From Brevundimonas poindexterae (GTDB lineage Bacteria > Pseudomonadota > Alphaproteobacteria > Caulobacterales > Caulobacteraceae), in assembly GCF_020524625.1 (NCBI RefSeq), contig NZ_JAIVLL010000002.1, forward strand, positions 248,001 through 312,000: a DNA stretch of 64,000 bases, written 5' to 3'. Position 1 is the first letter of the stretch. Every line of letters starts with the position of its first letter. A program made the position numbers and the translations under genes. Below the pieces are notes generated by a model. The model did not search any database, was not told the DNA's origin, and worked only from the letters and a program-made list of their open reading frames with translations. Below, one piece after another: positions 1 through 64,000 of this stretch.

Positions 1-31
1 CCCGGCAGAAGATGGCGCACCTGTGAAGTTC

Positions 32-95
<64 letters not shown>

Positions 96-97
96 CC

Positions 98-2173
98 TTA
101 TTCGACGCCCAGCTCTGCCAGCAGGCCGTCCATGCCATAGACGTCCCGCAGTGCCACGGTGATGGCACCGGTGGTGACGATCACGCTGCGGTTGACCTTG
201 GGGTCATAGCCATAGGCGTTGCGCTGGGTCAGGACGGTCGAGTCAAAATTCGCCCCGATGATCTCACCCCGCGCATTGATGGCGGGCGACCCCGACGAGC
301 CGCCGATGGTGTCGGTCGAGACCGACATGTTCAGCACAGCATTCGGGTCGATCCGCTCGCGCGCGGCCAGCAGCTTGGGCGCCACATCGAACGGCGGGGC
401 GCCGGTCGCCCGGTCCCACAGTCCGCCGAAGGTGGTGAAGGGCTCGACCGTCGTACCCTGATACGTCCAGCCCTCGATCCGGCCCCAGGTCAGGCGCAGG
501 GTGCCGGTCGCGTCCGGATAGACGCTGTCGCCATAGGCAGCAAAGCGGGCGGCGGCCAGATCCTCGGACGCCTGGGCGGTCGGGGCCTCGACGGTGTCCT
601 CCCATTCGGCGCGGACGGCGCGGGTGACGCCCTGGATCGACAGCACATAGCGGATCAGCGGATCGTCCGAGGCCATGATGGCCGGCAGACCGCCCTCCCA
701 CAGGGCCTTGCGCACCGCCGGATCAGCCAGGGTGGTGCCAGAGATCAGACGCTCGGAGAGCCCCTCGGGCGACTCGCGGCCCAGCAGCTCGCGCACGCGC
801 GGATCATCGACCGTCAGCCACTCGCGCGTCTTGGACAGCCACCATTCCATCCGCACCTGTTCAAGGTCGGCATAGACAGGCCGGTCGGCCAGCAGGCGGG
901 ATTCCAGACCGGCCAGACGCCCGTCGCCATATTCGGGCAGGCGTTCGGCCGACGGTTTCTCGCGTTCCTGCGCCGCGCGCACCAGCGCCTCGGCCCAGGC
1001 ATAGAGGGTCGAACCACCGCCCGAGCGGGCGACCACGAGGGTGTAGGCCGGATAGAGGCGCCGCACGTCCTCCTGTACCGCCGACAGGGTCGCCCAGGGG
1101 TCTGCACCCCCGGCCGCCGTATGGGCCGCCAGCCAGTCGGTCGAGCGTGCGCGGAAGTCGGCTTCCTGCTCGGCCTTGGAGGCCATGAAGTCGGCGTCGA
1201 TCAGCGCCTTCATCCGGCCGATGCCGCGCTTGTAGCTGTTCTCGAGGCCCACCAGCGGGTCCATGACGATGAAGGCGTTCTCGTCGCTCTCGGCCCCGAA
1301 GCGGATCATCCGCCCGCGCAGCTCGGACATGATCAGCTGGTCCAGAGGCAGCATGACGTCGCGCACGGTCAGCAGTTGGTCCATGGTCAGCAGGCGCTGG
1401 GTCGAGCCCGGGCTGCCCGAGACGAACACCGGCTCGCCGGCCGTCGGGCGGTTCGGGTTCCAGGTGAAGTGGGTGGGCGTCTCAACCGGCTTGCCGTCCT
1501 CGTACAGGCGGATGAAGGCCGCATCGATGGCAAAACGCGGGAAGTTGAAGTTGTCGAGGTCGCCGCCGAAGGTCGCGGCGCGATCCTCGGGCGCGAAGGC
1601 CAGCCGCACATCGGTGTAGCGGCGATAGCTGTACAGCTTGAACTGGCCGCCCCGGTACAGCGACACCACCTGGCAGCGGCGCTCGGGCTGGTCGGCGCAA
1701 TATTCGGCCTCGATGGCAGCGGCCTCGGCGTCGCGGGCCCGGTTGAAGGCCTGACCGGTCAGGCCGCGCCCGGCCGCATGCATGCGCTCGGTGACATCCG
1801 TGATGTCCATCAGGATTTCGGCCGAGGCGCCAGGGCAGCGCAGCTCGTCCTCGCGCGTGGCGGGGGTGAAGCCGGTCTCGGCATAGTTGATGGCCGGCGT
1901 CGACAGCTGGGCGACGCAGCTGGCCACGCAGTGGTTATTGGTCAGGACCAGCCCCTCGCCCGACACCACGCCGGCCGAGCATCCGCCGAACTTGACCGAA
2001 CTGCGCTGCACGCGGTCCAGCCAGGCCTGGTCGATGGCCGTGCCGAGGGCGGCATTCACCCGGGCGATGGGGAAGTTGTCGAAGGTCCACATCCCCTCGC
2101 CCGCCTGGGCGGACGAGGGAAGGGCGGCGAGAGCCAGGACAGCCGCGGACGCGGCGAGCGCAAGGTGACGCAT
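98..2173 (-). CDS. S46 family dipeptidyl-peptidase (DPP11-like specificity residue)
   Basis: A 691-residue secreted or periplasmic serine exopeptidase that should release dipeptides from peptide N-termini. Residues 1-24 form a signal peptide. The chymotrypsin-like triad is recognisable: His81 in TNNHC, an Asp in the GGDLDNFNFPR block (about 205-207), and Ser627 in GGSSGSP. The residue 18 positions after the catalytic Ser is Ser. In characterised S46 enzymes this site is Arg or Ser in Asp/Glu-specific DPP11 and Gly in DPP7, so acidic P1 preference is inferred. The gene starts 20 bp after the stop of a paralogous S46 gene, so the two are probably co-transcribed. Length is normal for the family (about 700). 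Confidence 0.95.
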   Translation of the reverse strand: MRHLALAASAAVLALAALPSSAQAGEGMWTFDNFPIARVNAALGTAIDQAWLDRVQRSSVKFGGCSAGVVSGEGLVLTNNHCVASCVAQLSTPAINYAETGFTPATREDELRCPGASAEILMDITDVTERMHAAGRGLTGQAFNRARDAEAAAIEAEYCADQPERRCQVVSLYRGGQFKLYSYRRYTDVRLAFAPEDRAATFGGDLDNFNFPRFAIDAAFIRLYEDGKPVETPTHFTWNPNRPTAGEPVFVSGSPGSTQRLLTMDQLLTVRDVMLPLDQLIMSELRGRMIRFGAESDENAFIVMDPLVGLENSYKRGIGRMKALIDADFMASKAEQEADFRARSTDWLAAHTAAGGADPWATLSAVQEDVRRLYPAYTLVVARSGGGSTLYAWAEALVRAAQEREKPSAERLPEYGDGRLAGLESRLLADRPVYADLEQVRMEWWLSKTREWLTVDDPRVRELLGRESPEGLSERLISGTTLADPAVRKALWEGGLPAIMASDDPLIRYVLSIQGVTRAVRAEWEDTVEAPTAQASEDLAAARFAAYGDSVYPDATGTLRLTWGRIEGWTYQGTTVEPFTTFGGLWDRATGAPPFDVAPKLLAARERIDPNAVLNMSVSTDTIGGSSGSPAINARGEIIGANFDSTVLTQRNAYGYDPKVNRSVIVTTGAITVALRDVYGMDGLLAELGVE

Positions 2174-2193
2174 GAGAGGTCCTCCGGTCCGGA

Positions 2194-4281
2194 TCAGCTG
2201 ACGCCCAGCTCGCGCAGCAGCGCAGGCTGGTTGTAGACGACCCGCAGGGCCTCGGTGATGGCGGCGGTCGAGACCGTCACCGTCCGGTTCAGGTTTCCGT
2301 CATAGCCGAACGACCCGCCCAGCGAGTGGATGTTGCCGTCGAAGGCGGCGCCGATCACCTCGCCCCGGGCGTTGATCACGGGCGAGCCCGAGTTGCCGCC
2401 GATGATGTCGTTGGTCGAGACGAAGTCATAGACGGTGTTCGGGTCGATCCGGTCGCGGGCCGCGAGGAAGCGCGGGGCCGCATTGAACGGCTCGGAGCCG
2501 GTCGCCCGGTCGAACAGTCCGCCCATATAGGTGAACGGCGGGATGTCCACGCCGCGATAGCTCCAGCCCTTCACCTGGCCGTAGCTGAGGCGGAGCGAGA
2601 AGGTCGCGTCGGGATACTGGTTTGTGCCATAGACGGCGAAGCGGGCCTGGGCGATGCGCTCGGCCGCCTGGGCGGTCGGCACGGTCACCTGCTCCTCCCA
2701 GGCCGCGGCCGCTGCCTGGGCCATGTCGTTGTTGGCGATGATCAGGGCCAGCAGCGGATCGGCAGCGGCCATTTCCTCGGGCGTCATCATCACGGCCTGA
2801 CGACGGAACTCCGGATCGGTCAGGCGGGTGTTGGCAATCAGCCGCTCGGCCAGCGCCTCGGGGCTTTCCTTGCCCAGCAGCGCCTTCACGGCCGGGCTGT
2901 CGACCGTCAGATACTCGCGCGTCTTGGACAGCCAGAAGGTCAGCTGGATCTGCTCGATGCCTTCATAGATCGGCATTTCGGCCCCGACCCGGTCGGCAAA
3001 GCCGGCCAGCTGGGCCTCGGTGATGGTGCTGCCGGGGGCGGTGCGTGAGATACCGGCCCGGGCGATGGCGCGACCGATCGCATAAAGGGTCGAGCCCCCG
3101 CCGGCGCGGGCTTCCAGCTGATAGTAGGGCAGGAACAGGTCGCGGGCCGCGACATTCACGGCCTCCAGCTCGGCCCAGGGGTCACCGATGCGCTGGGCCA
3201 GCGCCGGGTCGGCGGCCACGGCGGCGCGCAGCTCGGCTTCTTCCTCGCGCTTGGTGGCCATGAAGGCCGGGTCCAGCAGGGCCTGCTGCTGGCCGAACCA
3301 GACCTTGAAGCTGTTTTCCAGGCCGAAGATGGTGTCGACCGAGACGCGCTTGGCCTCCTCGTCGGTCATCGAATAGTTCAGCAGACGGCCGCGCAGTTCC
3401 GACCCCTGGATCAGTTGCAGCGGCAGCTGCTGATCGCGCAGGCGCTCCAGCTGGGCGACGGTGAGCAGGCGCTGGGTCGAGCCGGGGTTGCCCGAGACGA
3501 AGGTCACCTCGCCTTCCTTGGGCGCGTTCGGATTCCAGGTCAGGTGGTTGGGCGTGACGGCCGGCTTGCCGTCCTCGTAGGCGCGCAGGAATCCGGCATC
3601 CAGCGCATAGCGGGGGAAGTTGAAGTTGTCCGGGTCGCCGCCGAAGAAGGCCGCCTGGAACTCGGGCGCGAATACCAGACGCACATCGTCATAGCGGCGG
3701 AATTTGTAGAGGGCGTACTGGCCCCCGCGATAGAAGCTGATGACCTGGCAGTTCAGCTTCTCGTCCCCGGCGCAGGCCTCGCGCTGGATGGCCTGGATCT
3801 CGGCGGTGCGCGCCTGGCTGAAGGCCTGACCGGTCAGGCCGACACCCGCGCCCAGCACGCGGTCGGTCACATCGATGATCTCGATCAGCACATCGGCGGT
3901 CTGGCCGGGGCAGGTCTTTTCTTCCTCGCGGTTGGCCGTGGTCCAGCCCTTCTGGACATAGTCGTTCTCGGCGGTCGACAGCTCCTGCACGCACGAGACC
4001 ACGCAGTGGTGGTTGGTCAGGATCAGCCCCTCGTCCGACACGAACGAGGCCGAGCAGCCCTGCAGGCGCACAGACGCCAGACGCACCCGGTCCAGCCAAG
4101 CCTGGTCGATATTGGTGCCGTATTGGGCGTTGACCTTGTCGATCGGGAAGTTGTCGAACGTCCACATCCCCTCTTCGGCCTGCACGGGCGTACCGGGCGC
4201 AAACGTCAGGGCGGCGCCCAGTCCAAGGGCGGCAAGCGAGGCGGTCACCGTGGCGGCGAGGCGAAGCGAACGGAGTTTCAT
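2194..4281 (-). CDS. S46 family dipeptidyl-peptidase (DPP7-like specificity residue)
   Basis: A 695-residue paralogue of the downstream S46 gene and first gene of the pair. The ATG at 4281 is preferred over the longer reading frame: it follows an AGGAAG ribosome-binding site, and a clean signal peptide begins there (MKLRSLRLAATVTASLAAL). The triad motifs are TNHHC, GGDPDNFNFPR and GGNSGSP. The residue 18 after the catalytic Ser is Gly, the DPP7-type state that goes with broad or hydrophobic P1 preference. Together the two enzymes would cover complementary dipeptides for peptide nutrition. Both family and pairing are clear; substrate assignment is inference. Confidence 0.95.
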   Translation of the reverse strand: MKLRSLRLAATVTASLAALGLGAALTFAPGTPVQAEEGMWTFDNFPIDKVNAQYGTNIDQAWLDRVRLASVRLQGCSASFVSDEGLILTNHHCVVSCVQELSTAENDYVQKGWTTANREEEKTCPGQTADVLIEIIDVTDRVLGAGVGLTGQAFSQARTAEIQAIQREACAGDEKLNCQVISFYRGGQYALYKFRRYDDVRLVFAPEFQAAFFGGDPDNFNFPRYALDAGFLRAYEDGKPAVTPNHLTWNPNAPKEGEVTFVSGNPGSTQRLLTVAQLERLRDQQLPLQLIQGSELRGRLLNYSMTDEEAKRVSVDTIFGLENSFKVWFGQQQALLDPAFMATKREEEAELRAAVAADPALAQRIGDPWAELEAVNVAARDLFLPYYQLEARAGGGSTLYAIGRAIARAGISRTAPGSTITEAQLAGFADRVGAEMPIYEGIEQIQLTFWLSKTREYLTVDSPAVKALLGKESPEALAERLIANTRLTDPEFRRQAVMMTPEEMAAADPLLALIIANNDMAQAAAAAWEEQVTVPTAQAAERIAQARFAVYGTNQYPDATFSLRLSYGQVKGWSYRGVDIPPFTYMGGLFDRATGSEPFNAAPRFLAARDRIDPNTVYDFVSTNDIIGGNSGSPVINARGEVIGAAFDGNIHSLGGSFGYDGNLNRTVTVSTAAITEALRVVYNQPALLRELGVS

Positions 4282-4477
4282 GGGATATCTTCCTGGATCG
4301 AGTGCGGCCCGGCAGGCCGTTCTGGCGGCAGAGTTAAACCCCCGGAGGGCCTGTCGTCCATGCCATTCGCAGGTCCGTGATCGCCGCACCGCGTTATCGA
4401 CCCTTACCCCGATTTAACTTGGCCCCGCGACGGATGGCCTTCAGAACCGGCTCAACGTCAGGGGTTTGGCACCACAT

Positions 4478-5650
4478 ATGTCGCTTGCACTTTCCACACT
4501 GCTTTTTGAATGGCGCCGCTATATGGCCGCCGTGATGGCGCTCGCGCTGTCGGGCCTGCTGGTGCTGGCCATGACCGGGGTGTTCATCGGTATCGGCAAG
4601 GGCTTCACGGCCCAGATCGAGCGCTCGAACGCTGACATCATGGTCCTGCGCCCGGGCGCCACCAGCCTGATCAGCGGACCGTCGGGCGTGCCGCGCCGCT
4701 TCATCCCGCTGGTCTACAACCACGCCGAAGTGGTCGAGGTTCAGCCGCTGGACGGCGCCGGCGGCAGCTTCCAGTCGGTCAAGGACGTGGACCCCACGGC
4801 CAGCCAGGCCGACCGGGCCCGTCAGGGCGCGCCGCGCCAGCAGTTCGTCTCGGCCCGCATCATCGATACCGCACCCGGCTCGGTGACCATTCCGACCGAC
4901 TATTCGCAGGCGCTCGTGGATGCCCTGCGCCAGCCCTATACCGTCGCGGTCGACGAGACGGCGCTCAAGACTCTCGGGGTCAAGCTGGGCGACAAGGCCC
5001 TCTATAACGGCCAGACCGTGACCGTGATCGCCGTGACGCGCGGCTACCCCAATATGATGCAGCCGACCATCATCATGAGCCGCGACACCCTGCGCATGCT
5101 GGGTCAGGCCGACACCGGCCCGCGCGTCGGCCCGCTGATGGTCAAGATCAAGGACCCCTCGCGCGCCGCCATCGTCGCCGCCCAGTTGAACGCCGCCGGC
5201 AACGGCCAGTGGCAGGCCTGGACGCGTCAGGAACTGGCCGATGCCAATGCCGGCGCCATGTTCGAGGAAGGTATTCTGGTCATCATCATCGGCGGCTGTG
5301 TGGTGCTGGGCACCATCATCGGCGTGGCCATCACCTGGCAGACCCTGCGCGGCGCCATCATGGCCAACATCAAGGAGTTCGCCTCGCTGCGCGCCCTCGG
5401 CGTCGGCATGGGATCGCTGCGCCGTATCGTCATGGAGTTGAGCTTCTGGGTCGGCCTGGTCGGTGTGGGGGCGGCCATCTTCCTCACCTGGCTGGTCCAG
5501 ATGCTGGCCATGGCCAATGCCGTCATCATCGCCCTGCCCCCCAGCCTGCTGATCGTGGTGGGTGGCGGACTGGTCGTCATCGCCATGCTGTCGGGCCTGC
5601 TCTCGATGGGCGTCCTCAAGAACAGCCAACCCGCGGACCTGCTGCGATGA
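4478..5650 (+). CDS. ABC transporter permease, FtsX/DevC-like
   Basis: A 390-residue inner-membrane permease with the FtsX/MacB plan. One transmembrane helix lies near residues 15-40, followed by a large periplasmic domain (about 45-250) and three C-terminal helices. The ATG at 4478 is preferred to the in-frame TTG 12 bases upstream because AGGGG at 4460 is too close to the TTG. The stop overlaps the ATPase start as ATGA, and a membrane-fusion gene follows. The order permease, ATPase, fusion protein matches DevCAB-type exporters, which pass lipids or peptides to an outer-membrane channel. The substrate cannot be read from sequence. Confidence 0.9.
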   Translation: MSLALSTLLFEWRRYMAAVMALALSGLLVLAMTGVFIGIGKGFTAQIERSNADIMVLRPGATSLISGPSGVPRRFIPLVYNHAEVVEVQPLDGAGGSFQSVKDVDPTASQADRARQGAPRQQFVSARIIDTAPGSVTIPTDYSQALVDALRQPYTVAVDETALKTLGVKLGDKALYNGQTVTVIAVTRGYPNMMQPTIIMSRDTLRMLGQADTGPRVGPLMVKIKDPSRAAIVAAQLNAAGNGQWQAWTRQELADANAGAMFEEGILVIIIGGCVVLGTIIGVAITWQTLRGAIMANIKEFASLRALGVGMGSLRRIVMELSFWVGLVGVGAAIFLTWLVQMLAMANAVIIALPPSLLIVVGGGLVVIAMLSGLLSMGVLKNSQPADLLR

Positions 5651-6399
5651 ACGCCACCAAGACACACGGCAAGCACGGCGACTTCGCGATCGAGGCCAAG
5701 GGCCTGGTCAAGCGGTTCAAGTCCGGCAAGTCCTTCATCGAAGTGCTCAAGAACGTCGATTTCGACGCCCGCCACGGCGACCTGACCATGGTCATGGGGC
5801 CGTCGGGTTCGGGCAAGTCGACCCTGATCGCCGCCCTGTCGGGCCTGCTGCGCCCCGAAGAGGGCCGGGTGGACGCGCTGGACGTCGACAATCTGTGGAA
5901 AATGTCCTCGGGCAAGATCGACAAGTTCCGGCTGGATCACTGCGGCTTCATCTTCCAGGGCTTCAACCTGTTCCCGGCCCTGTCGGCCCTGCAGCAGGTC
6001 GAGATCGTGCTGAAGTTCCAGGGCCTGTCCAAGTCGCAGGCGCGGAAACAGGCGCGGATCAGCCTGGAGGAAGTGGGCCTGGGTCACCGTCTGAACCAGC
6101 GTCCCGCCATCCTGTCGGGCGGTGAGAAGCAGCGCGTCGCCATCGCCCGCGCTCTCGCCAAGAATCCCAAGATCCTGTTCGCCGACGAACCGACCTCGGC
6201 CCTCGACGGCGAGAACGGACAGCTGGTCATCCAGCTGCTGCGTCGCGCCGCCACCCAGCACGGGGCCGCCGTGATCTGCGTGACCCACGACCCGCGCCTC
6301 GAGGCCTGGGCCGACCGGGTCATCAAGATCGAGGACGGCATCATCATCTCCGATGAGCGCCGGATTCCGGACCCCAACGCCGCCCTGGCCCACCACTAA
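5647..6399 (+). CDS. ABC transporter ATP-binding protein, DevA/LolD-like
   Basis: A 250-residue cytoplasmic ATPase that powers the adjacent permease. Motifs are all intact: Walker A GPSGSGKST (51-59), signature LSGGEKQ (156-162), Walker B ILFADEP (176-182) and H-loop His214 in CVTHD. The open frame extends upstream to 5209, but the ATG at 5647 overlaps the permease stop codon and places the protein at normal family length. It belongs to the MacB/LolD/DevA branch that works with FtsX-like permeases by a mechanotransmission mechanism rather than by alternating access. The operon continues 27 bp later with the membrane-fusion gene. Confidence 0.93.
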   Translation: MNATKTHGKHGDFAIEAKGLVKRFKSGKSFIEVLKNVDFDARHGDLTMVMGPSGSGKSTLIAALSGLLRPEEGRVDALDVDNLWKMSSGKIDKFRLDHCGFIFQGFNLFPALSALQQVEIVLKFQGLSKSQARKQARISLEEVGLGHRLNQRPAILSGGEKQRVAIARALAKNPKILFADEPTSALDGENGQLVIQLLRRAATQHGAAVICVTHDPRLEAWADRVIKIEDGIIISDERRIPDPNAALAHH

Positions 6400-6426
6400 C
6401 CTTCTCTCAGAGACCGAAAGACCGTC

Positions 6427-7443
6427 ATGCCCGCCTTCCTCAAGAATAAATGGCTCTGGATCGGCCTTGTCGTCATCGTCGTGGTCATCGTCGGCTTCAT
6501 GATGATGCAGGGCGCCAACAAGGCCAAAAAGGCCGAGCTCGAACAGGCCGCCGCCAGTGCGCCTGAAAGCCCCTATGCCGCCGTCGCCAACGGCAAGGCC
6601 GACGTCGAGGGCGGCATCATCCAGGTCGCGGCCCGTCGCGGCGGCGTGGTCAAGGCCGTCTATGTCGAGGAGGGCGATCGCGTCACCGCCGGCCAGATCC
6701 TGGCCCGTCAGGAAGACGACGAACCGCGCTTGGCCGTTCAACGCGCCCAGGCCGAGGTCGCCCAGGCCCGCAGCCAGCTGGCGACCCTCCAGGTCGATGT
6801 GAATGCCGCCCGCCGCGAATATGCGCGCATGCAGCAGCTGGCCGACAGCAACTATATCGCCGCGCAGCGTCTGGATCAGGCGCGCGATGAGGTCGCCGCC
6901 GCCGAGGCCCGACTGGCCAGCCAGCAGGCCACGGTGCGCACCGTGCAGGCCCGTCTGGCCGAGGCCGAGTACAATCTCGAACTGACCGTCATCCGCGCCC
7001 CGATGAGCGGCCGGATCGTGCGTCGCTATGCCAACCCGGGCGCCGGTGCCTCGACCCTGAACGTCTCGACCATGTTCGACCTCGAGCCCGACGCCCCGCG
7101 CATCATCCGCGCCGAGATCGTCGAGGCCGACATCCCCAATATCTCGATCGGTCAGGCCGTCGAGATCAGCCCCGAGGGCGACCCGTCCAAGGTCTATGTC
7201 GGTCGGGTGCTGCGGCGCGCCGCCGTCTTCGGTGCCCGCAAGCTGGCCTCGGACGACCCCTCGCAGCGGTCGGACGAGCGGGTGGTCGAGGTGGTCGTCG
7301 CCTATGACGAGGCCCCGCTGCTGATCGGTCAGCGCGTGCTGGTCAAATTCATGAAGCCGGGTGAGACCGCCGGCGCCCCGCGTGACACCCAGGTCGGCGT
7401 CGGCCCCAACCGCGCCATGCAGCAGCCGACCAAGGCGGGCTGA
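6427..7443 (+). CDS. HlyD-family periplasmic membrane-fusion protein, DevB-like
   Basis: A 338-residue adaptor that should link the ABC permease to a TolC-like outer-membrane channel. A single N-terminal transmembrane anchor spans about residues 10-28. After it come a split lipoyl/biotinyl-like domain (around VEEGDRVTAGQILARQ), a coiled-coil hairpin rich in Ala, Gln and Arg (about 100-180), the second lipoyl half (LTVIRAPMSGRI), and a beta-barrel region. No TolC homologue lies nearby, so an unlinked channel is expected. It is the third gene of the permease/ATPase/adaptor operon and converges with the enoyl-CoA hydratase-like gene only 4 bp away. Confidence 0.92.
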   Translation: MPAFLKNKWLWIGLVVIVVVIVGFMMMQGANKAKKAELEQAAASAPESPYAAVANGKADVEGGIIQVAARRGGVVKAVYVEEGDRVTAGQILARQEDDEPRLAVQRAQAEVAQARSQLATLQVDVNAARREYARMQQLADSNYIAAQRLDQARDEVAAAEARLASQQATVRTVQARLAEAEYNLELTVIRAPMSGRIVRRYANPGAGASTLNVSTMFDLEPDAPRIIRAEIVEADIPNISIGQAVEISPEGDPSKVYVGRVLRRAAVFGARKLASDDPSQRSDERVVEVVVAYDEAPLLIGQRVLVKFMKPGETAGAPRDTQVGVGPNRAMQQPTKAG

Positions 7444-7447
7444 TCCC

Positions 7448-8248
7448 CTATGCCCCGGTGAAGGTGCCGGGGCGCTTTTCCAGTGCGGCGGCCACGCCCT
7501 CGGCGTGGTCGTCCGTCATATGGGCCAGGGCCTGCATGGCGGCCGTCATCTCGAGGATCTGGTCGAAGGTCAGGTCCCGTCCCTGACGGAGCAGGCTCTT
7601 GGTCATGCGCAGGGCCTGCGGCGGTTGGGCGGCGATCTCTCCAGCCAGCGCCATCGCCGCCTCCATCAGGGTGTCGGCGGGCACCACGCGGTTCACCAGC
7701 CCCCATTCCAGCGCCGTCGCCGCATCGATCGAGCGCGCCGTGAACAGCAACTCGGCGGCCCGCGCATAGCCGACGTTGCGCGGCAGCAGCCAGGCCCCGC
7801 CGTCGCCCGGCAGGATCCCCAGCTTCAGGAAGGGCGCGCCAAAGCTGGCCGCCTCGGACGCGATGCGGATGTCGCCCAGACCGGCGATGTCGCCGCCCAG
7901 CCCCATGGCGGGGCCGTTGACGGCGGTCACCAGCGGGACCTCCAGATTGTAGAGGCTGCGCACGATGCGGTGGACCACCCGGCGATAGCGTTCGCGGATA
8001 GCGGTGCCCGGCCCCTCGAACAGGTCGCGCCGGTCGCGCATGGCCTTGAGGTCCCCGCCGGCCGAAAAGGCGCGTCCGGCCCCCGTCAGCACCACGACCC
8101 GCACGGCCGGGTCGGCATTGACCGCCTCGCACGCCTCGGCAAAGGCCTCGCCGTCGCCCAGATCCGGCAGGGCGTTCAGCCGCTCGGGCCGGTTCAGCGT
8201 CCAGACCTCGATCGCGCCCTCGCGTCGCCGCTCGATCAGTCCCGTCAT
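7448..8248 (-). CDS. Enoyl-CoA hydratase/isomerase (crotonase) family protein
   Basis: A 266-residue crotonase-fold enzyme that probably acts on an acyl-CoA thioester in fatty-acid or aromatic-acid degradation. The oxyanion-hole segments are present: GRAFSAGGDLKA, then GPAMGLGGDIAGLGDIRIASE, whose second half carries the usual GLGxD pattern. Both active-site loops are of the type seen in enzymes with GDGGAWLLPR, so the exact reaction is uncertain. The ATG at 8248 is chosen because AGGGAAC precedes it and an upstream terminator hairpin would lie inside the longer frame. It is monocistronic and convergent with the exporter operon. Confidence 0.88.
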   Translation of the reverse strand: MTGLIERRREGAIEVWTLNRPERLNALPDLGDGEAFAEACEAVNADPAVRVVVLTGAGRAFSAGGDLKAMRDRRDLFEGPGTAIRERYRRVVHRIVRSLYNLEVPLVTAVNGPAMGLGGDIAGLGDIRIASEAASFGAPFLKLGILPGDGGAWLLPRNVGYARAAELLFTARSIDAATALEWGLVNRVVPADTLMEAAMALAGEIAAQPPQALRMTKSLLRQGRDLTFDQILEMTAAMQALAHMTDDHAEGVAAALEKRPGTFTGA

Positions 8249-8272
8249 GATCCGTTCCCTGCGCCGGAATTG

Positions 8273-8301
8273 AAAAACCCCGGCCCTTTTCGGGTCCGGG
8301 G
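8273..8301 (-). terminator. Rho-independent terminator on the minus strand
   Basis: Read on the minus strand, a CCCCGG-(A)-CCC arm pairs with GGG-CCGGGG across a 4-base loop. The only defect is a single bulged base. Five U residues (8277-8273) follow. It lies between a small minus-strand gene that begins at 8505 and the crotonase start at 8248, so it should isolate the two. Confidence 0.8.
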
Positions 8302-8348
8302 TCTTCAGATGCAAGCCGGCGGAGGCCGCCGGGCGCGGGCCTGATGGA

Positions 8349-8505
8349 TCAGGCGCGCTTCTTGATCGGATAGGGCACGAAGTTCGACGGGTGGCTGACC
8401 ACACGGTCGCCCGCGCCGTTCGTGTTGCGCGTGTTCACCAGAAGCCCGCCCCACAGGGCAAAGGACATCATGGCGTGCTGGAGGTTTTTCTCTTTCCTGT
8501 TCATG
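8349..8505 (-). pseudogene. Small ORF with apparent +1 frameshift at a UUUU run
   Basis: A strong AAAGGAG site lies 7-8 bases before an ATG at 8505. The frame opened there reads MNRKEKNLQHAMMSF and then loses GC3 bias after a CCUUUUGCC sequence at about 8457-8463. Skipping one U restores a frame with strong GC3 bias (33 of 36 third positions G or C). That frame reads on through SHPSNFVPYPIKKRA to a TGA at 8349, just before the terminator. The joined product would be 51 residues. The unshifted frame runs to 8305, up to the terminator stem, with poor codon bias. Real decay, programmed frameshifting and a one-base sequence error are all possible. No function is recognised. Confidence 0.55.
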
Positions 8506-8572
8506 GTGGCGTCTCCTTTCGCTGAACGATGAAAAGAGACACGTCGTGCTCGCAGGGGTTTTCACCCTCTCA

Positions 8573-8601
8573 GTCGTTTCGCGTCGTAAACATGAAACGA
8601 C
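8573..8601. promoter_or_regulatory. Inverted repeat in divergent intergenic region
   Basis: GTCGTTTC (8573-8580) and GAAACGAC (8594-8601) form a perfect 8-bp inverted repeat separated by 13 bases. It sits in the AT-richer gap between the small minus-strand ORF (start 8505) and the plus-strand DUF1289 gene (start 8657). The spacing suits a dimeric regulator that controls either or both genes. No regulator is identified. Confidence 0.4.
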
Positions 8602-8656
8602 AGTTTTATGACGAACGCAAGTTTTTTCGTCTGCTAGCGGAGTATATTTTCGGCAT

Positions 8657-8890
8657 ATGTCACATTCAGCTCCGCCGCCTGATGGCCCGCCCCGGCCGAT
8701 CCGCACGCCCTGCATCCAGGTCTGTACGGTCGATGGCGCCTCGGGCCTGTGCCTCGGCTGCCTGCGGACCTTGCAGGAGATCGCCACATGGAGCCGGATG
8801 GACGAGGCTGCGCGCGAGGCGATCCTGAAGGACCTGCCCGGTCGCGTGTCGCAGCTGGACCCCGCCTTTCGCGACATCGTCCCGCGCTAA
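8657..8890 (+). CDS. DUF1289 family protein
   Basis: A 77-residue cytoplasmic protein with the hallmark four-cysteine DUF1289 pattern: CIQVC near residues 19-23, then CLGCLRTLQEI near residues 32-42. Spaced cysteines suggest a metal or Fe-S site, but the biochemical role of the family is not established. The ATG at 8657 is in a short AT-rich leader, and the intergenic inverted repeat lies 55 bp upstream. It is probably monocistronic; the next gene has its own 98-bp upstream gap. Length is typical of the family (60-80). Confidence 0.85.
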   Translation: MSHSAPPPDGPPRPIRTPCIQVCTVDGASGLCLGCLRTLQEIATWSRMDEAAREAILKDLPGRVSQLDPAFRDIVPR

Positions 8891-8988
8891 CCTTTCGTCA
8901 GCCATGACGATTCACCGCATCCCAAGTTCCATGCCCTAGACCGGTCTCCTGACAGCCGCAGAAGCGGCGAGTAACGACGGGTGTCCGA

Positions 8989-9504
8989 GTGAGTATCGAC
9001 ATGTCCGGCAGCGTGTCCGGAAGCGCCGTTCTGGCAGCAGCGGTGGGAACCTCCCTTCTGGCGGCCTGGGGCTTCGGGGCCTTCAGCGACCGTTCGGCCC
9101 AGGCGGCCCAGCCGGTGCCGGTGGTCCGCTCCACCGAAGCTGCAACCCCCATTCCCCGAGGATCCGACGGCCACTACTGGGCGCGCGCCCAGGTCGGTGG
9201 CCAGCCGGTCGCCCTGCTGGTCGATACCGGCGCGGCCGCCATCGTCCTGCGCTCGGCCGATGCACGGGTGCTGGGCCTGAACCCCGAGAGCCTCGACTAC
9301 AGTATGGCGATCCGCACCGCCTCGGGCATGGCCCAGGCGGCCGAGATCACCCTGTCCAGCGTGACGGTGGCGGGTGTGGAGATGCGCGATGTCGCCGCCC
9401 TGGTCGTTCAGGGGGACCTGCCCCACTCCCTGCTGGGCATGAGCTTCCTCGGTCGCCTGTCCGGGTTTGAGGCCACGCCCGAGGGTCTGGTCCTCAAGCC
9501 CTAA
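8989..9504 (+). CDS. Retropepsin-like aspartic protease (TIGR02281/clan AA)
   Basis: A 171-residue membrane-anchored protein with an N-terminal hydrophobic segment (about residues 8-25). A single-lobe aspartyl protease domain follows, whose catalytic loop is VDTGAAAIVL (about residues 75-84). A second conserved block, HSLLGMSFL, near residue 148 matches the flap and dimer region of TIGR02281 proteins. Such proteins must dimerise to be active, and they are common next to alphaproteobacterial housekeeping genes. The GTG at 8989 and an ATG at 9001 are both plausible starts. Its stop overlaps the stop of the convergent TauE/SafE gene by three bases. Confidence 0.85.
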   Translation: MSIDMSGSVSGSAVLAAAVGTSLLAAWGFGAFSDRSAQAAQPVPVVRSTEAATPIPRGSDGHYWARAQVGGQPVALLVDTGAAAIVLRSADARVLGLNPESLDYSMAIRTASGMAQAAEITLSSVTVAGVEMRDVAALVVQGDLPHSLLGMSFLGRLSGFEATPEGLVLKP

Positions 9505-10322
9505 AGGGCCTTGATGAGCACCGACAGGGCCGTCGCCATCAGATAGAGGGCGAACAGCCGCCGCAGCAGTCGCCGGTCCAGCCGGTGCGCCAGCCGCGCC
9601 CCATACGGCGCGACCAACGCCGTCAGTCCGCCGATCAGCAGGGCTGCGGGCACATTCACATAGCCGAGCGACAGGGGCGGCCGCCCCTCCGCCGACCAGC
9701 CGAACACGACGAAGCCGACGGTCGCCGCCGCTCCGATCGCCATGCCGAAGCCCGAGGCGGTCGCCACCGCCTGATGGATGGGCCGACCGCACAGGGTCAG
9801 CATCAGGCCCCCGAAACTGCCCCCGCCAATCCCCATCAGGGCCGACAGTCCGCCGATGGCGCTGCCCCAGATGCGCCGCGGCCAGCCCGTCGGCACCTCG
9901 GCCGCCAGCCGGAAGCGCTCTGGCAGCAGGCCCAGCTGGGCCGCGATCAGGGCGAGGAAGACGGCATAGATCCACGCCAGCCCCTGCATGGACACCAGAC
10001 CGGCCAGAAAGGCGCCGACCAGCGCGCCCCCTCCGACCCAGGGCGTCCAGGTCTTCAGCACCTCCTCATCGACGGCTCCATGGCTCCGGTGCGCGGTCAG
10101 CGACCGCCATGAGGTCAGCACGATGCTGAGAAGGGAACTGCCGATGGCCACATGCAGGTTGGCCTCGCCGCCCAGACCCAGCAGGGCGAAGGCCCAGAAC
10201 AGCACCGGCACGATGACCGTGCCGCCACCGACCCCGAACAGGCCTGCGATCAGGCCGGCGAACACCCCCGCTGCGGCCAGCCCGGCGATCAGGCTGACAA
10301 TCTCGAGGGGGGTCAGGTCCAC
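9501..10322 (-). CDS. Sulfite exporter TauE/SafE (DUF81) family permease
   Basis: A 273-residue integral membrane protein with about eight hydrophobic helices. Two related glycine-rich halves are visible: GLIAGLFGVGGGTVIVPVL near residue 25 and GGLSALMGIGGGSFGGLML near residue 160. This is the signature of the TauE/SafE/YfcA family, proposed to move sulfite, sulfonates or other organic anions. The start is a GTG at 10322 that shares one base with the dusA stop codon (TAGTG), so translation is coupled to dusA. The functional link between tRNA modification and anion export is unknown. Confidence 0.88.
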   Translation of the reverse strand: MDLTPLEIVSLIAGLAAAGVFAGLIAGLFGVGGGTVIVPVLFWAFALLGLGGEANLHVAIGSSLLSIVLTSWRSLTAHRSHGAVDEEVLKTWTPWVGGGALVGAFLAGLVSMQGLAWIYAVFLALIAAQLGLLPERFRLAAEVPTGWPRRIWGSAIGGLSALMGIGGGSFGGLMLTLCGRPIHQAVATASGFGMAIGAAATVGFVVFGWSAEGRPPLSLGYVNVPAALLIGGLTALVAPYGARLAHRLDRRLLRRLFALYLMATALSVLIKAL

Positions 10323-11344
10323 TAGGCGGCGGACTCCAGCCGGGCGGCCGCACGGGCCTCGGCCTCATGAACCGCTTCCAGCGCCCGGTCCAGAACTTCA
10401 AGCCCGGCGCCCGGCGCAAGGCTGTCAACGGTCAGGATGCGACGCCAGGTGCGCGCGCCCGGCCGCCCGTGCATCAGGCCCAGCATGTGTCGCGCCATGG
10501 CCGGCAGATGCACGCCCTCTTCCAGACGCGCGGCCATATAGGGGCGATAGGCTTCAAGGGCCGCCTCGGCCGAGGTGTCGCCGTCCGCGCCAAAGATCAG
10601 CGGGTCGACGCGGCCCAGCCCGGCCGGCTCGTGATAGGCCGTCCGGCCCAGCATGACCCCGTCCAGCGCCACGCCGTCCTCAGGCACCAGCAGGTCCCTG
10701 GCCGCCTCGACCGAGGGGACGCCGCCGTTCAGAACGACGGTCAACTCGGGCCGCTCGCGCTTCAGCCGCCGCACCAGCGCATAGTCCAGCGGCGGGATGT
10801 CCCGGTTCTCCTTGGGCGACAGTCCCTTCAGCCACGCCATGCGCGCATGCACCACGAAATGGCTGACCCCGGCGGCCACGCAGGCGTCGACAAGGGCGAA
10901 CAGCGCCTGTTCCGGAACCTGGTCGTCCACGCCGATCCGGCATTTGACCGTAACGGGAAGCGGCACGGCTTCGGCCATGGCCGCCATACAGTCGGCCACC
11001 AGTTGCGGTTCGCGCATCAGGCAGGCGCCAAAGCGTCCCGACTGAACCCGGTCGGACGGACAACCGACATTGAGGTTGATCTCGTCATAGCCGAACGGCA
11101 GCGCGGCCTGTGCCGCCGCAGCCAGGGCCGACGGGTCGGATCCGCCCAGTTGCAGGGCCACCGGCCCGACCTCCGGATCGTGGGCCAGCAGGCGCGACCG
11201 GTCGCCGTGGATCACCGCATCGGCGGTCACCATCTCGGTATAGAGCATGGCCCGGCGGGTCAGGGACCGGTGAAACGCCCGGCAGTGCCGGTCCGTCCAG
11301 TCCATCATCGGGGCCACGCTCAGCCTGTGGGCGGGGTAGGTCAT
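10322..11344 (-). CDS. dusA: tRNA-dihydrouridine synthase A
   Basis: A 340-residue FMN-dependent enzyme that reduces uridine to dihydrouridine at positions 20/20a of tRNA, using NADPH. It begins with the TIM-barrel lead SVAPMMDWTDRHCRAFHRSL. It carries NLNVGCPSDRVQSGRFGACL with the catalytic Cys (about residue 93), then VKCRIGVDD, HARMAWLKGLSPKENR and NGGV for FMN binding. The SPKENR stretch is diagnostic for the DusA subfamily. It is first in a two-gene unit with the TauE/SafE permease. The ATG at 11344 stands at a 310-bp gap shared divergently with the DUF4168 gene. Confidence 0.94.
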   Translation of the reverse strand: MTYPAHRLSVAPMMDWTDRHCRAFHRSLTRRAMLYTEMVTADAVIHGDRSRLLAHDPEVGPVALQLGGSDPSALAAAAQAALPFGYDEINLNVGCPSDRVQSGRFGACLMREPQLVADCMAAMAEAVPLPVTVKCRIGVDDQVPEQALFALVDACVAAGVSHFVVHARMAWLKGLSPKENRDIPPLDYALVRRLKRERPELTVVLNGGVPSVEAARDLLVPEDGVALDGVMLGRTAYHEPAGLGRVDPLIFGADGDTSAEAALEAYRPYMAARLEEGVHLPAMARHMLGLMHGRPGARTWRRILTVDSLAPGAGLEVLDRALEAVHEAEARAAARLESAA

Positions 11345-11655
11345 GGCGGGGGCGAATACACGAAAAGCGCGGCCTGCGGAATCGCAGGGGCCTGCCTTGT
11401 TGTCGCCCTGTCACCGCCGCCGGCTCGCCTCCTGTTCGGCAAGACGCCGGGGCGCTGGGCCCCGCAACACGGGAGCCGCGCGCGGTTTTGGTCCCCTCCC
11501 CGCCTTAGTTGCATCGCCCGCCCGATGCCGCTACCTTGTCCTGTGAGACCACTAGCCTTTGTTTTTCAAGGGCTTTGGTGAACCGGTTTTCGAAACCGGA
11601 TCCGGGTTTCGCTCGTTAAGACAGTATGTCCAACCTCCCCGGAAGGAGCCTTTTT
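11345..11655. promoter_or_regulatory. Divergent intergenic region dusA / DUF4168
   Basis: This 311-bp gap has no convincing gene. Its right half is AT-richer and contains CCGGTTT-TCG-AAACCGG (11583-11599), a perfect 7-bp stem that could be an operator or leader hairpin for the plus-strand gene. A CCTT...AAGG hairpin over a T-run lies at about 11555-11570. The left half, near dusA, is ordinary GC-rich sequence. Confidence 0.4.
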
Positions 11656-12258
11656 ATGCGTATGTCCATTTTTGCAGCCGTATCCGCCGTCGCCCTCATG
11701 GCTGGCGCGGCCCACGCCGCCCCTGTCGTCGACACCCCTGCCATCGTCGCCCAGGACCCCGCCTTCACGGACGCGGAACTGAAGCAGTTCGGCATGGCGA
11801 TGGATCAGCTGACCGCCATCACCCAGCAGGTGCAGGGTACGCCCACAGACGAGCAACAGGCCCAGATGGCCGCCGCCGTTCAGAACTCCGGCCTGACCAT
11901 CGAACGCTTTAACGAGATTTCCAATGCCGTGAGCGCGGATCCCGTGCTTCAGGCCCGCGTCGCGGTCGCCATGGCACCGGCCTCGCCGGCCGGGTCGATC
12001 GGTGCAGAGGTGTCCGATGAAGAACTGGCCGGATTCTCCGCGGCCATGGTTGAGCTGCGCGAGATCAGCGCGGGCATCGAGGGCGGTACGCCGACCCCCG
12101 AGCAGCAAACGGCCATGGCCGAGGCTGTCGCCAACTCGGGCCTGACCATCGAGCGCTTCAACGCCATCTCGAACGCCGTGCCCTCGGACGACGCGCTTCG
12201 CGCCCGCGTCCGTCTGGCAGACGCTCGCCGCGAGGCGGAAACCTCGGGCGCCCAATAA
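11656..12258 (+). CDS. Secreted protein with two DUF4168 domains
   Basis: A 200-residue exported protein. The ATG at 11656 follows GGAAGGAG and opens a signal peptide ending at AHA-APVV (about residue 21). Two related domains follow, at about residues 34-102 and 115-185. Each ends in the same core, SGLTIERFNxISNAV, preceded by TPxxEQQxxMAxAVxN. DUF4168 proteins usually carry one such domain, so this is an internal duplication. Function is unknown; members are periplasmic or surface helical proteins. A strong terminator follows directly, so it is a single-gene transcript. Confidence 0.85.
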   Translation: MRMSIFAAVSAVALMAGAAHAAPVVDTPAIVAQDPAFTDAELKQFGMAMDQLTAITQQVQGTPTDEQQAQMAAAVQNSGLTIERFNEISNAVSADPVLQARVAVAMAPASPAGSIGAEVSDEELAGFSAAMVELREISAGIEGGTPTPEQQTAMAEAVANSGLTIERFNAISNAVPSDDALRARVRLADARREAETSGAQ

Positions 12259-12284
12259 GCCCGACGATCCTGACGGATTGAAAG

Positions 12285-12314
12285 CGGCGGTCCCTTACGG
12301 GGCCGCCGTTTTTT
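12285..12314 (+). terminator. Strong Rho-independent terminator, overlaps kefB stop codon
   Basis: CGGCGGTCCC (12285-12294) pairs with GGGGCCGCCG (12299-12308), ten pairs with one G-U, around a 4-base TTAC loop, followed by six T. It terminates the DUF4168 gene. The loop contains the TAA stop codon (12297-12295 on the minus strand) of the convergent antiporter gene, so the antiporter mRNA also folds here. Confidence 0.9.
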
Positions 12315-14142
12315 CATCCGCGGCCAGCTCTTCCTCGTTGAGCAACCGTCCCTCGCGCCGAGGAGTGACATAGGGCGCGGGCTGGGGCGTCGGCATATTG
12401 CCCCGCATCAGGGACCGCCCGGCCTGCAGGCCGTCCGCCAGCTGCAGGGTCAGGCGCGCATCATCCCGCCGTCGCACGTCCAGAATGGTCTCGCGAGCCT
12501 CCGCGTCCGATACGCCGAGGTCCTTCAGCACCTGCTCACCGAACGCCAGGGCGGATTCGAAGGTCTCGCGGATCTGATAGTCGACCCCCGCCTGGATCAG
12601 GCGCATCGAATGGCCCCGGTCATAGGCCCGCACAAACAGCTTCGTCAGCGGGAATTCGGACCGGATCAGCTCGACGATCCGGTCGGCCTGTTCCGGCTTG
12701 TCGATACAGACCAGCACCGCCTCGGCCTTGTCGACGCCCGAGGCCCGCAGCACGTCCAGCCGGGTGCCGTCGCCGTAATAGACCTTGAAGCCGAACTGGC
12801 CCGCCGCCTGGATCATCTCGACGTCGTTCTCGATGATCGACACATCGACGTCGCGCGCCAGCAGCGGCTGCGACACCACCTGGGCAAAGCGGCCAAAGCC
12901 AATGATCAGCACCCGCTCGCGCAGGTTCTCGGCGCGCTCCACTCCGTCGGCCGCATCCGGGTCCAGTGTCTCGGCGGGCATGAACCGGCCCAGCAGCATG
13001 GTTGTCACCGGCGTCAGCACCATCGACAGGATGACGATCGCCGTCAGCGCCGCGCCGATCCGCACATCGAACAGTCCGACCGATCCTGCGGCGGCATAGA
13101 GGACGAAGGCGAACTCGCCCCCTTGCGCGAACAGCACCGCCCGCTCGACCGACTCGCGCTCACGCGCCCGGAACAGCCGCGCCACGCCATAGATGGCCAC
13201 CGCCTTGACCGCCATGAAGGCGATCACCCCGCCGACCACCAGCTGCCAGTCGGCGATCACCACCCCGATATCCAGCGCCATGCCGACGCTCAGGAAGAAC
13301 AGGCCCAGCAGGATGGCGCGGAACGGTTCGACGTCGGCCTCCAGCTGGTGGCGGAAGGTGGACTCGGACAGCAGCACGCCCGCGAGGAACGCGCCCATGG
13401 CCATCGACAGCCCGCCCAGATTCATCACCCAGGCCGCGCCGACCACGACCAGCAGGGCAGCTGCCGTCATCACCTCGCGCCCGCCCCACCGCGCCAGCAG
13501 GCGGAACACCGGGTTCATGACGAACCGCCCGGCCACCAGCACCGCCGTGATCGCCCCGACCGCCAGTCCGATGGTCTGCCACAGGGGCGGCCCCTCGACC
13601 GTCGAGGTACCGGTCACCGAGGCCAGCACCGCAACCACCGCCAGCAGCGGCACAATGGCCAGATCTTCCAGCAGCAGGATCGACACCGCCCTTTGGCCGG
13701 ACGGCGCGGCCAGCTCACCCCGCTCTTCCAGCATCTGCATGATCACGGCGGTCGAGCTCAGCACAAAGCCCATGGCGCCGACGAAGGCGACCGCGGGGGC
13801 CAATCCCAGCGCCAGACCGGTCAGGGTCAGCAACAGGCCGCAGGCCGCGACCTGGGCCGCGCCCAGTCCGAAGATCTCCTTCCGCAGCGACCACAATCGT
13901 GAAGGTCGCATCTCGAGGCCGATGATGAACAGGAAGATCACCACCCCGAATTCGGCGACGTGCAGGATGGTTTCGGGCTCTGAAAACAGGCCGAGGCCAA
14001 AAGGGCCGATCGCCAGACCGGCGGCCAGATAGCCCAGCACCGAGCCCAGCCCCAGCTTGCGAAACACCGGCACGGCGATGACGCCCGCCGCCAGCAGGGC
14101 CGCCGCGTGGCCCAGATCCAATCCACTCGCTGCGTCTGCCAT
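12295..14142 (-). CDS. Monovalent cation:proton antiporter-2 (CPA2), KefB-like
   Basis: A 615-residue inner-membrane antiporter. The first ~390 residues form the Na+/H+ exchanger domain with 12 or so helices and the family's FxxGxxxRPSRLW and FLFIIGLEMRPS stretches. An RCK/TrkA-N domain starts near residue 410 with the dinucleotide-binding GFGRFAQ motif and a downstream acidic IEND. This matches K+ efflux systems of the KefB/KefC/YbaL group that exchange K+ for H+ under electrophile or pH stress. No KefF/KefG-like ancillary gene lies beside it. The C-terminal tail (about 545-615) is more variable. Confidence 0.92.
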   Translation of the reverse strand: MADAASGLDLGHAAALLAAGVIAVPVFRKLGLGSVLGYLAAGLAIGPFGLGLFSEPETILHVAEFGVVIFLFIIGLEMRPSRLWSLRKEIFGLGAAQVAACGLLLTLTGLALGLAPAVAFVGAMGFVLSSTAVIMQMLEERGELAAPSGQRAVSILLLEDLAIVPLLAVVAVLASVTGTSTVEGPPLWQTIGLAVGAITAVLVAGRFVMNPVFRLLARWGGREVMTAAALLVVVGAAWVMNLGGLSMAMGAFLAGVLLSESTFRHQLEADVEPFRAILLGLFFLSVGMALDIGVVIADWQLVVGGVIAFMAVKAVAIYGVARLFRARERESVERAVLFAQGGEFAFVLYAAAGSVGLFDVRIGAALTAIVILSMVLTPVTTMLLGRFMPAETLDPDAADGVERAENLRERVLIIGFGRFAQVVSQPLLARDVDVSIIENDVEMIQAAGQFGFKVYYGDGTRLDVLRASGVDKAEAVLVCIDKPEQADRIVELIRSEFPLTKLFVRAYDRGHSMRLIQAGVDYQIRETFESALAFGEQVLKDLGVSDAEARETILDVRRRDDARLTLQLADGLQAGRSLMRGNMPTPQPAPYVTPRREGRLLNEEELAADEKTAAP

Positions 14143-14250
14143 GCCCGCCCCCTGACTGATCCTAACTCCCTAGCAGAGCGAGCGGCGTCGTCACAATCTG
14201 GCCCCATAACCCACGGCTGAATGGCCCCCACAATCCGGGAGGGAGTCGTC

Positions 14251-16044
14251 ATGAAGCCGAACCGTATCGCCGCCGTGGTCGTCAGCGGATCGCTGATCCT
14301 GTCGCTGTCGGGGCCGCCCGCCGTGGCCGTCCCCGCACAGGATCGCGTGGTGGATGGCGAGCCGACTGCCGCAGCTTGTGCGCCGTTCGGTTTCGGCCCG
14401 CCGTCAAGGCCGGACCGGGGCTATGTCACCTCGGCGCCGCCCCCTCCCCCGCCGCCTCCGGTGCCTCGACCACCTGTCGTCGGTGAAGCGGCTGCTGCCG
14501 ACGAGATCGTCGTCAGCGGGTCGCGTATACGGGGCAACACGGCCAACGCCCCGACGCCCTTGGTCCAGGTCGAGCGTCAGAACTACTCCGGCTCCTCCAT
14601 GGTGACCCCGGGCCCGGCGGTCACCCCGCCGTCCACCGAGCGCTACCCCGACGCCACGCCCAATCCGGTCAAGCGCGTTGCGGATGAACCCGTTTCGACC
14701 TTCTCGATTGACGTGGACACGGCCTCCTATTCCAATGTCCGACGCTTTCTCCGCGACGGTCAGCGGCCACCGCGCGACGCCGTCCGGGTCGAGGAGATGG
14801 TCAACTATTTCGACTATGACCTCACCGGTCCGACCTCGCCGGAAGAGCCCTTTGCCGTCACCACCGCCGTGATCGACTCGCCCTGGAGCCCGGGGCGCAA
14901 GCTGATGCATGTGGCGCTCAAGGGCTATGAGCTGCCCGCCGGCCAGCGTCTGCCGCTCAACCTGACCTTCATGGTCGATGTGTCGGGCTCGATGCAGAAT
15001 CCCGACAAGCTGGGACTGGCCCAGCGTTCCATGAACCTGATCATCGACCGGTTGCGGCCGCAGGATTCCCTTGCCGTCACCACCTATGCCTCGGGGGCGC
15101 GCATCCTGGTCGGGCCGACGCCCGGGACCGAGAAACTGAAGCTGCGCTGCGCGGTCGCCTCGCTGTCCGCAGGCGGATCGACCGCCGGGGCCGCGGGCAT
15201 GGTCAATGCCTATGAGCAGGCCGAGGCCGCCTTTGGCGAGGGCAAGGTCAACCGCATCCTGATGTTCACGGACGGCGACTTCAACGTCGGCGTGACCGAG
15301 GACAAGCGGCTTGAGGACTATGTCGCCGAGAAGCGTGAAACCGGCATCTATCTGTCGGTCTACGGCTTCGGGCGCGGCAACTATCAGGACGCCCGCATGC
15401 AGGCCATCGCCCAGGCCGGCAATGGTACCGCCGCCTATGTCGATGATCTGGACGAGGCCCGCCGCCTGTTCGGCCCGGCATTTGACCGGGGCGCCTTCCC
15501 CATCGCCGACGACGTCAAGATCCAGGTCGAGTTCAATCCGGCCCGGGTCAGCGAATACCGGCTGATCGGCTATGAGACGCGCCTGCTGTCCGAGGCGGAT
15601 TTCTCCAACGACCGGATCGATGCAGGCGAGGTGGGATCGGGGACCACGGTCGTCGCCCTCTATGAGATTACCCCCGTGGGCGGCCCCAGCCAGCTGCCGG
15701 ATCGCCGCTACGAGCAGACAACCGCCCCGACCGGGGACCCGTCCGGCGAATGGGCCTTTGTCCAGGTCCGGTTCAAGCCGCCGGGCGCCGACACCTCGCA
15801 ACTGATGCAGCACCCCGTCACCGGTCAGCACGCCCGTCCCGGCACCGAGGTGCGCTGGGCCGTGGCCGTCGCCGGTGCCGCCCAGTTGCTGCGCGGCGAT
15901 CCGTGGCTGGCCGACGAATACGGCTGGGATGACGTCATCGCCCTGGCCCAGGGCGCGCGCGGCGACGATCCCTGGGGTCAGCGCGCCGAATTCGTCAATC
16001 TGGCCCGCTCCGCATCCGAACTGGGACCGATCCGCCAGCCCTGA
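14251..16044 (+). CDS. Secreted von Willebrand factor A domain protein (YfbK-like) with TonB-receptor-like N-terminus
   Basis: A 597-residue exported protein. The ATG at 14251 follows GGGAGGGAG and begins a signal peptide (to about residue 31). A Pro-rich stretch (about 65-80) precedes DEIVVSGSRIRG, a sequence typical of the mature start of TonB-dependent receptors rather than VWA proteins. A conserved YfbK N-terminal block follows (FSIDVDTASYSNVRRFL). The VWA domain has an intact MIDAS motif DVSGS (Asp243). A C-terminal domain reaches the end at REFVNLARSAS-like residues. YfbK-type proteins are surface or periplasmic and metal-binding; ligands are unknown. Confidence 0.9.
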   Translation: MKPNRIAAVVVSGSLILSLSGPPAVAVPAQDRVVDGEPTAAACAPFGFGPPSRPDRGYVTSAPPPPPPPPVPRPPVVGEAAAADEIVVSGSRIRGNTANAPTPLVQVERQNYSGSSMVTPGPAVTPPSTERYPDATPNPVKRVADEPVSTFSIDVDTASYSNVRRFLRDGQRPPRDAVRVEEMVNYFDYDLTGPTSPEEPFAVTTAVIDSPWSPGRKLMHVALKGYELPAGQRLPLNLTFMVDVSGSMQNPDKLGLAQRSMNLIIDRLRPQDSLAVTTYASGARILVGPTPGTEKLKLRCAVASLSAGGSTAGAAGMVNAYEQAEAAFGEGKVNRILMFTDGDFNVGVTEDKRLEDYVAEKRETGIYLSVYGFGRGNYQDARMQAIAQAGNGTAAYVDDLDEARRLFGPAFDRGAFPIADDVKIQVEFNPARVSEYRLIGYETRLLSEADFSNDRIDAGEVGSGTTVVALYEITPVGGPSQLPDRRYEQTTAPTGDPSGEWAFVQVRFKPPGADTSQLMQHPVTGQHARPGTEVRWAVAVAGAAQLLRGDPWLADEYGWDDVIALAQGARGDDPWGQRAEFVNLARSASELGPIRQP

Positions 16045-16094
16045 CCACAGGGTCGCATCGTCGAAAGCATGGGGCATTTCATGGGGAGACGCGC

Positions 16095-16856
16095 ATGAGG
16101 CGGCTGGGAGTTCTCCTGCTGCTCGGCCTGCTGACGCCAGGCTGTGCGGCGATCAGCGACTGGCGCGATCACCGTCGGGCCTCGACCGCGTCCTGCGTAT
16201 GGAGCGCCGACGGATCGCAGGTATCGATCACCGGGCCGACCGATGCGCGCATGCTGAACTGCCTGCTCAGGCGCGAGACCGCGCCCGACACGCTTCAGAT
16301 CAACAGTCTGGGCGGCAATGTGGAATATGCCCTGGCGATCGCCGAGCGACTGGCGCCAGCCGCGCCGCGCGTGGTCGTTGACGGCAACTGCAGTTCGTCC
16401 TGTGCCAACTATTTCCTGCCGATCGCCCGCCAGATCGTTCTGCTCCCCGACGCGCTCATCCTGCTGCACGGATCGGCGGACCCGGCCCTGCTGGCCCGCT
16501 TCGAGCGGGATGGAACGCGCTCCGAGGGCTTTCGCCGGCTCGCCGACCGACAGGCCCGTTTTGTCGCTGCCGAGGGAATCGCCCCGGGATGGCTGCTGTA
16601 TCGGACCGGCGAAGAGGGCGATCCTGCGTGGGGGGCATATGTCAGTGGCTCGCCCGATGGCGACGGGACGACGGGGCGTTACCTTCTGGTCGGCGAGGAG
16701 TTCCTGCGAACTTGCCTGCCGACCATCCCGGTAGACGGCTTCGCCGACTCGGTGGCCGGCAAGGTCGCGCGCGATCCCGCGCTGAAGGCCCGACTGGCGC
16801 GGCAGGGCGTGATGCCCACCGGGACCATGCAGTGCATCGAGGGACCCCTGCCATGA
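16095..16856 (+). CDS. Lipoprotein with ClpP/crotonase-like fold (COG3904-like)
   Basis: A 253-residue predicted lipoprotein. A short signal peptide ends in the lipobox LTPGC (Cys17). The body resembles periplasmic ClpP-like proteins: INSLGGNVEYALAIAERL (about 73-90) forms the oxyanion segment, and DGNCSSSCANYFLPIA (about 98-113) carries the candidate nucleophile Ser in the ClpP position. A following LHGS could supply the His. Whether it is a protease or a pseudo-enzyme is unknown. It sits 50 bp after the VWA gene on the same strand, so co-expression is possible. Family assignment is by fold motifs only. Confidence 0.75.
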   Translation: MRRLGVLLLLGLLTPGCAAISDWRDHRRASTASCVWSADGSQVSITGPTDARMLNCLLRRETAPDTLQINSLGGNVEYALAIAERLAPAAPRVVVDGNCSSSCANYFLPIARQIVLLPDALILLHGSADPALLARFERDGTRSEGFRRLADRQARFVAAEGIAPGWLLYRTGEEGDPAWGAYVSGSPDGDGTTGRYLLVGEEFLRTCLPTIPVDGFADSVAGKVARDPALKARLARQGVMPTGTMQCIEGPLP

Positions 16857-16922
16857 GCGGGAGCCGAAAGGCTCTGGATCGCGTTGTTCGGTTAACCTGG
16901 AGCCGAGCCTTGGAGGAACCGC

Positions 16923-17570
16923 ATGCCTGACATGATTTCTGCCCTTCCAGCGACCGGCATCCTCGAGACCTGGGTGTTGCCGGTGCTGCTGGCGGTGGGC
17001 CTTGCGGCCGCCTCGGGCCTGCGCATCTTCGTGCCCCTGTTCATGGCGGCGCTGGCGGCGCGGTTCCAGCTGTTCGGCATTGAGCTGAACGACGGCATGA
17101 TCTGGATGACCTCCAACACCGCCATCGCCGCGCTGGGCCTCGCCACAGTCATCGAGGTGGTGTCCGACAAGGTGCCGGTACTCGACAATGCCTTGCATGC
17201 CGTGGGCCTGATCGCGCGGCCGGTGGCCGGGGCCATTGTAGCGGGGTCCATGTTCGCCGGTCTGGACCCCACGGCCGCCGCCATCGCCGGGATCATAGTC
17301 GGTGCGCCCACGGCCCTGGCCTTCGGTGCGGCGCAGGGGGGCACGCGCGCGGCCTCGACCCTGTCGACCGCCGGCGCGGCCAATCCCGTGCTCAGCGTCG
17401 TCGACGACATCCTCAGCGTCGGCACCGTACTGGTCGCCTTCCTGATGCCGATCCTGATCCCGGTCGTGGTGCTGATCGGCTTCCTGATCGTGCGGGCCCT
17501 GTACCGCAGCTGGCGCAAGGGCCGTCAGCCGACCACCATGCCGACGCTCTCGGCTACACGTCGAACCTGA
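16923..17570 (+). CDS. DUF4126 family membrane protein
   Basis: A 215-residue integral membrane protein with about five hydrophobic helices. The features of DUF4126 are clear: ASGLRIFVPLFMAALAAR near the N-terminus and a repeated glycine/alanine-rich helix (VAGAIVAGSMF, AGIIVGAPTALAF). A GGAGGAACCGC site lies just before the ATG. Family function is not known. Its last 17 bases overlap the 3' end of the convergent aldehyde dehydrogenase gene, which is unusual but consistent with both reading frames being open and full length. Confidence 0.85.
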   Translation: MPDMISALPATGILETWVLPVLLAVGLAAASGLRIFVPLFMAALAARFQLFGIELNDGMIWMTSNTAIAALGLATVIEVVSDKVPVLDNALHAVGLIARPVAGAIVAGSMFAGLDPTAAAIAGIIVGAPTALAFGAAQGGTRAASTLSTAGAANPVLSVVDDILSVGTVLVAFLMPILIPVVVLIGFLIVRALYRSWRKGRQPTTMPTLSATRRT

Positions 17571-19059
17571 CGCCCTGGGCCAGCGGCAGGGCGGTCGAGA
17601 AATTCACCGTCTGGGTCTGGCGCCGCATATAGGCCTTCCACGCATCCGAGCCGCTCTCGCGACCGCCGCCGGTGTCCTTCTCTCCGCCAAACGCCCCGCC
17701 GATCTCGGCGCCCGACGGGCCAATGTTCACATTGGCGATCCCGCAGTCCGAGCCCCAGGCCGACAGGAAGGTCTCGGCCTGACGGACACTGTCGGTGAAG
17801 ATGCAGCTGGACAGGCCCTGCGGCACCGCATTCTGCATCGCGATGGCCTGATCCAGCTCCCGCCAGGTCATGACATAGAGGATCGGCGCGAAGGTCTCGT
17901 GCCGAACGATGGCGCTCTGCTCCGGCATCCGCACGATGGCGGGCCGCACATAGGCGCCGTCCCGCTCCAGCCGCTGACCGCCGGTGACGACCTCGCCGCC
18001 CTCGGCCACCGCCTGGTCCAGCGCCGCCGCCATCGCATCGGCCGAGGCCTCGTCGATCAGCGGGCCGATCAGGGTGCCGTCGTCGCGCGGATCACCGACC
18101 GGCAGGGTCTCATAGGCCGCCTTCAGCCGCGCGATCAGCCCCTCGGCCAGATCTTCATGGACCAGCAGGCGCCGCAGGCTGGTGCACCGCTGGCCACAGG
18201 TGCCGACGGCGGAAAAGGCGATGGCCCGCACCGCCAGATCCAGATCGGCGCCCGGCGCCACGATCATGGCGTTGTTGCCGCCCAGCTCCAGCAGCGACCG
18301 CCCCAAGCGCCCGGCCACATCGACCGCCACGGCCTTGCCCATCCGGGTCGAGCCAGTGGCCGACACCAGCGGAATACGTGGGTCGCGGGCCAGCGCCTGT
18401 CCAACCTCCGCCCCGCCGACCAACACTTGGTTCAGCCCGTCGGGCGCATCCGCGCCAAAGCGGGCCACCGCGCGCTCGAACACCGCCTGCACCGCCAGCG
18501 CCACCAGCGAGGTCTTGTCCGAGGGCTTCCAGATCACCGGATCGCCGCACACCAGCGCGAGCGCCGCATTCCATGCCCAGACCGCCACCGGAAAGTTGAA
18601 GGCCGTGATCACCGCGACCGGCCCCAGCGGCTGCCAGGTCTCGCGCATGTGGTGGCCGGGGCGTTCGCTCGGCAGGGTCAGGCCGTACAGCTGGCGCGAC
18701 AGGCCGACGGCAAAGTCGCAGACGTCGATCATCTCCTGAACCTCGCCCAGACCCTCCGAAGTGATCTTGCCCGCTTCCAGGGTCACCAGCCGGGCCAGAT
18801 CGTCCTTCGCGACGCGCAACTCCTCACCCAGCAGCCGCACCAGCTCGCCCCGGCGCGGCGCTGGCACCCGCCGCCACGCGTCAAAGGCCGAGGCCGCGCG
18901 CGCGATCGCCGCCTCGACCTCGCCGGTCGTCGCCCCGGCCAGTCGGCCCGCCGACGTGCCGTCGATCGGCGAGCGCGTGGCCATGCCCCCGTCCTGCCAG
19001 ACCGGGCTCACGCCCAGCCGCTTCAGGGTGTCGCCAAGGTCGTGTGCCGCCGTCGTCAT
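17554..19059 (-). CDS. ALDH7-type aldehyde dehydrogenase (L-piperidine-6-carboxylate / alpha-aminoadipic semialdehyde dehydrogenase)
   Basis: A 501-residue NAD-dependent aldehyde dehydrogenase. Catalytic residues are present: Asn155 in AFNFPV, Glu258 in LELGGNNAM and Cys292 in GQRCTS. The C-terminal LPLAQGVRFDV and GTCGQRCTSLRR point to the ALDH7 (antiquitin, AmaB/Pcd) subfamily. That group oxidises alpha-aminoadipic semialdehyde to alpha-aminoadipate in lysine catabolism. Lysine aminotransferase or LAT partners are not in this window, so the pathway role is inferred from the subfamily alone. It is monocistronic, with a 130-bp upstream gap shared divergently with the next gene. Confidence 0.9.
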   Translation of the reverse strand: MTTAAHDLGDTLKRLGVSPVWQDGGMATRSPIDGTSAGRLAGATTGEVEAAIARAASAFDAWRRVPAPRRGELVRLLGEELRVAKDDLARLVTLEAGKITSEGLGEVQEMIDVCDFAVGLSRQLYGLTLPSERPGHHMRETWQPLGPVAVITAFNFPVAVWAWNAALALVCGDPVIWKPSDKTSLVALAVQAVFERAVARFGADAPDGLNQVLVGGAEVGQALARDPRIPLVSATGSTRMGKAVAVDVAGRLGRSLLELGGNNAMIVAPGADLDLAVRAIAFSAVGTCGQRCTSLRRLLVHEDLAEGLIARLKAAYETLPVGDPRDDGTLIGPLIDEASADAMAAALDQAVAEGGEVVTGGQRLERDGAYVRPAIVRMPEQSAIVRHETFAPILYVMTWRELDQAIAMQNAVPQGLSSCIFTDSVRQAETFLSAWGSDCGIANVNIGPSGAEIGGAFGGEKDTGGGRESGSDAWKAYMRRQTQTVNFSTALPLAQGVRFDV

Positions 19060-19188
19060 GCTGAACCTCTCATCGCAGTGGCGGACCGCTTAGCCCGTTT
19101 TCCCGTCATCTTCACCCTTGCTTCACCGCGTTTCCCAACCCGTCGCTAACAGGCGCTACCTACAGTGGAGCCACCGAAGGAGGGTTCA

Positions 19189-19815
19189 ATGGCGCGTGCA
19201 CAGTTCCAGAAGGGACAAAGGGTCTGGGTCGAATGCGTGGGCGTCTGGGCCCGCATCGAACAGGTTCAGCCCGTCTGGGCCAAGGGCTTCGATGAGCCGG
19301 TGCGCGTCACCTATGACGTCGGCCTCGGTCGCGAATTCATGGCCCAGGAACTGGCCCCGGCCGTCTCTGACCCTGCGGCCAGTGATACCGCCTCCAGCTG
19401 GCGGATGCTGCGCGCCCGCAACAAGTGGCAGACGGCCGAGGACTGCCCCCACCACCCCTTCCCCGGCACCTATCCCGTCGTGGTCACCGATCCTCAGGAC
19501 TGGGGCGGCTGGCGCGTGCCGGGCGCCGAATATGACCGCGATCCCGAACGGATCGAATATCAGGCCCGTCTGATTGCCACCGCGCCGCGCCTGTTCGCCC
19601 TTGCCATGGCCATGATCGAGTCCGTCTCCGACCTGCCCGAGGATGCCCCGCCCGAAATGCGACGGCTGGCGGAACGGGCGCGCGACCTGACCCGCGAGGT
19701 GACCGAAGTTCCGGGTAGCGCGCCCACCACCGAACAGGTCACCACGCCCATTTCCGGTCGGGCTCGCCCCCTGCCGGACGCCCCAACCGAGTCCCGCGCG
19801 CCACACGCGGCCTGA
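19189..19815 (+). CDS. Conserved hypothetical protein with RNA/SH3-like N-terminus
   Basis: A 208-residue protein of unknown function. The ATG at 19189 follows GAAGGAGG. It has no signal peptide or membrane segment, so it is cytoplasmic. The first 60 residues (KGQRVWVECVGVWARIEQVQPVW..VTYDVGLGREFMAQEL) look like a small beta-barrel of the kind found in DNA- or translation-associated proteins. The middle contains a Trp-rich block (QDWGGWRVPGAEYDRDP), and the C-terminus is Pro-rich. The adjacent divergent gene and downstream kinase give no functional clue. Codon use is native. Confidence 0.75.
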   Translation: MARAQFQKGQRVWVECVGVWARIEQVQPVWAKGFDEPVRVTYDVGLGREFMAQELAPAVSDPAASDTASSWRMLRARNKWQTAEDCPHHPFPGTYPVVVTDPQDWGGWRVPGAEYDRDPERIEYQARLIATAPRLFALAMAMIESVSDLPEDAPPEMRRLAERARDLTREVTEVPGSAPTTEQVTTPISGRARPLPDAPTESRAPHAA

Positions 19816-19899
19816 CACCGGTATTCCGAGCCTCGACACCGGAACGCGACGCAGCTTAGATTCCGCTCTCGACGACAGTTCGGGCCGGGAGAAGACGCT

Positions 19900-22311
<2,412 letters not shown>

Positions 22312-22314
22312 GCC

Positions 22315-22833
22315 CTAGTCCTCCGGAGGACGGTCGTCGCGGTCGCTCCGCCGCCCGTCCCGGCCTCCCCGGCCGCGCGGCCCGTGACGCGACAGCAGGG
22401 GCGCCACCGCCGCCCGTTCCTCGACCGTCAGCGTGTCCAGCAGGGCCGTGGTGTCGTCCTCGATCCGGGAGCGCCCGCGCATTTCCGCCTCGCGCGAGCT
22501 GGCCAGCAGGGCGCGCACCGCAGCTCCGTCATAGGGGGTTTCCAGCGCGCGGCTCAGCGCTGCCTTGCGGGCCGTGCGCGCCTCCTCGAAGTCGGGCCGG
22601 GCCGCGAGCGCCGACTCGCGCAGCGTCGTCTTCACCCGGTCGCGCGTCTCGGGCGAGAGCGCGCCAATGGCCGTCCATGTGCTGCCCCCGCCGCCCCGGC
22701 CGGGCCGGCGCTGCTCCTCGACCCGGCTCTCGATCCGGTTCAGCGACACCGCCATGGTGGCGACCGCCGCCAGGGCAAAGACATTGATCACGGCCAGGAC
22801 AATCAGGCCGATCTTCATAGCGCGGGCGGTCAT
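22315..22833 (-). CDS. Periplasmic heavy-metal sensor/resistance (Spy/CnrX-like) protein
   Basis: A 172-residue membrane-anchored protein. One N-terminal helix (about residues 7-28) leads to a helical periplasmic domain with LSPETRDRVKTTLRE and LLDTLTVEERAAV, motifs seen in Metal_resist/Spy-type proteins that pair with ECF sigma systems such as CnrYX. The C-terminus is a Gly/Arg/Asp-rich tail (HGPRGRGGRDGRRSDRDD), which could bind metal or be disordered. Its start overlaps the stop of the upstream gene as ATGA. It ends the EF-hand/sigma/putative anti-sigma/sensor operon, 4 bp from the convergent kinase gene. Confidence 0.75.
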   Translation of the reverse strand: MTARAMKIGLIVLAVINVFALAAVATMAVSLNRIESRVEEQRRPGRGGGGSTWTAIGALSPETRDRVKTTLRESALAARPDFEEARTARKAALSRALETPYDGAAVRALLASSREAEMRGRSRIEDDTTALLDTLTVEERAAVAPLLSRHGPRGRGGRDGRRSDRDDRPPED

Positions 22834-23267
22834 CCCAGCACCTCCGTGTCATCCAGACCGTTCAGGGTCGCCTGATACAGCACCGCATCCGCCTGCACAT
22901 CGGCGGTCAAATGGTCCGTCAGGGTGACGCCGAACACCACACCGGCACAGGCGGCCGCCATCAGGCCCGCACCCGACGCCAGCCGGAACCGGTCCATCCG
23001 CCAGACCGGCAGGCGGAAGCGCGGGCTGCCGCGCACGGGGGCCCGCGCGGCCTCCGCCGCCTTCAGCGCCCGGGCAAAGGCCGCCGCGTCCGGCAGGGGG
23101 GCCACATGGCCGGCCAGGGCCAGATCCAGCGCCCGCGCCCCGTCCAGCACCGCCTGCCCCTCGGGTGTGCGGGCATGCTCCAGGGCGGCCTCGCGCTCGG
23201 CCTCGGGCCAGCGGGCGGGATCGACGCCATAGGCGTCCACAATGCTGTGAAAGCGTTCGGCCTTCAT
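22830..23267 (-). CDS. Putative anti-sigma factor-like membrane protein
   Basis: A 145-residue protein with a soluble N-terminal half rich in helices (MKAERFHSIVDAYGVDPARWP, residues 1-60). A single transmembrane segment (about 98-120) leads to a short C-terminal domain. It sits between an ECF sigma gene and a CnrX-like sensor, with ATGA overlaps on both sides. That position is the one anti-sigma factors take in such operons. It lacks a recognisable zinc-binding ASD motif, so the anti-sigma role rests on context. The role is inferred. Confidence 0.6.
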   Translation of the reverse strand: MKAERFHSIVDAYGVDPARWPEAEREAALEHARTPEGQAVLDGARALDLALAGHVAPLPDAAAFARALKAAEAARAPVRGSPRFRLPVWRMDRFRLASGAGLMAAACAGVVFGVTLTDHLTADVQADAVLYQATLNGLDDTEVLG

Positions 23268-23833
23268 CGTCTCTCTCCTTCAGCCGCCGGACCCAGGTCG
23301 GCCAGCGCCGCTCTCAGCGCCCGCCGCCCGCGCGACAGCAAACTCTCCAGCGCCTCGACGCTGACCCCCATCAACCCGGCGGCCTCGATATTGCCGAGCT
23401 CCTGATAGTGACACAGCACGATCGCCTCGCGCTGGCGCTCGGGCAGGGCCATCAGCGCCGCCTCGACACGCCGGCCCACATCCTGCGCCATCAGCCCGCG
23501 ATCGGGCCCGGGGCTGTCGTCCACCTGCTCGGGCACGGCGTCCGTGGCAATCTCGCGCCGCCGCCGCAGCCGGTCGTAGCAGAGGTTCAGCGCCACCCGG
23601 TGCAGCCAGGTGTCGAACTTCGCCTTGCCCGGCGTCCAGCGCGGCGCCTGTTTCCAGGCCCTCAGCAGGGTCTCCTGCGCCACGTCCTCGGCCTCGACCG
23701 GGTCGCCCAGCAGGCGACCGGCCAGCGCCATCATGCGCGGCAGCTTGGCGGAGACCAGGGCCTGGATGGCATCCGGGTCGCCCCGGGCCACCCGGGCCAC
23801 CAGTTCCTGATCGGGGTCGGCGATCGCGGCCAA
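23264..23833 (-). CDS. RNA polymerase ECF sigma factor
   Basis: A 189-residue sigma-70-family factor with region 2 and region 4 only. Region 2 includes AEDVAQETLLRAWKQAPRW and FDTWLHRVALNLCYDRLRRRR. Region 4 is the LPERQREAIVLCHYQELGNIEAAGLMGVSVEALESLLSRGRRAL helix-turn-helix. The start is a TTG at 23833 after AGGAC. Its stop overlaps the start of the putative anti-sigma gene. The response to metal or calcium is suggested by the flanking EF-hand and metal-sensor genes, but no ECF-type promoter motif was identified upstream. Confidence 0.92.
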   Translation of the reverse strand: MAAIADPDQELVARVARGDPDAIQALVSAKLPRMMALAGRLLGDPVEAEDVAQETLLRAWKQAPRWTPGKAKFDTWLHRVALNLCYDRLRRRREIATDAVPEQVDDSPGPDRGLMAQDVGRRVEAALMALPERQREAIVLCHYQELGNIEAAGLMGVSVEALESLLSRGRRALRAALADLGPAAEGERR

Positions 23834-23899
23834 TCGGTCGTCCTGTCTCGCAAAAGACTGAGGGCCGTCGATCGCGGATCGCCTCGCCCGTCATCCACC

Positions 23900-24547
23900 C
23901 TACTCCGATGCGGTCGCCGCTTGCGAGCGCCGTTGCTGACGGCGTTCCTGACGCTGCTCGCGCATCGCCTGGCGGGCGCCCTGACGTTCCTCGGCGGTGA
24001 CATAGCCGTCGCCGTTCGCGTCCATGCGGGCAAAGCCTTCGGCCATGCGCGCCTCGGCCTCGGCGATCACCACCGGACCACGCTCGCCCCGCATGCCGTC
24101 GCCGCCCATACGGGGACCGCGATGACCGCCCCGCATGGCCCGGCGCGGGCCGCGATCGCCGCGTTCGGCCCGGCGTTCCTCGCGTCGGTCGGCCCGCGAT
24201 TCACGGGCCGCGTCGAACTCGCTGCGCGAGACGGCGCCGTCGCCGTTGGCGTCCATTCGGGCAAAGTGCTGATCGGCGCGCTCATCCTTGCGGACCTCGC
24301 GGACGGCCTGCATTTCCTCGCGGGTGACCGTGCCATCGCCATTGGCGTCGGCGGCGCGCAGGCGGTCGAGGCGACCGGCCGTGAACTCGGCGCGGCTGAT
24401 GCGACCATCGCCGTCGGCGTCGGCACGGGCCATGCCGCGATCCTGGCGGACCGGGTCCTGGGCGGGCGCCTGCTGGGCCACGACAATACCGGCCGAGGCG
24501 GCCAGTGCGACGGCGGCGACGCCGCCGATCCAGATGGAAGTCTTCAT
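23900..24547 (-). CDS. Secreted EF-hand calcium-binding protein
   Basis: A 215-residue exported protein with a signal peptide (to about residue 25). Four canonical EF-hand loops carry the Asp-x-Asp/Asn-x-Asp-Gly pattern: DADGDGRISRAEF, DANGDGTVTREEM, DANGDGAVSRSEF and DANGDGYVTAEER. The first three lie at about residues 43-110. The fourth is near 176, after an Arg/Gly-rich linker. The protein is probably a periplasmic calcium sensor or buffer. It is the first gene of the operon, 66 bp before the sigma factor, with an AAGGAGC-like site ahead of its ATG. The link between calcium and the sigma is unknown. Confidence 0.88.
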   Translation of the reverse strand: MKTSIWIGGVAAVALAASAGIVVAQQAPAQDPVRQDRGMARADADGDGRISRAEFTAGRLDRLRAADANGDGTVTREEMQAVREVRKDERADQHFARMDANGDGAVSRSEFDAARESRADRREERRAERGDRGPRRAMRGGHRGPRMGGDGMRGERGPVVIAEAEARMAEGFARMDANGDGYVTAEERQGARQAMREQRQERRQQRRSQAATASE

Positions 24548-24611
24548 GGGTCTTGCTCCTTGATCGTCAGATCGGACGTCCCCTTGTCCACCCGGTCTAA
24601 CGGAGCTGCCC

Positions 24612-27491
24612 TCAGGATTCCGTCGCGACCGGCGGAAGCACCGCTTGGAACCGCGCGCGGGCCTCGCTGCGAAGGGCCTCCAGATGCGCCTTCAGCCCGG
24701 CCATATCGGCCTGGCCGACCGCCCGGGCCACCCGCGCCTGAAGCCCTTCGGGCTCGTCCTCCGGTCGCGGCATCTCGTTGAAGGCACAGGCGAAGATCTG
24801 CGCCAGCCCCTGCTGGGTCTTCCACGCCGTGGCCAGCTCCGGATCGTCCGCCAGCCCCTCAAGCGTCGAGACGGTCAGCGGGCCACCGTCCGGCGCGCCG
24901 GTCAGCTGCCGGTACTGGGCGACGAACTCGGCATCGATCAACCCTCCCGCGACCCGCTTCAGATCCCAGAAGCCGCCGGGGGGCCGGTCGCGCATCATCC
25001 GGTCGCGCATGGTCCGCACGTCGCGGGCCAGGGTCTCCGCCGTCCGGCCGTGGGCGCGGATCACCGCCTCGATGGCCGCCCCCACCCGCTCGCCAAAGGC
25101 CGGATCGCTGGCCCAGACCACACGCGCCCGCGTGAGCACCATGAACTCCCAGGTGTCGGCCTCGTCCCCGTAATAGGTGTCCAGCCGCGCCAGCTTGACC
25201 GACAGCGGCCCCTTGGCGCCCCAGGGCCTCAGCCGCATGTCGACCTCATAGAGGCCACCCTGGCTGGTGTGGGCCGACAGGGCCGCGATCAGCCGCTGGG
25301 TGAAGCGCCCGTACCAGGTTTCGGGTGGCAGGCCGCGCCCCTCGGACAGGGCCTCGGCCGGCGCCTCGTGCACCGTCATCAGGTCGAGGTCGGAGGCGGC
25401 CGTCATCTCGCGCGAGCCGGCCTTGCCCAGCGCCACCACGGCCACCGCCCCGTCGATCCGGCCCGACTGGCGCGTCACCTCGTCCAGCGCCGCCTGCGCC
25501 AGCGCCTGGATCGAGGCATCGGCCAGCACCGTATAGGCCCGCCCCGCCGCCTCGACATCCGCCCGCCCGGTCAGGGTCTGCAGGCCGATGCGGAACCGCT
25601 GGTCGCGGTGCAGGCGCCGCACCGCATCCATGGCCGCCTCGAAATCCCCGGCCGCCGCGGCCTCGGCCCGCATCTGGTCGGCGACCCCCGTGTCGGCGTC
25701 CAGCGGGGTCTGGAAGCGCGCGTCCAGCATACTGTCCAGCGCCGCCGGATCGCGGCCCAGCGCCCGCGCCAGCCGGGGGGCCCAGGCCATCACCCGCACC
25801 ACCAGTTCAAACAGCGCCGGCTGGTTCAGGAACAGCGCCTGGATCTGCACCCCGGCCGACAGGCCCGAGAAGAAGACGGCGAACCGGCGAAAGGCCTGAT
25901 CGGGCGCGCCGGTCGCTGCCAGGGCCTCCAGCAGGCGCGGGGCCAGCCGGGTGAACAACTCGCGCCCGCGCGCGCTGCGGGTGGCGGGGATGCGTCCGTG
26001 GTGCCAGCTGCGTATGGTATCAGAGACCGGAGCGGGCTCCTCAAAGCCCATCCGCTCCAGCGTCGCCAGGGTCTCGGGGTCGTTCTCGACGCCCGTGAAG
26101 ACCAGACTGCCATAGTCCGACGACAGCGCTTCCTCGCCCTCAAACAGCTCGCCATACAGGATGTTGACCCGGGTCAGCAGGGCCTCGACCCCGGCATCGA
26201 AGGCGGCCAGATCGGCCTCGCCCGCCAGCGCCGCGACCGCCCGGCGGCGGTCATCCTCGACCGGCAGGGCATGGGTCTGCTCGTCGGCCAGCATCTGCAC
26301 CCGGTGCTCCAGCCCGCGCAGGCGCACATAGGCCTCGTCCAGCGCCGCCCGGGTCGCTTCCGGCACATGCCCGGCCCGGGTCAGGGCCGCCAGCGCCGCC
26401 CGGGTGGCGGGCAGCCGCAGGGCCGGATCGCGTCCGCCCAGGATCAGCTGCTGGGTCTGGGCATAGAATTCGATCTCGCGGATGCCGCCCCGGCCCAGTT
26501 TCAGATTGGCGCCGGCGGCCTCCAGCCCCTCGCCCGTCTTGTGAACATGGATCTGCCGCTTGATCGACTGCACATCGAGGATCGCCTGATAGTCGAGGCT
26601 GCGGCGCCAGACGAACGGCACCAGCGCCTGCAGGAAATCACGGCCCGCCGCGCGGTCGCCCAGTACCACCCGCGCCTTGATGAAGGCTGCGCGCTCCCAG
26701 TTCTGGCCGACGCCCTCATAGTAATCCAGCGCCATGGGCACGGCCACGACCGGCGGGGTCGAGGACGGGTCGGGCCTGAGCCGCAGGTCGACGCGAAACA
26801 CATAGCCGTCGCCGGTCCGCTCGGTCAGCAGGGCGGCAAAGGCCTGGGCCGCGCGGTCCACGGTGCGCTGCATCTCCACACCCTCGGCCAGGGCGCCCGC
26901 CAGCTTGGCCGGGTCGTAGAAGAGCGAAATGTCGATATCGCTGGAATAGTTCAGCTCCAGCGCGCCATGCTTGCCCATGGCCAGACCGAACAGGCCTGGC
27001 AGCGGGTTGTCGGGATCGGCCGGCGCGACCAGCTTGCCCCGTTCGCGCAGGTCGTGGGCCACGGCCCGGAGCGCCGCCTCGGCCGTCGCATCGGCGAACC
27101 GCGACAGGGCCGCCGTCACCGCCTCCAGATCCCAGACCCCGCCCAGATCGGCCAGCGCCGTCAGCAGGTGAAGGTCGGCCTTCAACTGCCGCAGCGGGCG
27201 CTTCATCGCCTCGGCCCCGCCGTCCAGCGCCCGCGTCTGCATCAGGATGTCGGCCAGGGTGTCTTCGGGCCGGGCGGCCAGCATCCGCTCCAGCGCTTCG
27301 GGCCGTCGCCGCGCCAGCAAGGCCAGATAGGGGCTGGCGGCAAACACGGGTTCCAGCGCCGGCCAGCTGGCGTCAAGCAACGTCGCGGGCATCGTCTCGG
27401 CCAGTTGCGACTTCAGCGTCTCCAGGCCCGGCGCGGCCAGCGTCGGGCCGCAGGGCGTCATGCATTGGCCGAGGGCGTCCGGTGCCGTCAC
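24612..27491 (-). CDS. glnE: Bifunctional glutamine synthetase adenylyltransferase / adenylyl-removing enzyme
   Basis: A 959-residue enzyme that adds and removes AMP on glutamine synthetase under PII and glutamine control. The N-terminal removase domain has GLAMGKHGALELNYSSDIDISLFYD (about residues 165-195) with the catalytic Asp pair. The C-terminal transferase repeats the fold in VVALGKAGSREMTAASDLDLMTVH (about 690). The start is a GTG at 27491 that overlaps the upstream histidine kinase stop as GTGA. It closes the degP/response regulator/kinase/glnE run, an order also known from rhizobia. Length is normal for the family (about 950). Confidence 0.95.
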   Translation of the reverse strand: MTAPDALGQCMTPCGPTLAAPGLETLKSQLAETMPATLLDASWPALEPVFAASPYLALLARRRPEALERMLAARPEDTLADILMQTRALDGGAEAMKRPLRQLKADLHLLTALADLGGVWDLEAVTAALSRFADATAEAALRAVAHDLRERGKLVAPADPDNPLPGLFGLAMGKHGALELNYSSDIDISLFYDPAKLAGALAEGVEMQRTVDRAAQAFAALLTERTGDGYVFRVDLRLRPDPSSTPPVVAVPMALDYYEGVGQNWERAAFIKARVVLGDRAAGRDFLQALVPFVWRRSLDYQAILDVQSIKRQIHVHKTGEGLEAAGANLKLGRGGIREIEFYAQTQQLILGGRDPALRLPATRAALAALTRAGHVPEATRAALDEAYVRLRGLEHRVQMLADEQTHALPVEDDRRRAVAALAGEADLAAFDAGVEALLTRVNILYGELFEGEEALSSDYGSLVFTGVENDPETLATLERMGFEEPAPVSDTIRSWHHGRIPATRSARGRELFTRLAPRLLEALAATGAPDQAFRRFAVFFSGLSAGVQIQALFLNQPALFELVVRVMAWAPRLARALGRDPAALDSMLDARFQTPLDADTGVADQMRAEAAAAGDFEAAMDAVRRLHRDQRFRIGLQTLTGRADVEAAGRAYTVLADASIQALAQAALDEVTRQSGRIDGAVAVVALGKAGSREMTAASDLDLMTVHEAPAEALSEGRGLPPETWYGRFTQRLIAALSAHTSQGGLYEVDMRLRPWGAKGPLSVKLARLDTYYGDEADTWEFMVLTRARVVWASDPAFGERVGAAIEAVIRAHGRTAETLARDVRTMRDRMMRDRPPGGFWDLKRVAGGLIDAEFVAQYRQLTGAPDGGPLTVSTLEGLADDPELATAWKTQQGLAQIFACAFNEMPRPEDEPEGLQARVARAVGQADMAGLKAHLEALRSEARARFQAVLPPVATES

Positions 27492-28900
27492 GGCGCCGCG
27501 GCCAGAACCAGCGCCACCCTCAGGCCGGGGCCGGAGCCATTGAACACGCCCGGGCCTTCATCCAGCTGGATGCGCCCGCCGTGCGCTTCCATGACCGCCC
27601 CGACCAGCGCCAGCCCCAGTCCCGATCCCGGCTCGGTCCGGCTGTTGTCCAGACGCACGAAGCGCTCGATCACCCGGCCCCGGTCCGCCTCGGGCACGCC
27701 CGGCCCGGTGTCGGTCACGGAAAACTCGATCTCGCCCGACGACCGCCGGCGCGCCCGCAGTTTCACCGCCCCGCCCTCGGGCGTGTATTTGATGGCATTG
27801 TCGATGATGTTGGCCAGCGCCTGGGTCAGGAAGGGCCGGTTGCCGACGATGTTCAGCCCGCGCTCGATCTCGGCCGAGAACTCCAGCCCCTTGTCCTCAC
27901 CCGCCGGCTCGTACAGCTCGGCCAGGTCGGCGGCCAGGTCGGCCGCATCGAACAGCTTGGCGTCGGGGATGTTGCCCGATCCGGCCGCGGCCTGCAGGCG
28001 GGCGATGGCCAGCACGGTGTTGAACGTCTTGAGCAGGTCGTCGGCCTCGGACAGGGCCAGCTCCAGCGCCTCGGTGCCGCTGACCTTGCCGGCCTCGGCG
28101 TCGATCAGCGCCACTTCCAGCTTGGCCCGCATGCGGGTCAGCGGCGAGCGCAGGTCGTGGGCGATGGCGTCACCCGCATGCCGGATCGAGGCCATGGAGG
28201 CTTCCAGCCGGTCCAGCATGCCGTTCATCCCTTGGCCCAGTTCGTCCAGTTCGTCGCCCGATCCGCGCACCGGCACCCGCGCCTTCAGATCGCCGCCCTG
28301 CACCGCCAGCACGACCCGGTTCAGCCGGCCCATGGCCCGCTCCAGATTGCGGCTGACCAGCAGCCCGCCGATCAGGCCCAGCATCACGACGATGCCCATC
28401 GCCCCCCACAGGGCCTGGGTCAGCCGCCCCAGATAGGCTTCGGTATCGCCCAGCGACTGGCCGACGAACAGCTGCTCGCCGCCGCGCAGGGTCATCTGCA
28501 CACCGCGTGACTGCGGCCGCACCACCCGCCCGTCGGGCAAAGTGTCGGTCATGGGAAAGGTGTGCCAGACAGTGCCGCCCTCATAGTCCTGGATGGGCGA
28601 GACATTGAGGCTGCCGGTCACCCGGTTCCCCTCGGCGTCGATCAGCAGATACAGGAAGTTGTCGCGGCTCAGCGTCCGGTCGATGACCGCCATGTTCAGG
28701 GCGTCAAAGCCCCGCGCATCATAGATGCCGGTCAGGGTGGTGACCTCGGCGCGCACCGCCTCCTCGGCCCTCAGTCGCGCCTCATTGGCCGAGGCGACAT
28801 AGACCCACGCCAGCACCGCCGCCGCCGCCGTCGCGAACAGGGCCAGAAACAGCAGCGTCAACCGGAAGGGCGTCCGCCGGAAGAGGGAGGGGAGACGCAT
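27488..28900 (-). CDS. Two-component sensor histidine kinase
   Basis: A 470-residue transmembrane kinase. Helix 1 (about 13-33), a periplasmic domain of about 130 residues and helix 2 (about 163-187) are followed by a HAMP domain. HisKA has an AIAHDLRSPLTRMR box (His near residue 248). HATPase_c has the N (NIIDNAIKYTPEGG), G1 (VTDTGPGVPE) and G2 (GSGLGLALV) boxes. It pairs with the OmpR-family regulator 144 bp upstream and overlaps glnE downstream. The gap to the regulator is filled by a palindromic repeat. Signal and targets are not evident. Confidence 0.92.
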   Translation of the reverse strand: MRLPSLFRRTPFRLTLLFLALFATAAAAVLAWVYVASANEARLRAEEAVRAEVTTLTGIYDARGFDALNMAVIDRTLSRDNFLYLLIDAEGNRVTGSLNVSPIQDYEGGTVWHTFPMTDTLPDGRVVRPQSRGVQMTLRGGEQLFVGQSLGDTEAYLGRLTQALWGAMGIVVMLGLIGGLLVSRNLERAMGRLNRVVLAVQGGDLKARVPVRGSGDELDELGQGMNGMLDRLEASMASIRHAGDAIAHDLRSPLTRMRAKLEVALIDAEAGKVSGTEALELALSEADDLLKTFNTVLAIARLQAAAGSGNIPDAKLFDAADLAADLAELYEPAGEDKGLEFSAEIERGLNIVGNRPFLTQALANIIDNAIKYTPEGGAVKLRARRRSSGEIEFSVTDTGPGVPEADRGRVIERFVRLDNSRTEPGSGLGLALVGAVMEAHGGRIQLDEGPGVFNGSGPGLRVALVLAAAP

Positions 28901-28905
28901 CCTAG

Positions 28906-29038
28906 GCTCCTCCCCCGTTCTTCACGGGGGAGGGGGACCACGAAGTGGTGGAGGGGGCGGCCATGGCGTCGGCGTCTGGGGTCACCCCCTCCACCGCCGT
29001 GCCGGCGGTCCCCCTCCCCCGCCTTGCGGGGGAGGAGC
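28906..29038. repeat. REPIN/MITE-like palindromic element, copy A
   Basis: A 133-bp element lies exactly between the response regulator and histidine kinase genes. The termini are inverted: GCTCCTCCCCCG (28906-28917) and CGGGGGAGGAGC (29027-29038). Each end also forms a local hairpin: CCCCCG..CGGGGG on the left and CCCCCG..CGGGGG on the right. Inner GACCACGAAGTGGTGGAGGGGG and its mirror CCCCCTCCACCGCCGTGCCGG make second hairpins. A related element lies at about 59.1 kb. No transposase is encoded within it. Confidence 0.85.
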
Positions 29039-29043
29039 TCACG

Positions 29044-29715
29044 TCACGCCTCCAGCCGGTATCCCGCGCCGCGCACGGTCTGCAGCATGGCCTTGTCAAA
29101 GCCCTTGTCGATCTTGGAGCGCAGGCGGCTGATGTGCACGTCGATGACGTTCGTCTGGGGGTCGAAATGATACTCCCAGACCTTCTCCAGCAGCATGGTG
29201 CGGGTCACCGACTGGCCGGCGTGGCGCATCATGAACTCCAGCAGCTGGAACTCGCGCGGCTGCAGGTCGATCTCCTGGCCAGCGCGGTGCACCTCGCGGC
29301 TGATCAGGTTCATCTCCAGATCACCGACCTTGAGCACGGTCGCCACCGAGCCGGTCTCGCGACGGCGCGACAGGGCCTCGACCCGCGCGATCAGTTCGGC
29401 AAAGGCATAGGGTTTGACCAGATAGTCGTCGGCCCCGGCCTGCAGGCCCGTCACCCGGTCCTCGACCTCGCCCAGCGCCGACAGGAACAGCACAGGGGTC
29501 TGGTCGCCGTTCTTGCGCACCGTCTCGACCATGCCCACGCCGTCGAGGCGCGGCATCATCCGGTCGACCACATAGACGTCATAGCCGCCCTTCTGGGCCT
29601 CCAGCAGGCCAAAGGCACCGTCCACGGCGTGGACCACCTCATGGCCGGCCTCGGTCAGGCCCCGGACCATGGCCGTCGCCGCTTCGGCGTCGTCCTCGAC
29701 CACCAGAATGCGCAT
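29044..29715 (-). CDS. OmpR/PhoB-family response regulator
   Basis: A 223-residue DNA-binding regulator. The receiver domain (1-118) has the acidic pair Asp8-Asp9, a phosphoacceptor Asp51 in YVVDRMMPRLDGVG, Ser79 and Lys101 in LVKPYAF. The winged-helix output (about 128-222) ends in NVIDVHISRLRSKIDKGFDKAMLQTVRGAGYRL. It lies 68 bp downstream of degP and 143 bp upstream of its kinase partner. Control of envelope or nitrogen functions is suggested by the neighbours, not shown. Confidence 0.93.
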   Translation of the reverse strand: MRILVVEDDAEAATAMVRGLTEAGHEVVHAVDGAFGLLEAQKGGYDVYVVDRMMPRLDGVGMVETVRKNGDQTPVLFLSALGEVEDRVTGLQAGADDYLVKPYAFAELIARVEALSRRRETGSVATVLKVGDLEMNLISREVHRAGQEIDLQPREFQLLEFMMRHAGQSVTRTMLLEKVWEYHFDPQTNVIDVHISRLRSKIDKGFDKAMLQTVRGAGYRLEA

Positions 29716-29783
29716 CGCCCTCTCCCTTCCTTCCCGCCCCTGCGGGATTCGTCCTCGATGATAGCCGATCCCGGCCGGTTTCC

Positions 29784-31385
29784 TTACTGCGTTGTGGCCG
29801 GAGCCCGCGGTCGCGCCGCCGACGCCCGCGCCGGGACGTCCATCAGCAGCGCCCCGTTTCCGCCCGCCGACCAGACCAGCAGGAAGATTTCGTCCCGCCT
29901 GGCCTCGCGCGCCCGGGCCAGTTCCGCCTCGACGTCAGCCAGGGCGCGGGCCGGCTTCAGACCGCTCTGCATGACGACCATGCCGGGCACCAGCAAGCTG
30001 TCCCCGATCCGGCCGTTCGCCACGATCACCAGTCCGTCGACGCCGGCCGGGATATCGTACTTGCGCCGCAGGTCCGGGGACATGGGGGCCAGCGTCAGGG
30101 CCCCGATCCGCACGCCCTCGCTGGGGGCACCCGCCGGGCGCTGCGGAGCCGGCGCATTCAGTTCCTCAAGCGACGGACGCTTGGCCGCCTTCACCCGGGC
30201 AACCAGACGCCGCTCGCCGCGCAGGACCACGACCTCCAGCATATCATTGACCGCCGCGGCGCCGACCCGACGGGTCAGATCGGTCGCGTCGACCACGGGC
30301 AGCTCGTCCATCTCGATGACGATGTCGCCGGGGCGCAGGCCTCCGCGCGCCGCAGGACCGCCGGGGGTCACCTCGATGACCATGGCGCCCTGCATGCCCG
30401 CGTCCAGGCCCAGGGCCTCGCGATAGGGTTCCAGATCGGCGATCTGGACGCCCAGATAGCCGCGCTCGATCTGCTCGCCGCGCATGAGCCGGTCGGTGAT
30501 GGCCTTGGCGGTCTCGGCGGGAATGGCAAAGCCGATGCCGATCGACCCGCCGGTCGGCGAGAAGATGGCCGTGTTCACGCCGATCACCCGCCCGTAGATG
30601 TCAAAGGTCGGCCCGCCGGAATTGCCCCGGTTGATGGCCGCGTCGATCTGGATGTAGTCGATATAGTTGCTGGAGGCATCGCGCAGGTCGCGCGACTTGG
30701 CCGAGACGATGCCCGCCGTGGCCGTCCCGCCCAGTCCGAACGGATTGCCGACCGCGATCACCCAGTCGCCGACGCGCGGCTCGGCCGATTCCTCGAAGCT
30801 GACATAGGGATAGTTGCCGCCCTCGACCTTGATCACGGCCAGGTCGGTGCTCTCGTCGCGCCCCACCAGACGCGCGGGCAGGACCCGGTTGTTGGCCAGC
30901 CGGACGGTGATCTCCTCGGCATTGGCGATCACATGGTTGTTGGTGACGATGTAGCCGTCGGGCGAGATGAAGAAGCCCGAGCCCGCGCCCATGGCGGTCT
31001 CGCCCTCCTCGTCGCCCCCCTCGCCCTCGGGCACCTGGAAGTCGAACGGCAGGCCGGGAATCTGCATCCCGTTGGTGGCGGGCCGGGCGATGCGCGTCTT
31101 CACATCGATCTGCACCACTGCGGGCGCCACCTGGTTGAAGATGTCGGCGAAGCTGACCGGGGCGCCGGGCGGCGGACCGAAGGCGGCACCGGGCGCACCG
31201 GCGGACGGCGTGATCGGTCCGTTGACCGACAGCAGGCTGCCTTCCATGCCGGGCCAGCGAATCAGCCCGCCCGCCGTGGCGATGACCGCCACCAGCAGGC
31301 CGGCAGCCGCACCGATGATGAACTCCTTGCGCTTCAACGTCCGCTTCCTGTTCGATCTTGCGCCGCGCCCGAAGGGGACCGGCAT
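29784..31385 (-). CDS. degP: DegP/HtrA family periplasmic serine endopeptidase
   Basis: A 533-residue envelope protease/chaperone. An N-terminal anchor (about 22-45) is followed by the trypsin-like domain with His151 in VTNNHVIAN, Asp181 in STDLAVIKV and Ser256 in INRGNSGGP. Two PDZ domains follow (about 300-380 and 410-510). The ATG at 31385 lies too close to AAGGAC. A TTG at 31337, 6 bases after AGGAAG, would begin MKRKEFIIGAAAGL and may be the real start. It stands between the ccm genes and the two-component pair, an order conserved in several alphaproteobacteria. Confidence 0.92.
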   Translation of the reverse strand: MPVPFGRGARSNRKRTLKRKEFIIGAAAGLLVAVIATAGGLIRWPGMEGSLLSVNGPITPSAGAPGAAFGPPPGAPVSFADIFNQVAPAVVQIDVKTRIARPATNGMQIPGLPFDFQVPEGEGGDEEGETAMGAGSGFFISPDGYIVTNNHVIANAEEITVRLANNRVLPARLVGRDESTDLAVIKVEGGNYPYVSFEESAEPRVGDWVIAVGNPFGLGGTATAGIVSAKSRDLRDASSNYIDYIQIDAAINRGNSGGPTFDIYGRVIGVNTAIFSPTGGSIGIGFAIPAETAKAITDRLMRGEQIERGYLGVQIADLEPYREALGLDAGMQGAMVIEVTPGGPAARGGLRPGDIVIEMDELPVVDATDLTRRVGAAAVNDMLEVVVLRGERRLVARVKAAKRPSLEELNAPAPQRPAGAPSEGVRIGALTLAPMSPDLRRKYDIPAGVDGLVIVANGRIGDSLLVPGMVVMQSGLKPARALADVEAELARAREARRDEIFLLVWSAGGNGALLMDVPARASAARPRAPATTQ

Positions 31386-31455
31386 GTCCTTGACGATATA
31401 GGGCCTTGGGCCGGATCACCAATCGCTGCGACGCAACAGGGACAGGTGGTGTCGG

Positions 31456-31974
31456 CTATCCTTGGGTTTTCGGCGGCGAAGTTGCGTCATCTTCGGGGCC
31501 GGACGTTGCAGCCTTGAGAAGGTCCTGCACCGCAAGACGTTCAGACTCCGTCAATTCCGCCGGCCCCTCGGCCACCGGCCTGCGGCGCCCGATCCAGACC
31601 AGCACTACCCCGCCGCCCAGCACCAGAACCAGCGGCAGCCCCCACAGCAGCAGGGTCCCGGCCCGCAGCGGCGGCGTGAACAGCACATAGTCGCCGTATC
31701 GCGCCACCAGCCCCTCGCGGATCTCGGCATCGCTCTCGCCCGCAGCAATCCGGTCGCGCACCCAGCGGCGCATGTCCGAGGCCACGCCCGCGGGCGAGTC
31801 GGCGATCGACTCGTGCTGGCAGACCACGCACCGGATCTCGTTGAACAGGGCCTGGGCGCGGGCCTCCTGCTCCGGGCGGGCCAGCGGCTGGTCCGGCGTC
31901 GGCGGGGGCTCCTGCGCGAGCGCCCCCCCGGACAGGCCGACCATCATCAGCAGCGTCAGGATCAGGCGCCTCAT
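31456..31974 (-). CDS. ccmH: Cytochrome c-type biogenesis protein CcmH (CycL)
   Basis: A 172-residue membrane-anchored thiol-disulfide protein of the system I haem lyase. A signal peptide (to about residue 20) is followed by a periplasmic domain with the redox pair in RCVVCQHESI, which reduces the apocytochrome CXXCH motif. A C-terminal transmembrane helix (about 107-128) follows. The ATG at 31974 overlaps the ccmF stop as ATGA. The thioredoxin gene ccmG, often between ccmF and ccmH, is absent here. The order ccmI-E-F-H is that of rhizobial cycHJKL. Confidence 0.94.
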   Translation of the reverse strand: MRRLILTLLMMVGLSGGALAQEPPPTPDQPLARPEQEARAQALFNEIRCVVCQHESIADSPAGVASDMRRWVRDRIAAGESDAEIREGLVARYGDYVLFTPPLRAGTLLLWGLPLVLVLGGGVVLVWIGRRRPVAEGPAELTESERLAVQDLLKAATSGPEDDATSPPKTQG

Positions 31975-33974
31975 GCCACCCCCCGGCGCCGCGCCACATC
32001 CGCGGTCCGCAGGCGGCGATCCATCAGTGACAGTAGCCCGCCCAGCGCCATCAGCGCCGGTCCGAGGAAGATCAGCCGCGCCCACGGATTCCAGTGCATG
32101 CGCACCGTCCACGCCCGGCCCCCGCTCTCACCGGCCCGCCGTTCGCCCAGCACCAGATAGACATCGTCCAGACCGTGGAAGCTCAGCCCCACCTCGGTCG
32201 TGGTCTGCCCGCCCGCGGGGAAGAAGCGTCGCTCGGCCCGCACCATTTCCGGGCGTCCGCCACCCAGCGGCTCGACATCCAGCGTGGCGCGCTCGGCCAG
32301 ATAGTTCGGCCCCTCGACGATCTCGACCGCCCGCAGCGTGGCCTGATACGGACCGGCCGCCACCATCTGGCCGATCTCGAGTGGACGGGCCGCCTCGACC
32401 TTCAGCCCGGTCTCAACCACCGCGCCCAGCACAAACAGCCCCAGCCCCGCATGGGCCGCCGTCATGCCCCAGGCCGCCAGCGGCAGGGCCTGCACCCTCC
32501 GGCCCAGCTCGCCCGCCGTTCGCTTGCCGAACAGGCGCACACGCTCGGCCAGCTCGGCCAGCGCCCCCAGCACCAGCCACGCCCCCAGCGCCAGACCGGC
32601 CCCGGTCAGCGCCTGACGGGGCTGGAACAGGGCCCAGATCACGACCGCGAACACCAGCGACAGACCCGCTGCCCAGGCCAGCCTCTGCAGCGCCCCGACC
32701 GCGTCCCCCCGCTTCCACGCCAAGAGCGGCCCCATGGGCAGGATCAGCAGGGCTACGGCCATCAGCGGGGTGAAGGTCACGGCGAAATAGGGAGGGCCGA
32801 CCGAGATGGTCGCCCCGCCCGCCGCCTCGAGGATCAGCGGATAGAGCGTCCCGACCAGCACGGTCGCGGCGGCCACCGACAGGAACAGATTGTTGAGCAC
32901 CAGCGCGCCCTCGCGGCTGATCGGGGCAAACAGGGCCTTGCCCGTCAGCTGCCCGGCCCGGAGCGCGAACAGGGCAAAGGCCGCCCCCGCCGTCAGGCCA
33001 AGGATGCCCAGCAGCATCAGCCCCCGCTCGGGGTCGACGGCAAAGGCATGCACGCTGGTCAACACGCCCGAGCGCACCAGGAAAGCCCCCAGCATCGACA
33101 GGGTGAAGGCCACCAGCGCCAGAAAGACTGTCCAGCCGATCAGCGCCCCGCGCCGCTCGGTCACGACCGCGCTGTGCAACAGGGCCGCGGCGGCCAGCCA
33201 GGGCATGAAGCTGGCGTTCTCGACAGGGTCCCAGAACCACCAGCCGCCCCAGCCCAGTTCGTAATAGGCCCAGAAACTGCCCAGCGTGATGCCGGCGGTC
33301 AGCAGGGCCCAGCTGGCCAGCGCCCACGGCCGGATCCAGCGTCCCCAGGCGGGCCAGAACCCCGCCCCCGGCCGCCCCTCGATCAGGGCCGCAACCGCCA
33401 GCGAGAAACACACCGACAGGCCGACATAGCCGCCGTAGAGCAGCGGCGGGTGGAAGGCGAGCGCCGGGTCCTGCAACAGCGGGTTCAGCGACGCCCCCTC
33501 GACCGGCACCGGATCCATGCGACCGAACGGGCTGGAGGTGAACAGCACAAAGGCCAGGAACAGGGCGCCCAGCCCGCCCTGCACGGCCACGGCCACGGCC
33601 TTGAGCCCGAACGGCAGCCCCCCGGCCCCCGTGCGGGCCCGCGCCAGCATCGCGCCGAAGCCCGTCAGCACCAGACACCACAGCAGCAGCGAGCCCTCGT
33701 GGCTGCCCCAAGCGCCGGCCACCTTGTAGAGCATCGGCTTGTCCGTGTGGCTGTTGGAGGCCACGTTCGACACCGAGAAGTCCGAGACCACAAAGGCCCA
33801 GATCAGCACCAGAAAGGCCAGCACCACGGCCAGACAGGCGGCCAGCGCGGCGCCCTCTCCGGCCCCCGCCAGAACGGGGCTGGCGCGCATCCGTCCGGCA
33901 ACCGACAGACCGGCCTGCAGCACGCTGAGCGCCAGGGCGAGGCACAGGGCAAAGGCCCCCAGTTCGACGATCAC
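31971..33974 (-). CDS. ccmF: Cytochrome c haem lyase subunit CcmF (CycK)
   Basis: A 667-residue polytopic inner-membrane protein that attaches haem to apocytochrome c. It has about 15 hydrophobic helices and the tryptophan-rich signature GWGGWWFWDPVENASFMPWL in its second quarter (WWD domain). Conserved periplasmic His residues occur in this segment and in the DPALAFHPPLLYGGY stretch. The GTG at 33974 is chosen because it overlaps the ccmE stop as GTGA and gives a standard N-terminus. It forms the lyase complex with CcmH and CcmI. Confidence 0.95.
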   Translation of the reverse strand: MIVELGAFALCLALALSVLQAGLSVAGRMRASPVLAGAGEGAALAACLAVVLAFLVLIWAFVVSDFSVSNVASNSHTDKPMLYKVAGAWGSHEGSLLLWCLVLTGFGAMLARARTGAGGLPFGLKAVAVAVQGGLGALFLAFVLFTSSPFGRMDPVPVEGASLNPLLQDPALAFHPPLLYGGYVGLSVCFSLAVAALIEGRPGAGFWPAWGRWIRPWALASWALLTAGITLGSFWAYYELGWGGWWFWDPVENASFMPWLAAAALLHSAVVTERRGALIGWTVFLALVAFTLSMLGAFLVRSGVLTSVHAFAVDPERGLMLLGILGLTAGAAFALFALRAGQLTGKALFAPISREGALVLNNLFLSVAAATVLVGTLYPLILEAAGGATISVGPPYFAVTFTPLMAVALLILPMGPLLAWKRGDAVGALQRLAWAAGLSLVFAVVIWALFQPRQALTGAGLALGAWLVLGALAELAERVRLFGKRTAGELGRRVQALPLAAWGMTAAHAGLGLFVLGAVVETGLKVEAARPLEIGQMVAAGPYQATLRAVEIVEGPNYLAERATLDVEPLGGGRPEMVRAERRFFPAGGQTTTEVGLSFHGLDDVYLVLGERRAGESGGRAWTVRMHWNPWARLIFLGPALMALGGLLSLMDRRLRTADVARRRGVA

Positions 33975-34441
33975 GGCTGGGCCTCGCCGCTCTCGGGGCG
34001 CCACTCGCCGCGTTCCTTCAGCCGTTCGGCGACCTCGCGCGGCATATAGGTCTCGTCATGCTTGGCCAGCACCTGCCGGGCGACAAAGGTCCGGTCCGCG
34101 CGGAACTCACCCTCGACCACCACGCCCTGCTCTTCCTTGAACAGGTCGGGCAGGTCGCCCTGATAGACGACGGGCGTCGAGGCGGCATTGTCGGTCACGC
34201 GAAAGCGCACCCGGCCGCCGTCCTCGCGGACCACACTGCCGGCCTCGACCAGTCCGCCCAGACGCATGGCCCGGCCGGGGGGCGCAGCCTCGACCGTGGC
34301 CTCGGACGGCGAGACGAAAAAGGTCACCGTGTCCTGCATGGCCCACAGGCTCAGACCCACGGCCAGCGCCAGCACGGGCGCCACGGCCATCAGCACCCAC
34401 ATGCGGCGGCGCGCCTTCGGCGATTTCGGCATCCAGCCCAT
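33971..34441 (-). CDS. ccmE: Cytochrome c haem chaperone CcmE (CycJ)
   Basis: A 156-residue membrane-tethered haem chaperone. One N-terminal helix (about 15-36) is followed by an OB-fold domain beginning DTVTFFVSPSEA. The covalent haem-binding His lies in LAKHDETYMP (the HxxxY motif). It receives haem from CcmC/CcmD and gives it to CcmF. The ATG at 34441 overlaps the ccmI stop as TGATG, whereas the open frame extends upstream in antisense to ccmI. Length is typical for the family (about 150). Confidence 0.95.
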   Translation of the reverse strand: MGWMPKSPKARRRMWVLMAVAPVLALAVGLSLWAMQDTVTFFVSPSEATVEAAPPGRAMRLGGLVEAGSVVREDGGRVRFRVTDNAASTPVVYQGDLPDLFKEEQGVVVEGEFRADRTFVARQVLAKHDETYMPREVAERLKERGEWRPESGEAQP

Positions 34442-35295
34442 CAGCCAGCCCCTCCGGCCCGGGCCGGCAGTCGCGACTCCAGATCGACGCGGCGCGGATC
34501 GGCGGGCGACAGGGCCGCGATCAGCGGGCCCCACATCTCATGCACCCGGGCGGCGTCCCCGCGCTCAAGCGCCAGCTCGCCGAGGAAATAGCGGGCGCCC
34601 AGCTGGTTCGGGTCCAGCTCCAGTGCCCGGGTAAAGGCCATCTCCGCGTCCTCGCCGACCTCGCCGTCCTGGGTCCGCACCAGCGCCTCGCCCAGCCGGG
34701 CCCAGGTCTGGGCATCCTCGGGCTTGAGGGCCGCGGCCCGACGCAGGGCCTGGGCCGCGCCAATCGAATCCCCGGCCTCGAACCGGGCCGCGCCCAGCAG
34801 GGCCTGGGCCTCGAAACTGTCGGGGCGGGCCTCGGCCTCGCGCCCCATCACGGCGGCCAGACGCGGGGCGTCCAGCATGCCGGGCGTCTCCGCCCACTCG
34901 GCCACCCGCCGGGCATAGGGTTGATCGGGCACGCCGGGATTGCCTTGCCACACATAGAGGCCCAGCGCCCCCAGCACGCCCGCGGCCACCCCGCCCAGCA
35001 CCCAGCCGGCATGGCGGGCCTGGGCCCGGTCATCCAGCGGCTCCGCCTGTCCGACGGCCACGGGGTCCAGATGCCGGCGCGCCACCTCGGCCCGCGCGGT
35101 CTCCAGCGCCTCCCCGGCCAGCACCCCCCGTCCCGCCATCCGGTCCAGTTCGGCCAGATCACGGGCCAGGGCGCGGCCTCGCACTGCATCCGTCGCGACG
35201 GGCAGGCCCTGCCGGCCACCGCTTCGCGCAGCGCTCAGGATCAGCAGCCCCGCCAGCGCGCAGGCCAGTCCCGTCAGGGTCCAGAAGATCAGCAT
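34441..35295 (-). CDS. ccmI: Cytochrome c biogenesis protein CcmI (CycH)
   Basis: A 284-residue inner-membrane protein that presents apocytochrome c to the haem lyase. Two transmembrane helices (about 3-22 and 96-114) bracket a cytoplasmic loop with a leucine/arginine-rich segment (ALARDLAELDRMAGRG). The periplasmic C-terminal half contains TPR-like repeats (residues ~150-270, with AWLRRAAALKPEDAQTWARLGEAL-like pattern). It is the first gene of the ccmIEFH operon, and the adjacent orphan gene is 17 bp upstream on the same strand. Length and layout fit CycH. Confidence 0.9.
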   Translation of the reverse strand: MLIFWTLTGLACALAGLLILSAARSGGRQGLPVATDAVRGRALARDLAELDRMAGRGVLAGEALETARAEVARRHLDPVAVGQAEPLDDRAQARHAGWVLGGVAAGVLGALGLYVWQGNPGVPDQPYARRVAEWAETPGMLDAPRLAAVMGREAEARPDSFEAQALLGAARFEAGDSIGAAQALRRAAALKPEDAQTWARLGEALVRTQDGEVGEDAEMAFTRALELDPNQLGARYFLGELALERGDAARVHEMWGPLIAALSPADPRRVDLESRLPARAGGAG

Positions 35296-35312
35296 GCCCG
35301 GCGTTTAGCCGA

Positions 35313-36677
35313 TCAGGCGGCCTCGGGCGAGGCCCTGTGCGGCGGCATGGCGTGAATCGTCGCAGTGGCGCGGCGTCGCACCGTCCGGGCCGCCTCGGTC
35401 GCCTGAAGATGCGTCAGGAAGCGGGCCACGATTTCCATCAGGGCCAGGGCGCGGTCCACATCCTCGACCTCGTCCCCGTGGATCATGTCAAAGGCCTCAT
35501 CGGCATGGCGGCCCAGCATCTCGATCAGGGCATCGGCCTGTCGCTTGCGATCGGACTCACAGCCGAACACCGCCGCCGCCGAGTGGACCGACCCCAGCAT
35601 CCGCACCAGAACCTCGGCGGTCGCCAGCGCCTCCGAGGTCGGATCGACGGTCAGGTCCGGCACCTTGCGGGTCATCCGCCCGGCCAGGGTCGCGCGCGTC
35701 ATCGGCAGGGCCGCCTCCACCGCCCGGCCGGTGCCCCGGATGGTGTCGCTCAGCCGTCTGGCCACCTTGGTGCGCGCCTCGCGCACACTCTGGCCCCAGG
35801 CGCTTCCGGGCTGCATCTCAAGCGTGACGTCCAGCTCATTGAGCGTGGCCGCGCACCAGCTGATATCCTCCAGCCGTGCGCCCGCCTCGGCACCCGCGTC
35901 GGGTCCGGGCCGGAAGGCCGCTATCCGGTCCGCGCGCACGCTGATCCCGTCGATCAGGCGTTGAATGAAGACGGCCATTTCCGTGCCGCTCAGGAAATCA
36001 TCCCGACCCGCCGAGCCGTTGGTCTGGGTCACCAGTCGCAGCACCAGCGCCGCATCCCGCAGATGGGCGAACAGTATATCGATCAGGCGCGGCGCCCCGT
36101 CCTCGTGGATCTCGGCGGCATCGCGCACGGCCAGGCGCAGTTCTGCCAGACTGTCGCCGTCGGGACGCCCCAGCCAGGTCTCCAGATGATTGAGCGCCTT
36201 GCGCGCCAGATGCGCCAGATCCAGACAGCGGGCCAGCAGTGCCAGCCCCTCCTCGCGCTGGTCGGCGGCCAACCCCTCCGGCCAGACGGCCGCGGGGCGA
36301 TCCCGGACGGCGGCAGCCGCGGCCAGGCACAGCCGATCGGCCACCACTGTGGCATCGGGCGCATAGCGATCCAGCCGTCCCAGAAGGTCCAGTTCGCTCT
36401 CGCGCGCCACCGCCCAGAGGCGCGGCAGGACGGAGGCCGGGAAGGTCAGGGCCTCGATACCATCCGGACGCGGACGAAACATCGGAATGAGCGGCTGCAG
36501 CGCCAGATCCCGGCGCTTCTGTTCCTGCCCGGCCTCGACCAGCATCCGCCCCAGCTCGCGCGCCTTTTCGCCCGGCCAGCTGCCGACAGCACGGCGCAGG
36601 CCGTCCAGAAGGGGCGGCGGGCACAGGGTGATCAGATGCGCCAGGGCGGCACGATGGGCGACCGACAGACCGGCCAT
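35313..36677 (-). CDS. Hypothetical helical protein
   Basis: A 454-residue protein with no recognised domain. It is largely alpha-helical, rich in Ala, Leu, Arg and Glu, without a signal peptide or membrane segment, and ends in a Pro/Ala-rich tail. A Trp-Cys-Ala-Ala block and scattered heptad-like leucines suggest coiled or bundled helices. The ATG at 36677 is preferred over an upstream GTG, because TGGAG sits 6 bases before it. It reads into ccmI 17 bp later, so it may share the cytochrome biogenesis transcript. It could be a lineage-specific regulator; nothing supports a firm role. Confidence 0.75.
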   Translation of the reverse strand: MAGLSVAHRAALAHLITLCPPPLLDGLRRAVGSWPGEKARELGRMLVEAGQEQKRRDLALQPLIPMFRPRPDGIEALTFPASVLPRLWAVARESELDLLGRLDRYAPDATVVADRLCLAAAAAVRDRPAAVWPEGLAADQREEGLALLARCLDLAHLARKALNHLETWLGRPDGDSLAELRLAVRDAAEIHEDGAPRLIDILFAHLRDAALVLRLVTQTNGSAGRDDFLSGTEMAVFIQRLIDGISVRADRIAAFRPGPDAGAEAGARLEDISWCAATLNELDVTLEMQPGSAWGQSVREARTKVARRLSDTIRGTGRAVEAALPMTRATLAGRMTRKVPDLTVDPTSEALATAEVLVRMLGSVHSAAAVFGCESDRKRQADALIEMLGRHADEAFDMIHGDEVEDVDRALALMEIVARFLTHLQATEAARTVRRRATATIHAMPPHRASPEAA

Positions 36678-36765
36678 GGGCACTCCACGCGAACAGCACG
36701 TCGCCGCACACTGGCCGGGCCAGGGTTAATAATCCGTCCACCCTGTTTCAGAGTTACAGGCGGCG

Positions 36766-38166
36766 TCAGCCTTCGGCGGCGGGCAGGTCCAGCACAGCCT
36801 TCAACCCGCCCATCTCGCTGCGCGACAGGGCCACCCGGCCGTTGTAGGCCCTGGTCAGATCATCGACGATCGACAGGCCCAGACCCGATCCGGGCGCATC
36901 CTCGTCCATGCGGGTGCCGCGCTTGAGGGCCGCTTCCCACTGGTCCTCGGCCAGACCCGGCCCGTCGTCCTCGACCACCACCACCATCTGGCCGAGACCC
37001 GTCCCTCCGGCGCTGACCCGCACCCGGCGCTTCGCCCATTTGCAGGCGTTCTCGATCAGATTGCCGAGAATCTCCTGCAAATCCTGACGCTCGCCCCGGA
37101 ACATCAGGTCGTCGGGCGCGCGCCAGTCGATCTCGACGTCCTTCGAGGCGAACACCCGCTCCAGCATCACGGCCATCTCATCCAGCACCTCGGCCACCGG
37201 GGTACGCTCGCCCAGCCCCTGCGCCCGGGCGGCGGCGCGCGCGCGGCGCAGGTGGTGATCGACCTGGTCCTTCATGACCCGGCTCTGGCGAGTGACCACT
37301 TCGGCCAGGGGGTCGGACCTGCCCTCGGCCTCGGCCAGCATGACCGACAGGGGCGTCTTCAGCGCATGCGCCAGATTGCCGACGTGGGTCCGCTGGCGCT
37401 CCACCACCTCGGTATTGTGGTCCAGCAGGCGGTTGACCTGCTCGGCCAGCGGCTGGATTTCCAGCGGATAGGTGCGCTCGATCCGGCCCGAGCGGCCCTT
37501 CCGCACATCGGCGATTTCATTTCTCAGCAGGAACAGCGGGCGCAGGCCGATTTGCACCTGCATGAACACCGCCGCGACCAGCCCCAACCCCAGGATCAGC
37601 AGGGCGATCCAGGTGAAGGTGGCAAAGGCCCGCGTGTCCGCGTCGATGTCCGACCGGTCCATGCCTGCCATGAACACCAGCGGCCGCTCGCGCCCCGGCA
37701 GCACCTTGACGCTGGCCGCGATCCTGAGCGGCCGGTCGACCGGGCCGATGGCCGTATAGCTGAGGGTGCGCCCGCGCTCGAGGCGGGCCGGCATGTCGCG
37801 CGGGATCAGCAGGTCCTCGCCCGCCAGCGACGGCGAGCGTTCCAGGATACGCATCCCCCCCTGCCCGTCGAATTCAGCCACCACCCAGTATTTGCCCGAC
37901 AGGGGGCGAAGCGTGCGCGAATCCTGAATTTCGGCGACCGACACCTGGCCGCCGACCACGGTCGTGGCCAGCACCACCTCGTCGATGGTTTCCGCCAGGG
38001 CATAGCCCATGCGGCGCAGCGCCGATTCCTGATACTGGCTGGTCAGCATCCAGCCCGTCAGCACCAGCGCCACCGCCATCCAGGCCGAGGCCAGCCAGAT
38101 CAGACGCCGGGTCAGCGAGCGACCGGGGCGTCCAAACGCCCGTCCGGCCCAGACCTGCCAGTTCAC
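36766..38166 (-). CDS. Sensor histidine kinase, PhoQ-like
   Basis: A 466-residue transmembrane kinase. Helix 1 (about 20-43) and helix 2 (about 187-208) enclose a ~140-residue periplasmic domain of the PhoQ type. HAMP-like and HisKA regions follow with a NLAHALKTPLSVML box. The HATPase_c domain carries NLIENACKWAKR, EDDGPGLAED and GSGLGLSIV. The HALKTP variant is typical of PhoQ-family kinases. It overlaps the response regulator by four bases, and a PepSY protein lies upstream. Mg2+ or cationic peptide sensing is a family expectation, not shown here. Confidence 0.92.
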   Translation of the reverse strand: MNWQVWAGRAFGRPGRSLTRRLIWLASAWMAVALVLTGWMLTSQYQESALRRMGYALAETIDEVVLATTVVGGQVSVAEIQDSRTLRPLSGKYWVVAEFDGQGGMRILERSPSLAGEDLLIPRDMPARLERGRTLSYTAIGPVDRPLRIAASVKVLPGRERPLVFMAGMDRSDIDADTRAFATFTWIALLILGLGLVAAVFMQVQIGLRPLFLLRNEIADVRKGRSGRIERTYPLEIQPLAEQVNRLLDHNTEVVERQRTHVGNLAHALKTPLSVMLAEAEGRSDPLAEVVTRQSRVMKDQVDHHLRRARAAARAQGLGERTPVAEVLDEMAVMLERVFASKDVEIDWRAPDDLMFRGERQDLQEILGNLIENACKWAKRRVRVSAGGTGLGQMVVVVEDDGPGLAEDQWEAALKRGTRMDEDAPGSGLGLSIVDDLTRAYNGRVALSRSEMGGLKAVLDLPAAEG

Positions 38167-38843
38167 GCGGCCTCGGACTCGCCCGGCAGGGCCGTCAGCC
38201 GATAGCCCAGCCCGCGCACCGTCTCGATCCGGTCGGCGCCGATCTTCTTGCGCAGCCGTCCGACGAACACCTCGATGGTGTTGGAGTCGCGGTCAAAGTC
38301 CTGGTCGTACAGGTGCTCGACCAGTTCGGTGCGGCTGATCACCCGGCCCTGATGCATCATCAGATAGTGCAGCAGCCGGTATTCCAGACTGGTCAGGCGC
38401 AGCGGCTCGCCGTTCACATTGGCCCGCGCCGCGCGCGGATCCAGCCGCAGCCCGCCGCACGACAGGGTCGCCGACGCAATGCCCGCCGACCGGCGCAGCA
38501 GCGCCCGCAGACGCGCCAGCAGCTCTTCGGTGTGGAAGGGCTTGGTCAGATAGTCATCGGCGCCTGCATCGAACCCGGCCACCTTGTCGGACCAGGCCCC
38601 GCGCGCCGTCAGGATCAGCACCGGCGTGGTCTTGCCCTCGCGGCGCCAGCGCTCCAGCACCGACACGCCGTCGACCTTGGGCAGGCCCAGGTCCAGCACG
38701 ATCACATCATAGGGCTCGGTGTCGCCGAGGAAGTGCGCCTCCTCGCCGTCGGGCGCGTGGTCGACCGCATAGCCGGCATCGCCCAGCGCGGCCTTCAGCT
38801 GGCGCGACAGGTCGGCGTCATCCTCGACAAGCAGTACACGCAT
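38163..38843 (-). CDS. OmpR-family response regulator, PhoP-like
   Basis: A 226-residue regulator with a receiver domain (Asp8-Asp9, phosphoacceptor Asp51 in IVLDLGLPKVDGVS, Lys101 in LTKPFHTEE). Its winged-helix output domain ends in NTIEVFVGRLRKKIGADRIETVRGLGYRL. This is the PhoP/QseB subgroup layout. Its stop overlaps the start of the kinase gene, and it lies 10 bp downstream of the PepSY gene. The PepSY/regulator/kinase order is common in gammaproteobacteria and alphaproteobacteria for envelope-stress systems. DNA targets are unknown. Confidence 0.93.
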   Translation of the reverse strand: MRVLLVEDDADLSRQLKAALGDAGYAVDHAPDGEEAHFLGDTEPYDVIVLDLGLPKVDGVSVLERWRREGKTTPVLILTARGAWSDKVAGFDAGADDYLTKPFHTEELLARLRALLRRSAGIASATLSCGGLRLDPRAARANVNGEPLRLTSLEYRLLHYLMMHQGRVISRTELVEHLYDQDFDRDSNTIEVFVGRLRKKIGADRIETVRGLGYRLTALPGESEAA

Positions 38844-38853
38844 GGAATTCCTC

Positions 38854-39231
38854 TTATCTTTCGGCGTCGACGCCGATGTCGATCACGCGGCCGTCGCGCT
38901 GTTCAAAGCGGAACACGTGCTGGCCGCCGCGCATGCCCATATAGCCGACATAGCGCGCGCCGCCCGCCCGCGACTGGGCAATCCGCTGGGCCTCGGCCTC
39001 GCTGACCCGGCGCGAGCGCTGCTCACGGGGATCACCCCGGCTGTCGCGGCGCGGATCCTGGCGGCCTCGCGGGTCCTGGTCCTGCCAGATCCAGTCGGGA
39101 TCTGCCGCAGCGGTGCCGGCAGGCACATCCCCGACCGGCGCCGCCATGGCGGAACCGGCCAGCATCATCACCCCCAGCACAAGGCCGGTGGCGGCACAGG
39201 TCATCAGACGGTGGGTCAGGGTGCGGGTCAT
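38854..39231 (-). CDS. PepSY domain secreted protein
   Basis: A 125-residue exported protein. A signal peptide (to about residue 30) precedes a disordered Arg/Asp-rich linker and a C-terminal PepSY domain (about 76-124): VSEAEAQRIAQSRAGGARYVGYMGMRGGQHVFRFEQRDGRVIDIGVDA. PepSY domains commonly act as inhibitors or sensors at the cell surface. It heads the PepSY/response regulator/kinase operon and could be the kinase's sensory accessory. The 256-bp upstream gap is shared divergently with the gene at 39487. Confidence 0.85.
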   Translation of the reverse strand: MTRTLTHRLMTCAATGLVLGVMMLAGSAMAAPVGDVPAGTAAADPDWIWQDQDPRGRQDPRRDSRGDPREQRSRRVSEAEAQRIAQSRAGGARYVGYMGMRGGQHVFRFEQRDGRVIDIGVDAER

Positions 39232-39486
39232 GGAAGGCGTTTTGGGCCCGGGGCTCTGAACGGAGGCTGAACGGTCAGTCTAGACTTATTTCACCGTCGC
39301 GACAGCCGCCTCTCGTGAAAGTCGCCCCTTATCCCCTCGCGCGCGAGGGGCGGACGGTCATGGAGGGGAATTCATCCGCATGAACCGAACCTGAAACGGC
39401 CTGTTCAGATTGGGCTCAGCCGCGACCTGCTTTTCTGCAGTCAACGTCGCCTCACCCCGGACGACGCGTGTTGAAAGGATACGACC
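39232..39486. promoter_or_regulatory. Divergent regulatory gap with 18-bp perfect palindrome
   Basis: This 255-bp gap separates the PepSY operon from a secreted small protein gene. CCCCTCGCGCGCGAGGGG (39333-39350) is a perfect 18-bp palindrome. It could be a two-way terminator-like hairpin or a binding site. No convincing -35/-10 pair is seen, and no gene is present. Confidence 0.4.
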
Positions 39487-39906
39487 ATGATCAAGAAGAT
39501 TCTCATCCCCGCCCTGGCCCTCGCCGCCACCTCGGTCGCCCTGCCGGCCGCCGCCCAGAGCTTCAGCGTCACCGTCGGCACGCGCGCTCCGGCCTATGCC
39601 CCCGGTTACGGCTACGACCGCCACGACCGGTATGACCGCTACGAGCGTGACTGGGTGTCGATCAACCAGCGCCAGCGCCAGCTGGACCGCCGCATCGACC
39701 AGGGCATCCGCAACGGCCAGCTGACCCGCCGTGAGGCCCAGGGCCTGCGCCGCGACTTCAACCAGCTGGCCCGCCTCGAGGCGAACTATCGCCGCAACGG
39801 CCTCAGCCGCTGGGAACGCCAGGACCTCGATCGTCGTTTCGATGCCCTGGAAGCCCGCATCCGCTACGAGCGTCGCGATCGCGATCGCAACCGCGGCCGC
39901 TGGTAA
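39487..39906 (+). CDS. Small secreted Arg/Tyr-rich helical protein
   Basis: A 139-residue exported protein. A signal peptide (to about residue 22) precedes a Tyr/Asp/Arg-rich segment (YGYDRHDRYDRYERD) and a helical domain. That domain carries DRRIDQGIRNGQLTRREAQGLRRDFNQLARLEANYRRNGLS, a periodic pattern of the kind found in small periplasmic proteins of Caulobacterales. The highly charged C-terminus ends in RDRNRGRW. An excellent hairpin terminator follows. It is a single-gene transcript, divergent from the PepSY system, so co-regulation is possible. Confidence 0.85.
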   Translation: MIKKILIPALALAATSVALPAAAQSFSVTVGTRAPAYAPGYGYDRHDRYDRYERDWVSINQRQRQLDRRIDQGIRNGQLTRREAQGLRRDFNQLARLEANYRRNGLSRWERQDLDRRFDALEARIRYERRDRDRNRGRW

Positions 39907-39977
39907 GACATAAGGCGGCGCCCGCAAGGACCCGCCTCCGCAGGCCCCACCCCTCCCCTCGCACGGGGCCTGCCCCC

Positions 39978-40013
39978 GGGGCGCGATCCGCAAGGATCGC
40001 GCCCCTTCTTTTT
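39978..40013 (+). terminator. Strong Rho-independent terminator
   Basis: GGGGCGCGATCC (39978-39989) and GGATCGCGCCCC (39994-40005) form a 12-bp perfect stem with a GCAA loop, followed by TTCTTTTT. It ends the secreted small-protein transcript and also faces the minus-strand lipoprotein gene at 40058. Confidence 0.95.
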
Positions 40014-40057
40014 GGGTAACCGGGTGCGGGATCCGAGAAGGTGGTGCGCCGGTTAGA

Positions 40058-40501
40058 CTAATGCGACGCGCCAACCTCTTCATAGCAGAACGGCGGCCCC
40101 AGTCGCTCGATGTCCAGGGTGCGCTCGACCGTCACCTTCGACCTCCACAAACCCAGGTGGCCGGTGCCCAGCGGGTGCCGTGTCCGGCGCCCGGCGAAGC
40201 GGACGCGGAAGGCCTGTACCGGCTGACACTCAAGGCCCTCGGCCGCCAACCCCGCCTGCATGTCGCGGAGGGCGCCCGGCGGCACGGAGGGGTACTCCAG
40301 CCAGTCTGTCGTCTCGTAGTCGGGACGAACCGTCGGCACTGCGGTGGCGCCCACGACGAAGCTTGAGCCTTCGAACTCGTAAAGCCAGACGCCCGAGAAC
40401 TCCCGCTGGCCTTCCGGGAGGCCGATGCCGGAACACCCCGACAGCGTGATCATCACCGCGACCCCAACGATCCGGCGGACGAACGTGCGTGAGCTCACCA
40501 T
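40058..40501 (-). CDS. Hypothetical lipoprotein
   Basis: A 147-residue predicted lipoprotein with a short signal peptide ending in LSGC (Cys23). The mature part contains FSGVWLYEFEGSSFVVGA and a Cys-rich second half, but no known domain was recognised. It is AT-richer than the neighbouring genes, as are the two genes upstream. Stop/start distances of 33 and 27 bp suggest the three could form an operon. Function is unknown. Confidence 0.7.
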   Translation of the reverse strand: MVSSRTFVRRIVGVAVMITLSGCSGIGLPEGQREFSGVWLYEFEGSSFVVGATAVPTVRPDYETTDWLEYPSVPPGALRDMQAGLAAEGLECQPVQAFRVRFAGRRTRHPLGTGHLGLWRSKVTVERTLDIERLGPPFCYEEVGASH

Positions 40502-40533
40502 GATTGCACCTCCTCGACGATCCGGCGCACCGC

Positions 40534-40956
40534 TCAGCGCATCAGCGTCCGCGCCAGCCAGAATAGCAGGATGGCGGTCACGAGACCCAGCGACCAGAAC
40601 TTGTAGACACGACCTGACAGCTCCACGTCTTCGGGCATCCTTGCACGATCATCTTCCCTCACCGCCCAGGAGGGCGCCGCCAGCGGGTCCATCGCCAGGT
40701 CCCCCTCGAGCACCGTCAGCGAAGACACCGCATATTGCTGGACCCAGGGCGCGTCCTTCGGCTGTCCCGGCGGGATCGCGTCGCCGAACAAGGCGACGTA
40801 GCAGTCATAGCCCTCGATCTCGTGATCCCACCAGCAGTGGACCACCACCCCGTCGTCGTAGGCTGGTTCCCCTTCAGAACCCGCATCCGCTTCATAGGTC
40901 AGCCGCACCCGCGTGCCGGGTTTCAGGTACCGATCCCCTGGTGCTCGCTCGCTCAT
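40534..40956 (-). CDS. Hypothetical membrane-anchored protein
   Basis: A 140-residue protein whose N-terminal soluble part (about 1-115) is rich in aromatic and acidic residues (HCWWDHEIEGYDCYVALFG). It ends in a C-terminal transmembrane helix (GLVTAILLFWLARTLM). The ATG at 40956 follows AGGGG at a 6-base spacing and gives a shorter, better product than the first in-frame ATG. The fold is not recognised. It lies between two other unknown small membrane or lipoprotein genes on the same strand. Confidence 0.6.
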   Translation of the reverse strand: MSERAPGDRYLKPGTRVRLTYEADAGSEGEPAYDDGVVVHCWWDHEIEGYDCYVALFGDAIPPGQPKDAPWVQQYAVSSLTVLEGDLAMDPLAAPSWAVREDDRARMPEDVELSGRVYKFWSLGLVTAILLFWLARTLMR

Positions 40957-40982
40957 TCCAGCCCCTGCCTCAGACCCGTCGA

Positions 40983-41276
40983 TCACCCGCCCTGACGAAT
41001 CCACAGTGCCAGCAGCCCCATGCAGAACAGTCCGGCAAGACAGGCCAGATTTTTCAGCCATGATCCATTCTTGCGAAGATTGAAGGCGTACAGGCCTGCC
41101 CACACCATGATGGACTGGAATCCGACAACGAACGCGCCGAGCCAGAACGGTGGCTCCTCAAGGTCCGAACCCATCAAAACCCAGATGGAAACAAGGACTG
41201 CGGCAATGAGAAAGCCGGGCCACGTCGGTCGTTTCCGATAAGGTCGTTGCCCATAGGTCAGTTGTTTCTCCGCCAT
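40983..41276 (-). CDS. Small membrane protein
   Basis: A 97-residue protein with an N-terminal basic segment (MAEKQLTYGQRPYRKRP) and three hydrophobic helices (about 22-42, 46-66, 75-95). No conserved family was recognised. It starts a cluster of three unknown genes. The 63-bp gap ahead separates it from the phenazine-family gene. Function unknown. Confidence 0.65.
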   Translation of the reverse strand: MAEKQLTYGQRPYRKRPTWPGFLIAAVLVSIWVLMGSDLEEPPFWLGAFVVGFQSIMVWAGLYAFNLRKNGSWLKNLACLAGLFCMGLLALWIRQGG

Positions 41277-41339
41277 TTTACCCCTCCCGCAAACAGCGCC
41301 TGAACTTTATCCGAGCCCGGCCGCAAATCTACTGCCCTC

Positions 41340-42155
41340 CTAAACCCTCAACCGGCTCTCCACCGTCGTCACCGCCTGTCCCGTCAGGATCACCCGGTCG
41401 CCGCGCATCTCGGTGGTGATGGCGCCGCCGCGGGTGGGGAAGGCCTGGAAGAAGTCGACGCGGGCGCGGCCCAGCCGGTCGGTCCAGAGGGGGGCCAGGA
41501 TGCAGTGGGCCGAGCCGGTGGCGGGGTCTTCGGGCACGCCACAGCCGGGGGCAAAGAACCGGTCGACCACGTCGTACGGGTCGCCGTCATCGGCGGGGGC
41601 GCACACGATCACCTCGCCGGGTTCTCCGGCCGGGGTGTCCAGCGCGTTGAGCGCCGCGATGTCGGGCGTCAGGCTCCGGACGGTGTCCGCATCCTTCAGC
41701 ATCACCACCAGATAGCGGGCGGCCCAGACCTCGACCGGCTCGGCGCCCAGCGCCTCGGCGAGGCCCGCGACCGGCCCCGCGCGGCGCGGCGCGTCGGCGG
41801 GAAAGTCCATTTCGTAGGCGTCCTTGCCCAGCCCCCGCTTCACGATCAGCGGGCCGGATCGGGTGTCGAACGTCACCGCCTCGACGTCCAGCCCCAGTTC
41901 ACCCAGCAGCACATGGGCGCTGGCGAGGGTGGCGTGGCCGCACAGATCGACCTCGCGCCCCGGGGTGAACCAGCGCAGGCCGAACCGGTCAGGCCGGTCC
42001 GTGCGCGTCAGGAAGGCCGTCTCCGACAGATTGTTCTCGCGCGCCAGCGCCTGCATCCAGGCCTCGTCGCGCCACTCCAGCTGGGGTTCGACCACACAGG
42101 CGCCGTTGCCCATGAAGGGGCGCGCGGCAAAGGCATCCACCGTCCACTGTCTCAT
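41340..42155 (-). CDS. PhzF family isomerase/epimerase-like protein
   Basis: A 271-residue PhzF-like two-domain protein. It starts at the ATG at 42155, giving the normal MRQWTVDAFAARPFMGNGA N-terminus; the longer frame is not conserved. Motifs include NNLSETAFLT with the catalytic Glu, RWFTPGREVDLCGHATLAS, and DPATGSAHCILAPLW near the C-terminus. PhzF folds catalyse isomerisation of amino-acid-derived substrates, but most relatives have no proven substrate. The start overlaps the upstream stop as TGATG, so it is coupled to the nucleotidyltransferase gene. Confidence 0.9.
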   Translation of the reverse strand: MRQWTVDAFAARPFMGNGACVVEPQLEWRDEAWMQALARENNLSETAFLTRTDRPDRFGLRWFTPGREVDLCGHATLASAHVLLGELGLDVEAVTFDTRSGPLIVKRGLGKDAYEMDFPADAPRRAGPVAGLAEALGAEPVEVWAARYLVVMLKDADTVRSLTPDIAALNALDTPAGEPGEVIVCAPADDGDPYDVVDRFFAPGCGVPEDPATGSAHCILAPLWTDRLGRARVDFFQAFPTRGGAITTEMRGDRVILTGQAVTTVESRLRV

Positions 42156-42727
42156 CACCCCTGCTCCACCTTCAGTTCCGGCCAGCGGGCCACAAGCTTG
42201 TCGACCACCCGGTCCCAGTCCGCGGCCAGCGGCCGGGTCGGATTGGGGCGCAGCACCATGGCGAACATGTCGTCGAGGCCAAAGGGCGCCTCGACCGTCA
42301 GCCGGTCGTCGGGCTCCAGCCGCACACCGACGGCAAAGGCCGGGGCCACGAACCGCGACAGCGCCTCGGCGGTCGCGCTGACCGGCGGCCAGGGCTGGCC
42401 GAACTTGGCCGGAAACCATTCCGAGACGCGGCGCTGATTGCGCACCTCGACGCGGCTTCTCAGCGGCTCGTCAAAGCGCGCCGCGACCCGGCGGATCACC
42501 GCATCCTCGGCGTCCCAGCTGTAGTCCGGGTCGAAATAGCCGACGTCGAAATCCTTGATCCCGTGACCGGCCGGCCGCCCCGTCAGGTGGTTCCAGACGC
42601 TCTGATAGACCGCTCCGGAAAAGATCAGCCAGTCGTTCAACCCTTCCGCCCGCACCCCCTCCAGCACCGTCATCAGATCGGGATCGGCCCGGACGATGGC
42701 CTCAAGGCGGGTGGCCGGATCGCTCAT
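42155..42727 (-). CDS. DUF925 nucleotidyltransferase family protein
   Basis: A 190-residue protein of the DUF925 (COG3575) nucleotidyltransferase-like family. Recognisable stretches are FSGAVYQSVWNHLTGRPAGHGIKDFDVGYFDPDYSW, with an Asp-x-Asp-like pair, and EVRNQRRVSEWFPAKFGQPWPPV. The cytoplasmic nucleotidyl-transfer role is inferred from the family. It sits between thiD and the PhzF gene with small overlaps at both ends (ATGA with thiD; TGATG with PhzF), so a single transcript is likely. Confidence 0.85.
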   Translation of the reverse strand: MSDPATRLEAIVRADPDLMTVLEGVRAEGLNDWLIFSGAVYQSVWNHLTGRPAGHGIKDFDVGYFDPDYSWDAEDAVIRRVAARFDEPLRSRVEVRNQRRVSEWFPAKFGQPWPPVSATAEALSRFVAPAFAVGVRLEPDDRLTVEAPFGLDDMFAMVLRPNPTRPLAADWDRVVDKLVARWPELKVEQG

Positions 42728-43548
42728 CGGCCGCGCACCGGCCAGCCGTGGTCCAGCGGCCCGTGCCCCTGCCCCAGCCCCGGCGCCCGGCGGATCGCCT
42801 CGGCCACATAGGCCCAGGCGTTGGCGACCGCCGCCTCCATCGTCTGCCCCTGCGCCAGCCCCGCCGCGCAGGCGCTGGCCAGGGTACAGCCCGTGCCGTG
42901 GGTGTGGCGCGTCTCGACCCGCTCGCCTTCCAGCACCGTCTCGCCGTCCCGGGTCAGCAGCAGGTCCAGGACCCGCTCGCCCGGCACATGGCCGCCCTTC
43001 ATCAGCACGGCGCCCGCGCCCATCGCCAGCAGGGCCTCGCCCGCCCGGCGCTGGCCGTCGAGATCGGTGACCGCGATCCCGGTCAGGGCCTCGGCTTCGG
43101 GCGCATTGGGGGTCAGGAGCTCCGCGCGCGGCACCATCCGGGTGCGCACCGCGTCGATCGCCGCATCGGCCAGCAGGGACGCCCCGCCCTTGGCCACCAT
43201 CACCGGGTCAACCACGGCGGGCACGCCCGCCCCGTCCAGAATGTCGGCCACCGCCTCGACCACTTCGACACTGCCCAGCATGCCGGTCTTGATGACGTCG
43301 GTGCCGATGTCGTCCAGCACCGCCCGGGCCTGATCGCGGATCAGGCCGACCGGCAGCGGGTGGACGCCATGAACGCCCAGGGTGTTCTGCACCGTGATGG
43401 CCGTCACCGCCGTCGCGGCAAAGCCGCCCAGCATCGTCACCGCCTTGATGTCGGCCTGGATGCCCGCGCCCCCGCCCGAGTCCGACCCGGCAACTATAAG
43501 CACCCTACCGCTCGCGACGCGGTCGCTCGCTGCTTGAGGGGAGGTCAT
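42724..43548 (-). CDS. thiD: Hydroxymethylpyrimidine/phosphomethylpyrimidine kinase
   Basis: A 274-residue kinase of thiamine biosynthesis that phosphorylates HMP and HMP-P. Motifs: IVAGSDSGGGAGIQADIKA near residue 20, an anion-hole MKGGHVPGE and the catalytic ATP-binding GTGCTLASACAAGLA near residue 220. The start at 43548 follows GGGGAGG-like bases and overlaps the Gdx stop as ATGA. Codons 4-13 (PQAASDRVASG) are encoded by a 31-bp repeat found again at 58.7 kb, so the N-terminus carries an inserted repeat read in frame. Catalytic residues are unaffected. Confidence 0.94.
   Translation of the reverse strand: MTSPQAASDRVASGRVLIVAGSDSGGGAGIQADIKAVTMLGGFAATAVTAITVQNTLGVHGVHPLPVGLIRDQARAVLDDIGTDVIKTGMLGSVEVVEAVADILDGAGVPAVVDPVMVAKGGASLLADAAIDAVRTRMVPRAELLTPNAPEAEALTGIAVTDLDGQRRAGEALLAMGAGAVLMKGGHVPGERVLDLLLTRDGETVLEGERVETRHTHGTGCTLASACAAGLAQGQTMEAAVANAWAYVAEAIRRAPGLGQGHGPLDHGWPVRGR
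43509..43539. repeat. 31-bp dispersed repeat, copy within thiD
   Basis: This 31-bp stretch, within the thiD N-terminal codons, is 29/31 identical to 58693-58723. The shared pattern is CGCTCGCGnCGCGGnCGCTCGCTGCTTGAGG. It contains direct copies of CGCTCGC. It is outside the conserved kinase core, in frame and without a stop. Confidence 0.7.
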
Positions 43549-43901
43549 ACCGTGGCTCCCGAGAACAGCTTCAGCCCGACAATGCCCGCCACGATCAGGA
43601 CGATGCACACCAGCCGGATCGCGGTGGCCGGCTCGCCATAGGCCAGGATACCGATGCTGGCCGCCCCGACCGCCCCGATCCCGGTCCAGACCGCATAGGC
43701 CGTGCCGATCGGCAGCTTCTGCGTCGCCAGCCACAGGAAGGCGAAACTGGCCAGCATGGCGATCCCGACCAGCAGGCTGATGCCCGGCCGCTGCGGTCCC
43801 ACATATTTGAAGCCAGAGGCCCAGCCCACTTCCAGCAGGCCCGCGATCGTCAGCGCCAGCCACGGGTTCATCTGGGTCAGCAGTCTGAGCGTCTCGGTCA
43901 T
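43545..43901 (-). CDS. SMR-family transporter, Gdx (SugE)-like guanidinium exporter
   Basis: A 118-residue four-helix drug/metabolite exporter. Glu in GLLEVGWA and the AYAVWTGIGAVGAASIGI stretch mark the Gdx (formerly SugE) branch, which exports guanidinium with proton antiport as a dual-topology dimer. Lys in FKYVGPQRPG is also typical. The ATG at 43901 adds ten residues relative to the alternative Met at 43871, where most relatives begin. It overlaps thiD as ATGA. A guanidine riboswitch was looked for upstream and is not convincing, so regulation is unknown. Confidence 0.85.
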   Translation of the reverse strand: MTETLRLLTQMNPWLALTIAGLLEVGWASGFKYVGPQRPGISLLVGIAMLASFAFLWLATQKLPIGTAYAVWTGIGAVGAASIGILAYGEPATAIRLVCIVLIVAGIVGLKLFSGATV

Positions 43902-43939
43902 GGCTCGTGAATGGCGACGACCGGGCCCGGGGGCAAGTC

Positions 43940-45031
43940 CTACCTTCCCACGAACAGCGTCTTGAGCGCACCCAGCAGAGCGAACACCTCACCCAGGATG
44001 GCCGCCGCGACGATCAGCATCAGGATGGTGTCGACGCCGTCATGCGTGCGGACCAGCGTCTCGGTCCGTTCGACGAAGGCCCCGACACTGTCCACCCGGA
44101 TCAGCGACGAGAACGGCGAATACAGCCAGATCCAGCCCAGCAGGGTCAGGGAGGCGCCGCGGAACACCACATCGCCGAACGCTGTCAGCCGCGCGGGCGA
44201 GCCGGTCAGCGCCCGCAGCACATGGAAAAGCCCCTGCGCCGCCGCGAACACCAGCACCGGCCAGTACAGCAGCGTCACCGTCTCGGCGAATAGCAGGCCA
44301 TAGTCGATCTCGCCGCGCACCAGCTCCCCGCCCAGGTCCTCGGGTCGGAAGCCCAGACCCAGCAGGCCCGACCACCACAGCAGGAAGATGCCCCAGCCCG
44401 TGGCGCTGCCCAGCGCACCCGCCGTCGGCGACATCTTCGGCAGGGATGCGTCCAGCGCCTTGTCGGTTTCGGCCAGCGTCCCGCCGCCGCTCTTCTCGTG
44501 GAGGGCGTCCCACCACCGGCGGCTGAACACCCCCACCTCGAACAGGCCCAGGTCCTTCGCCCGCCAGTCGGTCAGGAAGGCCGGCTTCTTCGCCTGCCGC
44601 TCGATGATGAAGCCGGCCAGCGTCGCCAGCCCCACCACCGTCAGTCCGCTCTCGAACAGGCCGGCAAACGCCTGGCCGATGGCCTGCCCTACCTCGACCT
44701 GGCCGAACAGAATGCGCGCCACCGCGCCCACCGCCGTGATCAGCACCAGCACCGTCAGCGCCGTCTTCACCCCGAACATCCACCAGGGATAGAGCTCGGG
44801 CCCCACCACATGCTGCGGCCCGGCGCCATAGCGGGCGGCCACCGTCAGTGGGTGGCCCACCTCGCGCAGCAGCGCCTCGACCTCGGCCTCGGTCAGCGGC
44901 CGGCCCAGTTCGGCCTCGCGCTCCTCGACCCGGCTCATCAAGAGGTCGCGCAGCTCCGCCAGAATGTCCTCGCGGCCGGCGGCGGGCAGCTGCGCCCCCA
45001 CGGCCTTCAGATAGCGTTCGATCAGGTCCAT
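43940..45031 (-). CDS. HAAS (DUF1700)-domain integral membrane protein
   Basis: A 363-residue membrane protein. The N-terminal domain (about 1-75) matches the HAAS/DUF1700 pattern: LIERYLKAVGAQLP, EDILAELRDLLMSRVEE and LTEAEVEALLREVGHP. Then follow about seven transmembrane helices in a long hydrophobic region (about 85-360). The ATG at 45031 follows GGAGGGG. HAAS proteins are normally paired with PadR regulators, as here 14 bp downstream of one. The HAAS domain is thought to transmit a signal; the ligand is unknown. Confidence 0.85.
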   Translation of the reverse strand: MDLIERYLKAVGAQLPAAGREDILAELRDLLMSRVEEREAELGRPLTEAEVEALLREVGHPLTVAARYGAGPQHVVGPELYPWWMFGVKTALTVLVLITAVGAVARILFGQVEVGQAIGQAFAGLFESGLTVVGLATLAGFIIERQAKKPAFLTDWRAKDLGLFEVGVFSRRWWDALHEKSGGGTLAETDKALDASLPKMSPTAGALGSATGWGIFLLWWSGLLGLGFRPEDLGGELVRGEIDYGLLFAETVTLLYWPVLVFAAAQGLFHVLRALTGSPARLTAFGDVVFRGASLTLLGWIWLYSPFSSLIRVDSVGAFVERTETLVRTHDGVDTILMLIVAAAILGEVFALLGALKTLFVGR

Positions 45032-45045
45032 CGTCCCCTCCGTGA

Positions 45046-45372
45046 TCACAGAATTCGGTCCAGCGAGGCCGACAGCCTGCGCCATTCGGCCTCAAGCCGG
45101 CCCAGCATGGCCTCGCCCGCGGGCGACAGCCGGTAAAAGCGTTTCTTGCGGCGCTCTTCCTCGCGCCATTCGCTGGTCAGCAGCCCCTGGCTCTCCAGCC
45201 GGCGCAGCAGCGGATAGAGGGTCGATTCCTCCATCTCCAGCCCGTCCTCGCCCAGCGCCACGCGCAGGGAATAGCCGTATTGCTCGGTCTTCAGCCGCGC
45301 CAGCACCGCCAGCACCAGCGAGCCCCGCCTGAGCTCCAGCCGCATCGCCTCATAAAGATCGGTCTCGCCCAA
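45046..45372 (-). CDS. PadR family transcriptional regulator
   Basis: A 108-residue winged-helix regulator: LRRGSLVLAVLARLKTEQYGYSLRVAL for the N-terminal helices, EESTLYPLLRRLESQGLL for the recognition helix, and a C-terminal dimerisation helix. The start is a TTG at 45372 after GGAGCGG (ATG at 45345 is a possible alternative). Upstream lies an array of palindromic half-sites, which fits negative autoregulation. It is co-transcribed with the HAAS membrane protein gene. Confidence 0.92.
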   Translation of the reverse strand: MGETDLYEAMRLELRRGSLVLAVLARLKTEQYGYSLRVALGEDGLEMEESTLYPLLRRLESQGLLTSEWREEERRKKRFYRLSPAGEAMLGRLEAEWRRLSASLDRIL

Positions 45373-45397
45373 GCGCCCGCTCCGCTCGCGTCACATA

Positions 45398-45432
45398 GTG
45401 TGTGACACACAGTGTATGCGACATACTGTATG
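45398..45432. promoter_or_regulatory. Candidate PadR operator array
   Basis: Three overlapping palindromes lie just upstream of the PadR TTG: GTGTGT-G-ACACAC (45398-45410), TATG-CGA-CATA (45415-45425) and CATA-CTG-TATG (45422-45432). The alternating TATG/CATA half-sites resemble the short ATG/CAT half-sites bound by PadR dimers. The proximity suggests autoregulation of the PadR/HAAS operon. Confidence 0.6.
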
Positions 45433-45469
45433 AGCGAGTCAAGCGGTCGGCGTCATTGCGATGTGGGGC

Positions 45470-45856
45470 TCAGTTCCCCTCGCGCACCCAGACGCTGCAG
45501 CGGGCGATCCAGTGCTGCAGGTCGGCGATCAGCGCGGCGTAATCTTCCGTGGCCAGCTCATGCACGACCTCGCCGTCGAGAAAGGCCAGCGGCTGGTCGG
45601 CGATCCGCCGCCCGCGCTCCGTCCTCGGCCAGGGGGCATAGGTGACCCTGAGATGAAAGCCGCCGGTCACCTCGATCTCGAACCGCGTGGCGGCATTCGT
45701 GGCGCTGAACAGCACCGAATCCGGATCGCACAGTCCGGGGTCAAGCTGGTCGGACAGGGCGTTCAGCGCGATGCGCCAGCCCGCCGGCACGCGCAGGGCC
45801 GGCAGTTCCAGAAAGGCCTTCGAGCCCGGATAGGCGTCCTCGAACCGGACGGTCAT
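45470..45856 (-). CDS. Hypothetical protein
   Basis: A 128-residue protein of unknown function. It starts at the ATG at 45856, after CAGGAC; the longer frame through 46117 is antisense to the dihydrodipicolinate-synthase-like gene. It has no signal peptide or membrane segment. Residues FEIEVTGGFHLRVTYAPWP and a C-terminal WIARCSVWVREGN stretch look like a beta-rich core, but no domain is recognised. It is monocistronic, facing away from the PadR operon's 98-bp upstream gap. Confidence 0.6.
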   Translation of the reverse strand: MTVRFEDAYPGSKAFLELPALRVPAGWRIALNALSDQLDPGLCDPDSVLFSATNAATRFEIEVTGGFHLRVTYAPWPRTERGRRIADQPLAFLDGEVVHELATEDYAALIADLQHWIARCSVWVREGN

Positions 45857-45971
45857 GATCGGTCCTGCTGTCGCGTGGAAGAGCTGCGATCCTTGCCGAA
45901 ACCCGCGCCCCGACACAATCAGAAGCCAAGCCTGACTTGTCGCGCCCCGGCGGTCGCGCTCATCTTCCGCC

Positions 45972-46841
45972 ATGCGCCTCTTCACCGGTCTGTCCGCCTT
46001 TCCGATCACGCCGATGACCCCGTCGGGGCAGGTCATTGCCGACAACCTCGCGACCCTCGTGCGCCGGATCGAGGCGGGCGGCGCCGACAGCATCGGCCTG
46101 CTCGGAAGCACCGGCACCTATATGTTCCTCGACCGCGCGCAGCGCCGGCGCGCTGTCGCCACGGCCCTCGCCACGGTCACCTCGACCCCGGTGATCGTCG
46201 GTGTGGGCGCCCTGCGCACGGACACGGCCTGTGACCTCGCGCGCGACGCCGCGGCCGAGGGCGCCTCCGGCCTGCTCCTCGCCCCGGTGAGCTATACGCC
46301 CCTGACCGAGGCCGAGGTCTATGACCATTTCCAGGCCGTCTCGTCGGCGACCGACCTGCCGCTCTGCATCTACAGCAACCCCGGCACGACCCGGTTCACC
46401 TTCAGCCCCGCGCTCGTGGGCCGGCTGGCAGCCCTGCCGACTGTGGCGGCCATCAAGCTGCCGCTGCCCGCCGGTCCGCTGGCCCCGGACCTTGCGGCCT
46501 TCCGGGCTGCGGCGCCCGGCCTGTCGATCGGCTACAGCGGCGACTGGGGATGCAAGGACGCCCTGCTGGCCGGGTGCGACGCATGGTTCAGCGTCGCGGG
46601 TGGCCTGTGGCCCGAGGCGGTCGTCCGTCTCGCAAGAACCGCCATGGCCGGCGACCGCGCCGAAGCGGACCGACAGGACGCGGCCTTCGCCCCGCTCTGG
46701 GACCTGTTCCAGACCCACGGCGGTCTCAGGATCGTCTATGCGGCCGCCGCCCTCATGGGCCTGACCACAGCCGACCCGCCCCGGCCCCTGCTGCCTGTCG
46801 ATGAGACGGTGCGCGCCCAGGTCAAGGCAGCGCTTCCCTGA
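45972..46841 (+). CDS. DapA-like dihydrodipicolinate synthase/N-acetylneuraminate lyase family protein
   Basis: A 289-residue TIM-barrel aldolase-type enzyme. The Schiff-base Lys is in AAIKLP (residue ~162) and the catalytic Tyr in LCIYSNPGTT (~residue 134). The GTGTGT-type loop is replaced by LLGSTGTYMF near residue 43. These match the DapA/NanA superfamily, whose members cleave or condense pyruvate with an aldehyde. The lysine-pathway dapA itself normally has GTTGE, so this paralogue likely serves a sugar-acid or other catabolic role. Convergent with an XRE gene 24 bp away across a GC-rich stem. Confidence 0.85.
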   Translation: MRLFTGLSAFPITPMTPSGQVIADNLATLVRRIEAGGADSIGLLGSTGTYMFLDRAQRRRAVATALATVTSTPVIVGVGALRTDTACDLARDAAAEGASGLLLAPVSYTPLTEAEVYDHFQAVSSATDLPLCIYSNPGTTRFTFSPALVGRLAALPTVAAIKLPLPAGPLAPDLAAFRAAAPGLSIGYSGDWGCKDALLAGCDAWFSVAGGLWPEAVVRLARTAMAGDRAEADRQDAAFAPLWDLFQTHGGLRIVYAAAALMGLTTADPPRPLLPVDETVRAQVKAALP

Positions 46842-46865
46842 GGCGCAGCCCCCCGCCGAGGGGCC

Positions 46866-47075
46866 TCAGTCCTTCAGATAGAACAGCGCCTCGACCGTCA
46901 CCCCCAGCGCCCGCGCCAGGTCCAGCGCCAGCAGGGTCGAGGGGATGAAGACCCCGTTCTCGACGGTGTTGATGGTCTTCCTCGACACGCCCGCCCGCTC
47001 GGCCAGCTCGGCCTGGGTCAGGCCGGCGGCGGTGCGGATGGCCTTCAGGTGCGACCCCAGCCGCGGGTCACCCAT
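46866..47075 (-). CDS. XRE-family helix-turn-helix regulator
   Basis: A 69-residue Cro/cI-type regulator that is little more than an HTH domain: LKAIRTAAGLTQAELAERAGVSRKTINTVENGVFIPSTLLALDLARALGV. The ATG at 47075 overlaps the last codons of the upstream membrane-protein gene by 8 bases, so the two are translated together. The VSRKTINTVENG turn marks the subgroup often paired with DUF2178-like or other small membrane proteins. Two abutting 18-bp palindromes upstream of the pair are probable operators. Confidence 0.9.
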   Translation of the reverse strand: MGDPRLGSHLKAIRTAAGLTQAELAERAGVSRKTINTVENGVFIPSTLLALDLARALGVTVEALFYLKD

Positions 47076-47769
47076 CCCCGCGCTCCGGCAGGCCCGCCTC
47101 GCGATCCAGCCAGGCAAAGCGCAGCCCGGCCGCCGCCCCGCCCAGCGTCAGCGCCGTGATGATCGCCAGCGGGCTCCACTCCGGCCGCCACAGGCTGACT
47201 CCGGCGGCCACCGTGCCGCTCGCCATCAGCACCACGAACGCCGCCCCCAGCGCCCGCGCCCGCAGGGCCCCGGTCAGCTCGTCATCCAGATATTTGCGCT
47301 GGGTGCGTGACTGGAAGTCCCAGCCCAGCACCACCATGCTGACCACCCAGGAATACAGCACCGGCATGCCCAGCTGCAAATAGTCGACCACGCCGTCGTC
47401 ACCCGCCTCGATCCCGCCCCAGGCCTGATACGACACCGCCAGAAAGAACAGGCTGGCCACCGGAAACGCCCACAGGATCCCGTTGCGTCGCGCCTGCAGC
47501 CGGTCGCGCCGCACCTGCACCGGCTCGGTCTGCCACCGGCGGTTCCAGGGCCGGAGCCCCCACGCCTTGAACGCCCCCACGATCGCCAGACCGACGCCAC
47601 AGCCGATCACCCCGGCCACGGCCCCGCCGACGCTGACCCCGGCCCGGACATAGGCCGCCCCCACCGCCGCCATCGCCACCCCGATGACCAGCGCGCTCAG
47701 CGCCGCCATCAGCTTCCACCGGCGCGCCCGGCCTTCCTGCGCGCGTTCCTGGTCGGTCATCGTCATCAT
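47068..47769 (-). CDS. Membrane protein paired with XRE regulator
   Basis: A 233-residue integral membrane protein with about five to six hydrophobic helices (about 20-40, 45-65, 95-115, 127-147, 170-190, 193-213). It carries the short charged loops KAWGLRPWNRRWQTEPVQVRRDRLQARRNG and SRTQRKYLDDELTGALRAR. The ATG at 47769 follows GAGGAG. No known family was recognised. Its coupling to a small XRE protein resembles two-gene units in which the regulator responds to the membrane partner. Role unknown. Confidence 0.8.
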   Translation of the reverse strand: MMTMTDQERAQEGRARRWKLMAALSALVIGVAMAAVGAAYVRAGVSVGGAVAGVIGCGVGLAIVGAFKAWGLRPWNRRWQTEPVQVRRDRLQARRNGILWAFPVASLFFLAVSYQAWGGIEAGDDGVVDYLQLGMPVLYSWVVSMVVLGWDFQSRTQRKYLDDELTGALRARALGAAFVVLMASGTVAAGVSLWRPEWSPLAIITALTLGGAAAGLRFAWLDREAGLPERGDG

Positions 47770-47791
47770 GGGGCAATCTCCTCAGGCTCAA

Positions 47792-47827
47792 TGTCACCCG
47801 TGGGTTACATATCACCTCAAGGTTACA
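47792..47827. promoter_or_regulatory. Two abutting 18-bp palindromic operators
   Basis: Site 1 (47792-47809) reads, on the minus strand, TGTAACCCACGGGTGACA: eight of nine pairs match. Site 2 (47810-47827) reads TGTAACCTTGAGGTGATA, with six of nine pairs and the same TGTAACC left half. They sit end to end, 23 bp upstream of the membrane-protein start. This is typical of cooperative binding by an XRE dimer, most simply the regulator of the same operon. Confidence 0.75.
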
Positions 47828-47898
47828 CGCCGTCAAGCCCCCTTGGGCGGCAAGGCCCGGGTCGTTGACGCGTCGGGCAGCGCGAGAGAGGGTAGCGC

Positions 47899-48219
47899 AT
47901 GGCAGACACCCGCAAACGCAAGCCCGTCATGGATGCGATCTTCGGAGCCCCTCTCACGGGAGATGAGCTTGCCCGGCATATGGCTGCGCGCCCTCCCAAA
48001 TGGGTCTACTACGCGAAACAGACCACCCGACTTGTCATTGTTGTCGTCCTGATCGCGGCAGCGCTTGATCGGGAAGATCAACTGCCCCTGATCGGGCCCT
48101 GGCTTGGGCAGTCCGGGTGGGGTGTGTACCTGATTTGGGGGGGAGGCCTGGCCATTCTCGGACTGTCCGAATGGTATTTCGAGAGGCGCGCCCGCGCGCT
48201 CCGTCGAGCGGAACCCTAG
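47899..48219 (+). CDS. Small membrane protein
   Basis: A 106-residue protein with an N-terminal cytoplasmic segment (ADTRKRKPVMDAIFG) and two hydrophobic helices (about 43-60 and 72-92). Arg-rich C-terminal residues follow. Codon bias is native. No family was recognised. It is divergent from the XRE operon, about 70 bp from the operator pair, so shared regulation is possible. Confidence 0.75.
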   Translation: MADTRKRKPVMDAIFGAPLTGDELARHMAARPPKWVYYAKQTTRLVIVVVLIAAALDREDQLPLIGPWLGQSGWGVYLIWGGGLAILGLSEWYFERRARALRRAEP

Positions 48220-48296
48220 GCGGTCCGGACCAGGCGGCGTCGGCGCGCCCTCAAGCAGCGAGGCTCCGCGAGCCGAGCGTCAGGGCGAAAATCCCT

Positions 48297-48788
48297 TCAA
48301 CCCCTCTCTGCTCCGGGCCGGGCATCGACGTCCAGGAACCGGTGCCGGTGCCGGGGCTCCACGACGATACAGGACGGTCGCCGGCCGAACCACCGGTACC
48401 GGTGCCGCGCGACCAGATCATAGACCTCGTCGCGGATGGGCCTTGGCACGACTGTCAGACCCGCCAGCCAGCACCACGGCTGCCGGAGCATCCCTGCGAG
48501 GGCGAGCCCCGCGTCGGATCGTGTCAGCGCCCGCCCGTCCCGGATGACCAGAAAGGTATCGTTGAGGTCCGCCTGCGTGAATCCGTGGCGCTCTGCCAGC
48601 GCCAGCCCCGTCGCCGACCACGCGCCCACAAAGTGCAGGTCCGGCCCGCGCTCATGCGCCAGAACAAACCGCACCATCCCGCTGCAGAGCACGCAGTCGG
48701 TGTCGAACACGACGATCGGGTGGGGGTCGGTTCCGGAGGGCATCCGCATCCTGTACAGCCATTCGCCGCCCGTCGGGCATGACGACAC
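48297..48788 (-). CDS. DCC family (DUF393) thiol-disulfide oxidoreductase-like protein
   Basis: A 163-residue protein. The hallmark is FDTDCVLCSGMVRFVLAHERG (residues ~27-47), the DxDCxxC motif of the DCC/DUF393 family. It is followed by a thioredoxin-like core and SCIVVEPRHRHRFLDVDARP at the end. Starts are uncertain: GTG at 48788, or ATG at 48749 or 48743, both shorter and closer to typical length (about 140). The family is presumed to act in thiol redox chemistry. Monocistronic. Confidence 0.85.
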   Translation of the reverse strand: MSSCPTGGEWLYRMRMPSGTDPHPIVVFDTDCVLCSGMVRFVLAHERGPDLHFVGAWSATGLALAERHGFTQADLNDTFLVIRDGRALTRSDAGLALAGMLRQPWCWLAGLTVVPRPIRDEVYDLVARHRYRWFGRRPSCIVVEPRHRHRFLDVDARPGAERG

Positions 48789-48875
48789 CCCCCATGTCAG
48801 GATGGGTGGTTAGAGGACATCGCCTGTGCCAGCTTGGTGAACCGGCTCGGAGCCGGGGGGCATTACGGCGATGCG

Positions 48876-49073
48876 ATGGATAATTTTGTGGAATACGAGC
48901 GGCTTAAAGAATCGGGACGATCTCCACTAGAGGCGTGCCAAGAAGCTCTGCTGGCAAGTGAACACTTCTTCTTTGCGATCCGGATGCTTCGTAGGGTCTA
49001 TGGCCTAGAATTGGCTGAAGCGAGAGACGTCGCACAAACCGCGGAAGCGTCTAAAGCAGGGAAATGCGGCTAA
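48876..49073 (+). CDS. Small protein resembling the bL12 C-terminal fold
   Basis: A 65-residue protein from the ATG at 48876 (a TTG at 48834 would add 14 residues). It is AT-richer than its neighbours. The C-terminal half, FAIRMLRRVYGLELAEARDVAQTA, aligns by eye with the bL12 C-terminal domain pattern KIxVIKAVRxxTGLGLKEAKDLVE. The N-terminal half is a helix (FVEYERLKESGRSPLEACQEALLASE). Such L7/L12-like small proteins are known in bacteria; function here is unknown. Convergent with the extensin gene. Confidence 0.55.
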   Translation: MDNFVEYERLKESGRSPLEACQEALLASEHFFFAIRMLRRVYGLELAEARDVAQTAEASKAGKCG

Positions 49074-49108
49074 GTCCGCAACGGCTCGAAAGCGGCCACC
49101 ACCGGCAC

Positions 49109-49867
49109 TCATCTGCAAAACGCCCGGCCCCCCGGTTCCAGATGCAGATGGTCCTGGTGCGGGGCGTCATAGTCGGGGCTCAGCACCGTGCCGAACACCT
49201 GACAGCCCTCGTCGCGGATGCGCTTCAGGAACCGCGCCTCCGGTCCGTCGCCGTACCAGTCCTGCTTGACCATCACCCGCGTGCCGTCGCGCAGCACCAC
49301 CCCCGCGACATCGATGGCCGCCGCGCGCGAATGGGCGCTGGGCCGCGCGCCCGGCCGGTTCGAGACCGAGCGACACGAATAGGTCCCGTAGTGGACGATA
49401 TCGACCACGTCCTGGCCGAAGATCTCGCGCGCCGCCGGCTCGACCACCTGCCGCCGCCACACCGACAGGGCCAGCGCCGTCTGGCAGGTCATCACCGGCC
49501 CCCCGGGCGACAGGCGCGCCACCGTGCCCCGGTCGATGTCCAGCGTGCCCGCCCCCGCCAGGCCACAGGTCTCGGAATCCACCCGGTCGGGCACGGGGGT
49601 AAAGGTCACCCGCGCCGCCTCCAGCTCGGCGCGACAGACCGCCAGGTCCGCCCCCGCCGCATCCACCCGCTCGCGCATGCCGCGATCCGGCCGCTGATCG
49701 ATCAGCCCGGACGCCAGCGCCACACTGACCGGCGCATTCACCGGCGGCTGGCTGACCGGCCCGCGATCCCCCCACCCCGGCGGCGGCGGATTGGCCCGCC
49801 CGCACGACACCAGCACCAGCAGGCCCCCAAGAAAGCTCAAGCCAAGGATCAGTCGGGAGTGTTTCAT
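49109..49867 (-). CDS. Extensin-like (PF06904) family lipoprotein
   Basis: A 252-residue predicted lipoprotein with lipobox LVSC (Cys22) and a Pro-rich linker. The extensin_C domain has CGLAGAGTLDI, LALSVWRRQVVEPAAREIFG, and the LAS-like metal motif SAHSRAAAIDVAG with a later HQDHLHLE. The His-Asp-His pattern suggests metallopeptidase ancestry (D-Ala-D-Ala carboxypeptidase type), likely acting on cell wall. Cys pairs may form disulphides. It sits 28 bp downstream of the MmeI-like gene but reads as an independent core gene. Confidence 0.85.
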   Translation of the reverse strand: MKHSRLILGLSFLGGLLVLVSCGRANPPPPGWGDRGPVSQPPVNAPVSVALASGLIDQRPDRGMRERVDAAGADLAVCRAELEAARVTFTPVPDRVDSETCGLAGAGTLDIDRGTVARLSPGGPVMTCQTALALSVWRRQVVEPAAREIFGQDVVDIVHYGTYSCRSVSNRPGARPSAHSRAAAIDVAGVVLRDGTRVMVKQDWYGDGPEARFLKRIRDEGCQVFGTVLSPDYDAPHQDHLHLEPGGRAFCR

Positions 49868-49895
49868 GGCGCAGGAGGGTAGCGGGATTCGGGAG

Positions 49896-52859
49896 CTAGC
49901 GCCCCGCCGCCGCCCGTTCCTGATTCAGCGCGAACAGCCGCTCCAGAACCTCATCGTCCGACAGGTCGGCGGGCCAGCCATAGGCAGCGGCGACCGCCTC
50001 ATCCAGCCGCTTGTGGGCCATTTCCAGCCAGGCCGGACGCTGGTTGTAGAGGTTGGTCAGGGTACGGGTCTTCAGCACCTTGGCCGCCTCGTCGCTGACC
50101 GGCAGGATGCGGTCGGGATAGCCGGGCACGACCTCGGGCTCGATCCGCACCAGATCGGCCGGATTCAGCCACGCCTCGCGCAGGTCGTTCAGTTCCTTGG
50201 CCGCTTCCGCGATGGCAACCGCGCGCGGATCGTCGGCGTAGTCGGCAGCCGGGATGTTGGGCGTTAGCCTCTCGGGGAAGGGGAAGGTCGCGAACACGCT
50301 AGTGTGAGTATAGCGCGGGCGGTCTTGGAGATCAGACCCCTTCCGCAAAGCCCAAAGCGCATGGGGGCGACTATGGAGAATTCCGAACGTCACGTCGTCT
50401 TCTCTAGGAATGACGATCAGGTTCTTGTCGGGAAGCACCGGCGGCCTAAGCCAAACGAATAGGCGGTGCACCGCCGTCTCCGGCGTGGCGATGTACCTAT
50501 AGAGATCCCTGATGCGCGCTCGCATTTCGGGACGCGGCCAATGCGGTTCCCACCAACGGGGGCCGGCGCGTTCGCCTAAGTCGTGACGGAGCTCGCGAAC
50601 GTGCTTTCCGTCCTCGTCGGGAGTGGATTCGATATACTGGAATGGCTTCTCGAACTGCGCCGCAGTTCCTTCAGCGAGGCCCAACGGGAGATCGATGAAC
50701 CAGACATCCCGAGGCCGCCCTGTAACGTCGTCGCCATTCCAATATGGCCGCAAAATCTCAGCATTCGCTTGGCCGTTCGGATTCGTCGGTGCGGCCATCC
50801 AGGAGCGGGCCAGCCCTCCATTAATGTCGAATGGTCCGCTCTTTTGAATGCCAAGGAACGCAGCGTCCCGGTTCTCCGAAAGTGGCAGTGTTTGCGTCAA
50901 GTCCAAACCCGAAGTCAGGTCCGAGTTGATGCTGGCGACCACCGTTCCGTCAAGGTAGGTTGCGGACTGTGAGCGACCAAAGCAGACAAGGGAAACGTCT
51001 ACGGCGGCACCCTCAATCGTCCACTTTTCTTCGCTCCACGCATCGAAGATTCGCGTCGTTGAGACAATATTCCGCATCACGGGAAGGTTGGTGTTCTTCC
51101 GGATCGAGTTTGTCGCCACATATCCTGCCGCTTGAACACGCCCGTCCTCAATCATCTCACGGGCCTTTTCGAACCAGTAACAGACTAGGTCGGTGAACCC
51201 TGGCAGCTGGTCGTAAACGGCACGAATGGCCTCTGTCGTGTCCGCGCCGAGCTTTCGCTTCATGAGTTTCGCGCCGACATACGGCGGGTTCCCGATGATC
51301 GCATCCGCCGCCGGCCACGCCGCCTCCGTCCCGTCCGGGTTCAGCAGCGCATCCCGGTTCTCGATCTGCTCCAGCTTCGTCAGGATCGGTTCGGCATAGG
51401 CCGAATAGCCGTTCTTGCGCATCCACTGCAGGTCGCCGATCCACAGCGTCACCCGGGCCAGTTCGGCGGCATAGGCCTCGATCTCGATGCCGCGCACACA
51501 GTCCAGCCCCACACGCGGCGCCGGGGGCGGGACGCCCGCCGCCCGCTCGGCGTCGATGATGGCCCGAAGCTCCAGGTCCTTCAGGGCGTGCAGCGCCACA
51601 TAGAGAAAGTTGCCCGAGCCGCAGGCCGGGTCCAGCACCCGATAGGCAGCCAGCCGCGACAGGAAAGCTTCCAGCCGATCCTTCGCCGCGCCAAAGGCCG
51701 CACTCCGGCGGCGGGCGATGGCGCTCAGCTTCTTGCGCCGCCCCGCCTCCCCGGCCTTCGCCGCCTGCGGGTCGACCTTCATGGCCTCGCCTGCTGCATC
51801 CATGATGGCGCGGCGTTCTGCATCGGCGGCCTTCATGGCCTGGCCGTGCGCCTTGATCTCGGCCAGAGCCGTTTCCCACTCTGCCGTCAGCGGACGGACA
51901 ATCACCGGATCGACGATCTTCAGAATCTTCTCACGATCGGTGTAGTGCGCGCCCAGCGCCGCGCGCTGGCGTGTGGCCTTCAGCGCCTCCTCGAACAGAG
52001 TGCCGAACACCGCCGGGTCGATCTCGGACCAGTCGTGCTCATCGGACGTGTCGCCGATCAACTTCAGATCGCCCGCTTCCAGCGGCAGGGCGGGCGCTTC
52101 GTCGAACAGGCCCCCGTTGAACCAGTGGATGGTGTCGACCCCGAAAAAGCCCCCCGTGCGCATTGTGGAAAACAGCTGTTCCAGCTGAACGCGCGCCTGC
52201 TCGGGTCGTCGCTCCGTGTTGCGGATCAGCCGGGTGAACAGCTTGGCGGGCAACAGTTTGGCGTCTTCCGCAAACATGCAGAAGACCAAGCGATTCAGGA
52301 AGTGGGCCACGTCACGTGGCGGATGTCCCCGGTCTTGCAACCGCCGCCCCAACTCGCCGAACCTCTGCGCGACCTTGGCCGTCAGCTCTTGCGGGCTGAC
52401 CGAGGGTTTCAGTCGCTCCGACCCTTCGAACACCTGTCGCAGCAGATCCAGTTTTGCCGGCTCGCGCAGGTCCTCCAGCGACAGTTCGATCACCCGGCTG
52501 ACGGTGTTGGTCCAGTTCGTGTGGATCACGATCCGGGCCATGTCCGACACGACCAGATAGGGCGGACTCTCCAGATTGGAGGCGTAGATGGTCAGCTGGC
52601 GATAGGCGGCGTTCAGGTCCTTGTGCGGGCCCTTGTACTCCCAGCCGAAACAGCCGCGACGCCACACGTCGGCCCAGCCGTCGCCTCCACCCGCCTTGGT
52701 CGCGCCCCGCTCGAAACAATAGCGCTCGCCATGCGGATCGTCCTCGGCGGGAGTCGGCTGCCTCAGCAGCCGGCACAGGTCGATGAAATGCTCCTGCGAC
52801 CCCTGACGCTCGCGAAGCGTCGCGTCACTCCACTTGTCGATGAATTCCGCTGGCGTCAC
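49896..52859 (-). CDS. MmeI-like (type IIL) restriction-modification enzyme
   Basis: A 987-residue single-chain enzyme that should both cut and methylate DNA. The GTG at 52859 after GGGGAC is preferred to a TTG at 52913, and gives the family start VTPAEFI. The N-terminal nuclease has Asp64-X9-Glu74-X-Lys76 (VWRRGCFGWEYK), exactly the MmeI spacing. A helical spacer follows, then the N6-adenine methyltransferase with DPACGSGNF (410-418) and NPPY (524-527). Next come the target-recognition region and the C-terminal domain. From NPPY to residue ~860 the DNA is clearly AT-richer than both flanks, indicating a swapped recognition module. No separate restriction or specificity subunit is present. 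Confidence 0.9.
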   Translation of the reverse strand: MTPAEFIDKWSDATLRERQGSQEHFIDLCRLLRQPTPAEDDPHGERYCFERGATKAGGGDGWADVWRRGCFGWEYKGPHKDLNAAYRQLTIYASNLESPPYLVVSDMARIVIHTNWTNTVSRVIELSLEDLREPAKLDLLRQVFEGSERLKPSVSPQELTAKVAQRFGELGRRLQDRGHPPRDVAHFLNRLVFCMFAEDAKLLPAKLFTRLIRNTERRPEQARVQLEQLFSTMRTGGFFGVDTIHWFNGGLFDEAPALPLEAGDLKLIGDTSDEHDWSEIDPAVFGTLFEEALKATRQRAALGAHYTDREKILKIVDPVIVRPLTAEWETALAEIKAHGQAMKAADAERRAIMDAAGEAMKVDPQAAKAGEAGRRKKLSAIARRRSAAFGAAKDRLEAFLSRLAAYRVLDPACGSGNFLYVALHALKDLELRAIIDAERAAGVPPPAPRVGLDCVRGIEIEAYAAELARVTLWIGDLQWMRKNGYSAYAEPILTKLEQIENRDALLNPDGTEAAWPAADAIIGNPPYVGAKLMKRKLGADTTEAIRAVYDQLPGFTDLVCYWFEKAREMIEDGRVQAAGYVATNSIRKNTNLPVMRNIVSTTRIFDAWSEEKWTIEGAAVDVSLVCFGRSQSATYLDGTVVASINSDLTSGLDLTQTLPLSENRDAAFLGIQKSGPFDINGGLARSWMAAPTNPNGQANAEILRPYWNGDDVTGRPRDVWFIDLPLGLAEGTAAQFEKPFQYIESTPDEDGKHVRELRHDLGERAGPRWWEPHWPRPEMRARIRDLYRYIATPETAVHRLFVWLRPPVLPDKNLIVIPREDDVTFGILHSRPHALWALRKGSDLQDRPRYTHTSVFATFPFPERLTPNIPAADYADDPRAVAIAEAAKELNDLREAWLNPADLVRIEPEVVPGYPDRILPVSDEAAKVLKTRTLTNLYNQRPAWLEMAHKRLDEAVAAAYGWPADLSDDEVLERLFALNQERAAAGR

Positions 52860-52979
52860 GCCGTCCCCGATTCTCTTGGTCCGCACACTCGCCCGCTGCG
52901 TCGGCGAAGCCAAGAGGCGACGGGGGTTGATCGTGGGCGAATCGCGGTAATGTTCCGCCTCTGTTCACGGAGGACCCTC

Positions 52980-53165
52980 ATGGCCAAGAATACCGGTTCA
53001 GGTTATCGCCGCGGTGCCGTCACAGGCCGCACCCAGTTTCAACAACCCAATGGCGACTGGCAGAAGCGCAACGAAGTCGGCGGACAGTTCATGGAGCGCA
53101 AGTCCAGTCCCGGCCCCTTCAAGGGCGTCGCCAAGGAACCGGATGGGCGCGACGGCAAGGACTGA
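52980..53165 (+). CDS. Small conserved basic protein
   Basis: A 61-residue protein from an ATG at 52980 with an excellent CGGAGGACC site. MAKNTGSGYRRGAVTGRTQFQQPNGDWQKRNEVGGQFMERKSSPGPFKGVAKE is a pattern of a widespread uncharacterised short family with the KRDxxxGRFxxxK..PFKGVxKE core. The long overlapping frame reading from 51588 is antisense to the MmeI gene and is not real. It lies between the divergent MmeI-like gene and uvrB. Function unknown; possibly nucleic-acid associated from its charge. Confidence 0.8.
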   Translation: MAKNTGSGYRRGAVTGRTQFQQPNGDWQKRNEVGGQFMERKSSPGPFKGVAKEPDGRDGKD

Positions 53166-53263
53166 CAACTTCGCGTCCGAAACGGCCCGGCTGGCCGCCG
53201 CCGCCTGACCTCGCCCTCCTGACCCCCTAGCCGCGGGCCGGTCGGCGCACTACCTTTCCGTTC

Positions 53264-55492
53264 ATGGCCCGTTCTCCCCGATCGTCGCGTTCCGTCACCG
53301 GTGTGTCCGAGGCGTCCGTCGCCTTTGCAGGCGCCTCTGCCGCCCCCGGAAACCTGCCCATGTTCGCGCCGGTCACCGGGCCGCGCCTGACGCCCGAGGA
53401 GGCGCCGGGCGCCCCGGCCGACTGGGTGCCGCACAGGCCCTCGCGCCCGACGGACAAGGTCTCGCGGCCCTTCCGGCTGGAGACCAAATACACCCCCGCC
53501 GGCGACCAGCCCGCCGCCATCGCCGAACTGGTGGTCCAGGCGGCCGAGGGCGAGCGCGATCAGGTGCTGCTGGGCGTGACCGGCTCGGGCAAGACCTTCA
53601 CCATGGCCAAGGTCATCGAGCAGACCCAGCGCCCGGCCCTGATCCTGGCCCCGAACAAGACCCTCGCCGCCCAGCTGTACAGCGAGTTCAAGGCCTTCTT
53701 CCCCGACAACGCCGTCGAGTATTTCGTCTCGTACTACGACTACTATCAACCGGAAGCTTATGTCCCGAGAACAGACACTTACATTGAAAAAGACTCGTCC
53801 ATAAACGAGCAGATCGACCGGATGCGGCACGCGGCGACGCGCGCCATCCTGGAGCGGGACGATGTGATCGTGGTGGCCTCGGTGTCGTGCATCTACGGCA
53901 TCGGCTCGGTCGAGACCTATACGGCCATGACCTTCACCCTGAACGTCGGCGACCAGATCGACGAGGCCAAGCTGCGCGCCGACCTGATCGCCCTGCAGTA
54001 CAAGCGCAACGACCTGACGTTCGAGCGCGGCATGTTCAGGAAGCGCGGCGACACCATCGAGATCTTCCCCGTCCACCTCGAGGACCGCGCCTGGCGCCTC
54101 AGCCTGTTCGGCGACGAGATCGAGGCCATCCACGAGTTCGACCCCCTGACCGGCAAGAAGACCGCCGACCTCGACACCATCACCGTCTATGCCGCCAGCC
54201 ACTACGTCACCCCGCGCCCGACGCTGAAACAGGCCATCGACGGCATCAAGGCCGAGCTGAAGGAGACGCTCGACTGGATGAACGAGAACGGCAAGCTGCT
54301 GGAGGCCCAGCGGCTGGAGCAGCGTACCCGCTTCGACCTCGAGATGATGGAGGCCACCGGCGCCTGTGCCGGCATCGAGAACTACAGCCGCTGGCTGACC
54401 GGCCGCGCGCCCGGCGAGCCCCCGCCCACCTTCTTCGAATACATCCCCGACAACGCCCTGCTGTTCGTCGACGAAAGCCACGTCACCATCGGCCAGATCA
54501 ACGGCATGTTCCGCGGCGACTACAAGCGGAAGTCCACCCTGGCCGAATACGGCTTCCGCCTGCCCTCCTGCATCGACAACCGCCCGCTGAAGTTCGAGGA
54601 GTGGGACGCCATGCGCCCCCAGACGGTCCATGTCTCGGCCACCCCCGGCCCGTGGGAGATGGCCCAGACCGGCGGCGTCTTCACCGAACAGGTCATCCGC
54701 CCCACCGGCCTGATCGACCCGCCGGTCGAGATCCGCCCTGTCAGCGACCCCACCCGCAACCAGGTCGATGACGTCATCGATGAGGTGAAGGCCACCGCCC
54801 GCGCCGGCTACCGCTCGCTGGTCACCGTCCTCACCAAGAAGATGGCCGAGGACCTGACGGAGTACATGCACGAGCAGGGCGTCCGCGTCCGCTATATGCA
54901 CTCCGACGTCGACACCCTTGAGCGGATCGAGATCCTGCGCGACCTCCGCCTCGGCAGCTTCGACGTGCTGATCGGCATCAACCTGCTGCGTGAGGGGCTC
55001 GACATCCCCGAATGCGGCCTGGTCGCCATCCTCGACGCCGACAAGGAGGGCTTCCTGCGCTCCGAGACCTCGCTGATCCAGACCATCGGCCGCGCGGCCC
55101 GCAACGTCGACGGCCGCGTCATCCTCTATGCCGACAAGACCACCGGCTCGATGGAGCGCGCCATCGCCGAGACCAACCGCCGCCGCGAGAAACAGGTCGC
55201 CTACAACACCGAACACGGCATCACGCCCGAGTCCGTCCGCCGCGACATCAAGGAGATCCTCGCCAGCCCCTATGAGAGCCGCGCGATGGACCGCCTGACC
55301 GCCCCCGGCCTCAAGGAAGAGGCCAAACCCTTCACCGGCTCCAACTTCCAGGCCGCCCTCAAGGACATGGAGTCAAAGATGCGCGAGGCCGCCGCCAACC
55401 TCGAGTTCGAGGAGGCCGCCCGCCTTCGGGATGAAATCAAACGCATGAAACTCCTCGATCTGGAGTTCGCGCAGGACATGATTTCATCCTGA
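53264..55492 (+). CDS. uvrB: UvrABC system protein B
   Basis: A 742-residue helicase-like repair protein that loads at lesions with UvrA and recruits UvrC. Walker [10 protein letters not shown] (about 107), the beta-hairpin block [24 protein letters not shown] and helicase motifs through IGRAARN are intact, with the UVR motif near the C-terminus. The N-terminus carries about 65 extra residues before the usual [12 protein letters not shown]. The last codons ([13 protein letters not shown]) are encoded by an inserted segment: a second, divergent copy of the original tail follows at 55560. The product is still full length and probably functional. Confidence 0.95.
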
Positions 55493-55559
55493 GGCGACGC
55501 GCAGCGGCGCCCCTGCGCGACGACCCGGAGCGAAGCGGAGGGCGGTGGAGCGCGCAGCG
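55493..55559. repeat. Inserted palindromic segment after uvrB
   Basis: A 67-bp GC-rich segment lies between the new uvrB stop and the old tail. It contains GCGACGCGCAGCG / CGCTGCGCG-type palindromic pieces and GGAGCGAAGCGGAGGGCGGTGGAGCGCGCAGCGCGG, a short-repeat style common in Caulobacterales intergenic elements. It explains the displacement of the uvrB 3' end. Confidence 0.7.
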
Positions 55560-55712
55560 CGGAACCAGATCAAGAAGATGAAGGCCCTCGACCTGGAATT
55601 CGCCAACGAAATGCTGACCGGCGCCGGCGAAGAGGTCGACAAGTCCGCCCCGAAGCGCTGGCGCGCCGAAGCGGCGGCCGAGAAGGCGGAGGCGTTCCGG
55701 AAGGGGCGGTAG
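55560..55712 (+). pseudogene. Displaced ancestral uvrB 3' end
   Basis: This stretch codes, in a frame shifted by one relative to uvrB, for RNQIKKMKALDLEFANEMLTG followed by KRWRAEAAAEKAEAFRKGR and a TAG at 55710-55712. It parallels the uvrB codons for [18 protein letters not shown] at a constant 133-bp offset. It is therefore a remnant of the original gene end, cut off by an insertion that supplied a substitute UVR tail. No start codon serves it. Confidence 0.8.
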
Positions 55713-55733
55713 GGGGGCTCGGATTCCGCTAGA

Positions 55734-56825
55734 CTAATAGAAAGTGGGAGGTCCGATCATATCTGCAGCTGTCAAAACGAATTCTTTTTCCTGCAGCTTG
55801 GCTGCAGATTTGATATCCATAGATAGCCCTACGAGTTTGTAGCAGTATTCGTTGCAAACGATTAGTGCGTCTCGTCCGCTCTTGCTGTATTCTACGTAGC
55901 TTTTAAGCGATGCTTTTATACCTTCTTCATCGCGGTACGCGATGAGTTTTTTGGGTGGGCTCCGAACCGAGCCGTCCGCCGCCAGCAAGGGAAGGTGAAT
56001 GGTCGGAAGGAGCTTCCCCCCCGGTCCTTTCAGGCCTTTCAGTTCTGCAAAATGGTGTTCTTGGCTTTGAGATACAGGCGCCACATGCACGACATGGTTT
56101 CTGAGATCGCTCAGCTCCCGAAGCCACCCTTCTGTGGTGCTTTTCAAAACTGCCACGACAAGTGGATGATCTACTGTTTTTGCGTGTTTTCTAAGCCCCG
56201 CAATGCTGGTAATATCGGGAGTCTCGCGCTTCAGTAATACCCGCCAAATTGTCTCTGCCAATACGTCTCGAAATGCTGAGGCATCAGAGAGAAATGCATG
56301 GACGGCTGCGTCGATATAGGTGGTCCACCCGTTGTCGAAGTGGTTTCCGATTTCTGTTGGAGAAGGCCTCGAAACCGCAGAATGCAGACTTTGATTGTAC
56401 GCCTCGCTAAGCTGCCTAAGTCGTATTGGGAGCAACTTTAGATAGGTTCTGATCTTCCCAGCCAGCAGTGTCAGAACGTAATCTGAACTCCCATTCGCGG
56501 CGTGCTTAACATTGCTCCATGATCGCTCGGCATGCAGGTCGTAGAATCCAAAGCCGGATCGGTATGCACGCCAGTCGGGTGGCTCTACCTCCGCGAAAGC
56601 GTGGTTTTGGATAAAGTCGACACCCAGCACCTCAAAGCCAAAATTTTGAAGCGCACCGTAAAGATTCGCATACGGGGGCGTCTTGAAATGCCCAAGCCGG
56701 TGGTCTGGGCCTACTTCAATCCAGACCTTTTCATCGTTTAAGTCGACTGCTCTGAGGCCTCCGCTTAGGTGTATTATCCTTAGAGCAGGAACCCTTTTTG
56801 TTGGGGGGCTATCGGGGGTAGTCAA
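55734..56825 (-). CDS. HEPN-like protein of restriction-modification cassette
   Basis: A 363-residue protein, strikingly AT-richer than the surrounding genes and with atypical codons, so probably acquired. Residues 238-250 (LSDLRNHVVHVAP) contain Arg242-X4-His247, the ribonuclease motif of HEPN domains, within a helical region. The N-terminal part is unassigned. The TTG at 56825 is the only reasonable start and lies four codons after the MT-A70 stop, in the same frame. Position as third gene after a nuclease and methyltransferase suggests an abortive-infection-type role. HEPN assignment is by motif only. Confidence 0.65.
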   Translation of the reverse strand: MTTPDSPPTKRVPALRIIHLSGGLRAVDLNDEKVWIEVGPDHRLGHFKTPPYANLYGALQNFGFEVLGVDFIQNHAFAEVEPPDWRAYRSGFGFYDLHAERSWSNVKHAANGSSDYVLTLLAGKIRTYLKLLPIRLRQLSEAYNQSLHSAVSRPSPTEIGNHFDNGWTTYIDAAVHAFLSDASAFRDVLAETIWRVLLKRETPDITSIAGLRKHAKTVDHPLVVAVLKSTTEGWLRELSDLRNHVVHVAPVSQSQEHHFAELKGLKGPGGKLLPTIHLPLLAADGSVRSPPKKLIAYRDEEGIKASLKSYVEYSKSGRDALIVCNEYCYKLVGLSMDIKSAAKLQEKEFVLTAADMIGPPTFY

Positions 56826-56837
56826 TGGCCGCTCACA

Positions 56838-57485
56838 TCATTCCGCCGCCACTGCCGAGTTGTACGCATACGTCTTCCATGTCGGCGCATAGGTCTCGTC
56901 CGCCTGATTGCCCCAGACGGCCCAGCCGGGCCGTTCGCCGCGCGCGAACAGTTCAAGGTATGGGCCGGGGCTGCACCGTTCGACCAGATCGTACTGCTCG
57001 TCCGGTTTGCGGCTGTGTTCGCGCTTGCGGGTCTGGATCATATTGACCTGGCTGCGACCGGGGGCCTCGGTGCGGGCGTTCTTGCCGCGCGTTCCGAACA
57101 GGATCAGCTCGGTCACATTGCGAAAATAGAAGCCCACACCGCGGCCGTCTGAGCCGCCGTCCTTGCGGATTTTGTGCCAGACCAGATTGGATTTGTACTG
57201 GAACCCCCAGGCCTCCATGACCCTCAACCCTTCGGGCAGGAGGGCGTTGGGCACCCACATGTAAAGGTGGGCCGTATCCTGCGAGACCTCAGCCACCGGC
57301 AGGGCGCAGATATCGTCCAGCGTCATAGTCGGATAACGGTTCAGCCGCTTGTGCTCAGGCGCGACCTTGCCGGTGCGGTTCTGAAACTGCCAAGGCGGGT
57401 CGGCGAGGATGGTGCGGAACCGACGATCTCCTGCGAACCGCCGCAGATCGCATGCGGCATCCGAAAGCTGTGAATCATAAGCCAT
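56838..57485 (-). CDS. MT-A70 family DNA N6-adenine methyltransferase
   Basis: A 215-residue methyltransferase. The catalytic DPPW motif is in ILADPPWQFQNRTG (about residue 30). FFRNVTELILFGTRGK, RKREHSRKPDEQYDLVERCSPGPYLELFARGERPGWAVWGN complete the MT-A70 fold. It is smaller than eukaryotic METTL3-type enzymes, as usual for phage and bacterial DNA methylases. It is the middle gene between a BglII-like nuclease and a HEPN-like protein. The product most likely protects DNA from that nuclease; the recognition site is unknown. Confidence 0.9.
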   Translation of the reverse strand: MAYDSQLSDAACDLRRFAGDRRFRTILADPPWQFQNRTGKVAPEHKRLNRYPTMTLDDICALPVAEVSQDTAHLYMWVPNALLPEGLRVMEAWGFQYKSNLVWHKIRKDGGSDGRGVGFYFRNVTELILFGTRGKNARTEAPGRSQVNMIQTRKREHSRKPDEQYDLVERCSPGPYLELFARGERPGWAVWGNQADETYAPTWKTYAYNSAVAAE

Positions 57486-57521
57486 AGGCGACCCCGCATT
57501 GCGAAGGAATCAGTCCTGCGC

Positions 57522-57560
57522 GTTACCCACGGTAACGTTGATGTAGGCCGAGAGCCTACA
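57522..57560. promoter_or_regulatory. Two inverted repeats between nuclease and methylase genes
   Basis: GTTACC-CAC-GGTAAC (57522-57536) and TGTAGGC-CGAGA-GCCTACA (57542-57560) are perfect inverted repeats with 6- and 7-bp arms. They lie 37-75 bp upstream of the methyltransferase ATG. In restriction-modification loci such sites often bind a controller or the methyltransferase itself, allowing early methylation before nuclease build-up. No separate controller gene is visible. Confidence 0.6.
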
Positions 57561-57628
57561 GGGTTCTTACTTTGTTCCGGAAAAAATGTCTACGCACTGG
57601 ATACGCGATTGATACGGAACTGAGCCGG

Positions 57629-58438
57629 TCAGTCTGCGACGCAGCGCGGAGTGATACCGAATACCAGCACCGGGCAGGCGCCATTTCGCCCTGCGTTCAG
57701 GCGGTACAACAGCTTGCCCATCCATGTGGTGCTGGCGCCGTACTTGCCGGCTGTAGGGCGCGGCTTGCCATCCTTGGTTTCTACTTTTCCGCTCTTGGTC
57801 AGGGCTGGGCCCAAGCCCCGAATGAAGTCGGTCATCTCAGTGCCCCGAGTCACCAGAACGCCTACGTCGATCACACCGGTCTGGGCAAAGGCACTGAAGG
57901 CGTACAGGTCGCGGTCGAAGGTCTGATCCTTGCTATTCCACTCGAGATCGAACGCAACCTTGCCCTTCACGTAATCGACCTTGTGGCCATCCAGGTATTT
58001 TTCTCGCTTGATGATTTCCGGATCTGTCTTCTCGAACCGGGGCTTGGCCAATGGTCTTCCCGATTTGCCAACAGTCACAAACCTCTTGGAAATTTTCTGG
58101 ACGTGAAGATCGCCACGAATGATTGTCTCGCGCCAGTCCTTGGGCCGAAGGGCCGCTGACAACAGCTTTGGGATTTCGGACTCATTGCCGCCAGCCGTGC
58201 GGATCATTGTTTCGGTGATCTCGAAAGCCCTGAGTGCGTCGCAAAGCTCCGCAAACTCCCCCGGGTGGCTCTCGGCGAGGATGGTCGCCGCGCTGCGGTA
58301 GCTATAGACCTCGTACTTCTGCAGTAGGTCTGGCGGGATCTTGGCGTCCACCAGCCGCTGAGGGTCAGCGGCTTCGCTCGGCTTCATTGCGACTTCGTCG
58401 CGGGAAACCTCGTCCTCGAAATCGTCTTCTTCGGCCAT
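57629..58438 (-). CDS. BglII/BstYI-family type II restriction endonuclease
   Basis: A 269-residue nuclease. From the ATG at 58438 a short acidic leader is followed by a helical N-terminal half. The catalytic segment DYVKGKVAFDLEWNSKDQTFDRDL contains Asp155, Glu166, Asn168 and Lys170, corresponding to the Asp...Glu-x-Gln active site of BglII. The longer frame upstream has no support. It is the promoter-proximal gene of the cassette with the MT-A70 methyltransferase 143 bp downstream. Recognition sequence is not predictable, but GATC-containing sites are the rule in the family. Confidence 0.85.
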   Translation of the reverse strand: MAEEDDFEDEVSRDEVAMKPSEAADPQRLVDAKIPPDLLQKYEVYSYRSAATILAESHPGEFAELCDALRAFEITETMIRTAGGNESEIPKLLSAALRPKDWRETIIRGDLHVQKISKRFVTVGKSGRPLAKPRFEKTDPEIIKREKYLDGHKVDYVKGKVAFDLEWNSKDQTFDRDLYAFSAFAQTGVIDVGVLVTRGTEMTDFIRGLGPALTKSGKVETKDGKPRPTAGKYGASTTWMGKLLYRLNAGRNGACPVLVFGITPRCVAD

Positions 58439-59068
58439 CGTAGGAAGGTGCGCCGGATTCCATCCAAAGTTCAAGCAAGGGCAGTTGCACGCCCACCCAA
58501 CACCCCCAACCATCCGCACCGCCCCCCATTTCCCCCGCCCTTTCAACACCCCTCCCGCTTCTCGCACCGTTTTGCTCGCCCGGGTCGGGGGGTGTGGCAG
58601 GCTGCTCGGGTCCCGTCGCGGGGGAGGGCGCTCGGCCGGCGTTCGATGCGGCGGCGGGAGCGGATGGAGCGGGGCTTGTTTGCTTGGCCTATCGCTCGCG
58701 CCGCGGGCGCTCGCTGCTTGAGGCCGTTTGGTCGCGGGCTACGGGTAAACCTCGCGGATGCGAGCCGGGTCAGAGCCAGCAAGGCCGACACCACCCCGCC
58801 TCCGGGTGCGGGTGACGTCGAAGGGTCGGGGGGGATACCCGGCCGGTCCAGGGAAGGCGCCGCCGGCGCCTCCTGCCCGCCGGGGGCGCTGCGGTAAGGC
58901 CCGAACACGGCCACCCGACGCAAGCTCCCGGAAAACCGTCTGCGCGGGGCGTCAGTCTTCGTCGAAACGGTATTCCATAGAAACTCCGGGCGAAGGCCCG
59001 GCGTCCCGCCGCCCTCCCCACCGCTGCCGGAAACGGCAGGGGCGTAGAGGCATGTCCGTTCCCGAACT
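58439..59068. other. Gene-free repeat-rich stretch
   Basis: About 630 bp carry only overlapping, weakly biased frames. The stretch holds the second copy of the 31-bp dispersed repeat (58693-58723), a GGGCGAAGGCCC hairpin (about 58989-59000) and GC-rich short repeats. No gene, RNA or terminator was recognised. The left part next to the nuclease gene is CT-rich (CCCCCA/CCCGCCC), which could be an mRNA leader. Confidence 0.6.
58693..58723. repeat. 31-bp dispersed repeat, intergenic copy
   Basis: This copy differs at two of 31 positions from the one within thiD (43509-43539) and lies in the same orientation on the plus strand. It starts CGCTCGCGCCGCGG and ends GCTGCTTGAGG. Being outside any gene, it shows that the repeat is a mobile or amplified sequence rather than thiD-derived. 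Confidence 0.7.
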
Positions 59069-59215
59069 CCTCCCCCCTCGGGGGAGGGGGACCGTCCGCA
59101 GCCCGCAGGGCGAAGGAGGGTGAAGGGGGCAGCGCCGCCGTCTGCCACTCGGGCGCCGATGCCCCGCGTCGGCCCCCTCCACCGCTTCGCGGTTCCCCTC
59201 CCCCGAGGGGGGAGG
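59069..59215. repeat. REPIN/MITE-like palindromic element, copy B
   Basis: A 147-bp element with 25-bp terminal inverted repeats (59069-59093 and 59191-59215) that differ at one position. Each end forms a local CCCCC-TCG-GGGGG-type hairpin, and ACCGCTTCGCGGT makes an inner hairpin. It is the same family as copy A at 28.9 kb, sharing the GGGGGAGGGGGACC / GGTxxxCCCCTCCCCC pattern. It has no coding capacity. Confidence 0.85.
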
Positions 59216-59256
59216 AATGACCGCCCTGCCCTCCTTCCCGAAAAGGATCCCCGCCC

Positions 59257-59445
59257 ATGCCGCATCCCCGACCGGCCCGTCCGGCCCCTGACCCGGAAGA
59301 CGACGGCTCCCCGGAGGAGCTGGAAGCCCTGCGCGCCGAGCTGCGCGACCGGATGGCGCATCATCAGGCCGCGGTCGCGCGCCTGCTGGCCCACCGCGCC
59401 GCCGGCACAGATCCCTGGCGTTCCCCTCCCCCACCCGCCGCTTGA
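59257..59445 (+). CDS. Small hypothetical protein
   Basis: A 62-residue protein starting at an ATG preceded by AAGGATCC. The Pro-rich ends surround a helix (SPEELEALRAELRDRMAHHQAAVARLLAHRA). It lies 53 bp before the amidohydrolase gene and could be its leader partner or a separate short gene. No family known. The Pro/Ala-rich ends are composition-driven, so reality is uncertain. Confidence 0.45.
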   Translation: MPHPRPARPAPDPEDDGSPEELEALRAELRDRMAHHQAAVARLLAHRAAGTDPWRSPPPPAA

Positions 59446-59498
59446 CCTGAGGCCGCAACGGTTGCACCCCGGTCGCCCGATCTGACGGAGGCGACCCC

Positions 59499-61184
59499 AT
59501 GCGCGCGACCATCCTTCCTTGTGCCCTTTCGGCCCTGCTGCTGGCGGTGCCCGGCGGGGCGCTGGCCCAGGACATGCTGATCCGGGGCGGGCCGGTTTAC
59601 ACGGGCGTCGAGGCAGCGCCCTCGGCCGAGGTGGTGCTGGTGCGGGACGGGCGGATCGCCTTTGTCGGGGCGGCGGCGGACCTGCCCGATCACGCCGGGG
59701 TGCCGGTCGTGGACCTGAAGGGCGCGGCCCTCTTTCCCGGCTTTACCGACGGCCATGCGCATCTGGACGGCATCGGCGCGCGCGAGATGACGCTGAACCT
59801 CGAGGGCGCGGCCTCGGTGGCCGAGGCCATGGCGCGGCTGGAGGCCTGGGCGGTAGCGCACCCCGAGGGGCCGATCATCGGCCGGGGCTGGATCGAGACC
59901 CACTGGCCCGAGGGGCGGTTCCTGACGGCGGCCGATCTGGATGCGGCGGCGCCGGGCCGGTTCGTGATGCTGAGGCGCGCCGACGGCCATGCGGCCGTGG
60001 TTTCGACCCCGGTGCTGGACCTGTCGGGCATCGATGCCGGGACGGTGGCCCCGGAGGGCGGCGAGATCCTGAAGGGGCCGGACGGGCAGCCGACCGGCCT
60101 GCTGGTCGATGCGGCCATGGGCCTGCTGCGCGCGCCCGAGGGCTATCGGGACTCGCCCGCTGCCCCGCGCGAGGTCTATCGCGCCGGCTTTGCCGTCTAT
60201 GCCCGCTATGGCTGGACCGGCCTCCATTTCATGAGCGCGCCCTGGGGGGATGTGCCGCTGCTGGAGGAGATGGCCGAGGCGGGCGAGGCGCCGATCCGCG
60301 TCTACAACAGCGTGACGCCCGACGGGGCGGCCGCCCTGTTCGCCTCGGGCCCGCGCTCGGTCGCCGACGGGCGGGTCATCACGCGGGCGGTCAAGATGTA
60401 CGCCGACGGGGCGCTGGGCTCGCGCGGGGCGGCGCTGTTCGCCCCCTACTCCGACCGGCCCGACACCACGGGCCTGATGCAGATGACGCGCGAGGAGGCC
60501 GTGCCGGTCTATGAGGCGGCGCTGCGCTCGGGCATCCAGGTCGCGACCCACGCCATCGGCGATCGCGGCAATGCCTCGGTGGCCGAATGGTACGCCGAGG
60601 CGCTGGAGGCCGTGCCGGCGTCGGAGCGTCCGAACGGCGCGGATGTGCGCTGGCGGATCGAGCATGCGCAGATCCTGCGGCCCTCGGATTACCGCTGGTT
60701 CGTGGACCTGCCGACCATCGCCTCCATGCAGCCCAGCCACGCGATCGGCGATCTGCATTTCGCCCCGGCCCGGCTGGGCGATGCGCGCCTCGACGGCGCC
60801 TATGCCTGGCACAGCCTCGTGGACCTCGGCGTGATCGTGGTCGGCGGCTCGGACGCCCCCGTCGAGCGCGGCGATCCGGCCATCGAATTTTATGCCGCCG
60901 TGGCGCGCCGCGACCTGTCGGGCTTTCAGGGCCCCGACTGGCGGCCGGACGAGGCCGTGGACCGGATGACGGCCCTGCACATGTTCACCCTGTGGCCGGC
61001 CTATGCGTCCTTCCGCGAGGACGAGCTGGGCACCATCGAGGTCGGCAAGCGCGCCGACTTCACCGCCTTTGACATCGACCTGATGACCGCGCCCGAGGCC
61101 GAGCTGCCGAACGCGAAGGCCGTGCTGACCATCGTCGACGGCGAGGTCGTCTACCGCGCGGAAGACGACACCAGCAGGCCCTGA
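59499..61184 (+). CDS. Secreted amidohydrolase, YtcJ-like
   Basis: A 561-residue exported amidohydrolase. A signal peptide (to about residue 24) leads to the metal-binding start FTDGHAHLDGIG (HxH, about 85-90). The core has GWIETHWPEGRF, the metal-ligand-rich GALGSRGAALFAPYSD, HAIGDRGN and GGSDAPVE, and a C-terminal composite beta-sandwich returns to the N-terminal strand. This is the YtcJ-type (amidohydrolase 3) subclass, which hydrolyses C-N bonds of unknown natural substrates. The 3' end overlaps the convergent gspM by 34 bp. Confidence 0.9.
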   Translation: MRATILPCALSALLLAVPGGALAQDMLIRGGPVYTGVEAAPSAEVVLVRDGRIAFVGAAADLPDHAGVPVVDLKGAALFPGFTDGHAHLDGIGAREMTLNLEGAASVAEAMARLEAWAVAHPEGPIIGRGWIETHWPEGRFLTAADLDAAAPGRFVMLRRADGHAAVVSTPVLDLSGIDAGTVAPEGGEILKGPDGQPTGLLVDAAMGLLRAPEGYRDSPAAPREVYRAGFAVYARYGWTGLHFMSAPWGDVPLLEEMAEAGEAPIRVYNSVTPDGAAALFASGPRSVADGRVITRAVKMYADGALGSRGAALFAPYSDRPDTTGLMQMTREEAVPVYEAALRSGIQVATHAIGDRGNASVAEWYAEALEAVPASERPNGADVRWRIEHAQILRPSDYRWFVDLPTIASMQPSHAIGDLHFAPARLGDARLDGAYAWHSLVDLGVIVVGGSDAPVERGDPAIEFYAAVARRDLSGFQGPDWRPDEAVDRMTALHMFTLWPAYASFREDELGTIEVGKRADFTAFDIDLMTAPEAELPNAKAVLTIVDGEVVYRAEDDTSRP

Positions 61185-61618
61185 GCCTGCAGGGTCGCAT
61201 CGGCGTTTTCGGTGACGCTGATGGCGACCGCCTCGATACCGTGCTGGTCTTCCAGGGCGGCCAGCCAGCTGAACAGGGCCGCCGTCGGCGCCTGTTGGGC
61301 GCTGAACGCCAGACCGCCGTCCTCGCCGGGGGACAGTTCGACGGTCAGGCCCTCGGCCTCGGCCAGCGGACCGGCCACCTCGGCCAGCCGGGCCGGGTCC
61401 GAGGTGGCACCGGGCTGGAGGCGAGCCTCCGCCGCCGCGATCAGCCGGGTGGCCTCGGCGGCGTCGGCGCGTCGCTCCGCTGCCGCCTCGCGCCAGCCGT
61501 ACAGCGGCTGGATGAGGCCATAGAAGACCAGAATACCCCCGGCGATCAGCGCCAGCCCGATCAGCATCCAGCGCTCGCGCGGCGTCCGCCCCGCCAGCCA
61601 GTCCGTCACCGCCCTCAT
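61151..61618 (-). CDS. gspM: Type II secretion system protein M
   Basis: A 155-residue inner-membrane protein of the T2SS platform. A short cytoplasmic start (MRAVTDWLAGRTPRERW) precedes one helix (about 18-38). The periplasmic ferredoxin-like domain runs to the end (residues 80-155, LTVELSPGEDGG...AVAISV). It overlaps gspL as ATGA and overlaps the amidohydrolase at its 3' end by 34 bp. The gspJKLM order on this strand indicates a full T2SS cluster continuing beyond the window edge. Confidence 0.85.
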   Translation of the reverse strand: MRAVTDWLAGRTPRERWMLIGLALIAGGILVFYGLIQPLYGWREAAAERRADAAEATRLIAAAEARLQPGATSDPARLAEVAGPLAEAEGLTVELSPGEDGGLAFSAQQAPTAALFSWLAALEDQHGIEAVAISVTENADATLQAQGLLVSSSAR

Positions 61619-62724
61619 GCCTTCGCTCCCACCAAGATGTCGCTGGCGATGCGGTTGCCCTCCTCCAGCGTGGCTTCCTCGACCATGGACAGGCCGCGCG
61701 CCTCGATCGCCTCGCGGATGGCCTGCAGGTCCTGGAACGCCGCATAGCTGACCGTGGCCCGGACCCCGGCGACGGGATCGGCGGTCAGGCTGTCCAGCTC
61801 GGCCCCGGGCACGCCCTCCAGCGCCTGGAACAGGACCGAGGCGGCCACCGCCACCCCGCCCGGGGGCGGCGTCAGGGCCAGACGCCGCTGTGCCTCGTCC
61901 AGCGGATCGGCATCGGCGGCCATGTCGGGGAACAGGGCGCGGGCCCGCTCCGCCGCCGCGGCGTTCAGGCGGCTGGCGGCCATGTCGTCGCGGATGGCGG
62001 CCGCTGCGGCCAGCACCAGCGGCGAGAGCAACAGGGCCAGCGCCAGACCGGCGGCCAGCCGCCAGGCCTTCCACCCCTCGCCGGACACCGGACGGGACTG
62101 GCCGCCGCCGAGGTCGACCGGCGGGGCAAGAGCCGTCGCGATCAGTCGGGCCTCGACCGCGGCCTCGCTGTCGATCGGCTCGACGGTGCGACCGGCGGCG
62201 ATCACCGGCACCAGATCGGGCTGGACGGAAACGGCCAGCCCCTGCCCCCGCACGGCGACCGCCGGACCGAAGACGAGACTGCGCAGACGGTCAGCCTCCT
62301 CCGGTGCGTCCGGCACCAGACAGTCGGGCACGAGCGTCGCGCCCTCGACACCGAGCGTCGCCAGACGGCCGGTCCACTCGCCAAGACGGGCGTCGTCGAC
62401 CGCCGCCACCAGACGCGGCGAGCCTACGGCGTCAGGCCCGAGCGCGACCCGCATCGAGGCGGGATCGACCGCCAGATCCTCGCGCAGGGCCCAGAGCGCC
62501 GCAGCCCTCTGCTGGACCGCGCGTCCGGCGGGCAGGGTCAGCCAGCGCACCAGCACCTCGGTGCCCGGGACGATGGCCACCGTGCGCACGCGGGCGCCCG
62601 ACAGGACCGGGCCGTCCACGGACAGGTGCCCGCGCTCCAGCACCCGCCCGTCGTCGTCGAGCATCAGGAAGGGGGCGGCAGCCCCCGGGTCGGCAGGCAG
62701 CAGCACAAGGCGGGTTCGGCTCAT
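61615..62724 (-). CDS. gspL: Type II secretion system protein L
   Basis: A 369-residue bitopic protein linking the T2SS ATPase GspE to the inner-membrane platform. The N-terminal cytoplasmic actin-like domain includes VPGTEVLVRWLTLPAG and RSLVFGPAVAVRGQGLAVS. One helix (about 225-245) and a periplasmic domain with a C-terminal ferredoxin-like fold (LFQALEGVPGAELDSLTADP, VSYAAFQDLQAIREAI) follow. It overlaps both gspK and gspM by ATGA. The proteins should act in the secretion of periplasmic enzymes, perhaps including the S46 or amidohydrolase family, which is speculation. Confidence 0.9.
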   Translation of the reverse strand: MSRTRLVLLPADPGAAAPFLMLDDDGRVLERGHLSVDGPVLSGARVRTVAIVPGTEVLVRWLTLPAGRAVQQRAAALWALREDLAVDPASMRVALGPDAVGSPRLVAAVDDARLGEWTGRLATLGVEGATLVPDCLVPDAPEEADRLRSLVFGPAVAVRGQGLAVSVQPDLVPVIAAGRTVEPIDSEAAVEARLIATALAPPVDLGGGQSRPVSGEGWKAWRLAAGLALALLLSPLVLAAAAAIRDDMAASRLNAAAAERARALFPDMAADADPLDEAQRRLALTPPPGGVAVAASVLFQALEGVPGAELDSLTADPVAGVRATVSYAAFQDLQAIREAIEARGLSMVEEATLEEGNRIASDILVGAKA

Positions 62725-63707
62725 CGGTCGGCAGTCCAGCGATGGGCGACCGTTTCGACACGGCCGTCGGGAAGGGTTCGGAACAGGGCGGTGCGCGTGA
62801 CCCGCGCCCCTGCGAATTCGACGTCGCTGCGGAAGGCAAAATAGCGCGTCGTCAGGGTCAGCTGGTCATAGACCTCGGAGGTCGGGGTCGCCTCGGCCAG
62901 GGCGGGCTGGCTCCAGAAGGCGCCGATGTCGCGCCAGCCGCCGCGTGGGCGGGCGGCGATGGCGGCGCGGGCCCGGGCGGGGTTCAGTCGGCCTTCGCTC
63001 AACATCACCAGCAGGGGCGCGTCATCGACCGAAAGCGTGTTCGGATTGATCGGCGACAGGTCGGGGGTCGGCAGGGCGCAGACGAAGGGCCGGAGCCGGC
63101 CATAGACCTCGGCATCCACGCCCCGGATCAGACGCAGCTCGCCGGCTTCGAGCAACAGGGTACCGGGGGTCCTCAGCGGCTGTTCGCGCCCGGCGTAGGC
63201 GGCGGTCTCGGCCCCGCGCGGCAAGGGGGTCTGGTCGCTGTCGATCCAGTCGGTCAGGGCATCGGCCACGGCCCGCATCCGACCTTCATCGACGCCGAGC
63301 GCCCGGCCCAGCGCCACCAGCTGTTCGGCCCCGCGCGGACGGGCGATGTACGCCCCCTCGATCCCGGAGACGACGCTGTTCAGATTGAAGCAGGCCTGGC
63401 CGTCGCGGACCACGGCGGTGATCTGACCGGCCTCGACCGGGAAGGCGAAGGGCGTCCCGTTCCAGGCGGGCTCAACGGGGGTGACCGGCCCGGCCTGGCG
63501 CAGAAGGCGCTGGATCCGGGTGCGGGCCAGCGCCTCGGCCCCGAGGGCGTACCACTGGGCCTGACCGACCGAGGACAGGTTGGAGGCGCGCCGCGTGCCA
63601 AACCGCACATCGTCCAGCAGGGCCACGGCGATGGCGGCCATGACGGTCACCATCAGCAGCACGGTCAGCAGGGCCATGCCCTTGCGGTCTCGCCGGTCGC
63701 GCCTCAT
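62721..63707 (-). CDS. gspK: Type II secretion system minor pseudopilin K
   Basis: A 328-residue pseudopilin. From the ATG at 63707 the sequence MRRDRRDRKGMALLTVLLMVTVMAAIAVAL shows a prepilin peptidase site after Gly, with the usual position +5 Glu replaced. A helical insertion domain includes LVALGRALGVDEGRMRAVADALTDWIDSD, typical of GspK. The later alpha/beta domain ends with TVAHRWTADR. It overlaps gspJ as ATGA and gspL as ATGA. It forms the GspI-J-K tip complex. Confidence 0.9.
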   Translation of the reverse strand: MRRDRRDRKGMALLTVLLMVTVMAAIAVALLDDVRFGTRRASNLSSVGQAQWYALGAEALARTRIQRLLRQAGPVTPVEPAWNGTPFAFPVEAGQITAVVRDGQACFNLNSVVSGIEGAYIARPRGAEQLVALGRALGVDEGRMRAVADALTDWIDSDQTPLPRGAETAAYAGREQPLRTPGTLLLEAGELRLIRGVDAEVYGRLRPFVCALPTPDLSPINPNTLSVDDAPLLVMLSEGRLNPARARAAIAARPRGGWRDIGAFWSQPALAEATPTSEVYDQLTLTTRYFAFRSDVEFAGARVTRTALFRTLPDGRVETVAHRWTADR

Positions 63708-64000
63708 CGGCCGCTTCCGATCAGCAGCCACTGGTCGAGCGCGCCATAATCCTCGAGCGTCAGCTCCAGATGCACGGCGTCGGGCATGGGCAGACGCAGG
63801 CGCGGCTCGAACACCGGCACCTCGGCGCCATAGACGACAAAGCGCGCCTCGGCCCGGCTGACCCCCGTGGCCAGAACCTGGACCACACCCGGTCCGGGCG
63901 CGTCCGGATGCGGGCGAACCCGGCGCTCCAGCCGGTCGCCGACCAGATGGTATTCGATGCCGATCAGGCCCGAGCCGTCCTCGTCCAGACCGACACCGGC
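63704..64000 (-). CDS. gspJ: Type II secretion system minor pseudopilin J, partial
   Basis: The visible part is 98 codons of the C-terminus, open to the window edge at 64000, so the start is outside. IGIEYHLVGDRLERRVRP and VLATGVSRAEARFVVYGAE match the beta-rich GspJ domain. The stop at 63704 overlaps the gspK start. Identification rests on this C-terminal fragment and gene order. Confidence 0.8.
   Translation of the reverse strand, partial: AGVGLDEDGSGLIGIEYHLVGDRLERRVRPHPDAPGPGVVQVLATGVSRAEARFVVYGAEVPVFEPRLRLPMPDAVHLELTLEDYGALDQWLLIGSGR

Follow-up and report, generated by a model that had tools for sequence, protein, structure and literature searches.

Three consecutive genes in Brevundimonas poindexterae, encoding a restriction nuclease, an adenine methyltransferase and a protein with an RNase-type motif, raise the question of whether they form one defence system or two that share a location. 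In the window, by which we mean the whole stretch of 64,000 nucleotides that was analysed, all three open reading frames lie where an earlier note, made from the letters alone, had placed them, one behind the other on the minus strand: first the nuclease, then the methyltransferase, then the third gene. The restriction-modification (R-M) pair comprises the following features:

57629-58438, minus strand: type II restriction endonuclease of the BglII/BstYI family, 269 aa (PF09195, Endonuc-BglII, 152 bits, E 1.5e-44)
57935-57976, minus strand: predicted catalytic stretch of the nuclease, D155 ... E166-x-N168 (residues invariant in homologues)
56838-57485, minus strand: adenine-N6 DNA methyltransferase of the MT-A70 family, 215 aa (PF05063, 100.6 bits; PADLOC MTase_II, 316 bits)
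57390-57401, minus strand: DPPW catalytic motif of the methyltransferase (read in the translation)

The assignments that had been proposed for these two genes are borne out by the profile matches, the nuclease scoring far above the PF09195 cut-off of 26 bits and adjoining a DNA adenine methyltransferase that carries the DPPW motif. The nuclease frame opens with an ATG at 58438, which gives 269 aa, and has an alternative, longer start at a GTG at 58567. Its residues D155, E166 and N168 are unchanged in 12 aligned homologues and, by analogy, would form a PD-(D/E)XK active site; the methyltransferase presumably protects the site that the nuclease cuts. Homologues of the nuclease found on plasmids are 25-68% identical and mostly annotated as BglII/BstYI family; others occur in 25 IMG/VR contigs and, at the family level, in 29 of the 385 genomes of the class. 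The complete pair was found at 41 loci besides the window (plasmids, viral contigs and genomes of the class). Over the 42 loci, window counted, the gene order varies (nuclease first, methyltransferase first, or convergent), and the frames of same-strand pairs mostly overlap or almost touch, as against a gap of 143 bp in the window. Judged by its sequence, the pair is thus an ordinary and widespread type II R-M system. The idea that a two-gene cassette underlies the locus is upheld by congener G800, where the pair (83% and 86% amino acid identity) sits beside uvrB at the same chromosomal spot without the third gene.

The third gene, which starts 12 bp behind the methyltransferase, is less easily placed. 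Its features are:

55734-56825, minus strand: third gene, 363 aa, TTG start; predicted N-terminal alpha/beta part followed by a helical bundle, HEPN-like (AlphaFold model; relatives)
56085-56102, minus strand: R-X4-H motif of the third gene, R242-N-H-V-V-H247, at the end of helix 234-248 in the AlphaFold model

Its GC content is 0.509 and its GC3 0.52, compared with 0.586 and 0.72 for the nuclease, 0.627 and 0.77 for the methyltransferase, and a GC3 of 0.92 for uvrB, so that it is the most AT-rich of the three. The compositional foreignness attributed to it is therefore real, with the addition that the pair, too, departs from what is typical of the host: all three genes are foreign in composition, the third gene most. 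A sigma-70 scan, which may not suit this host, found no sigma-70-like promoter on the operon strand. Searches of Pfam, PADLOC, NCBIfam and PDB sequences gave no match for the third protein, and on these comparisons the gene belongs to a small, undescribed and unnamed family.

Is the third protein a HEPN protein? The most conserved feature of that superfamily is R-X4-6-H, in which the residue after R is usually N, D or H (PMC3710099). The R-X4-H motif that had been read in the third gene is present, and its R and H are unchanged in 10 of 10 aligned relatives, which are 19-35% identical to the window protein; the form R-[N/D]-x3-H, with N or D after R, is kept in all the relatives found (about 11 lineages). 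The AlphaFold model (pLDDT 77, pTM 0.80) consists of the N-terminal alpha/beta part and then a bundle of long helices. Because the motif is invariant and the model puts it where a long helix of a helical bundle ends, the third protein is likely to be HEPN. The description HEPN-like can accordingly be kept as far as motif and predicted helices go, but neither fold nor profile searches gave a significant HEPN match. Foldseek comparison of the full model with PDB and viral structures yielded no significant match, none with E < 0.04, and a search with the core alone none with E < 0.34. The HEPN toxins 6m6u, 8yuf, 5yep and 8xeh were within the top 50 of the core search, none significantly, 6m6u having the highest probability in that top-50 list (0.35). 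Against HEPN_RiboL-PSP, Apea-HEPN and Abi_C, profile-profile comparison (hhalign) gave no significant result and scored like a decoy; the best local alignment with HEPN_RiboL-PSP falls on the R-X4-H motif, with a score no better than the decoy's. With HEPN_Cthe2314 the class sample yielded a single match, below threshold.

The third protein might alternatively be no RNase at all, being a helical DNA- or protein-binding accessory, an orphan, or a degraded HEPN protein with a binding role only. The lack of a significant fold or profile match is what this would lead one to expect, and some HEPN families are indeed non-catalytic (PMC3710099). However, a binding role does not sit well with a motif whose R and H stay invariant, with N or D after the R, at such low overall identity, nor with the mobile and defence-rich surroundings of the relatives, and we regard it as improbable, though not negligibly so.

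These surroundings bear directly on whether the third gene belongs to the pair. A single-sequence scan of the genome contigs gave no match to the third gene, an alignment-based scan gave five relatives, and no relative was found in the phage records. Alpha-, Beta- and Gammaproteobacteria have members of the family, as do a cyanobacterial plasmid and an inovirus-like contig. On the Trichormus plasmid the relative adjoins VWA, PP2C and kinase genes, an arrangement that we take to resemble a TerY-P triad; on an Acinetobacter plasmid it lies amid toxin-antitoxin genes, and a second Acinetobacter and Limnobacter each have a relative. A CcdB toxin gene is found 35 bp from the Rheinheimera relative, convergent with it (L074 7124-7441), and another near the Methylomonas relative (L073 7908-8222); in genome G709 the relative is near a transposase. 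In a Porticoccus MAG it adjoins Fic, Bro-N and a methyltransferase-like fragment, which has no Pfam match and reads like a DNA methyltransferase gene broken off after its beginning. Another relative is cargo of an inovirus-like viral contig (L162 4911-6086), which encodes filamentous-phage proteins (a single-strand DNA-binding protein and an Ace-like minor head protein), and adjoins a phage transcriptional regulator there. In the congener G797 a relative with 36% identity forms a solo insertion of low GC. No relative was found beside a BglII/MT-A70 pair, and the ORF lists read, that of G797 included, show no small gene that repeatedly accompanies the family as a partner.

Seen from the side of the pair the result is the same. 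The family profile of the third gene finds it at 0 of the 41 other complete pairs, and within the genus PF09195 occurs in 8 of 131 genomes and the third gene in 2 of 131, the two coinciding in the window's genome only. The third gene had been called fixed behind the methyltransferase; with co-occurrence counted, relatives never beside the pair and the congeneric relative solo, that description does not hold. There is no recurrent linkage, which for this gene is the outcome that the earlier note had named as refuting its idea, and the evidence does not support a three-gene system of fixed composition. In this respect the locus is fairly ordinary, because the relatives show the third gene to be independent of the pair. 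We also discarded a part for the third gene as target-recognition or control subunit of the R-M system, since all the other pairs surveyed lack it.

What then brought the genes together? The chromosomal surroundings suggest an answer, for which the following features are needed:

53264-55492, plus strand: uvrB, left host flank (87-99% identical in congeners)
55718-58505, no strand assigned: inserted low-GC segment between uvrB and the amidohydrolase gene, containing the three genes and no others (borders from DNA comparison with sister genomes)
59499-61184, plus strand: amidohydrolase-like gene, right host flank (87-89% identical in G063 and G660, where it lies on that side of uvrB too)

Aligned with the DNA of the sister genomes G063 and G660, the window loses its match at about 55709-55717 and regains it at 58506 (G063) or 58893 (G660), that is, around the three genes, which therefore make up the insertion exactly. 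At the same place G660 has an OLD/AriA-like ATPase with DpnI, and in G063 the place is taken by an HD-domain hydrolase together with a small partner; next to uvrB, G803, G649 and G822 have DndB-like proteins with MT-A70, and G764 has a DUF4145 gene, an MT-A70 remnant and, further on, a DpnI-like gene. Since sister species hold other defence genes there, the site between uvrB and the amidohydrolase gene is a hot spot for defence cargo. It is compact, and sister species swap whole defence cassettes in it (BglII/MT-A70, DpnI + ATPase, DndB-like, HD hydrolase), which makes it useful for finding further new defence genes.

Several other observations were made at this variable defence hot spot, which adjoins uvrB within one genus (window 55493-59498; L142, L143, L154-L158). 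DpnI cuts Gm6ATC. The DpnI-like nuclease of G764 is accompanied by a truncated MT-A70 gene (L158), and the DpnI of G660 by none; this may be why cargo is swapped, for DpnI would not be compatible with an active adenine methylase of GATC. In five congeners (L142 2308-2934; L154-L157) the foreign cargo is directly adjoined by a helix-turn-helix gene that looks like one for the small subunit of a phage terminase, and so is the solo third-gene insertion in G797 (L165 9019-9819); the window does not have such a gene. At the 3' end of uvrB, at 55480-55570 of the window, there is a palindrome-rich insert of about 80-100 bp, also present in G063 and absent from G660, which shortens UvrB to 742 aa compared with 769 aa in G660. 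G803 encodes, in the same hot spot and convergent with MT-A70, a protein of 785 aa that combines a Card1-like nuclease domain with DndB/DpdB-like domains (L155 1332-3689), the C-terminal part of which contains a HEPN-like stretch, 'FNDIRNVAAH'. Just upstream of uvrB, at 49896-52913 of the window, is an MmeI-like type IIG restriction-methyltransferase (PADLOC REase_MTase_IIG, 983 bits).

The reading that we prefer, with a probability of about 0.62, is that of an ordinary R-M pair and an independent, probably HEPN, abortive-infection gene that share a defence hot spot. A short DNA site, expected by analogy with BglII/BstYI to contain GATC, would be cut by the BglII-like nuclease wherever the MT-A70 enzyme had not methylated an adenine within it. 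The third gene would be independently mobile and most likely encode a HEPN-superfamily RNase of the abortive-infection type, in which the N-terminal domain would sense infection and a dimer would then use R242 and H247 to cut cellular or phage RNA. Both defences would share the locus and probably a transcript, and neither would need the other. Against such independence it has to be said that a functional operon would be expected to look the same in its 12-bp spacing and shared strand.

That spacing and strand, together with the inclusion of all three genes in one inserted segment, could also be produced by a true triad, in which the R-M pair keeps the third protein inactive and RNA is cut when restriction fails or the DNA is unmodified, like PrrC with PrrI. 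HEPN-superfamily or Abi genes also stand directly behind MT-A70 at two other loci. On plasmid pZM22-2 of Comamonas resistens, an Abi_C gene (PF14355), whose product carries a HEPN-type R-N...H stretch, lies 15 bp behind the MT-A70 gene of a complete pair on the same strand; in G764, at the same hot spot as in the window, it is the DUF4145 gene that lies behind the truncated MT-A70, and DUF4145 is a HEPN family (PMC3710099). However, these genes belong to families different from that of the window, the third gene is missing from the 41 other pairs and from G800, and all its relatives, the congeneric solo copy in G797 among them, are without the pair. A gated backup of the PrrC kind is possible, but linkage gives it no support, and a true triad appears quite unlikely to us. 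The same two loci can be read differently, the slot behind MT-A70 repeatedly taking unrelated HEPN-type RNases (the window family, Abi_C and DUF4145) and the methyltransferase or the nuclease gating the RNase as a backup, of whichever HEPN family it is. Were this so, the window locus would be a young, still two-part example with an undescribed HEPN family; we give the idea just as little credence. Least probable is that the third gene encodes an addiction toxin whose antitoxin has gone unseen, or for which the MT-A70 protein serves as antitoxin, for although HEPN proteins are commonly toxins and several relatives lie near toxin-antitoxin genes, the ORF lists read show no small partner recurring next to them and the G797 copy is a solo insertion.

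The preferred reading, a routine R-M pair beside an independent third gene, can be set against known systems. Compared with other type II R-M systems of the BglII/BstYI family with MT-A70, the window has both genes with conserved catalytic residues, differing in the 143-bp gap instead of the usual overlap and in the extra gene behind. The earlier note knew of no named system combining R-M and HEPN genes; however, a paper of 2013 had already linked at least 16 clades of HEPN to R-M systems and proposed the backup-RNase mechanism itself (PMC3710099). Like the members of that group, of which PrrC-PrrI is the prototype (PMC3710099), the window has an R-X4-H helical protein beside R-M genes, with the same proposed second-line role; unlike PrrC, its third protein has no PrrC-type ATPase domain, the linkage of its family with the pair is seen once, and its HEPN fold is likely at most. 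The Abi_C gene of the Comamonas plasmid is likewise close behind MT-A70 on the same strand, but it is of a different family, the window protein having no Pfam match and no alignable similarity to it. The DUF4145 gene of G764 matches the third gene in its strand and in lying between uvrB and MT-A70, but again belongs to a different family, in a genome where the locus has no nuclease and a truncated methyltransferase. What is new at the window locus is thus the unnamed family of the third gene, by its sequence a small and probably HEPN defence family spread across several lineages, together with its inovirus-like carriage and the hot spot in which it was found.
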